64,000 bases of DNA, taken from positions 9,084,351-9,148,350 of the forward strand of contig JAKZAN010000006.1 in the NCBI GenBank assembly GCA_023053545.1. Reading direction: 5' to 3'. The notes beneath the pieces are model-generated. The model saw only the letters and a list, made by a program, of their open reading frames with translations. It searched no databases and was not told the origin of the DNA. Both the position numbers and the translations under genes were made by a program. The stretch is from Lepidurus packardi (taxonomy: Eukaryota; Arthropoda; Branchiopoda; Notostraca; Triopsidae). Shown piece by piece: positions 1 through 64,000 of the stretch (position 1 is its first letter; each line of letters starts with the position of its first letter).

Positions 1-542
1 GCCCCAGGCTTTTGCCCTCTCTGAGTAAGAATATGCCAAGTAGTCCAGATTGGGAAGTGATTCCTGATAAGGTAGGAAGGCAGCATCCATGTTGTTTATC
101 GTACTTGAGTCGCCCTCATTGACCCAAGTATTTGTTGATCCTTGTTGTCTCCCTCCCACGTACCAAATACGGTGACTGGGATCTATGGTTTGTAAATGGA
201 GAATCATGAAGCTATGTTCCTCCATGCTTCCTATACTGGCCAAGTCTGCGTTGTAAGTCTACAAGAAGTTGCAAGTACGGCATTAAGTACTTATTTCTTA
301 CATGATAATACACAGGAACTTACTCTGCAAGCCATTCGAGCATCTTCTCGGTTCTTGATGGGACTACGTACAAATTTGTAGCAGGATGTCGAATATTGAA
401 CCCAATTCTTGGGGCATATCCTGTCAGGATCATACCCTTCTTTCGTTGTACTGCTACTGGAAGACCCAAACGGCATTACTTGGGCACTCACAACACTGAC
501 ACATGCCAGCAGAGAGCTGGCTAACACAACTGACCATCGCAT
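1..542 (-). CDS. Cont: Contactin-like cell-adhesion protein, N-terminal C-type lectin part (partial, runs off left edge)
   Basis: Two exons are visible: 542-324 (73 codons, donor GTAAGT) and 258 to the window edge (acceptor TTGTAG, same phase). The chosen Met (542) starts a clear signal peptide (MRWSVVLASSLLACVSVVSA). An in-frame Met at 596 would put extra residues in front of it. A Ser-rich linker follows, then a C-type lectin fold beginning CPKNWVQYSTSCYKF and continuing in exon 2 through MEEHSF, RIWYVGGRQQ, TWVNEGD and DYLAYSY. This order (signal peptide, lectin domain, 'NAFLP'-like and 'YLAY' blocks) is what I know from arthropod contactin, a GPI-anchored septate-junction Ig/FNIII adhesion protein. 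The Ig and FNIII domains would lie left of the window and cannot be seen, so a plain secreted C-type lectin remains possible. Lectin calcium-binding motifs (EPN/QPD) are not evident, which fits an adhesion rather than a sugar-binding role. Confidence 0.65.
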
Positions 543-1869
543 TGTCTGGAAACAGGAACTAAAAACTGTAGAACAAGAAATATTCAGCAAATTCAAAGAC
601 TGAAGACCGCCAACTTGCTTTTAAACAATAAGATTAACGGTAGCTAGAAAACAGAAAACTTGGTAACAGTAAATAAATTACAGAAAAATTAAACGCGAAA
701 GTTGCCGAGTTTTCAAGTATTCCCAAATTCGTACGACCGACATATATAATACAACCAAAATTACCAAATGTGAATGCTTCACGTTTTGAGATGCCGAAAA
801 TACCAATTGCAACCACCAGCCAACGCCTTTCCTACTCAAAATTGTTTACTTGTCCATTCGAATAGCAATTTTTCAATAGAAAGAGCTCTCTCACCTGTAA
901 AGGTGTCCAGCGCCAGCCGTGGTAACTTTAAAAACCTCGAGAAAGACCCAACAATGAAAATCCCTTACGCAAATTAGATGCACAGCGTAAGACCATAAAA
1001 CAACCATTAATAAATGTAGTTCGTTAATAAAAAAAAATAGTCAACTCTGCAAAACACAATTAAAGACTGGAATGAAGCAAAAAGACAAAACATTTCAGGA
1101 CAGCTGACAAGTTTCCTTTTATTATTTGACACCATCTTTCTGAACTTGCAATACAACCGACGTACGTTTCATCGCCTGGCTCTCTACGTTTGCACACTTA
1201 ACAATGTTGCCCTACCCTTTCCCCTTAAATAGCCGTTTGGTTTTTATTTTCCAATTAACAGGGCTTTCGTTCGTTTCTTTGGAAAGATACCTCGGAGTGC
1301 ACCGCGGAATGAACTGCAAAATGGAAACATAAAAGCTCACAACGCAACAGACGAAACAATAGAAATAAGAGTGCTCCCTCACAAAAAGCTCATTTCCATA
1401 ACACGCATGCTGAGCCTAGGGGGGGAGGGGAATAACCATATCCTACTCTTTTCGAATCGAGGCCCACTCAAACTACGTAAAGACATTCCGAAGATTAGGT
1501 TCCCAAAGTAACAATAAAAAAACAAAAAACACGAAAAAGGTGAGGAAAAAATCTTTTTCAACGAACTTTATCTGTTGCAGGGGTAAAATGACAGGCTAAA
1601 GAACGCGGGGCAGAAGTTCATGACACATACCGGATTTAATTTAACCTACACAACAAGAAATTTCCGAACCTAGCATCAACAACAACGTTCTCACCTATAC
1701 TCGCGCTTTTTTTTAACGAGCTTGCTTTTTCCTTTCACTACGGAGCAAGAACTAGCTCACGAAAAAGAATTTAGTATAACTTATAAAACTTTGAGGCAAA
1801 AAGAAACTGAAAAAATCCACCAAGGGAGATGTCGACGTTTTCGGTTTTTTCCTTCATTTAACAAGGCTT
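543..1869. other. Intergenic: contactin upstream region and clathrin 3' UTR
   Basis: No coding exon is supported here. The short open frames lack conserved motifs and splice partners. The segment must hold the clathrin heavy chain 3' UTR on the minus strand. Minus-strand AATAAA hexamers occur at about 1248-1243 and 1123-1118 and are candidate poly(A) signals. The promoter and 5' UTR of the contactin-like gene should lie near 543-900, but I see no convincing core promoter motif. Confidence 0.5.
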
Positions 1870-4800
1870 TTACATGCCATATCCATAACCTGGTGCAGCC
1901 GCATAAGGACCAGCAGGCGGATAACCGGGGGCGTAACCAGCTGGAGCCATGCCAATGGAACCAGGCCCAGCTGTCAGCATGAGCTGCGGGGCCATAATCA
2001 TGGGCGGTTGTTTCGCCTCAGGTGCAGCGGCTTCCTCCTCAGCACGCCGGTTTTCAGACGTTTCCAAGCGCTCTAATCGAGCGGACATTTCTCGGACGAC
2101 TTGAACGAGGTAAGGCATGGCTCGATCCATGATACCGTGCCGCCAAGCCAACTCCAAGATTACGTCGGGCTGGAGAAGGTCATAGCACTGATAGAGGGCG
2201 GCTGCAAAACAGTCAAAATTGCTCTGTTCCAAGAAGAACTGGAGCAATTCTTCAGCCACTTCGGGTTGTTTGGATTCTGCGGCGTACTCCATAGCGTCTT
2301 TGTACAACCGGTCTTTCTTACACAATTCCACTGACTGCTTCCAGCGGTTGTTGCCCTTGTACAAATACGCGGCAATACGCCTAAATTCGATCAATTCATG
2401 CTTCTCCAATTTTTGGGCTAGAGCGATCGTGTCGAAGTTGTCAAAAGCGTCAATGGATGTCCGCAAGCCCTAAATGGCGAAAAGTATTATAAGTTACATT
2501 TACTAAATATTATTTCAAATCAGATGTAAATTAAATTGACTAAAAGGGGCAATATTTTGTAGAAACAATTCGTGAAATCTTACCTGATAGTCTTCTTCCT
2601 GAATTAAAAGTCCGTTAAGCGCCTCGTTGATGGCCTTGTTATTTAAGCTCTGGACGGAGCGGAGGTAGGGTTTAACGAGTTGCAAGTGACCAGCTTTCGT
2701 AAACAATTGCACGGCGCGGGTGTGGTCCATACGTGGTGCAAGCACAAGCAGGAGGTCGTTCAGAAGAAGGGGCTTATAGTCAAGGTAAAAAAGGATAGCG
2801 CGGTAGTAGAGTTCCATGTTAGCCACGCGGGTAATGACATCCTTGAAATGACCTTCACGCCACGCTTCCGTGGGATGCGCCATCATAGCCGAAGCGGCGT
2901 TGTCGTATTCTTCGTATTTGTCGTAGAGGAAAACGAGCTCTGCCCACAAATGTGCTTGTTCGGCAGCGCGAAGCACTTTCGGAATGTTGACGCGAGACCA
3001 AAAGAGCTCCAAATGTTCGCGCATTTTGCTCGGCTTGTACTTGGAATACAAGATGGCTAGTTCGGTGAACATACCCATGTGAGCGCGTTCCAAACCCAAA
3101 GCAGCTTCCAGCAAGTTGATTAGCTCTTCAAAGTATCCACGATCCTTGGGGGAAACATGTGACATAATAAAAATTTCAAGCGATTGTCATGGGTTACTCT
3201 TCATGATAGATTCACAAAAAACTCTCCAAATTTAGAGCACCTAAGAAACTGAAAATTACCTGGTAATAATTAATCAAATCTTCTAATTCGTCAGCATGGA
3301 CTACAATGTGCAAACCGCACATCTGGGCCAGACGGAATTCGCCATGTTCCAAGCAAGCAAAACACACTTCCTTCCACGTACGAGTGGAATTAGCTTTCCT
3401 TGCGGAATCGACAGCACCTTGGAATTCCCTCAGGTGTACTAACGTCAATGCCAAGCGGGCAAAATTTGAAACGTTGTTGTACAGCAACTTGGCCGGTTCA
3501 TACATTCCAGCTTCGTAGCAGCGATCGCCAATCTGTTCAAACAAATACACACCTTTGCGTCAGTTTTTTGGTGGGGAAAAAAAATTCTATTTTATTTACG
3601 AAAAAAAATTCTTACCCTTTGAACGTCGGCGTGATTGGGTCCAGCCAAAAACTCTTCTAAATCAGCCAAACGGTTGGTTTGGGCGTAAGCATAGAGTAAT
3701 TCGGACTCAATATGCGATTCGCGTGTCTTTTTACGAGCCATTTGCAAATATCGCACTAGATCCTCCCATGAACCAGTGCTATGAGCAGTATTCACGACAT
3801 CCAAGTACGCGGAAGGGTCGTCAGCTTTGATATAAGAGTCGATGGCTTCCTTCACCAACGAAGAACCTAGCTGGGCTTTAGCTAACTGGGACCACACAGC
3901 AGGTTCATTGCAGCGTTCAGCAAATTCGTAAGCCCTGTCCAAATTCTTGACGTGTTCAATCAAAACCTAAAAACAAATCAAAGTTAGTAACTGTAATTCT
4001 CCTGCTTAGTAATCTGAATTTTACCTGAATGGCCGAGGTATTGACGTCAAATTTCTTGAAAATGGCAAACGCTTCCTCGTACAGCTGATTAGCCACGGCT
4101 ATGGTTGCGATATCAGGCGCATCGTAATTGTCGAGACGGTGGACGTACTCCATGACGCGGGTCTTGTCGGCCTTGATCGCTGTCAAGATCAGCAGATTCT
4201 GCAAGTTACGATGGTCCGAAAATGCCGAGTTATCCAAAACAATCTTTTCTAGCAGTTCAATCAATTCATTGGGTAAATCCGCGGTCATGAACGCCTTCAC
4301 AGTGACGCTGATCTCCTCAGGATCTTGAGTTTCAGACAAGGCAGTGGCCACCACTTGGTCAATCAGTTGGCGACGGAATGGATTGGCCTCGGCCAATACC
4401 TCTGCCCACAACTCGGGATCTCTCCGACGCACCAAATATCTACAACATAATAAAACCAATTATTACCCACTCAAAAAAGAGGCAACATTAAGCAGCAGAA
4501 AGAGTTAATAATAATTTTAAAAAATCATAATATTAAACGGAAGGTCTACCTCGCCTGGGACTTGAAGAGCGAATTCTCGTTGCAAGTCTGGATCAGTTCA
4601 CGGTCACAGTGACCTCGTTCGTAGGCCACACATGCCAAATGGGGATCGCGCTTTTCACAGTACTTGCCAACTACTCGCGAATCGTAATATGTATTCTCCT
4701 TCAGGAAACGTTCAGGGTTGTTATTGGCATCAATGTAGATCTTGGCCAAAGCGTTATGCGTAGCTGGTTCAATGCAGCCTTCGTGGACCCGGGATTCCAG

Positions 4801-7800
4801 CCACGGTAAGAGCAGTTTCAGGCGATTGCGCTTCTCAACTTCCTCAACAAGTTCTTCCGTGGAGAACTGGCCACGTACGACCATAATCAGAGACTTGATG
4901 ACATCTTCAGCGCAGTCGACATCCAAAAGACCGCCAACCACGACTGCCAAACGGGCCGGGTTGACTTTCTGCACGTAGATCTCGATATACTTTTGCAGGT
5001 TATTGCGATAAAGGTAGAGGACCAAGTCGTGGACAAAATCAAAGCGGTCGCAAACGATGATCAAGGGCAGTTGATCCGTCAACTTGGCTTCCTTCAGGAA
5101 ATTCTTGACTCGTTCCGGATTGTAGCAATGCGACTCCCTGCAAATGCGTTCCACCTCTTTGATTTGACCAGTCTTGCAGGCCGCCTATTTTGCAATCAGA
5201 ACGTAAACTTCTCCTTATCAGACATATTTTTTGGGACTTCTTTCTTCGTCTTTTATTACCTGGATGTACTTGAAATGAACTTCAGGATCCTGACTAAAGT
5301 TAACGATAGATCCCAGGAAATAGAACAATCCTTCAAAGGACTTGAAGGACTCGAACAAATCGATGAGGGCTTGAGTCGTCAGCTGCTCGTGATACTTGGT
5401 GGCAATCTGCACGCAGACTTGCAAATTCTGTCGGATGTTTGCAGTAAGCATGGCTCGGAGGCATTCTACCGAATCTTCGACTGACAAGGATCCGAAATAG
5501 TTGACCAGCCACTCGGGATTCAACAAATGGGTATGTACGACGGCTCGCTTGATGTCATACAAGTCGGTATAATGTTCCAGCGCGCGTTGCAAGAGTCCGG
5601 CTTTCTCACAAAGCTGGGCAATGTGGGCGCGATCGTAGTGCGAGAACATCTGATTGCCCAAAATGGCGTCTGCGACCTGGGGTGCGGACATCAAGTTCAT
5701 CTCCAAGAGTCGCGTCTGCAAAGGACCTTCAGCTGGACGATTGTTTTTCAAAGCGTCCAACAAGAACGCCGTGCATTGTTGGACCATGCCTTGCTCCAAG
5801 AAAATGTCGACAATCTAAGCAGAAAAAATCGTTACAGCCCAAAATGCCTTCTTTATAAGGACGCTTTACTTGAGATATGTCGGCTAAAGGCTCATCGTCT
5901 TGCACCAGCATTTGGGCAAACGCCGCACCTTGGTCGGGAGCGATCCGCATGACGGAGCGCAGAAGGTAAATGTAGTCAGGTGTGTAGCCTACTTTCTTGG
6001 CATACAGAACGATTTTTTGGAACTGACCCGTTTCAGCAAAGCACTGAATGACCTTATGCGGTACATTCGCTCGCAAATAGACGGACAAGGCCAACGTTGG
6101 ATCCGCCGCTTTGACCAGATCGCCCAACTCCTCACTGCATTCCAGTTTGTCCTCCTTGAGCCATTTCTCCAGCAACTGCTTCCTGCCTTGCGCCAATACT
6201 GGCCGGCAAAGTTCAAGAGACTCAAATTTGTTCAATTGACCCTATTCACCAATCCGAAAACAGTATTTATATTTTCCTTTTCCCTCGAAAACTGATTTAT
6301 GAAAATTGAAATACTTGATCCAATAGGATTCCAAAGTACTGGAGCAAAGGAGATGTTGTTCCTGGTTGGGCAGGTACTTGTTGAAACTTTTGTATGGTCG
6401 CTGGAGTGCGCAGAATGCCTTTTGGAGCATTAGCAGCCACCTAGTTCATTTCCAAATTAAACAGGATCGACTAATTGTTTTTTTTTTTTTATTTATTGGA
6501 ATTTTCTTGTTATAATCATTAAAGGATTTAACGTACTTTGGCAGCTTCGGCGTACTGCCCTCCAGTAAAGAGAGCGTTGAATTTTCGAACAAATAAATCT
6601 TCAGCGCCGGCCAAGTTGTTGCGCACGGCCATGCGCAACGCCAGATCAGGATTTTGGAGTACCGTCGTGATATACGGAATGATATTCTCTTCGTCGACCG
6701 ACACGGAGAGCACTTGGCCTTTACGATTAACGCCAATAATGCCAGAAGTTCCTTCGTGCGAGGCAGTTACAAACACTGTCTCGGCCGAGATACGATTCAT
6801 GTACAAACAGGTTCCAGTTTCGATGTCATACAAGTGAATGTAGCCGTACTTGGTAATGAGATAGATGACGTCATGCTTGGGACTCACCTTAACAAAAGAA
6901 AACAAAAAGATTTAGTTCTTGTTTTTAGCTTCCATAACGTATTTTATGGTTTGAAGATGAACTCCGTACTTGCATGGCGACAGGGAAATCGCTTTGGGCC
7001 TCGGCGGGGAAGAAAACATCCACTGCCTTTTTAGCAAAGGGCTGATTCCCAGTCGGGGGCGTGCCTACTTCAATAATGTGCAATTTGCCACCGGCAGTGC
7101 CTCGCACAGCAAAGCAGAACAACGTTGATTGTTCAGGATTGCCTTCCGCTTTAAACTGAGCGAAAGCGGCAGCGTGACCCTCGATCGGTTGAGACACTTT
7201 CCGTTCCACTGAGTACAACTGCATGGCCCCTACTACGCGGTTGGCTTGCGCTGAAATGCCGATGAGCAGCAGCCATTGTTGACGTGCATCTGTGCGGTAA
7301 TTGATAATCTGGCAGCCGTTCAAAGAGGCGTGGCGGTCAAACATTTTCAGCGGCAAAGAATCGCCTTAAAAGAAAAATGAATACGGGGTTAATCATCATT
7401 CCCAGCTTTTATGTAATACTTTTAATAGAATTGCTACCTTCCATGCTCCAGTGATAGACGACATTCTCGGTAACCAAGGCAATGGCATTGAGAGAGATCC
7501 ATTTCCAAAAAATGACATCTTCTGTCATGGTATGGGCTTTCATCTTGGACTTCATCTCGATGTTGAAAATCTGCAGCGTCCGACCGGCTTTGAGGGCGAT
7601 CACTTTGGAGGCAGGGTTCATGATAGCAGAATCAGCCGAAATAGGACGACGCGTGGGATTGGTGGGATCGGCCATATCAATGATAACCACTTGGGCCGTT
7701 TCGCCTACTTTTTCTCGCACGCAAATGAATTTGTCAGACTCCATTGTCAACGAGCTGAATCCGATGTTGGCGGCATTTATTCCCACACTTGTCAACTAAA

Positions 7801-8834
7801 ATATAAAATCGTGGAATGAGAAATAGATAATTTTTTTAAATCCATACAATAAACTTAGAATACAAGCCCAACAAAATTTACAAAACCAATAACAATAATT
7901 TATTTGTAAAAAAAAAGTACTTATAGTTCAATAAATCAAAAACTTCTGATGCGAAAGGCATCAGAAATGTCAATTGTGGGAATGACACATTAAGATGGTG
8001 AGGCAAAGGTTCTGATTTTTTAATTAGCATGTGACTCTTCCTCCAGACATTTTAATATGGCTTCTTCGTTACTTGTGCTACTTCTACTTAAGCTGTTTAC
8101 GGCAGCGAATCCTGTATTTCCCATTTCTGAAGCGCGATTGAGTTTGGGTGTTTTATGTGTGATGGCGTGGTACAGGAAACCGAGATCAATACACGCCCAC
8201 TCATTTTGCCCCCACTGGCCCTTTCTAGAAATACTTGGGCCTTGCGTCTAGACATTACAAGTTGTACGCGATATTTTCCTAATCACACTCATTAGTATAC
8301 GTAATTCCGGCCTTTCCGTCTAGGATTGTTCACCGGAACCATCCTTTAGCAGAAGGAGGGGTAAAAAAGGCCGTGGTATCTGATCTGTGAAGACCTACAA
8401 TAGGACATTAGCTAGGCTTGCAGGAATATGTCCAGGATGGGTTTATCCTCGTTATCCGCCCCTTTTTGGGAAACTCGGAAGGATTTTTTTAGGATGAGCT
8501 GAGGATAATAACAAAGAAAAGCAGCGGAAGTTTTGGGGGAAAACTCGGCTCGCGTCAGTAGGATTAAATGTATTTCAGCGTCACTCTCACTGCAAAAGCC
8601 AGTTGTCAGTGACAAAAATAAGCTGTTTGTTTCCATTTTGACCAATGCCAGGCAAATATGTATGAATCATGTATCCACAGATAAGCAACCCCTGACCAAG
8701 CCTTTTGGGATAACGCAACCATCCATCGTTTTGTGATTCCACAACCTGTCAAAACGCCGCCAACTTGCTATGAACAAAATGAAGGTATTTACCTGGAGAT
8801 GCTCCTGGAATTTTATGGGTAATACTTGAGCCAT
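1870..8834 (-). CDS. Chc: Clathrin heavy chain (complete, 13 exons)
   Basis: Forms the legs of the clathrin triskelion that coats endocytic and trans-Golgi vesicles. Exons: 8834-8793, 7795-7438, 7364-6970, 6887-6537, 6440-6315, 6241-5870, 5814-5260, 5184-4550, 4439-4025, 3966-3616, 3532-3260, 3144-2584, 2469-1870. All phases agree and sum to 1,677 aa, the family's normal length (about 1,675-1,678). The protein starts [14 protein letters not shown], the conserved N-terminus. The first ~330 residues are the seven-bladed beta-propeller (repeats such as [11 protein letters not shown] and [13 protein letters not shown]). Next comes the linker (APKGILRTP...[11 protein letters not shown]), then alpha-zigzag CHC repeats ([24 protein letters not shown]...AACKTGQ). 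The tail is the trimerization region plus an Ala/Gly/Pro/Tyr-rich end (GYGYGM). Intron 1 (8792-7796) is the only long intron. It holds no exon that I can see. Start is certain from conservation. Confidence 0.97.
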
Positions 8835-9524
8835 GATGGCTGTTGATGGAAACTCACTCAGGCACTCAAAACGAACGTTCCTTATCTCATAAATAACACT
8901 ATTTCACAGGCCAAGAAAGGGGCGGCTAACTGAACTCGCAGCCGGAGGAAAAGATGGCTGACACTTGGCGGGGATGTACTAAAGGAACTTGTTATTAAAA
9001 TGTCAACAAGGATGTTAAACACAGATAATTATATCTTATATTTGATCTAATTCATTAAATTAACTTTTATCAGTAATGGCCTACAATTTGGCTAGCAGAA
9101 ATTTTAAAAAAAACTAATTTTTTGGACGGAACTGCTTAGTTGAGAAAGGTTCAGTGCGACTGCGTTCCTCGAAACTGCGCCCCACAACGAAACGTCATCA
9201 CGACAGCAGCGAAATTTAAACCTAGAAAGTGAAAAAAAATATTTCACCTGTAATAGAGCAAAATACTCACGTAAATTGTGTTTCCAATTCTTAGTGAGCT
9301 TTTTTATAAATTCAGCGAAAATGTACGCCTCTATTATGAATTACACACAATTGTTTGTCACGTATTTTAGCCCTTTGGTGAGTTCAGCTGGGTTTCAGTC
9401 CTAATCAAATCACAATGTGCATAATTAAGTAGAATCTTCTTCAAGCTGCGTTTATCTTCACTCTGAACAAAACGAAAACAAAAAGGAGGAAACAGAAAGG
9501 ATTAAAATAACAATTTATTGAGCG
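8835..9524. other. Intergenic: clathrin promoter / TRMT44 3' side
   Basis: About 690 bp separate the clathrin start from the TRMT44 stop. Both genes are on the minus strand, so this holds the clathrin 5' UTR and promoter and the end of TRMT44. No open frame with conserved residues is present and no clear TATA element is seen. It is AT-rich in its right part. Confidence 0.5.
9514..9519 (-). terminator. Candidate poly(A) signal of TRMT44
   Basis: A minus-strand AATAAA lies five bases after the TRMT44 stop codon (stop 9527-9525). It is the nearest canonical hexamer in the right orientation. The cleavage site has not been observed, and a very short 3' UTR would be implied. Confidence 0.5.
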
Positions 9525-12060
9525 TTACAGATGAAGAAAACGGCACTGTTCAGCACTCAAGGGACAACCTTGGGGATGATTGGCAGCAAACCAACAAGGT
9601 TTACACTTTCCATTGGGGGGACTGATCTTGTAGACTTTCCGCCGTTTTGCTAAGGGTTCCTCATCAGGTGGACGGAACCGGACCTCGCCTCCACTCACAC
9701 AAAAAATGTGAGAATGATTCCGCAGTAGCGTCTGCAACCCGCCGCATTCGTTTTTTAGTGCTTGGAGATCTTCTGCAGGCACTTGAACGGCTACTTGAAG
9801 CAACGGCAACTTCTTCCCTGCCGTCCAAGCTCGTTCGCTAGTCGTCACTCCCTCTAGCAACAGTTTTGCAGTCAAATCCACGATCCGTTGTGTCACATTA
9901 GCAGCGACGGTCGTGCAATTCCGCACGGGTTCGAGCACTGGGCGTGGCTTGAAATTCAACTCGCTTTCCAAGGAAGTCGAGTGACTATGTTTCTGCAACC
10001 ACGAGCTAATGATCTGTTCCAGGCATTCCACCGGTTGCCAAACTCTTCCCAGCCAGCATATTCTTCGCGTAGAGGGAATACGGAGTCGGTCTTGTTCCAT
10101 AGAGTAGCCTAATGCCACGCCCAGCGATCCCACAAACTCCAAGTACTCGGCATAGCGACTTGGTTGAATAGCAGCAATATCCGCTTCGTGATCCGATTTC
10201 ACCCCAGTACCAAGTTCTGTCTGAATTTTCAGATTCCCACGAAGATATTTCCCATCAAAAGTAAAAGGACAACAAGGCAAGAGGAAAAAACGTGTCACGT
10301 GTTGACCTGGAATCGACATACGGGCGGCCAAAACGGGCAACCATGGCGTAAGTTCATCGGTGTGATTTCCCAGCAACCAATCTACTCTCGGTAATTCGCA
10401 ATTAGGCGTCCAGCAACGAGCCTAATCAAATAAAAAGAAAAACAGAAGAAGAAAATAAGAACGCGTGAAAATTATTCAGTCTCAACTGCTATTTCCTAAA
10501 AGTGGGGTACAAAAAAGTAATGTTAAGTGTTTAAAAGGCGTTACAGACTCAGACTTTTATTTTAAAACTGCTGGGTTCTTCTCCCTTGTTAATCCAAACA
10601 GAAAAACAAAAACTGATATAAGCTCAAGAGATAAGTGTGGAATATAGGGCTCTGGAGACCTTCAGCTCCAATCTGGGCGAACGCGTTTGATACTGGCCGC
10701 AATCGCATTGTTATGCAAGGGCGCAAAATAGGCTAACAGGCCGCCGACTTCGTGCGATTGCCCCTTGTGACTTGACCCTGGCTAGCATAAAGCTCTTCTT
10801 CCTTTCTGGCTAGCCTTCAGCCTCGACTCTTACGCCGTAATCAAAAAGAAATGCTTGTGCCCCTCTTTTTTATATCCATAGTCTGTCATATAACCATAAC
10901 GAGCCTTTTTATTTTCATTTTTTTTATAATTTCCAAGGAGAAGAAGAGACACTTACTTCAAGATGAACAAAGCTGGGATAAGTACTCCAGATTTTGCGAA
11001 CTCTCAAATCCCACCCACGTCCCACATAGCCCTCTGCGGCGAGCAAAAAAACCAAGAGCCCGTTGCCACAGCCGAGATCCAAGAAAGTCTGCTTTTCTGA
11101 CAAGCCCTTTGCTTGGCGTTCCATTTCCCAAAGTAGCAATAAGTAACTAGCAATGGCAATATCTTCATATACAAACTTCTGCGGATCCGTGCTTTCAGAC
11201 CAGTTCTATTCAACCAAGCAAAGAAAACAAAACAAATAATTTTGTTAATGGACCCAGCATAATGCAAGGGAAGAAGTGATCTACTTTGCATAACTCTGCT
11301 CCATATTTCGTCTTCAGGTACTGGTACTTGCTGTTGTATTGATCCAAGTTCACCAGGCGTAACGTGGCCAATTGAGGTCCCTTATCTGGCCGCAGATCTT
11401 CGTCGTACCACTGCTGGATCTTAGGTACGACTTTGTCTTGCATCCATAATGATTTTTCTTTGGATTCTAAGCGAATTTGACCTTCCAGTACTGACAATGT
11501 ATAAGGAACAGCCGGAGTGAGAGCCTTAGCCCATGTTCCGGCCAATAAAGGGATGTACAAGGCCTTGCACCTTACCAAATCCACCTAAAATATTTAAGAA
11601 TGCTAATTTAATCTTTACGATAAGATTTTGTGTAAGTATTACCTACAATTTCTAGTTCGTAGGCCCATGAATTGGGGTCTTCTTCGATAGCTTTCCTAGA
11701 TAAAAGCTTCCTGCAAGTAATAAACGTGGCTGGCTCTGATGTTTCCCGCCAATGGTTTTGCTCAGCAAGTTCTAAAGTCACTTGTTTCTTTTCTGCCAAG
11801 GCCTTCAATTTGATTTTCAACTCTGGCAAGCTCCCAGTAAAGTTGAGGCTTATTGCAGACCACTTCTCTTCATTCAACAAGATGTCGCGGGCAACTGTGC
11901 TATAACCCCATAGCGTTATGACTCCAGATAATCGCTTGTTAACGACTTGCGGTTTCTGACTCCAGACTCCTACGCTGCTGCAAAATCTGCACAATTTTTC
12001 TCCTTGAGGTTCAGCGCTTCTTGGTTCAGCTTTTATTGGTTCTTGCTTCTCACCTGACAT
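9525..12060 (-). CDS. TRMT44: tRNA (uracil-2'-O-)-methyltransferase, TRMT44/METTL19 family (complete, 4 exons)
   Basis: Predicted SAM-dependent enzyme that 2'-O-methylates U44 of tRNA-Ser in the cytoplasm. Exons: 12060-11647, 11584-11285, 11205-10957, 10421-9525. All junctions are phase 0, giving 619 aa (vertebrate homologues are longer, about 750). Key blocks: NWSESTDPQKFVYEDIAIA ahead of the SAM motif I FLDLGCGNGLL (exon 3), then GRGWDLRVRKIW, and in exon 4 the family signature GNHTDELTPWLPVLAAR followed by RFFLLPCCPFTFDGKY. The C-terminus carries a CCCH zinc finger (CWFAANHPQGC-PLSAEQ-C-RFL-H), a feature of this family thought to bind RNA. The first exon ends at ATT|GTAGGT, because only that donor keeps the frame. 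Family assignment is by recognised motifs. Substrate specificity is inferred from the family. Confidence 0.9.
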
Positions 12061-12763
12061 TTTTCTTCTCTAACGCCTCAGCGTTAACAAGTGTCCCAAG
12101 CTTTAATTTCCTACAAGAAATGGAAAGCAAACATACTGGAAACAATATAACAAAATGAAGTTCAGACATTACCTGTTTTGTGAGTAACTCAGCAACTAAA
12201 AAAAATCGACAACCAGGCAGATTTTGACGGTGACAAACGAGCTTACAGTTTTCCCGTATGATGCTCTAGCTATTTACTTCAGCGATGCCGGTTGCTAGGT
12301 AACCAACACTGCTTTTTAAAAGCGCCTAAATCAAATCTTCAAATTTCACGGATGGAGTCTGCGAGAAAACAGCAACGTTATTGCTCTAGGAACTCGTTTT
12401 TTCTTTAATCATTCTCCTGTTTTTTTAACATCCTTTTTACTTTGTTACGACTCGTATACAGACAGCAGCCAGAGTTATTCTGTACTTTGCCTTCTCATCC
12501 TCTTTAGGTCCCATCGGCGAATTCCATGAGTCCAAGAGTCAGATGACGAACAAAAAAGAACATGAAAATAACCAGACAAGTCGATCCTTCCTTCCCCTCT
12601 ACAAAACATTGGACATTCACCATGGGCATCGTAACGAGGTCTACTTTGCATCCATTGGAGACGGCGTTTGATTCCCAAATTCGCTAAAACAACTTGTACT
12701 TAAAAACTCTTGGCAAGGTAGGGTTTATATATGTACGAAGATGTGCATGTCAGTGTGTTTGTG

Positions 12764-12784
12764 CGTGTGTGTGTGTGTGTGTGT
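12764..12784. repeat. (GT)n microsatellite
   Basis: Uninterrupted GT dinucleotide run of about ten units, followed by ATCAGA. Simple-sequence repeat with no sign of function. Confidence 0.9.
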
Positions 12785-12819
12785 ATCAGACTTGTGCATA
12801 AGTCATAAAGAAAGGATTT

Positions 12820-12990
12820 CAACGAAGTCCAACTCCTTTCGCTCAGTTACAGGTAATTGCAACTCCAAGTCTTAGCCATTCTTTTGACCTAAAAACCAAT
12901 TCCAGTTCCAAATCCAAGTCTTTGTGCTAACTTTTATACAAGTTCAAATCAAAGTTCAATTCCTAGCAAAGGAATTGAACTAGTCCGTTA
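12820..12990. repeat. Degenerate low-complexity repeat (AAGTTCAA / CAATTCC words)
   Basis: Variants of CAACTCC, CCAATTCCAG, TCCAAATCC, AAGTTCAAATC and AAGTTCAATTCC recur every 10-20 bases. The same words return at about 13480-13650 (AAGTTCATCTC, AAGTGCAAGTTCAACTC, AAATCAACTCCAATTCC). One stretch forms a small palindrome (TTCAATTCC...GGAATTGAA). It looks like a decayed short-unit satellite, but unit length cannot be fixed by eye. Confidence 0.5.
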
Positions 12991-13876
12991 AATGCATTTC
13001 CATGCAAATTGGCAACTATTTGCACAAATTTAAAAGAACCCTGAATTTACGCCCCTCTAGTTGCTTTACACGAGGCAGAGTGAACCTCGGCAGATGTTGT
13101 AGGTGACCCTAAAGGTAACTTCTTCAAACGAGTAACCTTTTGGAAGGGTGAAATACTTGTAAATGCAGGACTCCATTTTTAGGCAAGACTTCGCTGCAGA
13201 CAAATTGATTAGAAACAAATCAGACTTTATATAGGACTCGTTGAGCTATTCCTTTCCACTAGCTATTCTTGGAAGCTTAAAGTGAAGGCAGTCTATAATA
13301 AGTTACATCCTATTTTTTCCGTATTTACCCTAATTAGCACCTTTCAAGTTTTGTCTCTTTCTAGAGTGAAAGGATAATCTGACTGGGTCATTGGTTCCTG
13401 ATGAACATGTTAACTTGATTCCCATGAAATTTCTAGAACGGAGTTGTCTTCTTTCTTTCGACATGGGAATCCCCTAAGTGTGAAAATCTAACTCGCGTCT
13501 AAGTTCATCTCAAACAATTGATCCTAAATCAAGTGCAAGTTCAACTCGCTTATAAAAAAAAGAGTTGTCGAACTTTACTAATCCCTCAACGCATCCATAA
13601 ATAGGCGTATTCCGGACTTAAGTGCAAATCAACTCCAATTCCGTACAATCCTGGTATATATATTGAGCGCGACGGTTTGTACCAGGTATACAGTTGTTCT
13701 CGATTCTCGTAAGTTGGCATGGAAATTGCCAAGCGCATTCCGTCGTGGGGTGCGTCATGACTATGCCAAGTTTGTCGCCAAACGAATATACGCAACTGAA
13801 AGTCCCTGAGACGGACGATAATTCCCACCTTGTACTTTTCTTTCTTCTTCACCTTCAAAGAGGGGGTGAGCATGCT

Positions 13877-13894
13877 CCCCCCCCCCCCCCCCCC
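13877..13894. repeat. Poly(C) tract (18 C)
   Basis: Eighteen consecutive C residues upstream of the first K2P gene, just after a G-rich stretch. Homopolymers like this are unstable and often miscounted in assemblies. Confidence 0.9.
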
Positions 13895-14754
13895 TCTTGT
13901 CATACCTCTCTACTGCATTTCTTGCGCTCTCTCACTCAGCTCCTATATGGGAAAGCTTTCTTTTCGTGGCGGCGTCCCGGACTTGCGGACTTCCACACAC
14001 ACAAGTCCCAGGGTTAAAATTAGGGCGGCCGCAGGGACGGGATTGCGGTGCGGAGGGTGGCTAAGTTTAGTCTCTTCCTTTTTATACCTTTTCTTCCAGT
14101 TCCCTTTTACTTTCCCTTAAGAAAAGATTTTTGCTATCTTGCTTTTAGCTTCGTCTTTCACCCAGACTCCCAGTTGAAACTCATCCGTAAGCTGGCGTAG
14201 ACATTCTTTATACACACAATACATATACAGACACAGACCAGTTACTGCTCAGTCAAGTGGTGTTCAATCAGAGTGGATGTAAAGTATCACAGTGTGTATA
14301 TATCACTGGGAATGGGCGGAGCGGCTTTCCACCAAAAGCACCCAACGAAAAAATTGCCCGACGGCGGGAAATGAAGGAAAGCAGACTTGGGTACTTAGTC
14401 TGAAGAACAGCATGTCACTCTTTAGCACTCAGCTCGTACCCCGCTGAGGACTTGTGTCAATAAGCAAAACTGTGCTATGTGTGTATCAACAGTTTGAGTC
14501 AGTATTTTTATTTTTTTTTCTTCCGGTATGAAACCCTGCCCACCAAGAACTTTTGGTTTGAGATAAAATCGTCCCTAAAGAAGGGGAAGGAGAAAATACG
14601 GAACAAGGCGTGGTCGACTCAAAAGTTGCTCAAGGATTTGTTTTGGTTTCTTTGTTTTTGTTCTTTTGGCGGGAAGGGGTTGATGATACGTGATTGGTAG
14701 CTTGGAAATTGAAGTGGATTGCTGCGTGATGCTGACCTCGTCGAACTTCCTGTT

Positions 14755-17700
14755 ATGGAACGACGGCGCTCGATGCGGAACCGAGGCCGTTATCGTCAGA
14801 GGCCACGCCCACTGACCGATAAACTGAAGGACTTTTGCCGCGCATTAGTCGCCTTCATTTTCGGGTAAACTATATAATACCATTGGGCTTAAAGACTCGT
14901 GGTATAAATGTTGAATTAATACTTTAATTCTTCTTCCATAGTCTAATTAAAGCTGCCTTTTGGTTATTATATTCTTGTTCTCGTCTTTTGTAGTCACGTG
15001 GGTATTTGCGGCTTGGTCGTGGGATACATTATCGTGGGCGCGTTCGCCTTCATGGCCATCGAAGGCAGAGAAGACGAGGAAGATCCAGACGGTGAATTGT
15101 CGCCGTATGAGAAAGTGGGGCAAATTCGCGATGAAACAGTGACGCGGCTTTGGACGCTTACAGCGGAGCTCAATGTGCTATATCGTGACAATTGGACAGC
15201 GTTAGTGGCCGCCGAAGTATCGGCCTTTCAAGAGACGGTGATAACTGCCGTATCACAAGGGTATGAAGGCCACGAGTCCGCACCCTTGTCATCGCAATGG
15301 ACCTTCTCAGGAGCTTTCTTGTATTGTCTCACTGTCATTACCACAATCGGTAAAACAAAAAATCTACTTTTTTCCTTCGTTTTTTTTCTTACAGATTTCC
15401 TGGCTTCTTTCCTTTTCTGTAACAACGACATTAACAGAAAAGAAACATCTCCAGGAAACCGTCTTTAAAAAAATGGTTATTGTTGTTTGGGTCGCAAGTC
15501 TCCAAAGTAACTTGCGGAGGATAAGATATATCGCAAATAAAAGACTCTTTCCACCCAGATGACAGATAGTACTTAGCCTTCTCCAACCTCCACCCCTTTC
15601 CCCTCCCTCATTCACATTTTCCTTTTTGTTCGAGCTGGGGGACGATTCTTGCCGCGTCTTTTAAAGGGAACAAAAAAAGGGCCCAAAGATTTTTGGCAAT
15701 GACGTCCGTTTCTTGCCAAAGGAAAGGGGCGACACGTGCGTCATGGACGCCTCGATTCCTATCCACCTTCCTTTTTGTAGTTGTACATGATAGAGGTGTC
15801 TCTCTGTTCTCCTCCAACGTCCTTCCCAGGAGCCTCCAATTTCATTAGCCTCATCGCCTCCCGTTCACGAACCTGGGCTATCCTTCAGAGGGTGAGGCTA
15901 GTACGTATATACAGCCTTCCCACTGTACTACTTTTCCTTTCAGCTCGTCTCCTTCCAGTTCTTCCGCAAGTCCCTAAACGCAGAAGAAGCATCCCGTCCC
16001 TTTCCCCGTTCTTTCCTGCATCTTCATTTGCATTGTCGTCTTAAATTTAATAGTGGGGCAGCAAGCTTCCCATAAGACTCGATGCTGTGTTGCCCGTCTT
16101 AAGTCGTCGTCGGCAGAGCGCAATCGAATTGACTTTGCCTAACGTCCCCTGGGGTTCGACTTAAAACCCCTCACCCCCCGACGCAACGAAGAAGGAGCTA
16201 ATTACTGGAGCACTAACTAAGGATACCCTCTTGTCTTGCAGGCTTATGAGTGGCTTTGATAAACTACTACTAGCTTGCTTATCCTTTATGCAATACTTTT
16301 GCAGTTAACTGAACTTGATATCTGACACTTGTTTTTATTTCGCAAATAGGCTATGGAAACATAGCGCCGAGAACCATCTGGGGCAAAATTGGTACCATAA
16401 TTTATGCCATGGTGGGCATGCCATTGTTTTTGCTCTACGTGTCCAACATTGGGGACATTTTAGCCACGGGTTTTAGGTGGACGTACCTCAAGATGTGCAA
16501 ATGCCAAAGCAGTCGAAGAAGGCGTGGTAACACAAAAAGCGGAACTGGGCGGCATCGCCACCATCATCATCACAGTCCAAACGACACGCCTTGGCAGGTA
16601 ATCGTTTTGGACCCTGTCCATATCTTCTTTGATTAAATATCGACACTCCAGTGGCTCGTGTTTCCAGGATTATATAACAAGTGATAGTAATAGCACATAT
16701 GCCAATAGTACACTTACAAAAAGTAAAGTCATATTTCAAAGCAAAAAATTGACCTACTTCAAAGCGATATAACGTTCCGCTTTATAATAGAAGCAAATTT
16801 CCCTTGGAATAGAACTTTACCTTTTTCGGTATGTAAATATGAGTCACTATACGCTTTGCCTAAAAGATTATGTAATAGCAATTCGCAAAATATTGTTTCA
16901 GTTAACTGAAAAAATTTATTGCCACGGTAAATTTTGATTAAGTAGTATGTTCAGATAATTATGCAATTATCTGAAAAAAAGAAGAGCGAAAGAACAAAAA
17001 TTATTAAAGGATACAAGGCTCAATTTTTTTTTAATATTTAAGTATCAAATACAAGTAAGATTAAAATAAGGCCGCCGTGTCGTTCAATATACAAATTTCA
17101 AAATAGGGCGCTACTTTAATTTTTTTTCTCAGTACAGTTACAAACTTAGTTTTTCACTTGCTTAAAACAAATGATATTTTTTCAATAAATTATTATTTAT
17201 AATGCATAGTTTTTCCTTCCCAAATGTTTCAAAAAACCCCAACCATGCAATTTCACACAAATGTAGTAAATTTATTTAATCATATTTAAAACAAATTCAA
17301 TGAGAAATATATTGTTAATCTATTTGCACCAGATTATGGTCAAACTAGTTTCTAGCTATTTAAAAAAAATGACGACTAAATGGGGAAAAAGGTTTTTTTT
17401 GTCTTAATTCCCGAAGGTGTTGAGGGTTATAGTCTTAAGGCCACGGTGTATAGGAACCCCGTATGTCGCTAGAGCATGGCAAATTTTGATTCGAGAATTC
17501 TCACTATCTGTGCAATATAATACAATTGTATTATGCTTTTGGGCCGCGTCGTCGGCAAGGCACGTTACCACAGGACGCCAGCCAAAAATCCGCAGCACTT
17601 CGTTAGACTAGCACACTTTGAACCGTAACATGAGCGGTAGTGCGATTGCAGCAAGAAAAAAAAGGCGTTTTTTTAATTGCCACTGTAACATAGCCAAAGC

Positions 17701-19058
17701 TTTAAAGTCACTGGGCTCGGTTTTTTATCCGCAGGTTTCATAGAAAAGCGACCGTCAATGCTATTAGGATAGGGAAATCCGAAAAGTGTTGTTTGGGGTT
17801 AGTTTTTGAGTCAATTTTGTATTAATTAGTCACTTAATACACAAGATAGCCATAAGAGTTCTTTAGCCATAACAAACAGGTTTCGGTTATCAATTGAACT
17901 CAATCACAAAATGTTGTACCTTACCCCTGTTTTAACTAAAAATTAATCTAGAACATGAAGTGAATTAATTTTGAAGCATGTTAGCCAGAAATAACTACTT
18001 TAATTCCAATATAATATTCCAAAAGTTTTGCCATTTTAAAAATTTCTGCAGTAAAATGTAAACATCTCTAAATTCCTTACTGATTTGCAATATCACAAAA
18101 AAGTATACTATAATATTGGCGTGCAAGAGTACCTCAATATTGAATTGTGAAATTACGAATAATTTCTTTGCAATGTAGAAATGTTTAAAAAAATACGTTT
18201 CAGAAAGTCCCAAAATAGCAGATATGAGTCATTTCTTTATTATTCTAAGGTAGTTAATTTTAAGCTAATTAAGTTTCACCCTAACTAATTAAATACATTA
18301 TTGTCATGTTTTACAAAAATCAACACCTAATATAATCCTTCATTAATGCAACTGACAAAGAAATTAATAAATCATGGGAAAAAATTCAGCCCGACGTTCA
18401 TGCTTCTCACAAATCGTATAATGAAATCCTAGCAACGAGAAGTTACAATAATCTCAGAAATGTCTCAAGAAATGTAACCGAATTAGCAAATATGTAATTC
18501 ATTATGGAATGAAATATTTGATTTTAGAAATCTAGTTTCACTGATCATATTTATACTCGCATTTCCACGGACATTCCGAATACATTTAAGCTAGTTAATA
18601 GTTTCAAACTTTTATAAGCAATGTCATCTTTTTTTAAGGATGGTGATCATCAGGTGGAAAAGGGTCCTGAAATAGACGACGAAAGCGAGGAAGAAGAGGA
18701 CCCGCCGATCGACGTAAATTCAGTGACGGTCCCCATCACCATTTGTTTGACTGTCATGGTGGGGTACGTGTGCGGTGGAGCTTTGCTATTTGCGCAGTGG
18801 GAAGCATGGGATTTTTTGGACGGCTCCTACTTCTGCTTCATTTCGTTGTCCACCACCGGGCTAGGGGATTTGGTGCCCGGTGATTCCTTCAGCTCGGATT
18901 CCGGGGTGCAACTCTCGCTCATCTTCTGCTCCATGTACTTGATCATTGGAATGGCGCTCATTGCCATGTGTTTCAATTTAATGCAAGAAGAAGTGGTCGC
19001 CAAAGTGAGACGTTGTGGAAGTGTCCTAGGCTGTTTCCGCCAGCAACCAGATGACTAA
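14755..19058 (+). CDS. Two-pore-domain potassium channel, cluster gene 1 (complete, 4 exons)
   Basis: K2P leak channel subunit in the plasma membrane. Exons: 14755-14864, 14994-15349, 16350-16597, 18639-19058, giving 377 aa with all phases agreeing. Order: basic N-terminus ([13 protein letters not shown]), TM1 ([23 protein letters not shown]), an extracellular cap with the cluster-wide motif [18 protein letters not shown] (sequon NWT), pore helix and filter 1 TTIGYGN, TM2 ([21 protein letters not shown]), a cytosolic loop with a His run (HRHHHHHHS) and an acidic run ([11 protein letters not shown]), TM3, filter 2 TTGLGD, TM4 ([20 protein letters not shown]), and a short basic tail. No cap cysteine is seen. 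The third intron (about 2 kb) is AT-rich and empty. Closest cluster relative is gene 4, which shares RQ-type tail residues and the MCKC sequence after TM2. No orthologue name is assigned. Confidence 0.92.
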
Positions 19059-22000
19059 CGAAAAGCCTAAAAAGCAAAAAGAACTGAACTTAGCAAACAC
19101 AACTTTAAATTTAAAGACCCAAAATAGGTACAGAAGAGAATCCCTCAAAAATCACCTTTTCATAACCCATTCCATTTAAAACTTTCGCCTTCCCTTCCTC
19201 ATACCTCCCAACGTCCAAAACAAACCCCTCCCATTATATCGACAATAATCCCGAGTATCGTCAAATATTGACAATTCCAAGTTTTCAAAGTGTCCCGAAC
19301 AAGTATCCCCCTGAGTTTCCCTCTACACTGCTGCCACCTTCAATGCCGGCAAAACTACAGACAAAAACGAGGCTGCAGGCTATAGATCCACCATCGATGT
19401 TAGAATTCGCGAAGCGCGGGGTCAAATGCACACGCACCCTTCGTACATGGGTAAGCCCGAGGCGCCGGCGCCGGTCGTTGCTGCGCTGGCAAAGGCCCTC
19501 CAACTCAACGGCATTTCCAATCTAGTCGGGCAGATCTTGGAAGGAATCGCACCCTGGAAGACGTCACTTTCCTGCCTGTAAAGAAAAAGAAAAAAACACC
19601 TCTGGAATCCGAAGAAACTATACTCTCTTTTGTTAAGGAAGAACAAACCATCTCGGGAAGCCAATTGGGGCAGAAGAGAACATAAGAACGCCATCGAAAG
19701 AAAGTGAATCCGTGTGTGTATCCATTACTAGGAGTCAGTAGCAACTCAACCCAATTTCCTGTTAATGTGTGTCGTTCCTAGGGTTCAGAACCCTTGTGGG
19801 GGAGCAGAAACTGTGAAAATTAGGGCAAAGTAAGTGCCCGGACTGCTGACATTTTAAAATTGTTGCACGCAAGATAGATTAAACACCACCCTAACACCCC
19901 GCACACGTACAACTGTGCCCTGACCAAGGTGGGATAAAAATTCCACTGAGTGGATTAGACTCGATTACCTTTTCTCTCGTCACCATTTTCTTGGCTCTCC
20001 TTGGTATTTAATCGACGCCGGAGTGGATGACCTCTCGAGCCGAAAGCTTTCGACCATTATTCCAGCAAGAGATACGTGAAGCAATTGGTGAATTAATTTA
20101 CCCCTAAGGCGGTAAGTTTAATTCCTTTTTTATTTTCTCTCTGTCAGGAAAGAAAGCGCAGAGTTTGCTATGATAGTGTTGACTTTGCTAGGCCATTAAC
20201 TCGCCTGCACCCAACCCAGCTCAACTCAGCCAGTCACAGTGTAGCCACAATACAAATCACAATAAGATGACGCCAAAAGCTTATTAGGAATCCTTAAGAG
20301 TCGTTGTACGCACCAGTGCAGATTCCATTTCACAGAGCGACCACCAGAAAGCTTGGAATGTTCTTTACAGACAGGAGAGATTGCATAGATTTCAAACACT
20401 CACCTTGCTCTCCTCCCGCGCTATTAAACCCGTGGACAGAACAGGGTTTCTCTATAAATATGCATAATAAGTAGGCCTATACTTTGTGCAAGGAAGGTAA
20501 CCTTTTCTGTAATTGCGAATCTTCTTCACCGCAAACTTCCCAGTACCTTGATCAAGACGATAGCAGGAGCCCGGAGTGAAAGAACGAGAGGGGTGAGTGG
20601 ACCAATCAGGGGAAGAAGCAGCGTTGCCCGGAGCAACCCGCTTCGCCATCTTCCATATAAGCCGCAAGGATGCACGCTAAGAGATACCCATAAGGGAAGG
20701 GGGGTTCGTATGAATGCTGAAAGCCAAAAAAAAAAAAGAGCGAATAAAAGTAAGCGTCGTTTCTTGTCGTTTCCACCCTTCTCTGTCTTCAACCTTCTCT
20801 GCCAGAGAAAATAATCCTTCGTTTTTAGGACGACAAGTGGAAAGCCTAGTAAACTATGAACCACTTTATGGGTCTTTGCTTCAGAGTACAATAGAAATCT
20901 TGAAAATAAAAAATAAATTCTGCTAAGCAGGAGGAGAAGGAAGCTACTTTTTGCTGAGGTCGGTTGCCAAAATGTTCTCCTCGAACCTCCCAAGATTACC
21001 CAAGGACTCCACGTAAAAAAAGGAGAGAAAAAATCTAAAATGAGATGAGGAGGGAGGCAATGATAAAGGCATTCACTGAACCCGTGTGTGTTGGGGGATA
21101 TATATCCTTGTAATCCCTGTCTTGAAGGCTCATTGGCTATCTTAATTGAATGGACTTGGGTGAAGGGGACGTAGAAGGGTACAGAAGGATACAGTGAAAT
21201 ACACGGGATGTAGAAGGGTACAGTGCTAGACAGTGCTTGTGCTCTCAGAAATGCCTCCTTACTACAGAACTAATCATTTGCTGGCATATCGCTTTACTCC
21301 CTTAAGGGCATGGTCTAACCCCTACTTAAAGAAAAACCTGGCATTAGAAAAGAGAAACTGCACAAGAGCGTGTGCCAAGACGTATATATAACCACATTTC
21401 ATCTCAAATTTACCTTTCCTTTTTTAGCGGATTTTTTCATTGAAAATTTCTTTAGGAACTGTTAGAAACCACTATACTTTGCACAAAAGAAAATGGGTCC
21501 TGATCCGGAACAGACCCTAAGGGAAGTTGGAAGTACTTTTGTCACCCCACTATGACTCCTTGAACAAGCTGTGGCGGATTCACACACCACTCTAGGGGTG
21601 CATTCGCTTGTACTTGTGTGTACTGTAGTTGCATGCATGCATGGTTTGGGCTCTGGGAATTACACTACAGTGCTCAAGGGATATACATAGAATGCAAAGA
21701 GAAGTAGATCCTCCTACCGTCACCCGCTCCTCAAAGAAAGGAAGTTCAGATTATTCTGCTTCAGTTGATGCGGAAGGCACCGCGACTGCTGACTACTTAA
21801 CTTCAGAAAATAGGCAAAATAGTCTTTCCCCAAAAGAAAATTAAGCAAAGGAAGCAAATCGCTCCATTTGCCATCTCTGAGCCACAAATATGGAACTTTT
21901 CCTCTCGGCTTACACGCTACTGTACCCTGCCGTCACCCCTTTTCCTGAGTCAGCCTGGGGGGAATAGGGGTGGGAGCGGAGATAAGGGTTCTTGAGTCTT

Positions 22001-23573
22001 AAAGAATAAGATGACGTTCGTTTCCCTGACCAACTTCATTCTGCTGTTTTTGACAGCCTATACCACTTTTTTGTTCTTATCCTTCACGGAGTTGTTTTTT
22101 TTGGGGGGGTGACACTTGTTCTTTACTGCCCTTTCTTTTGCATATTATACGCTGTGACATATAGACAAACAAGGAGTCTATACAGGGGAGACTTAGTCTG
22201 GTTCTTACTGTGACCATTTGTCCCTAACTTGATATAAAAGAGAGAAAAAGAAAAGCTTGCCTTCATGGGTGAAAAAGGCAGAAATGACAGCAACTTTCAG
22301 AGAATGCTGTTTTTCTCGATACCTATTATTCTGTGAATTTCTGCAGTTGCTCCCCATTGTTAAGCGACTACGCAATACCCGTAGAACTCCGGAAATTTGG
22401 GCGAAGAAAGAAAAATTACCTCGATCTACTATCTCTGATTGTCTCACTTTTTCTTCCACCATTCTCATGATTTCACAGTTTATTTTCCAGTAGCCTGCCA
22501 CGATCCACCCTCCGGGTGTTTGCGAATCTTCATCAAGCCTCACGAAGTATCCCCAGAGGACTAAACGAAAAAGAAGAGGAACCCTGCAGGCACACTTACG
22601 TAGAGGATTACGAAGAAAAGTAGTCAGAAAATGATAGGATAGCTACCAAGGCCCGACCGGATACTCCTCTTCAATGGAGCCAATGTGCAGGATCGTCCAG
22701 GGGAAAAAGTACAATGAAAAAAGGGAAAAACTTTGAGTATTAGCCATGCAGCCATTTCCCTTCACTAAGCTTTTTAGGGGGCCATTAGCTAGCCTTTCGG
22801 TGTGCCTTTTTTCTCTTCTCTCTTTTTAATACTCCCACCAAAAAGGGTCGAGAAGGGAATAAAATGACGGAGTATTCAAGCACAGATAGTTCCATGTATC
22901 GATTACATTCTCCTGAGACTTGCAGAACTTTCACCAAATCGGCCCGAAAACGAGCTAAGAACAGACAGTCTGAAGAGGAGGGAAGGGGGAGACATACCAC
23001 AAAGCATACAAAACTCAACCCTTTTTACGTCCACCAGGGACCCCAGTGACCCGTCGTTGGGCTACCCGTAAGTTTCTGTACCACGGACCCCATACCTACA
23101 ATCTCCCGACATATGCACCCTCTGAAAACCCCTCAGGACCCATCAGGCCATGTCATTCCATCAAAACAAGAAGAAAGGACATTTCTCTCCTCCCCTTCCC
23201 TTCTAGCCTTTTCAGAAGAAGTCACAAATACGAGATATAGAGCTTCAGGCCATAATGGGTCATCCGGGAACAATTCGCTCCAGTCTGCGGACACGGACAT
23301 TCCATTCTTAAAACCTGGCATGTCCAGTTTTAGAAGCATCAACCAGCAACCCCGCTGCCCAGAAAGCTTTTCTTTCTTTTGCTCACCCTACTTGTTTTGT
23401 TTGGAATAGCCTGGAAAAGCACCCCTGAAGGAGGGATCAAGTTAGTGCGGGGTGAGTCCTCTTTAGCTATCTTCGATAACCAAAGCCCCATCATGCATAT
23501 TGGGCAGCAGCCGTTTCTAGCTCTGACCCTAGTTTACTGTATGGTCATTGCGTTAGGGCCTAACAGTAACGTC

Positions 23574-23597
23574 GGGGGGGGGGGGGGGGGGGGGGGG
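23574..23597. repeat. Poly(G) tract (24 G)
   Basis: Twenty-four consecutive G residues. Such a run can fold into a G-quadruplex on this strand and is prone to length error in sequencing. Confidence 0.9.
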
Positions 23598-25304
23598 CTT
23601 TCATTCTTTTTATATCTTGCCCCTTGCCCATCCCCAACAAAAAACACCCGAAGGAATTTCTGCAAAGTACCATCTCTCCTTCTATTACCTTGCTTTGAAC
23701 AGGTAATTCAAAGTGAGGGAAATGCATCCTCGCCCAGCATGGCGCTGCGCACGGCTGTATCTTTTTTAATTATTCAGAAAGAGAATCGAAAAGTCATTAA
23801 GTCCAGCCAAGCATCCAGAAGTGTAATACGCGTTGTAATTCCTTTCCGCCATTTTTAGCAGTCGATAAAGACAGGCTGTGACGTATGCACGTACTTCAGC
23901 AGCTGTCTCCCTCCTCCCTCCCAGTAACAATAGCGATATCTTCGTCAAAAGTAGCTGCGTGCCAATCCCTCCACACCCGCCGGCGCCCAAAGCATCCTCA
24001 CCCCCATCTAGCTTTTTTCCAAAAGCGAAAATCGAAGCAATTGTTATTCCATTCCAGTCGTTTGCTTCATTTCCAATTGTTAGCCAGGCAGCAGAATTCG
24101 AAACCATATATCACTGCCTTACTTGAACGGGTTGGCTTGAGAAGAAGATGGGGAGAAGGGGGCTTACCATCTTTCTACCCCAAGGGTACTTTATCGGTAC
24201 CGGCTTTTAACTGGATATGCAAAAGCGTTAATCTGTTCCCGGTTTCGCTAGAAAGCCCAGCGAACCTGCAAGTAGTGAAAAGCAAGCTGACCCCTTTGAA
24301 TTATGGCACTCAGGTTTTAACCTGATTTCACACCCCCTTCTTGGAATGATTCGAATCACTTGAACCAACAGCTGGAAGCCAACATTCCTCACCCTGTTCT
24401 TACTCCCAAACGTCAGATATTCATGGCTTTTTAAAGCCTCTTTGGCAATGGACGTTCGAGACAGGAGTACGCTGTGGAAAATCTGTTTCAACTTCATGTG
24501 CATATTTTTATAAATCTATTCCTCCTCCCACAAAAAATAAGCAGTACATATAAAGAAGTCGGAGTTACGCGAGGAGTCCCTGTCGGTTCCTTCGTTCGTT
24601 CGCTTAGCAGAAATGCTTGGTTGCGCATCCATCGATAAAATTTAGGGAAAGATTTTCCCTGACAAACAAAAATTGGGGTTCGCGAAATTTTAAGCTTAAG
24701 AAAGCGAAGAAGAATTCGAAAACTTTTTTTCTGCAGCGACTTGCTCCAAAATGATATTTTTTTTCTATTTTAACATAAAAGGAGATAAAAGAAGAACTTC
24801 GCGCAAGACATGATCGAATTTCTATTTTAAATAGGGACTGCGAAAGAACTGTGGAACGAAATAATAATGGACCGAGGTACTAAAGCCCACAATCAAGCTT
24901 TACTTTTAGCTTTACCGCCGCCCAAATCCCTCGCAATCCAGGCCCACTCTATTTTCATCCCACAAATCCTCAAAATCTGAACTATATATTAAAGAACTCG
25001 AATGGAACGTATAAATCATCGAAACATCACAAGATAAGAAAGTATACATGCGCCGCCCAAACCTCTTGGTATATCCTCCAACCTTTCTCAGATCAGAACC
25101 CCAAAGACTTGTTTATACCCCGCAAGCATACTTTCAAACCCTAATCCGAACCAGACAAGAATAGTGAAAATCCTATGGAGAAAGGTGGCCCACGATTGCC
25201 GCGCTGTTGATATTGGCAATCAGCTAATCTACAGTTCACTGAATGAATATGAGTTCTTAGCATTGATCTTAGTGTTACTAACAGCTGAAATTATCTGGCT
25301 ACTA

Positions 25305-25326
25305 TTAACCTAACCTAACCAAACCT
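25305..25326. repeat. Short interstitial CCTAA-like repeat
   Basis: TTAACCTAACCTAACCAAACC contains just over two exact and one altered unit of the arthropod telomere motif (TTAGG, read here as CCTAA). Too short to imply a chromosome end, so it may be chance. Confidence 0.5.
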
Positions 25327-26160
25327 TTAAAAGCATTTTCGAATCCCCCCCCCCGCACCCTCCTTTTTCTATACTCCAGCTTCATTTTGAGCAAGCCGCA
25401 ACGCTGTAGCTCGTTCGGATTGGGGTTTGAATATATGCACCCCGGTACCCTAACTCCCCGTTGTCACCCTTGCTATACTTGTAACTCTAGCGTCTAATTA
25501 GATTGCGGGTTACATGATTAATACGAGCGACGAAACGTCGGATGTGGGGGCTGAAGGGGGCCCAAATTGCAATATGCAAATACAGCACGTTACGGTGGCA
25601 ACCAACTATGTATACTTGTTATTTCTTTTGGAAAAATGTTCTTATGAAAGGAAAACCTCGGTTGAAGAAGTTATAAGCTTCTTTAGATTCCTTAAATTTT
25701 GTTTACTCTTTCTCCCCGCAGTAACAAGCAAACAATACTTTTATTTTCTCTTCTAAAACTTTTCTGAGGCTTCTAGAAAGTTACAGACCATCGCTTCCAC
25801 TAATAAATTCGCCATTGGGGTAAAGCTGGTTGAGCTCATTTGTTACCATGACGATTTTCAGTCCACTACCACACGTCTTGTTTCCCAGGCACATGCACGT
25901 ATCCACATACAACTTTGTCTTAAAATAATAGTAAAAAACCTAGTTTCCCGTAATGTATTTCTTTTTATCATGCGCGAAATAATAAATGAGACATTAGAAA
26001 ATAAGCAGTCTAAAATTTAAAAGAGACATTTTTACCATTGGCCAGCGCGGTCACGTGGGGGCCCTGTGACGTCCCGGAAGTACGCCATGTTTCCAGGCGT
26101 TCCACAGACCCTGTGTTTCATGTGTAGAAAGGGTCGAAGTGAGCTTCCTAAACGAACAAA

Positions 26161-26601
26161 ATGGCAGAAGACTCGGACCAAAGCGAGTATTATGACATAA
26201 GCCACATTCTAGAGCAGAGGTTCTCAAACTTTTTCATTCGTGGCGCCCCTCGTAACATATCTCCAGCTTGTACGACGCCCTTAGAACATAGGCCTATATA
26301 ATTGTTGCATCTATGCAATTATAGGAATCTTTCGCGGCACCCTTGCAAGCCTACCGCTGCGCACCAGGGCCCCGCGGCGCACACTTTGAGAAACACTGTT
26401 CTAGAGGATGAAGGGAAGGAAATTGATGAGTTCTTTTTTTGCATCTCTGTGCCAAAAATTGAAGGTGCTCTGCCCTACCACGTTAAGCCAAAGAAGAAGC
26501 GGGAGCTTTCCAATGTGGCTGAAATGTCAGCAACTGTAACTGAACTGAATAAGCCAATTGTAACTGGAGGTTCTGGCGTTCTGACTGGTAGCTTATTATA
26601 G
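26161..26601 (+). pseudogene. Small acidic/basic reading frame split by an hAT-type element
   Basis: An ATG at 26161 opens 18 codons (MAEDSDQSEYYDISHILE) that stop exactly at the left target duplication. The frame resumes just after the right duplication (26407, DEGKEIDEFFF...) and runs to TAG at 26601. Without the 192-bp insertion the two parts form one 82-codon frame. With it, an in-frame TAA appears inside the element. The second half has a basic stretch (KPKKKREL). I do not recognise the protein. It could be an exon of a dead gene or part of an older transposon (a THAP remnant lies 0.4 kb to the right). Functional status is inferred, not shown. Confidence 0.5.
26215..26398. mobile_element. 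Non-autonomous hAT-type element, copy 1 (184 bp)
   Basis: Begins CAGAGGTTCTCAAACTTT and ends ACTTTGAGAAACACTG. These are imperfect terminal inverted repeats of the CAGNGGTTCTCAAACT class seen in hAT/Charlie-like MITEs. It is flanked by a perfect 8-bp direct duplication, TTCTAGAG (26207-26214 and 26399-26406). An 8-bp target site duplication is the hAT hallmark. It has no coding capacity. The interior contains GC-rich GGCGCCCCT-type blocks shared with copy 2. Confidence 0.88.
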
Positions 26602-27000
26602 AACATTATGTACTTCGGCAAAAACTAGAACAGGCTCAGACCATGACGTAACAGTGCTTGTGGCAACTATTAAATTATGTGGAATGTAAGTACGTATAAC
26701 TATTACGTTATAAGTCCTTTCGCTTTGAAGTAGCAATTTTTGCATAATCAAAGGACGGGCCTATGTTATTAATATGTGGTCTTGAAATTTATGAGTTTAT
26801 TTGCGTTATGACGCTGCCGTTTCTCGAATAGCAGAGGTTTTCCGAGGTTTGGGTGCACTGCGCATCCCAGACACAGTATAGCCGGCCTAACTAACTAGTA
26901 GGATAGCTGTTGGCAACAAACTCCTACCACGACATTTTGACTGAAATCCCATTGTTAACTCTTGATAAATACTACTGTCAAATTGATCTTTGGTGGATGT

Positions 27001-27297
27001 TTACCACAAAGTTATCCACGTATTGTTTTGGTCCAAAAATCGGGCACTAGTCCCTTGCACTTGCAAAACCGATTGCCGTCTTCTGTCTGCGTCTTTTGGA
27101 AAAGTATAGATCCCTACATCAGAACTTTCACTGTTATTACAACCGTAAGCAACGCAATCACTACCACAATGTTTATAATTTGTCTTTGATAGTAGGTTAC
27201 TTGTAATTTTTTCACTAAAACTTACTAAGCACTGAACAAGTCGAACAGCGCAAGTGAAGTAACAAAGTGCTCGTAAGCCACGCCTGTAATGTTTCAT
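27001..27297 (-). pseudogene. Decayed THAP-domain fragment
   Basis: The minus-strand frame contains DCVAYGCNNSESSDVGIYTF followed by PKDADRRRQ, matching the start of a THAP zinc finger (C-x-x-x-x-C, then the FPKD...RR block). After that the expected W...K...LCGKH part is present only in another frame (FWTKTIRG, a stop, LCGKHPPKI), so at least one frameshift and a stop have accumulated. THAP domains occur in P-element-type transposases and in domesticated host proteins. Which one this was cannot be told from the fragment. Confidence 0.55.
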
Positions 27298-27886
27298 ACC
27301 AATGCTACGTCACAGCTTCCGTGGCTGAAAAAGGCCAAAACTTCGCAAGTTAATAACTCGGGAACGGCTTTTCAGAAAGATTTTTTTCTTCTAAAATTTC
27401 GAAAAAATTCGGAAGAATAATGTGTACAATAAGTCCATCAAAATCTCAACATTCGAGTTAGTTTGGTGGCTACTGACCTTTAAAAGTAGGTAACGTAGGC
27501 AATGCTAATGCAGAGACAATGCGTGACAGTCATATTTGTTCTATTGTTGCTTCACTAACTTCACCTATGCAAAGCCCTCCGCGACGCGTCGCGGTAGATT
27601 AGGTGTAAGCTAAGCCAAATAGCAATGTTATAAGAATAGGAAAATTTTAAATTTTGAGTGGGGGAGCAGGGCCTACTCCGCTAAATACTTATGGACTAAG
27701 TTAATATAAATAATTAACATAGGGGTTCTTCATCCAGCACATTTCGTTTGGTCTGTTCTATAAAAATCTTTTTCATTTTGAAACCTTACTCCCCCTTTAT
27801 TTGAGAAAAGACAGTTTGTATTCAGTCTGTCCTGACTTATGTGGTTTCCGTTATTTTTCTTAGATGGTGAAGATCTGGAGGCGGTA

Positions 27887-30800
27887 ATGCAGATGCCCGC
27901 TGCTCCGCCAGGTTCCAGGATCGGATGCGGTCCCCGTTGCCTCAGGCACTGTCGTAGCTGGTGCCGAGGAAGTACACCCACAGGGGTGTGTCTATGGCTC
28001 CTCCTGTACCTATGCCTTGGAGCAGTTATGTTCATGCTTTTGGAAGGAAACTTGCTCACTCCTGTTCAACAACATCGAAATGGTGGTTTGTCCCGCATGA
28101 ATGACGCCACAAGCAGCGAAGAGGACCCGTTGTTGGGTCACATCACCGCCGCTACGGTGGAGCGCTTGTGGGCGTTTACCGAAGAATTGAATATTTTGTA
28201 CCGGGACAACTGGACCACACTAGCTCGAGCAGAAATGACTCGGTACCAGCAACTAGTAGGCCACGCCCTCCGTCAACGCCTCCTGCAAGAGCGTTATTCC
28301 TTGCCGTACACATGGTCCTTTCCTATGGCGTTCCTGTACTCGCTCTCGCTCATTAGCACGATCGGTAAGCTTTAAAATAATGATCCAACCGCTGCCTGAG
28401 ATAAAAATTTGCTGTTCTGAATTCAATTAAATAAAAAAACAGGGGAGGGGAATTAAGCTGCACCAAAAAAAATTTTTATATATAGCTTTGCATGGCAATT
28501 AGGAAATCATGAGGATTTGCTCCTGAAAGCGTGCTCGACGACGGCTCCGCCAAAACTGATTTCCCAATTAGAATTTGTTTTTTTAATAAGTAAACATAAA
28601 AGTGGGGGAAAATAAAAAAAGTTGCATCTCACTGAAAGAAACGAAGGGAAAACATTTTGGGTTATTGACATTTTTCTTCTCCTTCGTATCTTTCCTGTTT
28701 TTATTAAGAATTGTGAAAAGCTTTGGGCACAATTTATAGGTACCTGCGGGCTGAAAAGCGCGATGGTGGCCAATCGTAACGACTGCTAAAAGTGTATTAT
28801 AAATAAAAAAAAATAATAAGAAGAAAATATAAAGGAAAATAAGCAGAAGGCAAGAATGGGGTTAAATGATCGTTTGTTGGCTCATATCTTCACACAGTCC
28901 CCCAACTATCTGAAGTCTTTACATCTTGCAGAAATAGGGGTAAGAATCGGCCGACTTGTTTGGATGGATGTAAGTCCACAGGTCTCGCTGACTGGGCAGT
29001 TTCTAACATGGTTTTCTTTTGAAATTGTCTTTCATTGTGGGTCCTTGGAGACGGGCAACAATATAGGAATAAGCAAAAGTATACAAAAGAAAAAAGTCGA
29101 GAGAAATAACTTTTCCATCAAGAAGGAAAAGTTTGAACTCGCAAAAAATAAATAAATTGCCCAAATCGAAAGAAGATATGACATGGCAGCCCTTTTCTCA
29201 AGACTTGTGCTCCAGGGATTGTTGTTCTTTACGTGGTAGACACTGTGCATGGAGCATTAATATAAGAAAAAGAGCTGCATTTTGTTTCGCGTCCTTTCTC
29301 AATTCATCACAGCCCACTATTATCGAATTTCCATCAAAGAAAAGTTGCGTGGGAAATGCACACATTTCACTCCTCTCTCTCTACTTTGCCGATATACCAC
29401 AAATCGATGCTGAAGCATTCCAGGGAGTGGACAAATAGATGAGAAAATAAAGTGTTTTTGATTATGTTAAAGTGTCTTTCCTTTTATAACATAGTCCAAT
29501 TTTTCAGTCCCATTGTCATTACGACACACATGTCACACATGACACATATTACCATTACGACACACTCTCCGATATGTTACAAATCAGCTCGTGACAATGC
29601 AATAATGGAGCTCGTTCAAGCGTGCTTTGATTGGGCGTTTAATTTATCATTACAATCTTACGTATGCGGGAATGCGGATATCACGGACTCGTGGCTTCAC
29701 TGACTTTGCGAGAAAACCTTAATGTGGCAGACATTTCCTCCTGAAATGTGCCAATATTTGCTCCACTCCATTCTAAATTATTTGCTTTTCTACACGAAGT
29801 AATATAAAGTTCGATCTGAGATTTTATTTTCTAATTCAAACATACTGTGATTGATGAGGTACTCTTTAAAAAATGTTTCACTGGGTGGCAAAAAACGAAG
29901 GAGCTCACTACAAAATTAAGTTTATGTTAGTAGTCAATAAAAAAGCCCTTTCCGTTTTTTTAAACCTGAAACGTGAATAGAATTAAAGCAAAAAAAACCC
30001 ACATAATTAAAAAAAAAATGAAAAGTTCTGGCTACAGAGTCAATTTCTAAGCACTATTTATACGAAAAGACGCTGCTATTTTTCTTAGAATTATTGATGC
30101 TCCAAAAAGGATGGGAAAATGTAAGGTGCAAAGTTTATAATTGGAAGTTTCCCGAAAGGATGTATGTGCTTAATAGGCTAATAGGTAAAAAGAAACTGAC
30201 ACACAGCAAAAAGTGTATTGGCATTTTTGCACTTAAACATTGAACTATGTCAATAACGTATTGAACAATTACAACAACAAAATTAAATGTATAACGTAGA
30301 ACAAAATATATAATTTTTAATTAATTATACAAAGAAACGTACGTTTCTTTATGTAGTTTTTCAACCAAAAAATTATTAATTCTTGAACCGCATGAACGCG
30401 TGTAAAAAAAAATTCTTTGGCAGTACTCCTGTGCTTGCTAACAGGTACAATGAATGTATAATTTTTCAAATAAGTAATTAGCTAGCAATATGCAAATGAA
30501 GTTTGCAACTATGAGAAATACGTTACCTAAAAATCTGTCCTTTGGTTGTGCACTAGATGCTGATAAAAGAAAACTTTTGTTTTAGTTTGCTTTCAAATCT
30601 GAAAAGCCGTTTTCGACAAATCTTGTTCCGAAAGTTTGACGACTTGATTTGGGATATTGTGCTGTACAGCAAACTGTAGTGACAAGTTTTACTTTTCATA
30701 AGCAAAATAAGCGTAGGAACTTTACCGAAAATTAGCTATTTAATTCTTTCCTTACATTCTTACGCAAGGCTTTCGCAAAGACAATAACAAACATTAGTGC

Positions 30801-31962
30801 CATCTGTGACTCTTTCCCATCAATAGCTAAGGTATACGGGGGCAGCGGTTGCGGTTCCTAGAACTTCGCTGTAGATTTAAGATTTAACATATGGAATTTT
30901 TTTTTTGCAACTCTAAGAAATAAGCTGTCTAAAAAGTTCCTTTTTATAGTGTACTATGCATTAAAAAAATATAATGTACATTGCAAATAAACAAACAAAT
31001 CTGCTATTGAGAAATCTTGTTCCTATAGCTATGTCGATTTAGCTTGCTAACCGCCTATGCCGAGCTGTGAGTTATGCAGAGCTATGCCGGGGTAAAGTAA
31101 AGGGAGCCTTAACCGTCTCGACCAAAAATTTCTGGGTACAGAAAATTAAAGTTTCCTATAAACTTTAAACTCAGCTTACTCGTTTAGTTACAGTTATTCT
31201 TTATAATAAAAAATAAGTAAAGTTAACTTTCACTCACCCTTATTTTCTGCTCTTTCATAAATAGGCTATGGCGCATTTTCACCCCGGAGTGCCATAGGTC
31301 AAATTCTGGCGCTCTTTTACTCCATCTTGGGCATTCCTCTCTTCCTAGCTTTCCTAGCACTGGTAGGCGGAGCTTGGTCACGCGCTTTACGTCATCTACT
31401 GCAATTTAAAGCCAGTCGCTGTCTTTGGACCTTCTTCCCACTCGGACTCCGTCGAGCTCCGCCCGCCAAGAAGCCTTTGGACCTCCACCGCCTGCGAGAA
31501 CTCACCTCCTTATCATCAACTAGAGGACCCTTGGACCCGCCGCTTCATCCTTACGGCTCACCTACCTTCCCTACGTTACCTTCCCCGCCTCCCGTTAGCA
31601 AGTGGCCAGCATCCATCTTGGGCTTGTTAATCCTGAGCCTGTACCTAACAGCTGGAAGTTGTATCTTCGCCTTCACTGCCACGCCTACCCACTCGGGTGG
31701 TGAGGGCGTTAGTAACACCGAAACATTAAGCTTCTTGGACGGTTTTTACCTCAGTTTCTCGCTACTAACGACCATCGGCTTTGGGACCTTCCTCGCAGGG
31801 GCTGAAGGCGGTTGGGCTAGCTCCTCCTCTTCGTTCATCGCTTTTATTTCCGCCTACATTTTACTTGGAATGGCTCTTATCTCTACGTGCTTCGCATTGC
31901 TGACGGACGATGAGCCGCGTGCTTGTCCTGGCTTGGATATAATAAATAGTCCGCGCTCTTGA
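27887..31962 (+). CDS. Two-pore-domain potassium channel, cluster gene 2 (2 coding exons, atypical filters)
   Basis: Exons: about 27864-28364 and 31265-31962. A good 3' splice site (TTATTTTTCTTAG, ending 27863) suggests an upstream exon. The first in-frame ATG after it is 27887 (MQMPAAPPG); an ATG at 27839 would lie inside the presumed intron. From 27887 the product is 391 aa. TM1 is GVCLWLLLYLCLGAVMFMLLEG. The cap has ERLWAFTEELNILYRDNWT. Filter 1 reads STIGYGA and filter 2 TTIGFGT, where most K2Ps have N/H/D and D after the GYG/GFG triplet. TM2 to TM3 are joined by a Pro-rich loop of about 100 residues. TM4 is FISAYILLGMALISTCFALL. The frame ends at TGA (31960-31962) but stays open in the same frame for 93 further codons to TAA 32242-32244 (see separate entry). 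The 2.9-kb intron holds dispersed repeat copies. Confidence 0.88.
28365..31264. other. Large intron of K2P gene 2
   Basis: Donor ATCG|GTAAGC, acceptor AAATAG|GC, phase 1 inside the first filter glycine. It is AT-rich. The right half carries a copy of dispersed repeat family A (about 30390-30850). No exon is recognised inside it. Confidence 0.7.
30390..30850 (+). repeat. Dispersed AT-rich repeat, family A, copy 1
   Basis: Aligns by eye with 57240-57600. Shared landmarks in the same order: GCTAACAGGTA, AATATGCAAAT-AAGTTTG, CTTTGGTT-TGCACTAG, AAAAGAAAACTTTTGTTTTAG, AAGCCGTTTTCGA-AAATC, TTGACGACTTGATT. It ends near AGCTAAGGTATACGGG. Its last 150 bp are also shared with the inverted-repeat element at 59216-59600. 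No coding capacity is seen. Confidence 0.75.
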
Positions 31963-32244
31963 CAACGAGCCACGTCACAATCCCCCAACTTGACTGATTG
32001 TGACGGAAAACGGCGTTCAACCAAGTCGAGTTTGTCTACGCTCACCTCTGAAACTTCGTTCATTGACCAGCGTTACGTACCGCCCCCGCAAGCGGCAGCT
32101 GCTTTGGCCATGCCTCTGCTCAAACAAACCTCTTTGTCTCCAATCGGTGGTCCTTTGCTAGCCAATAATCACCTTACCTTACCCGTCGTCAATACAACTC
32201 TACCCAAAAAAGTGACGTTTGACGACGCCAGTGCCACTCGGTAA
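31963..32244 (+). other. In-frame 93-codon extension after the TGA of K2P gene 2 (candidate stop readthrough or missed splice)
   Basis: Directly after TGA (31960-31962) the same frame stays open for 93 codons to TAA at 32242. The encoded peptide looks like a K2P cytosolic tail rather than random UTR. It has a Ser/Thr-rich stretch after RRSTKSSLSTLTSETS, then FIDQRYVPPP, an Ala run, and a terminal PKKVTFDDASATR. A canonical AATAAA follows 10 bases after the TAA. Stop readthrough is known in arthropods. Alternatives are a spliced intron removing the TGA, a recent nonsense mutation, or a sequencing error. The base after TGA is C. Confidence 0.55.
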
Positions 32245-32253
32245 CCTCACTGC

Positions 32254-32259
32254 AATAAA
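32254..32259 (+). terminator. Candidate poly(A) signal of K2P gene 2
   Basis: AATAAA 10 bases after the downstream TAA (32242-32244). Its position shows that the mRNA plausibly includes the extension after the TGA. Confidence 0.55.
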
Positions 32260-33614
32260 TTAATTTTTTTTAAAATGGAATTATGAATTAAAATGTTAAA
32301 AACAACAACTTTGAAATGCTTTGTACAGAAATAAACCCCAAACCGTGACTAGAGCGGTAATTTTAACCCGAACATGACCGTCATTAAACTCTTAAGGTTC
32401 TTCTCTTGGCATTTCCAGTGAAAAATGTTGAAGCTTGGTATGTTTAAGTGCCCACTGCGGCCAAATTATCGGTCAAAAATAAGCTATAAATATAGATCCG
32501 AAATCTATAGATTTCTAATTATACAGAAAAGGAGAGAACAACGCTTTACTTGTTCTTTGAAAATATGCTCACAGCCTCCGCAAATGAGATAAGAAAAATA
32601 AAAATCACACGAAACTGAAGTTTTTTTAGACTCTTACTAAAGATGGCAGCATAAATCACAAGGATCTTTTGGCCAAGCTGGTTATAGGAGTACGTACGGT
32701 ATGGATCACAGACATTCTAGCGGCCTCAAAGGCTCAAAGATTATTCAATCTTCCATGTAAATAAAATTTTCCGTATTAAATACTTCTCGGCATATATCTC
32801 GTCAATTTAGTGCGACCACTTGACTTGCATATCGGATAACGCCCTATGATTGCGTCGTCTCCAACATTGAAAATCCTGGTGTCTTGCTGAGGCTGGTCAA
32901 GTTGCTGGTTTCTTTCATTTAACCATTACGGTATGTGTTGACAATGACCAAGGCATATTAATTAGGTCAAAAAGATTAGAAATTGATTAATGAGACAATC
33001 AAAATATTTCCTGGTTTATATACTCTTGCAACACCACCACTTGTCTCTACGTTGTCACTGAACTCTATTGGCGCACCTTCACACCAACAATGAATACACA
33101 TCGCCGTGACCCACGCAATACTTTCCTGTACTCAAAAAAGCCCCCGATACCAAGCCGGAGTAACTCTACGAATCCCGGTTTCGAGTGCCATTCATTAGGT
33201 TACTGTTAACTATTCATTGATGCGCCGTTGGACCATTGGAAAGGCAGACCGAATTATAATTAATTAATGTTGAATTACAGTTCAGTTATTATAAATTGAC
33301 CATACTATTTATTAATCGGGTAAGTAAACATGTATAATGTAAATGTACACTTATTTAATAGAAATTTCGGTTTATTATTTAATAATCGTACAAAATAAGT
33401 TGTAAAATTAAAACTTTTTCTACCAGTGTAATAAAGGAGGTACATGCGGTCACGTAATCCGAGTTGACCCTTACGTATACAAAAACCAACAAAACGGGAG
33501 CATAATGGCGGAAGTAGATCACTCGCATGAATTTTTCACACCTTTATCGTAAGACCTATGGAAATGATGCCAGCACAATAAATTTAGGTTTATATAGCAG
33601 GTTTGCAAGATATT

Positions 33615-33749
33615 TTTTTGTGGAGCATTGTACATTGTATATTTTGTATATTTGTATTTTTGTATATTTTGTATATTTGTATTTTTGTATATTTTGTATA
33701 TTTGTATTTTTGTATATTTTGTATATTTTGTGGAGCATTGTAGATTGTT
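33615..33749. repeat. 25-bp tandem array with duplicated flanks
   Basis: From about 33638 the unit TATATTTTG-TATATTTG-TATTTTTG (25 bp) repeats three times plus a partial copy. The array is bracketed by near-identical direct copies of TTTGTGGAGCATTGTA-ATTGT (about 33617-33637 and 33728-33747). On both strands it yields artefactual Tyr/Ile/Phe-rich frames. Confidence 0.85.
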
Positions 33750-35595
33750 AATGCAGCACTGCTTTTGATACTATCAAATTGAGCATATTTAGGAAAAACC
33801 TCTTTATACTGCTAATTACGAAGTTTCAAAAGTATTCAGCGTGCAAATTGCTAGTTGTTTTCTTAACATATGTATTAATTACACAAGTAATTTACAGGCA
33901 AATATGTATTACAGACAAATATGCAATAATGTGCAAATATGTACAGGTAAATATAAACAAACTTGTATTACTGTAATGTAAGAGAACTTTGAAGTTCCGA
34001 TTTACTTGACTCTAATACGATATTAGCGCGAAGGCAGTTTTCCGGACAGCCATCATGGGGAGAGGGGGCGTGGGACGGGGGAAAGGGGAGATCGACACCC
34101 TCGAAGTTTGCAAGAAACAATCTAACAAGTTGTTTACCGGTAGTGTATACTTTTCTTGATAAGCAACTATTGACTTTAAGCTTACAAGGGACATTAGACG
34201 ATCAATAAAATAAATAATGCCTTAGTGCTTTTGTACAAGAAGGGGCGCAAAATGAAGTTATAGGAGTCTCTTTCCTTACCCCCCCCCCCCCCTCCCAGTA
34301 TAGTGGATCAAAGAAAGAAAAAATAAACTCAATATAAGGAACATGAGAATCTTAGGGCTTCTTTTCTACTAGAGGGCTAAAATATACAAGTATCCTTTTC
34401 TACCAGACCGTCCATAAAGCGTGAACCACTCGACAGGTATGGCAGTTCTACGAGCGGCGAGTCTTCGACGTCGCCGGAAAAATAGCAGCCGGGGCAAACT
34501 AGAGGGTATACTTTTTCTTTCTTCTTCTTCTTATCCCAAAGCGCAAGAAAAATAAGTATCTACGGGTGAAGCCAAGCTCTGCACGGCAGAGCTTCATGTG
34601 TGTGTGTGCTCTGTGTATGCGATGTCTACGGGAATCTTGCGTGGTATGCAATCGATAGACAACAAACCGGCGTTAAAGTTCCCAGGACGCGGAAAAAATA
34701 AAATAACATGAGCTTATCTCTCTTTCATAGAAGAAGTGCATGGCTGCTAGACTAGGTACACGCACGCATATACAACTCGGTACATTCTAATGAAATCTAT
34801 AAAGCCTGGGAAAGGGACTCTTTGCTAAAATGTTAAATCATCCATTATATCCCCCTTTCCTCCAAGATCACTAGACAGCCAAGTGCCAACCGGTGTTCTT
34901 ATAAGCTTTTTACTTTGTCTTTACAATTGCATCCGGAAGATATTCGAATATCAAATCATAATATTGTCACAGCATTTGCATATGCGACATGGGTACACAG
35001 TTTCAAAATGACTTGGCCCCAGAAAGCTTTATAATGCTAACAGATGGGCGCCATCTGAATCCATTTTCAAAAGCCAAATAAGGAGGGGTTTTTTATCTTT
35101 ACTTTCTTAAAAATACACTCTTACCTTTAATCCGTACAACTCCAGTGGAACTTAGTTCCATATAAACTTTCAGTGCTAGACGCGAGCAAAAAAAGTAATA
35201 AGCAAAGCTGATACTAAATGCGTCGTCAATTAATCGTTAAACAAATCAATAACTATACTTCACGTCAACTTACAAAATTGTAATCCAAACGTATGTGACG
35301 GAACAAGTTTGCTACTTGATCGCAACAGCCCCGACTGTCCGTATTCCCCTATTTTGCTACACTCGACAAAAACGTACGTCCACATCGACAAACGGTACAA
35401 TCGGGAAGTAGCGAGTCCTCTCGCTACAATACCCAACAAACTAATGAAAATGACCGAACGTTCTGAATTACGAGCCTTTAAACACTTTTCTTATTAGTTG
35501 TATTTTATACAAGTCAAAATCTGTTCAGCGTGTCCTCTGACTTATTTTCGGGGGTTGGTTTTTAGGTTTCATTGAATTAAATATATTCTATAGTC

Positions 35596-35761
35596 CAGGG
35601 ATTCTCAAACTTTCTCGTTCGCGGCGCCCCTCGGAACATATCCCAGCTTGCGCGGCGCTCCTTAGAACATTGACCTATATAATTGTGGCATCTATGAAAC
35701 TATAGGAATCTTTCGCGGCGCCCCTACAAGCCTACCGCGGCGCATAGTTTGAGAACCGCTG
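35596..35761. mobile_element. Non-autonomous hAT-type element, copy 2 (166 bp)
   Basis: Same family as the element at 26215. It begins CAGGGATTCTCAAACTTTCT and ends AGTTTGAGAACCGCTG, with shared interior blocks (CGGCGCCCCTCG, ACCTATATAATTGT, AATCTTTCGCGGC). The flanks CTATAGTC (35588-35595) and CTATAGCC (35762-35769) match at 7 of 8 bases, so the target duplication has begun to decay. This suggests an older insertion than copy 1, whose duplication is perfect. Confidence 0.85.
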
Positions 35762-36412
35762 CTATAGCCCATTCTATATTTACAGCCAATTCCAGTCGTC
35801 TAATTTTGAAGCAGCTGTTTTCTCTTACCTTACTGTTGTAACTTTAGAAGTAAATCTTCCTTATACTTACTGAAGCTTTGATGTTGTCAGAATAAAACAT
35901 AACTACCCTTTCCGCGTCTCGAAAAAGTAGCCTGAAGCAAAAGACGCAAGAAACAAATTTTCTCCTTATACGAACAGCAGAAGAGGGAAAGAGGGAAGAC
36001 CCCATTTGACTTTAACCTGATCTAACCTAAATTTAGCTACGGGGTCGACCACCTGAGGCCACCCACCGGAGATGGAAAGGGGTAACGCTAGAAGCGCCAC
36101 CTGAATAACTTCAGTGTTACAAAATCTTGAATTCTAAGTCCGAATATCTTCTATGCTGAAACAAACACTACTTGAATAATAAAGTAATAAACGCAGCTGT
36201 TTCTAAAATACGATTCGTTTAAAATATTAAGATCTATAAGCATTCATTCTTGAAAATTCTCATTTTGCACAATTACCATCAAACCAACCAATGACACGAA
36301 ATAGATGATGCAGAATGTTAACAGAAACAGGCGATGAACCAAGGAATGATCACAGTGTATAAAAAGGCCGCCAGGTAATGCTACAGCACGGCAGCCTTAA
36401 AGTTCACGTATA

Positions 36413-36690
36413 CCTTAGCTTGTTATACCCTTGCCAGCGCAAGGTGGCGCGCAGCGCTGTGCTAGGGTGTAAATGAACGGGCCCTACTTCCACGCATAAA
36501 AGGGCAAGCAGGATAGCTTTAGAACCTCTTACTCACTTTTTCTTAAAAACTACACTAACATTATGTCTACGAACTGACAGTTTCAAAATTAGTCGTTTCC
36601 CTTATGCCACGCCGTTGAAAAAGTAATATGTACTTTTTAAATTTGTGAAGGCAAAAAATTCAGAAAAATTGCATGCCCTCAAAACGTTTT
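36413..36690 (-). repeat. Dispersed repeat, family B, inverted copy
   Basis: The reverse complement matches 42420-42670 and 56940-57130. Shared landmarks: TTTTTTAAGAAAAA, AAAGCTATCCTGCTTG, CGTTTTATG-GC, GCGCGCCACCTTGCG, GGTATAACAAGCTAAGGTATACG. It lies in the spacer upstream of K2P gene 3. Confidence 0.7.
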
Positions 36691-37804
36691 GTGAAGTTCT
36701 CATGTACTTTTTTGTTTAAGATTATTTCTGCGGATCCCCATGCTGTCTTGCAGTAGAATGCTAAGCTTTACAGGACCCTTTACACTGCTTTCTATTTTCG
36801 TTTCAGTCCCAATGAAGCTAACAATTACAAGCGCTTTTCTTCCGAACAGAGTGCGGAACTTTTGCAAGTTAAGAAAATACAATGTTTGCAGAGGGAATAG
36901 TCAATGAGAAATAACCCAATAAATATTTGTATTTACCGTTACGTGCTTACTTTAATAGACGAATATACATTTCATTGCCAAATAACAAAAATGCCAAAAT
37001 ACAACAGCTAAATTCAAGACTGTCATTTTTTTTCTTCCGTGAAACTTCAGTGAAACGCTGCAAAAATATATTCAGCCTTTGACGACAAATTGATCGCTAC
37101 CGAGGAAATTGCGATATGCGATAACGTTCTGAGATACGTTCCTAAAATTGCAACAATAAAAAAAGACTTCGTCCCATATAGTATATGATAGACGCACGCA
37201 GAACCCAGAATTTCAGCGCTTGCTTGCTGGGTCTCGCTTCTTCGACACTACTCGCTCCAGCTTTCGACGAAACTAGTGAGCTTACGAGATCGGATCCTCG
37301 TTCCGGTGCGCATTTTCTTGTCCTTAATTTTAGCGCATTGATCACTTGATTTCTAGCAAAAAAAGGAATATCCAAACTCCAATCAGACCCTCTCATCACA
37401 CACTCATAAACGTCCAAGATCAGGTAATGCAGAATTAGTGCAATTGACCGGGAAAAGAGACATTTACATTTGTGTCCCCCATCCTTTCCTCAGGAAAATG
37501 GACGAGTGTGCTCCCTGAAACAGGAGACAAAAATCAATAACGGCCGAAGTCTCTCTTCTGCGTCTTTGCATCCTTGCTAGCTTTTCTCTTTACTATTCTC
37601 CGGAGTTGTGTCGCTCAATGAGACTGCTTACAATCGCTACGCCATATCTTGTTGTCGTTTGATACGTAACCCACATACTCCAATCGATAACCACTACTGC
37701 TTGGTTTCTACTTACCTCTGTAAATAGACACAGAAATTATATTTTTTTATTTAGATCGCGTCCTTGTAAATGTATCTTGATTTTGCTTGTTTGCTCTAGG
37801 CATT

Positions 37805-39136
37805 ATGGCCAGTCAAGAGAAGGATGAGCGTGGCATCAAAGCCACTGGTTCCGTCCCCAGTTTTAACCTTTGCGTTTCTCGATTCTTCAGAGTTCTGTGC
37901 ACCAATTTAGGAGTTTCCTTGTCCCTTATTGCCTATACTACTCTGGGGGCGTTTGTATTTCTCGCCTTGGAAAAAGAGACCCCATTGGCACGCCCCCTTA
38001 CCCCACTGAGCCCTCCTGTAGCTGCCGAATCCGTCCCAGTCATGGAACCAGAAATTGACGCACGAAGAGAACTCGTAGAACGACTCTGGGACATGACCGA
38101 GTCCCTCAACATCTTGTACAAAGATAACTGGACGCGTTTAGCAACTGACGAAGTCCTTCGCTTTCAGTTGGACACTTTCCGCGAATCCGCCGTAACCGCC
38201 ATACCTACTGCTTCTACCAGTATTCATCGCGATCAATGGACATTTCCCAAAGCTTTTCTTTACGCTTTGAGCATCATCACTAGCATCGGTAACAATTTAT
38301 GTTTCCTAATCTTATAATCATCACCAATAAAACGATTCCAATATTTTGCTTCTTTTCCGTTCCAATTAGGCTGCAATCACGTTACCATACGAAGCAAGTG
38401 GGGCAAAATCGTAACGATGCTGTACGCCCTAATTGGCCTGCCGCTTATGCTTCTATATCTCGCTATGGTTGGCGCTTTGCTAGCCCAAGGGTTACGCTTT
38501 GTCTACTCGCGCGTGTTCGATCGTGCTTTACATCCTCCGTCAGATTACTCCTACGACGACGAGTTAATGCCGCCCCATTACCGCACTACCCCATCGCCGT
38601 TCTTCCTGCCCGACCACGCTCCTCAACGAGAATCGTGCTCCATGGAAACTGACTCTTTAGACTTGCTGGTGAAAGGTCACTCGCACCAAATTCTCCACAA
38701 GTCTACTACCACATGCGCTCCCCAGCATTCCGCGCCTGCTTCGGCAGCATTCTGGCGTTCCGTCATCCTTCCCTCGGCCTTTTGCGTCTGCGTGTTATTA
38801 GTTTGGATCTTGTTCGGAGCCGCAATGTTCATGCACTTGGAACAGTGGAGTTTCTTAGACGCAGTTTTCTTCAGTTTCATGACCCTCGCCACCATCGGTT
38901 TCGGTGACCTGGTGCCCGGTGGCAGTGACCAGGATCCCACAGGGTCAGATGCGCGATTGCTGTTCGTCGCGTTCTATTTATTCACGGGAATGGCCCTCAC
39001 GTCCATGCTTTTCAACTTGGTACTGGACCAAACTCTGGCCCACGTTCGCCGCCGCTCCGTTCCTTGGTTAGCTTCTTACTCCACTTCTTACTCGTCCTCT
39101 TTTCCTCACCAGAAAGAACAGCCCACCCTTTCATGA
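37805..39136 (+). CDS. Two-pore-domain potassium channel, cluster gene 3 (2 coding exons, GCN filter)
   Basis: Exons: 37805-38288 and 38370-39136 (intron only 81 bp, phase 1 in the first filter glycine codon), giving 416 aa. A strong 3' splice site, TTTGCTCTAG, ends 5 bases before the ATG, so a non-coding upstream exon (or a trans-splice site) is likely. TM1 is LGVSLSLIAYTTLGAFVFLALE. The cap has ERLWDMTESLNILYKDNWT. Filter 1 reads ITSIGCNHVT: the usual GYG is replaced by Gly-Cys-Asn. TM2 is VTMLYALIGLPLMLLYLAMVG. A cytosolic loop of about 110 residues follows. Filter 2 is a normal ATIGFGD, followed by TM4 and a Ser/Tyr-rich tail. The gene is convergent with gene 4, with 174 bp between stop codons. 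Confidence 0.92.
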
Positions 39137-39310
39137 TCGTGTTTATCCACTACTTAAAAAGGAAGAAGAAAAAAAATACAATTAATCCTAAACCTTAATT
39201 TTGTAATAACTGCTGTTCTTACCTTAAGTTTTACAAGTGCGACTCATCTTTTTTTTTAATCATTCTACTAAGGATAAGGCATCTCTCGGAGTCAAAAAGA
39301 TGGGCTCGCG

Positions 39311-42300
39311 CTAAAGTAAATTTTGGCGTAACAGTCCCAATCGTCTTCCCACGCGCTTGATCTTCATGAAAACCTCTTCCTGGGCTAAGTTAAAACACAT
39401 GGCAAGCAGCGCCATGCCCAAGAGCAAGTACACCGCACACAGGATAAGTTTGTAGTCTACAGCTTCAGGAGACACGGTTCCAGTGCCTGGAATGAGATCG
39501 CCGAATCCGATGGTGAGAAGACTGGTGAAGGAGAAGTAGAATCCGTCAACAAAATTCCAGCCTTCCCATGTTGAAAAGAGGATGGCCCCTCCGCCCACAA
39601 AGGACAACATGACAAATAAACACGATGTCACTGACACCGTCTCCGGATCGTCGTCCGTACCAACATTTTGTGCAAGAACCGTTCCATCTGACGGTGGTAA
39701 TCCAGCTGCTGCGGCTGTAGCAGCTATCGTAGCCAATGCCGTTCCTTTCTGACGTTTTGGTCGCTTTGTGCACCTGAAAATAGAACGCATAGAATTCCGT
39801 TGAGTCGAAGCAACATAAAGTTGGAAATTTTCTAGTTCAGCACATACTTGCACATGGAGGAATAGGTATATTTAAAGGAAGACGCTAACGCATCGCCCAT
39901 GTTGGTCATGTAGAGCAGAATGAGCGGAATTCCCAACAATGCGTAGAGTATGGTTGCAATCTTGCCCCAAACCGTCTGTGGCGCTAAATTTCCGTAACCT
40001 GTGACGAGACGGAAATAAAAAATTAAAGCAAAATGAGAAGGAATAAGTTATTATAGCAAGGGAAAGATTAAATAAATATGATCAATTTGGCTTTAGTTAT
40101 CAACAATTTGACGAGTCTTCGAATTTCATGCCAAAACAGCCGTGGTAGAACATCAGCCGCGGACTAGTCACGGGGAATTTAAGCAAAAAGAAAGAAACGA
40201 AAAGAAAGAAAAAATGAAGTAAAGAATGTTGAAAGTAGTTAGACCCAGGGACATATAAGCGAGATGGACTGGCGCGGTTCCAAATTGGCAACATCATTGA
40301 GACACATGTTCCCGGCGACCAGGCGAAGCGTCTTTTTAGCTTTTAATCTTTTACTTTCCTCCCCATATATATCTTTGCTTGCTAATTATATATGAAAGCT
40401 ATTGATGAACGATATTTCGTAAGTATTCAAAAACACTTGAGACTGTTTTTTCCCACATTTTTCTTTCCTCTACTGGTTTGTAGACTAATGACACGTCGCT
40501 GGCTTTACTTTATCGACTCGCATACATGTGACAAGACGGTAGAGGTGAAAGCTACGAAAAAAAACCCGCCAAAGAATATAGAGTGAAACAAGTACCTAAA
40601 ATGCACAGAGATCTAGATAGGTTTAGACTAAAAATGTACGTTATGCCTCTTTTTTAGTTTAAACATACCTAATTAGCGTACCTAACGTACCTAATTAAAT
40701 TATAGTATTGTGAAATCGAAACTTCGAATTTTATTAAACGACCTAAAGTTAAATTAAGTCGCAAGACACAAACGTACTTACATTAAATTAGAATTTAATT
40801 GCAATTTTGATATCATTCAAATTTTTTTTTTTAAAAAAGTATATATTATTTCTTTCTTCTGTGAATTGTTTTAATTTAAGATTAACAACGTTACGTTGTT
40901 CAACCAGTCCGAGCTCATATAATAGTTGGGTTCATTGCTATATTTGAATAACGACATAATACCGAGAACGGTATAACACAAACGGATTTCTTTGTCGCTT
41001 GGGTGCTGTATGTTATTTTTGGGTATGCTAAATAAACCTGCACTGTAAACAGTTCTCTGAAATTGTGAAGAATAACTCTTAGTCAAGAAAAATGTAGTGA
41101 ATAACGGATGGGCAAGACAGCCTAATGGTTCAAACCAGCTCCATACTAGAAGCTAGTGATGCTAAACGCCATTCTCGCATTCACGGGAACCTTAACAAAA
41201 TAATTGTACATCTCTTATGCAGACAAAATTAAACCAACTAGAATGAGATAACAAAAATGAATTATACGACTAAAATATTTAAAATATAGACAAAACGAAG
41301 CAAAGTTACGTAAATGAAATTACGAATCTTCAAGGCAGTTAAAAAGTGAAACCTCTACATTCGTCAAATATGTTAAACTCACACGATTTTTATTTTGTGT
41401 AATTCTATGTCAGGCAGTTTGGAAATCGGATTGGCTATCTTCAAAGAATCATCTACATCAAACCATTTCAACTAAGGCATCTCTATTTTTTCCTTACACA
41501 CTAAAAATAAGCCAAGGACAATTTGGGATTTTGAACCTAAATAAGTTAAGGTGGAAGCTATAAACAACCTTAACGTGTTTTGTAAATTGTGAACAGGAAC
41601 TCGAAGGCACTTGCAAACTAAATAAATAAACACTATACACTTTTCCAGGGGTCCCCTGGGAACCCGAGACGGGAAGCCAGAAAGAAGAATGTCTTTTTTC
41701 TTTTTTAGTACCTATACGTATACTTTACCTATAGTTGAGTAGACTGTGAGGCAAAAGAAAAGTGCAGCTGGGAAAGACCAAGGTGACGGTGCGGAACCGG
41801 TGGGATCTTCATAGCCACGCTTGATCTGGGACACCAAATATCTTTGGTATGAAGCGAGAGCACTGTCAACGCTCCGGCTCCATTCATCACGATGCAACAC
41901 ATTGTAGTGAAAAGTCAGATTCCACAAAATCGCCGCTTGCGCACTTCGTGCTTCCAATACCTCAAGTGTAACTCTTTTGTTGGGATCTCCCTCCAAGGCT
42001 CTGAACACTATGGCACCAAAAATGGTATAACCCACCACCAATGCACACACGCCCACCTAAGTCGACACATCAATTACTTATTGAAAAGTGCTTCTAAATT
42101 AAACAAGAACAAAGAGGCAAAGATACTTGCGAATAAACACGGCAGTAAAAAGCAAATACTCAAAACGAAGTAATGCTAAAGAACTACGTATATAACAGTC
42201 ACCAATCCTGTTTAAAGGAGTTACTGTTAAAATTAAATTAGTTTTCTATAGCTTTCTCTATAGCTTTCTGATGATAGCATTGGGAAAGCAGAAGAAATCA

Positions 42301-43260
42301 TACATAAAAGCTGTACACCAGATGTGCACACGACTTCTTGCCAGGAATGTAGGTAATAGTAATATGGAGGATACGACAGATTTGCCTTTTCTTATTTGTG
42401 CCTTCACTCATTTGAAAAATTGCAAATTAATTTTTAACAGGCGTCAGAAAAGCAAAGTTGCGAGTTTAGAACCTGACAGACCCTAGAAGTTCCTTAAGCG
42501 TATTTTTTAAGAAAAAGAGTCATGAAAATTAGTACGTGGTCATAAAGCTACTGTGCTTGCCGTTTTATGCGCAGCAGCACTACGCGTTGATTAACACCCG
42601 TGAAAAGCACTGCGCGCCACCTTCCGGTAGCTAGGGTGTAACAAGCTATGCTATATCGGAGTCTTTAAGTTGCTTATGGACGTAAATTACTGAAATAAAC
42701 ATAAATCACTGCCAAATAAAGAACTTACGCAAAGCAGAGAAGTAAGTTACTTTAAAAAAGAATTTTAAATAGAGAATTTTCACTATAAAATCTAAACCGC
42801 GAATAGACTTGAAAGGATAAATTATTTCCAAAATAAGGGAATTGATTACACAAAATTAAATGCCTCACGGTAGTGTAGTTTTCAGTAGTTAGGTACTAAT
42901 TACTGGAGGGCTATAGCTAGAACTAACAGTGTCCATTAAAATGGTATTTACTTTTAGTCTTTTAATTGTAGATGAAATAATGACGGCCGAAACTATAAAT
43001 GACTGCCAAAGTATAGTTAGTTGCTAGCAGACAAATTACTATCAAGGAAACTACAACAAGCACTCTTTCTCTACACAAGAAAACGGTAATTAATCTTACA
43101 GCCTAAGATAATAAAGAAGTAGAAAGATAACTATACACACCTGAGTAAATAAGAATGCAGCAATTTTGCGACAAACATCGCGCAAAGATCTCGCTACGCT
43201 GCGTCGTTTATGACCACGCCTACTTCGCTCTAGTGCGATCCGAACGTACGTGGAATGCAT
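39311..43260 (-). CDS. Two-pore-domain potassium channel, cluster gene 4 (complete, 4 exons)
   Basis: Exons: 43260-43141, 42056-41729, 39998-39848, 39773-39311. Phases agree and give 353 aa. The first exon (MHSTYVRIALERSRRGHKRR... ending FLFTQ) was placed by its match to the N-terminus of gene 1 (xxDxCRxxxAFxF) and its GTGTGT donor. TM1 is VGVCALVVGYTIFGAIVFRALEG. In the cap the cluster motif is altered to LWNLTFHYNVLHRDEWS, losing the NWT sequon but with NLT nearby. Filter 1 STIGYGN and filter 2 LTIGFGD are canonical. TM2 (ILYALLGIPLILLYMTNMGDALAS), MCKC and the tail QEEVFMKIKRVGRRLGLLRQ match gene 1 closely. Gene 4 is thus probably the sister of gene 1, now in opposite orientation. Introns 1 and 2 (1.1 and 1.7 kb) are AT-rich, and intron 1 contains repeat family B. 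Confidence 0.92.
42240..42680 (+). repeat. Dispersed repeat, family B, copy in K2P gene 4 intron 1
   Basis: Shares a collinear set of words with 56750-57140 and 59818-60110: TAGCTT-CTTT, GATAGCAT-GGGAA, ACGACTTCTTG, TTTGAAAAATGCA-TTAATTTTTA, CAAAGTTGCGA, CTTGCCGTTTTATGCGCAG, TAGGGTGTAACAAGCTATGCTATA. It is non-coding and inserted antisense to the gene. Confidence 0.7.
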
Positions 43261-44410
43261 ATTTTAGCTTCAATCCGAACACTTGTAAGCAATTTCCCAC
43301 TAACTAGTTATCTTCACTTAGAACTATTAGCGACATGGCGCTTTGCACAACAGGTGCACAAATCTAATAAATTCTCCAACACCTCCGAGGGGAATTAGAG
43401 CTTCTTCGCTTCTAGCCAAGTCCGAGCCCGACAGGAAACTGAGAGTAAAATACTTCGAAAAATTCCCGCGCTTGGTTCTCTGTGTAGAACTGCTTCATGT
43501 CAGTCGGCAAGCAGCGGATTGCTGGCTGGGGCCCAGAACTCCATCTCCCCCCACCAGCTTCCCTTTTGCCTTCTAATTAGTGGTGCGTGCAAACGAATCT
43601 CCCCTCCCTCAAATCCCTAGCACCACGATCCAAATGCCAACTAGTCAACCCATTCCACGCCGGTATGGAAAAGATAAGCGTGAAGGATTGGAGATGAGCT
43701 CTAAAAAAATAAAAAACGTATATTAGAGATAAGAAAAAGGTTTAAAAATTATCTATGAAAGAATAAAAAACATAAATTATAAACTTTGTATGTTGACCAT
43801 TAGAGAAGAAGGTTTGAAAAGAATCAGAACAAAGAATTGTATTGCCAAGTATAAAAATGCAAATAATTCAAAAAAGGAATCCAATTACACTAAATGGATA
43901 GGACTAACTCGGAAGACTTTGTTCTTCTCCAAGCAAATTGGAAATTGCAAGCGCGAAACAGTCTGTATTTGAGTTTCTAAGTGATAATCCAAAAACATCC
44001 CATCGAGAAAACGAAAAGTAAGGCAGAAATTTGCATAACAGCCTCTAACGGTTATGACACATGACATGGCCCTGTGCCGAGATGTCTACGAGCTCATCCA
44101 TCATCTGAGCAAAGCCGTAGTGTTGGAATGTTACTTTGTCGACGGGTCTCACTGACCTAGGTGGATGTCAACTTTCTTTCCCTCACTTCTCTAAGACATA
44201 CACAACTTTAAATCAGGACTGCAAAGCCAGAAAAACAACAATTAAGGACCCCAATAACTAGACCAGTATACAAATTTGGTTTGGCTCAGACAGGCATACA
44301 CTTCGATCCTTTTTAAGCAGGTAATTCGTAAACTATAAAGTGTAAAAGAAGTCTAACTCCCGAAAAGTAAAAAAAAAAATTAACGCACGAAGAAAGAACG
44401 AAAAGAGGAC
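43261..44410. other. Intergenic: K2P gene 4 promoter side / testin 3' side
   Basis: About 1.15 kb with no conserved coding frame. It must contain the promoter and 5' UTR of K2P gene 4 and the 3' UTR of testin (both minus strand). A 60-codon frame on each strand near 43.8-44.1 kb lacks motifs. Confidence 0.5.
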
Positions 44411-47400
44411 TTAGGAAGTGGCGCAGGTGCGGCTACAAAAAATACTTTCTGCCTTGATTAGAAATTGTTGATCCAATAAGGTTTTGGCACAATGAGCGCA
44501 ATGGAAGCATTTTTGTGAAGCATGCCACGCCCACTCGGCGTGTTTCACACGAGCTTGATCAGGGGCGATGGCTTCTCCACAGCCTTTGCAGTCCTGGCCG
44601 TAGTATTTCTGATAGCAGGGTAAACAATGAGGCTGTCCATCAATGGGCGTGTACTTGTGTCCAGCAAGGGGTGTGTCACATCGCAAACAGCAAAAATGGT
44701 TGGTGTGCCAGGTAGCCCCTTCGGCTTCCGTATACTCCCTGGCGAAGATCAACTGTGAAAGAGATGCCAAAAATTAGTTTTGCTTTTTCCTTCTTCCCTT
44801 ATTTTCACGGTCTTTGAGCCTCCAGGAAATTTTGCTCGAAATAGTGTGAACGGACTCAAACGTGAACGTGAACCAACAAGCAAGCTTGAACAGAAAATTT
44901 GGCATTAACGTTGCATATTTCTGGAACGCGCCGCAAAAGGAGGACAAAATAACTTGTTCGAAAGAATCCTAAACATTCGCCAAAATGGTTTACCCTACCC
45001 TAAATAGTTTTTCAGCTTTCCTTGGAAAAGGAAAACTCGGACTACCCCCAAAATAGAATTACATACAACCCAAAGACATAAATCATACTTCTCACAGGAT
45101 ATATGACATGATAAACATAAGCTCGCCAGGTTAATCTTAGCATGTCCCAAATTACTCTACGCCAAGCACAAAAAAAAAATTACAAGAGATTTGTGGAGCC
45201 AATAAGAGGATGATATGTGGTATACAGGACCGCCCCGCCCCGCTCATAGATGTTTCCTTCCCGCTTGGTCGATCTTTTTTTTTTTGTCTCTCTCCTTTTT
45301 CTTTTCAAAGAAAAATGTGATCAACGAACGTAAGAAAATGTAACACTTGACTTATTTAAATTTTCATAACTTGGACTTTTACAATAAAAAATTTTACGCA
45401 AAAAGATATTAAAAAGCGGAACTTATTTTTAAAGGACTTCTATATCCCTTACATTACTTTCACAATACAATTTCATTCTATTGCACAGAGAAGTTTCCAA
45501 TCAAAATTTGCCATGCTCGTGTCGGAGTGAAACTAACGTGAAATGCACATTGTATATAACTCGCAAGAAAATCCTGCAATAGCTCGAATGCAATTCTTAT
45601 TATAGAAAAACTAAGGTTTAAACTTAATCTAAATTTGTTCTGCTCAAAATAATTTGCTTATTTAATAACGTCAACTTTTACTTATAATCACAAATTAAAT
45701 TTTAATTCATTATAAATTATATTTTCGCAACTAATTAATATAAATATAACTTTTCTCCTTTGAATGTAGCCTTATCCTATGTTACCTGCCTATAGGATTT
45801 TATGAAAACTAAAAATTATCTTAGCTCGGGCTAACAAAGTTACTTTTATCAAACTATGCTGACATCTGCTATTTATAGTTTGGTGGTTTCCAGGAGAGAG
45901 ACTAATTAAGTTTTTGGTTGTTTACAACGAAAATGAAGTTGCTTTATATGTTGGAACGGAAATTTACCTCATCGCAGGCTTTGCAGCGTGGCATATTAAC
46001 CCGTTCTGCATAATGTCGTCCACAAAAGACTTGTCCGTCCACGAAGAAGTAAATCAAATCGGCAAGCAATTCCTAATCAAGACAAAAAAAAATTAAAAAT
46101 TATTTACTGCTGGATTCGTATCGCTCTGAAAATAGACTCAAGTTAAAAGGAGAATTACGTGGCACGTCTGACAGGTGAAGCATTGTGGATGCCAGCAAGC
46201 TTCTCCACCCGCCCTCTCAGCAAAAATGGCCATTTCTCCCGGCGTTAAACCCTTTTCGCATCCCCGGCATACCCACGTGGGCGTGGCTTGAGACGGATCT
46301 ACCACCACCACTTGACTAACCGGTATCACCCCTTCCCCGCCAACACTTTGTCCTCCCGGTAGCGCTACGATTGGCACGGACGTGGCCGGAGGCGGCGGCG
46401 GAGGAAGATTTGTGATAGTTTTTTGTTGCTTTGGCACCGATGCATTCGCGTTGACATCAATTACGGGTGGTGGTGTTGTCGCCAAACACACATTAGTATT
46501 GGAACGATCCTGTGTACGAGTCGGAGTCAAAGTACTGGCCCCAGGAGGTCCACTAGAGGTCCTAAAGGGCGAATCTTGTCCGAGTTTCAATTTTCCTGGC
46601 GTGTTGGTCTTCCGTTCAGGCTCTAAAAATTCGAGGAAATCTTGCATGATACTATTAAAATTTGTGTCGCCCAACATATTCACTGGGCTCTCAAGAAGCT
46701 CAGGAGGCGGAGGGGGCAAATCTTCAGGTTGGGTCCAACTAGAAGGCACAGTGGATGATCCTGGACGCGAAGGCAAGGGCGAAGCGGGTTTGTAAGGCTT
46801 GGGAAGCAAGGCAGGGGGAATTCTGCGTCCCCCGGATGGTGAATTGGCGTTTTTATCGGCCGGCCTGAACGCGGCCGCTTTATCTTCCAAGATTTTATTC
46901 AATTGTGGTGGCGGAGCGGGCAGAACGCCAGAGATAGGACCAGGTTTTGCTTTTTCGTCCAAACCCATGACAGAGAGAAAAAAGTCTACATCTTTGCTGT
47001 CGCCACCCAAGTCTGCTCGCAAATTCTCGTAGTCTGAATTCTCTGGACGGGAAGTGTGCATCTTCTGTTGAGCTGGAAGTGATACGTTGGGTTGAGTAGG
47101 CGGACCGGCAGCTTGTGAAGCAGGGGGGGGCGGAGGAAGCATGACAGGAGGGCAGGTTTGGATGAGACCCTGCCCCACAGCGAATTTCTTGACACTGTCG
47201 ACATACTGGTGCATGCGCTCCACTTCTTTATCTGATAATGCGGTGCAGTACGCCGGATCCAAGTCATGGGCCGGAAGTTGCCGATCCAAAGCTCGTTTAC
47301 GATTCACAGCCCCTTCGCTGCCTTTAATGGGTCGTGACTCCTCTGGTAGCTGTTCTAAGTACTTGGTTGCCTATTTTTGTGTAAAAAGAAACAACTTATG

Positions 47401-48468
47401 AATTGTAAAAGAAGGACTTTACTGGCCAGTGAAAAGTTACCAATTCGGTATCAGCAGTAGGGGGAACCCAATCTAAAGCAAAATTCGGGTTTGCAGCTAG
47501 AGGCGGAGCAGATTTCGGCAAACTTGGCGGGAGTTTGTTGGGCAATGCGGTTGAGGTCATATTTGGACTGGGGTCTTCCATATCAAAAAGCTTCCCGATA
47601 CGCAGAGAGCCAGGATCCATACCTTGTTCTCCTTCTACACGGACTTCTTGATGCTCTGCTTTACTGCATTGGCAATTACGGCAAATCTTACGCCAAAAAT
47701 GGAGATCCAAGCCCGGGCATTTTGGCCCACATTTCAAACATCCGGCACCGGCTCCTGTTTCGTGAGCAATACGTGGTTGCTGAAAAAATTAATTGAAATA
47801 TGATAAATACATATTTAAAAAAAAAAAAACTTTTTTTAAGTTTGGATAGCATTTGTTAACACTTATTTTATGGTTCGCGTTCTGCTTATACATCAAGAAT
47901 TGGATAATTTTCTTAAAGTTGTGTTTGTTTTGCTACGGCGACCTAAGCGAACGATCTCAAGTGAGAAAATGTAAGCTATACCGTATACATTCTTATCTTA
48001 TGTCAGTTTACTAAAGTTTCTTAGGGTTCGAAAACTTTCTGGCAGTGTGACGCATCACAACTCGGCTTTGTCAACCGTAATGCAAGAAAAACGTATCTGA
48101 CTTCTGAGCGAATTTCAGATATGGGACACGCCCGAACATTTTCCCATGTCATTTGAACGCAAGCAACAGGAAATTATTTTCTTACTAAACGAGGCCTTTC
48201 AAATACTGAAGTCTAAATAAAAGACATTCCTAAAGAGCTAAGTGATTTTAATTGTTTATTAAAGTTTAAAGAAACTTGTATGATTAACTGCAAACTCAGC
48301 CATTAAGCAACATATAATAGCATAATTCTGTAAGTAAAGACATTATTTGAATATCTGCAAATATTATTTTCAAAAATTGGGAATTGTTCTGCACTTGTGT
48401 AAGTCGTGTACCTGGCGTTTTCTGTTCTCATAGTCCAGCATGCTGAATCCTGACACTTGTACAGCCAT
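44411..48468 (-). CDS. Tes: Testin (PET domain + three LIM domains; complete, 5 exons)
   Basis: Cytoskeletal adaptor of focal adhesions and stress fibres. Exons: 48468-48412, 47779-47441, 47370-46159, 46072-45968, 44752-44411, all phase 0, 684 aa. The N-terminus ([19 protein letters not shown]) leads to the testin-specific Cys-rich block [20 protein letters not shown] and KICRNCQC. The PET domain follows (FALDWVPP...[12 protein letters not shown]...[13 protein letters not shown]). Then come about 280 residues rich in Pro, ending before LIM1 (CRGC...[13 protein letters not shown], completed by VFCGRHY). LIM2 (CKACDE...CLRC...CLPCY) and LIM3 (CKGCGEAI...CFHCAHC...FCSRTC) complete the chain. Vertebrate testin is about 420 aa; the Pro-rich insert accounts for the difference. 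Prickle shares PET-LIM but lacks this N-terminal block, so testin is preferred. Confidence 0.93.
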
Positions 48469-49298
48469 CTTGAGTCCAATCACAGTGGGCACCAAGTTAA
48501 AAGGTTATGTTATCGGTTTATCACCGATAATCAACACCAAAAAGGAAAGCAACAAGTGGCTATGATTCTTGCAGCACAAGATACGTTCATGAGTCACTCA
48601 GCTATATTTGCAACTATAACTGTTTGTCCGGTCTGGCTTTAAGCAAGAGAGGTACACACACCTTAATACGCTGTTTCACCCAAGTCTCGACTAGCACAAA
48701 TGAGCTCATTTGCATAGAAATTCCTATAACATTCCCCAGCCATACGACACCTCCCTTTCCTAAAAAGGTTCTTAGAGCGCCATATCCGAGAAGGCGGAAC
48801 CTTAGTGTAGGCCGAGCCTCTCCTTTTTACACGCTTTCCTCATGACGTCACCTACCGAAATGTGTGCCATTCCAGGAAGAATATATGACAAATATTCCGT
48901 CGAAACCAAGCGGAAAACAGACTAGCAGACCAGAAAAATGGCCTGAGGTTAGCCGGATGATAAAATGACGGATGTGATAAAAAAGCACGCGCAACTGGGG
49001 TCTGGATCGTATCTCTTTAACTAGGTAAAAACTTTCCTACCGCATGTATCCGGGTTTGAATTACGATTTCGCCTTCAACAGGACAATATATAAGGAGGAA
49101 GGAGGAAATATAAGGAGGAAGGAAATAAGGAGGAATAAAATTAAAGGCATATAAGAGGAAACTGAAACTAACAAAAACAGGAATAAGCAAATAAGAATCT
49201 TCTCTTTTTTTCATGGATCATATAGATTTCATCCTGGATCATAAGCAAAGGATTACAAAAAGAAGAAAATATTATAAACTTTCTCTTCAAATAGGATA
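48469..49298. other. Intergenic: testin upstream region / 3' side of the SDR gene
   Basis: About 830 bp with no supported gene. Purine-rich AAGGAGGAAATA repeats occur at 49090-49135. The testin promoter should lie at the left end. Confidence 0.5.
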
Positions 49299-51479
49299 TC
49301 AATTGTCATCCGAGCTATGCGATCGGTCTAACGATACTTGTGAATAGTAGCGTCGGCTTCTTTCCAGGGCAGTGCTGAAGCTGACGGGCGGTTTATAATC
49401 CAGAACCAAATCAGCTCGCAGTCGATTGAAGCTATAGACGCCACAAATATAATGCAAAATAGCCGCAGGTGGAAATGGAAGGCTAAACGTGAGCAAAGGG
49501 CGGAGTAATCGCGTCACAACTTGTAAAAACACCAACAAGAGAAAAGTAACATAGTAAGGTAACCAGGATTTCGACAAACGAAATCCACGGTCTTTCAAAA
49601 ATGGCTCTAGAAAAGAAAAATGACAGTCCAGGGGCGTGTCATCCGTGATGAAGTAGTATTTCCCACCTACGTTATCCGTCTTGAGTTTATTCTTGGCCTG
49701 GATGTGCGCATATGCCGCATTTCCTTTGAAAAGAAGTCTATTACATTCAGACCGTAAACAAAAGACTCAAATTACCAACGTAAGTGATTTGAAAACGTTG
49801 CGCGAACTCGTGTCCTACTCGATAAAGTGTACCTCCGCACTCCTGTGCAGTTTGAAGTGATTCTTTGACGAAATAAGGGTCCAGTTCTCCGTAAAGCAGA
49901 GTCAGACGTAGTATCGCAGTTTTTAAGGTTTCATCACCTGTGTGCGTGATTAACAGAAAGCTTTTAACAGACGAGCCATTGTGGAAACAGTACCAAAATA
50001 CATGGTGAAATTAACTAAATTAATATAGACTAAGCAATTAGACGCGAATATGTAACTTTAATAACATGGAGAATTTCAGAGGATAGCCAAACATAGTAGT
50101 CCAGACGTTGCGATGTTTTCAGGCATTCAATTAAAGCTCGTGTTACATAGATATTCTATAATGTCGCCAAAATTAATAACTTTAGTTCTTATCTGATCGT
50201 TTTGTAAAAAAGTGGAATTTCGATGACGCATACTAATAAGTTGCTTTTACTGGCTAAAAAACGTCGTTAACTATTATACCTGAAATGTAACTAAACACTT
50301 AATACGATTCAGAATCCCGTACTATAAGTATTCAGTGTTCACCATTGCCGGAATGCAAATTAACTTTTCGTCTTCAAGAAAAATAACAAGACTGAGAATT
50401 TGGAAACTGTCATGTCCTAGGCATTATTTTAAGTGTTCTTATAAAGAAAAATTTCCCGCAAATTCAGCGCGTGGCTATAAAACTATCCTGCTTGAATTTT
50501 ACTCACAAAAATAATGCACGTTCATAAACATAACCCGTGCAAAACAGCGCGCGCGACCCTTGGATTTAACTTGGGCTTAACAAACTAAGCTATACGGGAG
50601 AAAGAAAAACTTCCACGCTCCAGATTGAACTTACTTTGCTGCAAGGGTCGTCCATGAGCTTCCAGTACCAATTTCTCAGCACGCAATTTGGAGCCAGCTA
50701 AAGCAGGCAGCAATAATTGATGAGAAGCAAGAGGGACACATCCTAACTCCTTAACTTCCACCAAGTCCCCAGACTTGGGAATGCAAACGTCCACTGTCGA
50801 TGTGAATACGAAGCGCGCTACATTGAATTTCAAACAAGCGTGAATCACGCTTCTGGTCCCTAGAAAACCAAAAACATTTACATTTTTCTGAAGCCCCCCA
50901 AAAATCCAGTAAATCTAGTAGTAATCTAGTAGTTTGGGATAAGAAAGGAAATATCTTATCCCAAACTTACATTAATGGTACCTTCCGTATTAACTCGCTC
51001 TGCGTCACTTAAACTCGGTTGCTTCGTAAATCCGGTGGCAGCCGCGCAGTGAATCACACAAGACACGCCCCTAAACACCTCCTCCAGCTTCTCCGCGTTT
51101 TTCACATCACCCACAAATCCTTTAATGCATTTTGTCTCTTTAAAACCTGTAGACATACGCCATACATCGTCGCACCAAAAATGATGTAAATAAATAAACA
51201 AAGATTAATTAGCATATACTGATCAAGAAAATTATGGTAAATTACCAAGTTGATTGACGTAAGGACGCAAATCAAGGACACGAATCTCCTTCGTCTCCAA
51301 ATCTGAACTTAAGCACTGAATAATATGTTGACCCAAAAACCCAGCTCCACCTATTGCAGTCGACAAAACAACAAACAAATGAAAACAAGAATTCACAATT
51401 ACCCTAGAAAATCAACACGTAATAGACCTAAGACAAGATTTTCACCTGTGACTAACACTGTGTCTCCGGTTTCGGCCAT
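49299..51479 (-). CDS. 3-beta-hydroxysteroid dehydrogenase/isomerase-family SDR (complete, 6 exons; catalytic Tyr replaced)
   Basis: Extended short-chain dehydrogenase family. Exons: 51479-51446, 51350-51246, 51146-50982, 50859-50635, 49937-49776, 49723-49299, giving 371 aa, the usual 3-beta-HSD size. The N-terminus MAETGDTVLVTGGAGFLGQH has the GGAGFLG NAD-binding loop. VIHCAAATGF, VNTEGTRSVIHACLKFNV and FVFTSTVDV follow family order. QITYVGNAAYAHI and YYFITDDTP are the C-terminal family blocks, followed by a hydrophobic anchor (WLPYYVTFLLLVFLQVV). Where the family has Y-x-x-x-K, this protein reads PALAGSKLRAEK: Leu-x-x-x-Lys. The Lys is kept and the Tyr is not. Exon 3 ends at GGAAG|GTACCA, because the stronger-looking GTAAGT 9 bases downstream breaks the frame. 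Substrate is unknown. The C-terminal anchor suggests ER membrane. Confidence 0.88.
50400..50610 (+). repeat. Dispersed repeat, family B, partial copy in SDR intron
   Basis: Matches the right half of the family B copies (AAACTATCCTGCTTG, AACCCGTGCAAAACA-CGCGCG, AACAAACTAAGCTATACGGGA). Located in intron 4 of the SDR gene. It is non-coding. Confidence 0.65.
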
Positions 51480-52346
51480 ACTAGTCGACCTTCGCTAACT
51501 GAATGGTTATCTCACTGTAGATATCTCACGTGCTACACGAAAGTTCTCCGGGACGTTGGTCAATTTCAGCTATCACATAGGCACTCACGCTCTTTTCTCT
51601 TCGCTTTCTCCTTCATTATCGCTTCTCCCATGTCTAGGAAGTCTCTCTTTCACGGAAGACCTTCGCTCTCCCCAACTTTCTTGGAAACTATCCTCGGATA
51701 AATTATGGGAAGAAACCATCCAGGTACGTCTCGATTTCTGCGAAGTAAACAGCTTATTGCCTCCCAAAACTTTCCCCTCAGTACAAACTCATTAGCCTAA
51801 ATCGGACGAAAGCCGTCGAGCAAGTTTTCCACAGACCCCATCAGACGTTAAAATTGGCCAGTTTCTCCTCAACGAGTTCTCAATAGCCCACAGTTCACGC
51901 ATTCCCAATAGCCCACCACACACACGTCTTCCTCACTGGAAAACCCCAGTTGAAATAGAATCAGAAAACCCCCTCAAAGAAACCCGCTCCAAATATTTAT
52001 ATTTTGGGTAATTTCATACAAGGGTTCTTTTTCCTTTTTTTATCATTTACCCTCGTACATTCTTTTTTTTACCGTTTTACCTTTTGTCCGGCTGAGCATC
52101 ACATGGAAGGGCGAGTCATCTTGGGCAAAAATAAGAAACAAAAGGTAAGGGGGGAAGGGGGGGGGGAGAAATAACTAGGTGAAAAATGGGGACGTATTAA
52201 GTTACAAAAAATGATTAAAGACATAGTAGAAGTAGGGGCTGATTTTTTTTTAACCTTTTACATATTAAATTCCCCCCCCCCCCATCAATAAGGAATCTAT
52301 GTACATTGAACCACTGAAAACTTTTTTGGGCTTTCGATTTTTCTTT
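51480..52346. other. Intergenic: SDR promoter / corepressor 3' side
   Basis: No coding exon is supported. Frames near 51.56-51.80 kb overlap on both strands and carry no motif. It contains a C run (52273-52283) and G-rich DNA near 52150. The 3' UTR of the corepressor and the SDR promoter lie at opposite ends. Confidence 0.5.
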
Positions 52347-52352
52347 TTTATT
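52347..52352 (-). terminator. Candidate poly(A) signal of the corepressor gene
   Basis: Minus-strand AATAAA 46 bases after the stop codon (52401-52399) of the NCoR/SMRTER gene. It is the first canonical hexamer downstream. Confidence 0.55.
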
Positions 52353-52398
52353 TGCCTTCTGGATTATTATCTCGAAGGGACTGCTTTACTTGTTTACT

Positions 52399-55300
52399 TT
52401 AGTCTTCGTCAGATAAGGTTTCGTACTGCGAAGAAAGAACAAAGGCGGGGCCCGAGCTGGAAGGGGGCGCGGGCAGCGAAGGTGGGCGTGGCGCAAGGAC
52501 CGAAGTGCCTCCAGAGGGTGAAGCCAGAGACCGAACGGTGAGTGCCGAGTAAGGGTACGTGTAAGACGTGTGTAAGTAAGGTTGAGGACTTAAGCGAGGC
52601 GGACCTATTTGGAGCGACAGAAAAATTTTCATGAAAATTTACAACATGAAAAAGGCTTTTGCACTGGTTACGAAAATTTGTTATCATTTTTGCAAGGCAA
52701 CACAGACAATTTTTTATAATAACTGTTGTTAATTACCTGATGGCGCAGAAGAGTGAGGCGGAGCCAAACCTGGTGATTGGCGATGATCTTGCTCGGGAGC
52801 TCTGGGCGACGGACTCAGGCGAGGCTTTTTGGGGGGCGAATGCGCAGGCATAAGTAAAGAGCGTGAAACAGGCGGTCCTTCCCCATGCTGTTGTTGCTGC
52901 TGCTGTTGGCGATGTTCTTCATCCGACGTTCGCATCACTTCGACAATTCGGTTCTTGACATAGTCTAAAGGGGACAAGGAAGGCTGTCCTCCGCTATTAC
53001 CACTGTTCCCGGATGGATTAGCTGCCGACACGGGGATCATGTTATGATGCCCTCTGTTGGTTCTTCGGTCATTGGTGGGCGGCGACGGGACGGGAATAAC
53101 ACGCAGCATGCCGGAGTTGCTATTTGCTTCCTTTTCTTGCTCCTGCAACGCTTTGCGCAGCTTCCAATTCTGATACACATAGTCCTCATGGCTCACTGAT
53201 GTATGAGGAGGGTGATGAGCAGGGTGACTAAAGTCTTTCGCAATGATGGACTCGATATGTTCGCCTAGGGTGAAGCCCTTGGCTTCTAATGGCTTATGTG
53301 GAGATGCCCTAGAGGACGCCGCGATGGAACCAGCTTGTATATCTCCTCCCGTGCGTATCCTAAACAAAATAAAAAAGAGTGTTAAAAATTTCCAGGTGTC
53401 AAGTTACACAGTAGTCCGGACTTGCGTCCGAAAATTGTGTGAGAAATGTACATTTCCAGAGAAAACAAACAGCACACAAAAATAATGAGCGAACTGAACT
53501 TACTTAGAAAACAGTAAGTCGGCGGGGCCTTTGATGTTCGGTGGAGGTCCGGCGGGTAAAGGGGCGTGTCCTTGCACATGGGGGTTACCCGAGTCTCTTT
53601 CCCTCTCCCCACCACCAGGTGGAACTGCTTGGTTAATCTGGTGCGTTATAATCGCGTCAATCAAGGAAGCCGCCGTTATATCCGAACCACCACTACTACT
53701 GCTGCAATTACTGCTCCCACTGACTCCTCCGATGGCAATTGCTGGCAACTGCCCTCCCCCTTTCGGTGAATCCCGTTGGAAACCGTACTCTTCCCGCCGT
53801 CCGTCCGATAATAATCTAAAATTAGACACGAAACGGGATAAATTAGAACTCTTTACAGCATTTCACAATTACTATAATTTCTTATTTTAAAATTATTATG
53901 ATGCTCGCTTTTTCACCACGTACAAAGTAGCAACATTAGTAACGCTACATGAATAAGCGATAAAACATTATTTTAAGAAAATACTAACCTAGGTGGTGGT
54001 CCCAGACGATTATCTCTACTGTCTCGCATATTGTCACGTTCGACCCGCTTCACTTCCCCGGTGGAAGACAAATTGCTCGCATTGGACGACGGTACCGGTA
54101 AGGCCGGTTGGGCAGCTGCGATGTTCACCAACGAAGCAAACGCGTCGTGGTAGGCGTACGCTGGCGCCAACATTGGTTTCCCTTGAGGCGATTGCGTCAC
54201 AGAAGGCGGGGCCGTTGTGGGCTGTCTGGAACCTGCGCCCGACGCCAGAGGAGCTGATCGAGAGGACGACGTCATCGCCGAAGATGCTGGAGAACCTGGT
54301 GGGGCTGTCCGAATCACTCCCTGGCGTTGGGACGGGTAGTAACCTGGGCCGGCTGGTGCTGCAGTACTTACGACGATATTTGCGTTACTCACGTGATTGG
54401 ATGACGTAGGAGGGAGGGGATAAATGTCATGGTGCGCGACAGGTTGCCGTATGTAAATGGGGGCGGGTCCTGGGGGGTAGTACATATGTTGTTGTTGCTG
54501 CTGCTGTTGTTGTTGTTGTTGTTGCTGTGGGTGATGATGAGGGTGCAAATGCGGATGGGGGGACGGGCCGAGGGGCCTATGTTGCTGGAGGGGCGGCTGT
54601 TCTCGCTCCCGTTCGCGCTCAGGAGGCAAAGCGGAGCGTGAGGGAATGTCTCGTTCTCTTCGTCCTTCACTTCGTTCCCGTTCTCTTTCGCGTTCGCGGC
54701 GACCTACCATTTGCTGCGACGTCAGGTAATCGTTCATGATAATCTGCTGCGAACTGAGCTGAGATTCCGTGGGGTACTGGGGCCGATGGGAGAGCGAAAG
54801 GGGCGTGGCACCAGCGGAAGAAGGGTGGGTTGGGATGGCCGTGCTGGCTGGGGATTGGCGTTTATAGGCGGCTTCCATTGGAGATCCCCGATTGTCGTAG
54901 CGGTGGGTCAGATCATAAGCGTGAGGGGGCGTGTCTTTAGCGCCGCCGGGTGGCGTAGCTAGCGGTCTGCGCAGCACCTCGCTGCTCGACACAATGGGCG
55001 TACCCTAGAAATGAATAAGTTTAATTACTTTTCCAAGAAAATGCAATTTTCGTTTTTAAAAAAAAAGCTTTTTCTCAATAATGATGTGAGACGGAATTTT
55101 GGTATTCAACATTTCGTTGACGAAAGTAGGATAGAAAGATTTACCAAATAAAGTAGAGAGACCTAACAAACTACATCCCAGAAATTTCTTAAGAAATCAC
55201 GCCAAAAAATCTTAAGTAACTTAAACCATAGTGGCTAAATCCAATACCAGCCCTCCCACAGTCTTGCCATTCTTTTACAATACATTACGAAACCAAATAA

Positions 55301-58300
55301 AAAAAAATCCAACATTGGTATGATAAGATAAGAACTTACTTGAGTGATGGAACCAGCCGACAAGAAAGACGCCGTTTCCTTAGGCTGCAAAGGCGTTGGA
55401 TGCGGAGCGCGTTCCAAGCGATGCGTATGCGTCAAGAGGGGCGTTCCATGAATAATAGACCCACCTACTGGTCCCGGACCGGGACTGGATCCATTCCCTC
55501 TGCCTCCACTCGGGACCGGCGACCTTTCATTGCGTAAAGCCATCGGTTGATGTTGCGCTTGTGGCGGCAGGTTGCCACCTCCCCGATTGCTGCTGTTCAT
55601 CGCCAAAGGTGTATTAGAAGCGTACGGCCGGTACATTTCCGAAGGTGGTTGCAAAGGCGACAGGAAGTGACTCCGAGGGTCCCTCTCTCTCTCCCTTTCC
55701 CTCTCACGGTCTCGCTCTCTGTAATTCTCCCGATCACGGTCATCGGTCCGTTTCTTCATGCTCAAATCCAAGGTCCCATTGTTCTCCTGCTCTGAAGCTG
55801 TACCGCGCTGTTGTTGTTGCTGCTGTTGCTGGTGGTGGTGGTGGTGGTGTTGCTGTTGAAGCTGATGGTGTTGCAGCTGCTGCTGATGGTCCATCATGAT
55901 GAGGTTCTGGTGTTGTTGCTGGCCTCGGGCCATGGCATGTTGCATCTGCACCATAGCCAGTCCTTCGCCTGCCAAAGGTAGATCAGGGGAATGCGCAGCA
56001 GCCCTTGAAGAAAGCGCCGATTGTGATGACGGAACATGCTGCTGCGTGGGAAGCGACACTTTGGGATAACCACCCAGGATGGACACCAAGGTCGGGGAAG
56101 AGGACGGCGGGACGCGATGGGCAGCGGAAGCTGAATGCAAGCCTGAGTCGCGGCTCATTTGCATTTCTATCACGTCGATCATGATATCGCGAATAGATAA
56201 CGTCTGCCCAACTCCACCTCCTACAGCAGCATTCGTGGCGTGACTGTTGCTACCGCCGTGGTTCGGGAGGTGAGGAGGGGTTGGATGAGGGCTGCTGCGG
56301 TTATTCGTCATGGGGGCAGGGCCTGGTGGAGGTAAAGACAGAGCCGAAATGGTGGACGTGGGAGGAGCCAAAGTGGTACTGATACTTTGAGCAGCAGTAC
56401 GCTGACGATGTGGGACTCCGGAGGCATCTTCCGCTTCGTTAACTGCCCCTCCTTCATCGGCGCTTATCTAAAAGAAACAAAAAACCCCAACTAATTAATG
56501 ATTAAATATAACTAAAATAAAAGCAAGACATTTAACAAATTGGAGTCGACGGAATCTAGTGATACAAAAGAGGTGTCTCTTTTGAATATCGTGAATGCTT
56601 TCTTTATCAATCAAATGAACGTACTAACGGACGCGTACATTCTACAAGTATTTCAGTGGAGACCTAACACAAATCCTTAGCAACTCTAGTAAAAATATAC
56701 TAAATGGGTTATTATTACCTCTCATTATTACGCCTTCTTATTAAGTATAGCTTAGCTTTCTACGGTATGAGAGCATGGGGAACGCACAAAAGCTACCTTA
56801 CGTAAACAATAAGCGAGATTTTAAAAAAAAACTTCTCACCCTAATGTAGACAAATCTAAATCACTTGAGAACTTGACAGTTTATTTTTTATTTTGCATTA
56901 ACTCATTTGGAAACTGCACACTAATTCTTCACCTTCACCGAAAAAGCGAAATTGCAACTTTGAAAACTATCGTGCCAAGACATTTTTAAAAATTACTTTA
57001 AGAAAAATTTCGCGCAAAATGAGTACGCGGTCGTGAAGCTATCCTGCTTGTCGTTTTATGGGCAGAAGCAATGCGCGTCGATATACACCCATGCAAATCA
57101 CTTGAACGCCCCTCGCGATAGCTTGGAGAAAACAAGCGAAGCAACCCGGATTTGTAAGTCAAATTATTAAGGCTCCCATATACCTTGGCTCGGTATAGGC
57201 GATTGGGGAATTTCGTGAACACTTCTTTGAGACAACCAGTGCATTTAACGAAAAAATTCTTCGACAAAACTCTCGAGTCTGCTAACAGGTAGTGAACAAC
57301 CAATGCAAAATTTTTTCCAATGAATAATACATTAGCAATATGCAAATTAAGTTTGTAACTATGAAAAATAAGCTACCCAAAAATGTGTTCTTTGGTTTTG
57401 CACTAGCTGCTAATAAAAGAAAACTTTTGTTTTAGTATGCTTTCAAATCTGACAAGCCGTTTTCGAGAAATCGTGTTCCAAAGCTTGACGACTTGATTGG
57501 TACATTGTGCTGCTACAGCAAACTGTGGTGACAAATCGTACTTTTCAGAAACAAAACAAGTTTGGAAACTTTGCCGGCAATTAGCTATCTATTTCTTTTC
57601 TTAGCTTGATTACTAATTTACAGGTTACGTACCTAGCCAGAACAAAGAAATAATGATCCTGAAAACTTTAAATCGTTAATGGCATAAAGAAATTTTAATT
57701 AACTCATGAACTATGAATTATTTGAAGTTCTTTTTTTCTTCTTAACGATAACTTTCTATTGCAATTTCTTTGCCCCAAATTAGTTTCTGGTAACGAAACA
57801 CGACTTTTTTCTTCATTTCTTTTTGGCTGAAAATTCTCCTTTGGGCCTGAAATCATATATTGATAGCAAGTCCATTATAAAAGAAAAGAAGCGCATATTC
57901 TTGACCAACCGATTTTCAACGTCGAATCGTCTCAGACAATGAAAACAAGAAAAAGAAGAGGTCAAATATAGGGGGATCAAATAGCTCTGAAATGGATACA
58001 ACTTACGGTTTCTGAAGAGTCATAATCTTCTTTGCTTGGCGTATGGGAGGCACGAGGCCTATGCTGCTGCTGAACAGCCGGTGGCTGTCCAGGGAAATGT
58101 GAACTGGCCATGTGAAGCGGTAAAGGTACTGGCACCGGGTTCAACTCCTCCCGCTTGAAAGGCACCACCAGCTCGCTCTCGCTAGCAGTTTCAACCTTCA
58201 CAGCAACACCAGTCTGTTGCAATTCGGGCGACGGAGGTCCGGTCACAGCTTCATCACACGAAGAAGTTGACGAACCAGACTCTTCTTCATCGGTCAGTGT

Positions 58301-61300
58301 CGGCGGTCCATGTCTCGAAACCTATGAAAAAAAATCTGATTCTGAATCCATATTTAAGAAAAATAGGATGGAGCGTCATCAATTTTCTCGCGAACCTATA
58401 AATTTTATTTATTTAATTTTTTTTCCATTGAATTAACTCAATTTCCTTCAAGCAATATGAATTAAGAAATAAGTGCGTAATTTAAATTCCAGTTAATTCT
58501 AATTACGCCCCCACGGCAATGGAAGGAATGTAAACAACCGGCACATTGAAACGCTTGCACACTTGCAATACACACTACGCAATACCTAAATGGCTTTAAA
58601 AGTACTACACTATTTTCAGAAAATACTACATATCTCGCAACTTCATTTAGAACGGGACAGGTGGGTCGAGATCGGTTTCACTAACTTGGGCAATTTAAAC
58701 ATTCTAAAAGATTAAGGTTCATGCATACATGACCTGAAAGAAATGTACACAACTTAAATGCGAGTCTAAAATTCTTTCTCACCAAATGCTTAAAAAACCT
58801 ACGTCAGAAGTAGTCCCCTACTAAAAACAACTGACTTCCTACAAAACAAATCTCTACGTAAACAGACAAACAGGACTAAACCCCACCTTTTCCTCCTAGT
58901 CTAGTCTTTGTACCTTTTTTATCTCCTATTCCTGTCCTTTTCCTATCTCTCGTTATGTGGCAAATTTAGACATGTGTGTAGCATGTTATTTTTACTTCTA
59001 ATAAAAACAGCTCACAAAAGCCAAGAAGTCTACAAGTCTTTGTAAAGATTTACAAACGGACGTAATTAAAAACTAAATTAAAGATGTGAAACTCAAGTCT
59101 TAAAAACTGAATTAATTATATCCTTTAAAAAAAAGTCGTGTACCTAAAACTTAACTTTATATATATCATATAGAACCGACTACAAAAGCTATTAACTCCA
59201 CAAATTGTGTTTAGGATCCCGTATATCTTAGCTTATTGATGGGAAAGTGTCACAGATGGCACTGATATTTCTGATTGTTTTGCGAAAGTCTTGCGTAAGA
59301 AAGTAAGAAAAGAAATAGACAGCTAATTGCTTGCAAAGTTTCTTGTAAAACCCTTGTCAAACTTGTTTGACAAGGGGTTTTAGAGCAATTTTGTACTCAA
59401 GTGGTTCGGGAAATTGTACTTATAAAGGGAATTGTGGCGACAACATAGCTTTCCAGCAAGCAAAACAAAGCGTAGAAAATTGGCCGGCAACTAGCTATCG
59501 ATATTTCACTTTCTGACGCAACATTTTTGCAAAACGATAACTAACATCAATGTCATCTGTGACTGCTTAGCCTCAATAAACTAAGCTATACGGGAACCTT
59601 GGCTTGTTTATAAGGGCAAAAGACAATTTGCAGCGGAGCTTTCGAATTTCCAAAAACTACGGCGGTCAATACTTCTGTTACTACGAATTTTTTTTTAATT
59701 TCATATCCAATCAATAATTAGAATCAACACGAGATGTATAACACTCCCATGCTCTGAAATGACTGAGTGTTTAAATTAATTGTGCAATGTTACGCTTTAG
59801 ATTAAGGCTACCATTTAGCTTAGCTTTCTTTGGCACGATAGCATGGGGAATGCGCACACATTTACGTACACACGCACACACTTACGTAAAAAAGTACACG
59901 AGATTTGTACAAGACTTCTTGGCGGTAAGGTAGGTATACCAATACGAAGGGTAAGACAATTTTACCTTCTTGTTTTCGCCTTAACTACTTTGAAAAATGC
60001 AGGTGAATTTTTTACCTACGCAAGAAACAGCAAAACTGCGATTTGTTGCATTTTTAAGAAACATTTTATGAAATTTGAGTACCCTACGAGAATTGAGTAC
60101 TCTACGGGAACCTTAATTGCACAATGTTCTGCTATTTACTGAAAGGGAAAGAAGACAAATCTTACAAGTAAATATCACACCTTCCAAACTTATAAAGGTA
60201 AGGACGACTCGAAAAATAGATAGCACTGGAACTTAAGCGTTAATTTGCAACCAGCCTTATCAATGTCATAAGGACGCAAAATAATGAATAACTGAATGAA
60301 ACTATACGAATGTAGCTCCTGAGCCTGACTTGTACTACCTCGTGTGGCTTTTTTTCGGATAATTTGTAGGTTATAGCACGTAAGAATATAGAACAGATCA
60401 GATCTTTGGAACTAATTAAAAAAAGGAACGGAAATTTACGAACCTTATGTAGGTTTTTAGCCATAGCCGACTCATAATCCTCTTCCCCCGACCTTATGGA
60501 GATATCCCCTACACTTCCTCCCCCGGACCCGCCCCCAGGCTGCTCAGAATTGAGCGGTACGGAACTCCCCAATCTCCTGGCCAGTCGATTAAAGCACGCC
60601 GAGCAGCATTTATACACATCGGGGCTCAACTGAAATTCTGTGAAAACAGTCTCTCTAGCGTCCGGACTCAGTTCATGTAGGCGCTGGGGTAATGGTCGCA
60701 ACCTCTTGAGTCGCCTCTTCGGCGTTACGCAGGATGGCATGGGGCAATGCAAGTACTTCCGCCGTACCACTTTACAGCGACACGCCGTGCAGACCCTCAG
60801 AAACTGCGGATACAAGTCCACAGGCGGTTCTTCGAGTCCGTACAGTGACGCCTGATGTCGCGGAATGGGCCTTGACTGGCCTCCGTGTTCCAGTTGCGCC
60901 TGACAAACTGCGCAAGCGTGAGGACCCAAGGTCGTGGCCGGACTGGTATTCTGCTTCGGTTCCACGTGATTCAGCGCAGCACTCACGGTGCTACAATTAC
61001 TACTACCATTACCGCCGAGCGTCGCTGTCGCCGTAGACGTCATCAAAGCTGCAGCTGTGTTCGAACTACCACTCACAGGGAGGCTAGCTGCCTGGCGGAT
61101 GTGGTCTTCGTCATCTGAGCTGGGCACCACCGAGGTACCCACAGGACCTGGAGCCACGACTTGGATCGCCGGTGACGGTAGTACCGGCGCTACGACAGGT
61201 TCTTTCAACTCCGGTAGGACTCGACGTCTCGGTCCGCGTTTCCGCTCCAATTTGGGATCCACCGTAACAACCAGCATCCCTTCGACCGTATTCCCGCTAG

Positions 61301-63939
61301 AGGAAGCACTCGTCATCCCCGATTCCAGTCCGCCCTTTTGATTCTCTTTGTTACTGTCCCAGGCAGACACGCTGGACAAGTCCGTGGGCGGGGCGAGGGT
61401 GGAGGACGCGGCAGCGTTTTCTTCCTGCTTCATCATCTGCTCTCGTTGGAGCCGTGTCGTCACGCCCTCCGTGATCGGAAAGGAAAATGCGGCGCCAGAG
61501 CCCCCTCCGGCTTGGTTGGCGGCGGCAGCCGCCGCTGCGCTGTTGGCGTTGGGTTTCGAGAGCGCAGCTTTGGATGCGCGCGTTCTTGCGCGGGATTTTC
61601 TCAGTAATTGTTTATAATTAACCGTTTTCTTACTCAGGTAGTAGTACTGGATACAGTCATTGACAGACTTGCGCTCTAGAAACGAGGCGACGGCGACGAA
61701 GTTTTTTGGATGTTGCAGATACTTCTCTTTGAAGGTTTCCTTCTCTTGCTCGGTCCAAATGTTTAGCAACTGGCGCTCCCGGTGCTCAGCCATGGCATCT
61801 TCGACTAACCCATTTCGGTTAATGAATCTGAAGCTTCGCTGCCGGGCGTCCAGCAACAAAGGCGGGACCACGGCCAATGTGCGCATCTTCTTGTCTTCGT
61901 TTTCCGCTTCTTGGAGGCCATCCATGAATTCTTCTAGATCCGCTTCGGATTTGATGCGCGAGCCTACTCGCGCAAAGCGTTCACGGTCCTCGCGCTGTTT
62001 GCGCAGTTCGCTGAACACCTTTTCATAGTATTCACGCTCTTTCTTCTTGTTCGTGGCCACCATTTGGGCAGGACTCATAAGGATCGCGCTATTGGCCGAC
62101 GCCGTGCTTGCGTTGACAATACTTTTGTCATGTGGGCCGTTGGTAGTGGTTAAGGCGGCAGTGGGTGCCGCCATCGGCGTCCAATTCGAACCGATGGCCG
62201 TTACAGGGGTAGCAGTGCTGGAGGCGGCGTTCAAGGAGGCCACGGCCAAGGCTTCTTGCATCTTTTCTTGCCATTTGAGCCAATCGGTGGTGAGTCGAGC
62301 GTAGGTTTCAGTGAGGAAACGCTGTCGAGCTTCTTTCTCCCGTTGGCGTCGTCGGAACATCGCACGGAGTTGTTCTTTGAAAGCAGCGTAGGCGGCGCGG
62401 TTTTGTTGGTAAACAGGGGCATCGCTGGGCTGGTTGTACAGGGGAAGATCGATCGTAGGGCCCAATTTGTCCAAAACTGAATGTGCTTCCTGCGCTTTTC
62501 TCTGAAAAGGAAAAATTATAGAAAATATAAGAAAACTTCCCTTTCGACTGAAGGAAAACTTAAAAAGATTTTGCAAGAAGCACTGAGAATAGGAAAAAAA
62601 ATAAACTTCTATCGCTTAATCGGTTTGTTTATTCATTCAAAAATCGCTTAGCTGAAAATGCACAGAAGTAAACCTAAAGCTGAATCAAGCGAAAAAACTA
62701 TTCCATAATTGCAAACTAAAAATTAATTGGGTAATTTAATTTTTTTGTAATTGGTAACTTTTGAAAATCCTAGTATAGCCTACATTTCGTTTGATTTTAC
62801 TTACTATTTAAACTGTAACAAAGAGCTTCAAACTCAAGCACATACAAAATAAGACCAGGAACACGAATGTCTATAATACCCCAAAATAATACAAAATAAC
62901 TAGTAAGACTAAAAGTATTTACTTGTAGTTCTAAACTCTTGGGATTGAAATGCTAAAACGGGGTAACTGTGCCTTTAGTTTTTTTTAAATCCCGTACTAA
63001 ATGCTGGCATGTTAATTGTAACAAAAATTTGAAAGTTGAGTCAATAAGCTGAAGCAAGTATTTCGGAAGTACGTAATCACTTACGACCACTACCAAAATC
63101 CAAGAATGAAGTTTAACCTATCAAGTTATCCTTAGAACTAGTCCAGAATACCAGGTATAAAAGGCGCCAATTTGACAGGCATACGAATTATATGCCGAAA
63201 CATTTTCTGAAGCTTTCGAACCCCAAAAAGCGGGGGAAAAATTAAATTATTTACCCGATTTTCTGCATAAATGATCTGTGCAATGCTGCGGTGCTTAGGA
63301 CGGGGCGTCACAGTGCCCTCATCCAAAGTATCCGGTCTAAGTGCAGCTTCTTCAAGCTCCGCTTGCTTTTTCTTAGATTTGGCGATGGCAGATTCGGTTT
63401 TGGCGATTTCTCGGTCCACAGACGCGATTTGCTGCAATAAAATATCCTTGGTCGAGCGCAACGGCGAGTCCTCCCTTCCTCCCTCGCCCGGTAATGTGGG
63501 TGAAATGGCCTCCACCTGTGGCGTATAAGCTGGCTCCTGAAAATATATGAATATGACATAAATAAAACTAATTATATACGATAAAATAAACAAATACTGA
63601 TATTATACACAATAATATAAAATAAATAGATGAATATTGAAATTATACAAAATAAAATAAAAATGAATAAAGAAATAAAACATAAAAATAAAAGTTACAA
63701 TTTCCTATCAAACAAAATACTCGTATATTTTTACTCTTGGACGCGTGTCGATCCTCAGTGGCTGAGGCGATTCTTTGACATCCCCTCCCAGTCGCATCTT
63801 CTTGTAGGGCGGATTATCCATCGCGGAGGGAGACGACGCGGATCCTGGCTGTGTGGGCGTACCCGTAAGCAAAGGCGTAGCCCCGCCCACCAAGCCTCCG
63901 CTCACAAACGGCATCAAGCCTTCCCCTCGGTAAGATTCT
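52399..63939 (-). CDS. Smr: Nuclear receptor corepressor, NCoR/SMRT (SMRTER) family (3' nine exons; 5' end beyond window)
   Basis: Scaffold that links unliganded nuclear receptors (e.g. ecdysone receptor) to HDAC3 complexes. Exons: 63939-63735, 63536-63255, 62501-60444, 58321-58007, 56467-55340, 55004-53989, 53815-53504, 53359-52737, 52604-52399; about 2,050 residues in window, all phases agree. Seen in order: a coiled coil (VDREIAKTESAIAKSKKKQAE), KHRSIAQIIYAENR, LPLYNQPSD, the deacetylase-activating region (REYYEKVFSELRKQREDRE), and SANT1 (IWTEQEKETFKEKYLQHPKN, 61610-61780). Then a Cys-rich CxxC/HCPMPSC/CCSAC cluster (60590-60920), polyQ tracts, GSIIHGTP/GSITQGTP, and IIMNDYLTSQQM. CoRNR boxes follow: SLIDAIITHQI (53632-53668) and TLGEHIESIIAKDF (53235-53271). 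The protein ends SSQYETLSDED, the conserved C-terminus. The N-terminal exons lie right of 64000. A second SANT domain was not found. Confidence 0.93.
52889..52913 (-). repeat. CAG/CAA tract coding polyglutamine (corepressor exon 8)
   Basis: On the coding strand this is a run of CAG/CAA codons giving seven Gln after EEHR. It is an in-frame microsatellite within the corepressor. Confidence 0.85.
54488..54528 (-). repeat. CAA/CAG tract coding polyglutamine (corepressor exon 6)
   Basis: Fourteen or so CAA/CAG codons in a row after a His/Pro-rich stretch (HPHLHPHHHP). Mixed CAA and CAG codons suggest selection on the peptide or age rather than a recent pure-repeat expansion. Confidence 0.85.
55808..55905 (-). 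repeat. Gln/His-rich coding repeat (corepressor exon 5)
   Basis: Encodes alternating Gln and His runs (HHQLQQQHHHHHHQQQQQQQ). It sits just before the TLDLSMKKR motif, whose LDLS core resembles a CtBP-docking site (inference). Confidence 0.8.
56745..57640 (+). repeat. Composite dispersed repeat (family B then family A) in corepressor intron 4
   Basis: Left part 56750-57140 matches family B (TATAGCTTAGCTTTCT, GAGAGCATGGGGAACGC, TTTAAGAAAAATTTCGCGC, GAAGCTATCCTGCTTGTCG). Right part 57165-57640 matches family A at 30390-30740 over several hundred bases, roughly 85-90% identical by eye. The junction carries TTAAGGCTCCCATATACCTT-GGCT, similar to the termini of the other copies. It is non-coding. 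Confidence 0.75.
59213..59602. mobile_element. Long-inverted-repeat (foldback-like) element in corepressor intron 3
   Basis: The left end GATCCCGTATATCTTAG-CTTATTGA and right end TCAATAAACTAAGCTATACGGGAACC are inverted copies. Pairing continues inward: CACAGATGGCACTGATAT against ACATCAATGTCATCTGTG, then GTTTTGCGAAAG against TTTTGCAAAACG, over roughly 120-150 bp per arm. Near 59348-59383 a nested hairpin pairs AAAACCCTTGTCAAA with TTTGACAAGGGGTTTT. There is no coding capacity. Target duplications were not defined. The right arm is shared with the end of repeat family A, so family A may be a longer relative or parent element. Confidence 0.7.
59815..60115 (+). repeat. Dispersed repeat, family B, partial copy in corepressor intron 3
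   Basis: Shares TTTAGCTTAGCTTTCTTTGG, CACGATAGCATGGGGAATGC, GACTTCTTGGCGGTAAGGTAG, TTTTCGCCTTAACTAC-TTTGAAAAATGCA and AAACTGCGATTTG with the copies at 42240 and 56750. It breaks off before the right end. Confidence 0.65.
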
Positions 63940-64000
63940 CTGTTGAAAACGAAGAAAAGCCATAAGAGAAACCAATAATTTGGTGTCAAAAGACAACTGT

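Follow-up and report, generated by a model that had tools for sequence, protein, structure and literature searches.

The window analyzed here, i.e., the whole 64-kb stretch of DNA, carries four predicted K2P genes; genes 1, 2, and 3 lie on the plus strand, and gene 4 lies on the minus strand and is convergent with gene 3. Gene 3 has two coding exons, and its frame is open for 416 codons and would encode a 416-aa protein. The features of this gene and of its neighbors, by position in the window, are as follows.

37805..38288, plus strand: gene 3 coding exon A, with the N-terminus, M1, the cap (M1-P1 linker), pore helix 1, and T-S-I-G (first base of the Gly codon); from the open frame, the splice junction, and an HMM match (the profile includes gene 3 itself)
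38063..38179, plus strand: gene 3 cap segment, residues 87-125, identical to gene 1 at 21 of 38 compared positions and likewise to gene 2, with an N-W-T sequon at N108
38279..38380, plus strand: gene 3 filter 1, T159-S-I-G-C-N-H165, with the intron inside; from codons and alignment
38289..38369, plus strand: gene 3 intron, 81 bp, phase 1, GT...AG, splitting the codon of the first filter glycine
38370..39136, plus strand: gene 3 coding exon B, with C-N-H of filter 1, M2, M3, P2, M4, the tail, and stop TGA; from translation
38372-38374 and 38375-38377, plus strand: gene 3 filter-1 key residues C163 and N164, respectively; from codons
38888..38908, plus strand: gene 3 filter 2, canonical A-T-I-G-F-G-D; from sequence and paralogue alignment
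14755..19058, plus strand: K2P gene 1, filters TTIGYGN and STTGLGD, filter-1 intron 15350-16349; start codon picked by eye
27836..31962, plus strand: K2P gene 2, filters STIGYGA and TTIGFGT, filter-1 intron 28365-31264; the start given marks the open frame and not an ATG
39311..42056, minus strand: K2P gene 4, filters STIGYGN and LTIGFGD, filter-1 intron 39999-41728; model without its first exon

When positions 38289-38369 are spliced out, the filter-1 codons of gene 3 read ACT AGC ATC G/GC TGC AAT CAC (the slash marks the intron), i.e., T159, S160, I161, G162, C163, N164, and H165; the predicted junction at 38288/38370 is G/GCTGCAATCAC, and the spliced P1 region reads W-T-F-P-K-A-F-L-Y-A-L-S-I-I-T-S-I-G-C-N-H-V-T-I-R-S-K-W-G-K. 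The first-pass annotation of this DNA had reported the peptide ITSIGCNHVT across an 81-bp intron, with Cys and Asn in place of the Tyr and the second Gly of filter 1, and had argued that TGC AAT cannot be reached from TAC GGN by a single base change; splicing gave the same peptide and the same two codons, and by the codon table the step from TAC-GGY to TGC-AAT takes at least three changes. Its further claim that gene 3 does not represent simple pseudogene decay, as filter 2 is normal and all four membrane segments are intact, also agrees with our data, since the frame and the splice sites are intact, ATIGFGD is found at 38888-38908, and M1-M4 are recognizable both by hydropathy and by alignment.

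By architecture and homology, gene 3 is predicted to encode a K2P-family protein, while its designation as a K+ channel is only putative. Segments are arranged in the order M1-P1-M2-M3-P2-M4, i.e., four membrane segments and two pore loops, as judged from the paralogue alignment and from hydropathy, with hydropathy peaks that match M1-M4 and the two pore helices, and an M1-P1 linker is present that resembles the linkers of genes 1 and 2. PF07885 was matched on the M2 side of pore 1 (7.2e-5) and at pore 2 (2.3e-15), and a phmmer search of gene 3 against PDB yielded 57 distinct sequences at E <=0.001, with the top 40 all being K2P channels. The best match, TREK-1 (KCNK2; 9.6e-21), represents the closest solved structures by sequence, shares the 4TM/2P architecture, and aligns with gene 3 in both pore loops; it differs in conducting K+ and in having G-F-G in filter 1, where the ungapped alignment places I-G-F-G-N opposite I-G-C-N-H. 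In gene 3, P2 carries the K+ signature TxG(Y/F/L)G as ATIGFGD, and P1, with TSIGCN, lacks the signature TxGYG; few motifs in membrane biology are as constrained as GYG. An AlphaFold2 model of exon B alone, made from the single sequence, was poor (mean pLDDT 57.9, pTM 0.30) and had long helices at the positions expected for M2, M3, P2, and M4. Among the matches listed in a literature search, no title or abstract opening mentioned an arthropod K2P with an altered filter 1, in a literature that is thin for subscription journals; to our knowledge, silent K2P subunits are known only from mammals.

An explanation that we consider very improbable is that the working product of gene 3 is normal and that the genome misleads, through an assembly error, RNA editing, or the use of a different exon or junction. 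With regard to the junction, the codon of the filter glycine is split at the same position and in the same phase in genes 1, 2, 3, and 4 (gene 4 was read by eye and gives S-T-I-G-Y-G-N-L-A across its filter-1 junction), and the same split was read at the DNA level in four further K2P loci of this genome (L010, L013, L024, and L050); in two others, L009 and L012, the filter-1 glycine is without an intron and is read straight through. This mid-motif intron position, common to these K2P genes, is strong evidence for the predicted gene 3 junction, and because the split is identical in genes 1, 2, and 4, the GCN reading is not a register slip. Alternative splicing that restores G-x-G was tried with GT or GC donors from about 38151-38330 and AG acceptors from about 38301-38480, with introns of at least 40 bp and a frame open to the normal stop; none of the 16 in-frame pairs gave G-[aromatic/aliphatic/Cys/His]-G. 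A codon deletion from GYGN was ruled out as well, since the interval between the filter Gly and the W-G-K motif of M2 is ungapped in the alignment and equals that of the paralogues in length; in this alignment, the column of H165 is N or H in most paralogues. An HMM scan of window frames of at least 25 aa found no second P1 exon for gene 3, a size limit that a shorter exon could escape. As for editing, A-to-I conversion at both adenosines of AAT would yield Gly by the codon table, but a TGC codon cannot be converted to a Tyr codon in this way, and the fold of the exon-intron region was no better than that of shuffled sequences (z 0.15), which argues against an editing duplex. An assembly error at filter 1 would need at least three wrong bases plus the changes at residues 168 and 170.

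The genome searched comprises 108.6 Mb in 344 contigs, with contigs C1-C6 measuring 10.7-14.0 Mb. It contains 150 scored matches to PF00379, an arthropod cuticle domain; no match was found to PF02949, the family of insect odorant receptors, in a search with no positive control. A COX1-like copy, translated by the invertebrate mitochondrial code, has a crustacean look. A search for a second copy or haplotype of gene 3 returned, at 97-99% match, the window copy only, with the next hit by E-value at 42%. Fifteen K2P models, all from gene 3's own genome, were joined and aligned. Among 43 fetched regions, 12 were taken as K2P loci, i.e., 11 that entered the alignment and L011, which was omitted because no first half turned up; the remaining 31 were assigned by motif only to other K+ channels or chance matches, and the count of K2P loci is thus a lower bound. 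The paralogue models, pieced together by eye from exons with HMM matches, have gaps (M1 and M4 in L036; part of M1 in L015; the N-terminus in gene 4; M4 in L031, L038, and L050; and perhaps a piece of the cap in L013). An Rfam scan of the 64-kb window at gathering thresholds gave no matches.

Filter 1 is G-Y-G in 12 of the 15 models, the exceptions being gene 3 (GCN), L012 (GFG), and L050 (TGVDYG), while filter 2 is GFG in 11 of the 15, with GLG in gene 1 and L031, GIG in L012, and VGVGEG in L050. Besides gene 3, abnormal filters were found at three other K2P loci (L050, L012, and L024), none of which figured in the first-pass annotation. In L050 (G000:C4:10097500-10102500, minus strand; filter 1 near 2427, filter 2 near 1831) both filters are altered; filter 1, TGVDYG, has lost the first Gly, with the split codon G/AT encoding Asp, and filter 2 was read as VGVGEG in a loop that is two residues shorter. 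A weak M4-like match (L056, E 0.046) lies downstream of this locus. L012 (G000:C5:1314000-1319000) has filter 1 TMIGFGH (2291-2314) and filter 2 CKIGIGD (2800-2829), the latter with a lysine (AAA) at the inner filter threonine, preceding GIG. L024 (G000:C2:5112500-5117500, about 2170-2350) reads ALIGYGH in filter 1 (codons GCT TTA ATT G/GG TAT GGG CAT), with GYG kept and the inner Thr changed to Leu. A K2P 3' end occurs twice, in L010 (G000:C3:12236500-12242500) and L011 (12245000-12251000), at 97.5% identity over 828 bp; the first half of the L011 copy was not found within the 6 kb read.

In a whole-protein tree of 15 rows, a branch supported at 99/98 sets apart nine models, i.e., genes 1-4, L009, L010, L012, L013, and L050. 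The altered G-x-G and the Cys-Lys filters all fall inside this nine-gene clade, and L024 lies outside of it, adjoining L017; we take L017 and L024 to be TASK-like genes. Most forks inside the clade are unresolved, with L050, L009, and gene 2 forming long branches, and gene 3 joins gene 2 at 67/21, a value too low to place gene 3 among its kin. Trees of the separate exons comprised 11 rows (L024, L031, L036, and L050 were left out). The exon A tree pairs gene 2 with gene 3 (93/90) and adds gene 1 at the next node (87/89), with neither node starred; with exon B, a clade of genes 1, 2, and 3 is neither favored nor ruled out (p-AU 0.18). A conflict between the two exons as a sign of gene conversion was considered and, at this p-AU, was not borne out. 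The array of genes 1, 2, and 3, all on the plus strand, probably arose by tandem duplication, a history for which the trees give modest support. Gene 2 itself shows GFGT in place of GFGD in filter 2 and an insertion before P2 (window 31265-31962), and its M2-M4 branch is very long (6.1, exon B), yet its cap is close to those of genes 1 and 3.

We then considered whether gene 3 is young or fading, i.e., whether its pore is no longer under selection and the frame is still open only because too little time has passed, which we regard as unlikely. Conserved columns were defined by a threshold of at least 85% conservation among 11 reference paralogues, a set without gene 2, gene 3, L012, and L050. 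Gene 3 departs at 8 of the 34 columns so defined (E60P, T160S, Y163C, G164N, P168I, T170S, I185L, and Y328F), and since five of these eight departures fall within residues 160-170, the change is mostly local. Departures affect 5 of the 7 conserved columns in 160-170 vs 3 of the 27 elsewhere (Fisher p 0.0035; 0.0041 without the start-Met column, which is among the 34), and, when the odd-filtered L024 is dropped from the reference (35 columns), 5 of 7 vs 5 of 28 (p 0.012); these p values are only descriptive because the region was picked after the motif had been noticed. For comparison, departures number 0 to 3 in the reference paralogues, 7/34 in both gene 2 and L012, and 14/30 in L050. The loss of P168 and T170 right after GCN looks as if constraint had loosened and the whole loop were drifting, and the probable sister, gene 2, is very fast in M2-M4 (its end branch of 6.1 was flagged as long); odd filters occur in other K2P loci of the same genome, and a subunit that became non-functional recently would look identical to gene 3. 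Drift should, however, strike other conserved columns as well, and only 3 of 27 (5 of 28 without L024) have changed. Pore helix 1, the cap, and the sequon are well kept, filter 2 is canonical, and frame and splice sites are intact. In 600 neutral simulations of the gene 3 frame at 0.1 substitutions per site, a mean of 3.9 stops arose and 1.7% of the runs remained stop-free; as the end branch of gene 3 amounts to about 1 amino-acid change per column (15-row tree), gene 3 can have drifted freely for a small part of this branch at most. Third-position GC is high (0.57), compared with an intron GC of 0.28 and values of 0.40 and 0.32 for two samples of flanking sequence. Together, the predicted open frame and this third-position GC show past coding constraint, which argues against an old pseudogene and is compatible with a recent loss of function.

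Compared with gene 3, the cap is identical at 21/38 positions in gene 1, at 21/38 in gene 2, and at 10/38 in gene 4, while the membrane and pore blocks are identical at 75/162, 64/158, and 73/161 positions, respectively; genes 1, 2, and 3 are thus 55% identical in the cap vs 37-46% in the membrane and pore blocks, and share the N-W-T sequon in the cap. In the 28 pairs formed by eight genes of the nine-gene clade (L050 was left out), cap similarity exceeds membrane-part similarity only for the pairs 1-2, 1-3, and 2-3 and falls below it for the remaining 25; the triple of genes 1, 2, and 3 ranks first of 56 gene triples with a summed cap excess of 0.42 (next, 0.02), a ranking in which the underlying pairs are not independent. 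In genes 1-3, the pore and membrane parts have changed more than the cap, which is notably the opposite of what this family usually shows. Shared recent ancestry of exon A in the three genes can by itself account for the likeness of their caps, with no need for a dimer constraint. K2P subunits assemble with an extracellular cap, the dimer interface, formed from two M1-P1 linkers, and cap residues are described as important for dimerization, for dimer abundance, and for contacts with a related subunit (PMC4726246). Genes 1, 2, and 4 had been put forward in the first-pass annotation as candidate partners of gene 3; the shared cap retains genes 1 and 2 as candidates and moves gene 4, which does not share it, behind them.

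We lean toward the reading that gene 3 encodes a maintained K2P subunit that is pore-defective in P1 and acts as a modulatory or dominant-negative partner through heterodimers, a reading drawn from sequence and from analogy to mammalian subunits. In a K2P dimer, a single filter is built from four pore loops, two P1 and two P2, as stated in the same source (PMC4726246). The gene 3 product would fold and dimerize, but its first pore loop could not build the outer half of a K+ filter; the inner half is kept in kind (T-S-I-G), as the change of the inner Thr to Ser retains the hydroxyl, while in the outer half Cys and Asn stand in for the two residues that give the outer ion sites their shape, the Tyr and the second Gly. 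These sites should be disturbed once the Tyr is lost and the position of the second Gly bears a side chain. A homodimer, with two altered loops beside two normal P2 loops, would thus most likely conduct little or not at all. Gene 3 would instead join a conducting neighbor through the shared cap, gene 1 first and then gene 2, and may lower or retune the current or the surface level of that neighbor. The gating position TM2.6 of M2 is presumably Leu189 in gene 3, by our own count from TASK-1 numbering. Asp or Asn at TM2.6 is described as activating (PMC6377628), and since Leu189 is neither of these, gene 3 shows no sign of a compensating change.

The first-pass annotation had named three possible outcomes for such a channel, i.e., no conduction, reduced K+ selectivity, or function only as a partner of a neighboring subunit; the partner role is favored because the cap is shared with genes 1 and 2 and because TASK-5 (KCNK15) provides a precedent. 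TASK-5 is reported to be non-functional alone and to form heterodimers with TASK-1/3, whose surface level and conductance it alters (PMC11364637); according to the same paper, G95E, a common TASK-5 variant with EYG in filter 1, is non-conducting and dominant-negative. The likeness is that of a K2P subunit that, in the G95E variant, is broken in filter 1, where gene 3 is also altered; in contrast to G95E, which changes the first Gly and is a variant, GCN changes the Tyr and the second Gly and is the assembled reference sequence, and gene 3 groups apart from the TASK-like L017 and L024 in the 15-row tree. Since TASK-5 is silent even without the filter variant, filter sequence is only part of the parallel. 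KCNK7 (K2P7.1), which differs in belonging to the TWIK subfamily, is described as carrying GLE for GLG/GYG in a filter, a lesion in the other loop than that of gene 3. Like TASK-5, it appears among four K2Ps (K2P6, 7.1, 12.1, and 15.1) that are listed as non-functional when expressed alone (PMC11339754).

Homodimers of gene 3 could also conduct with weakened K+ selectivity through a NaK-like pore with sites S3-S4 only, leaking Na+ plus K+, which we likewise consider unlikely, and a shade more so than a fading gene. NaK is a bacterial channel in which all four loops are alike; gene 3 would differ in having two altered and two normal loops. T-S-I-G and the entire filter 2 are kept, two of four strands would be altered, in the outer half only, and Asn tolerates a left-handed backbone better than other non-Gly residues. 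Cys, on the other hand, cannot supply the contacts that the Tyr side chain makes behind the filter. NaK shares with gene 3 a filter with a normal inner half and an altered outer half (TVGDGN); it is non-selective, with S3 and S4 as its only sites (PMC9822992). The filter-1 EYG of TASK-3 and TASK-5 is reported to suppress current (PMC11364637), which argues against such conduction, with residues that differ from those of GCN. The GEG of L050 resembles the GDG of NaK.

With two of the three GYG residues replaced in one loop and the other loop and the cap kept, gene 3 is a natural experiment that bears on two questions, namely the number of intact strands required in a K+ filter and the origin of silent subunits through tandem duplication; a silent K2P in an arthropod would indicate that this route is recurrent. 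A broader and rather doubtful proposal is that the genome encodes a handful of K2P subunits with altered pores (gene 3, L050, L012, and L024, all open in the exons read), with the cap held and the pore diverging in genes 1-3, and that heterodimers with one altered loop of four would tune selectivity or suppress leak. Such a set would represent a built-in family of natural pore mutants.

The genome search also yielded observations on the assembly. COX1 genes on the small contigs C52, C43, and C214 are open in the standard code over 450-742 aa and have a bacterial look, and K+ channel exons on the small contigs C108, C201, and C300 contain in-frame TAA/TAG and have a ciliate look; small contigs such as these six are possible assembly contamination. 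Some K+ channel matches on large contigs carry stops too. Contigs C1, C2, C4, C5, and C6 contain many COX1-like stretches with TGA codons and a few TAA/TAG stops, which are probably nuclear copies of mitochondrial DNA.
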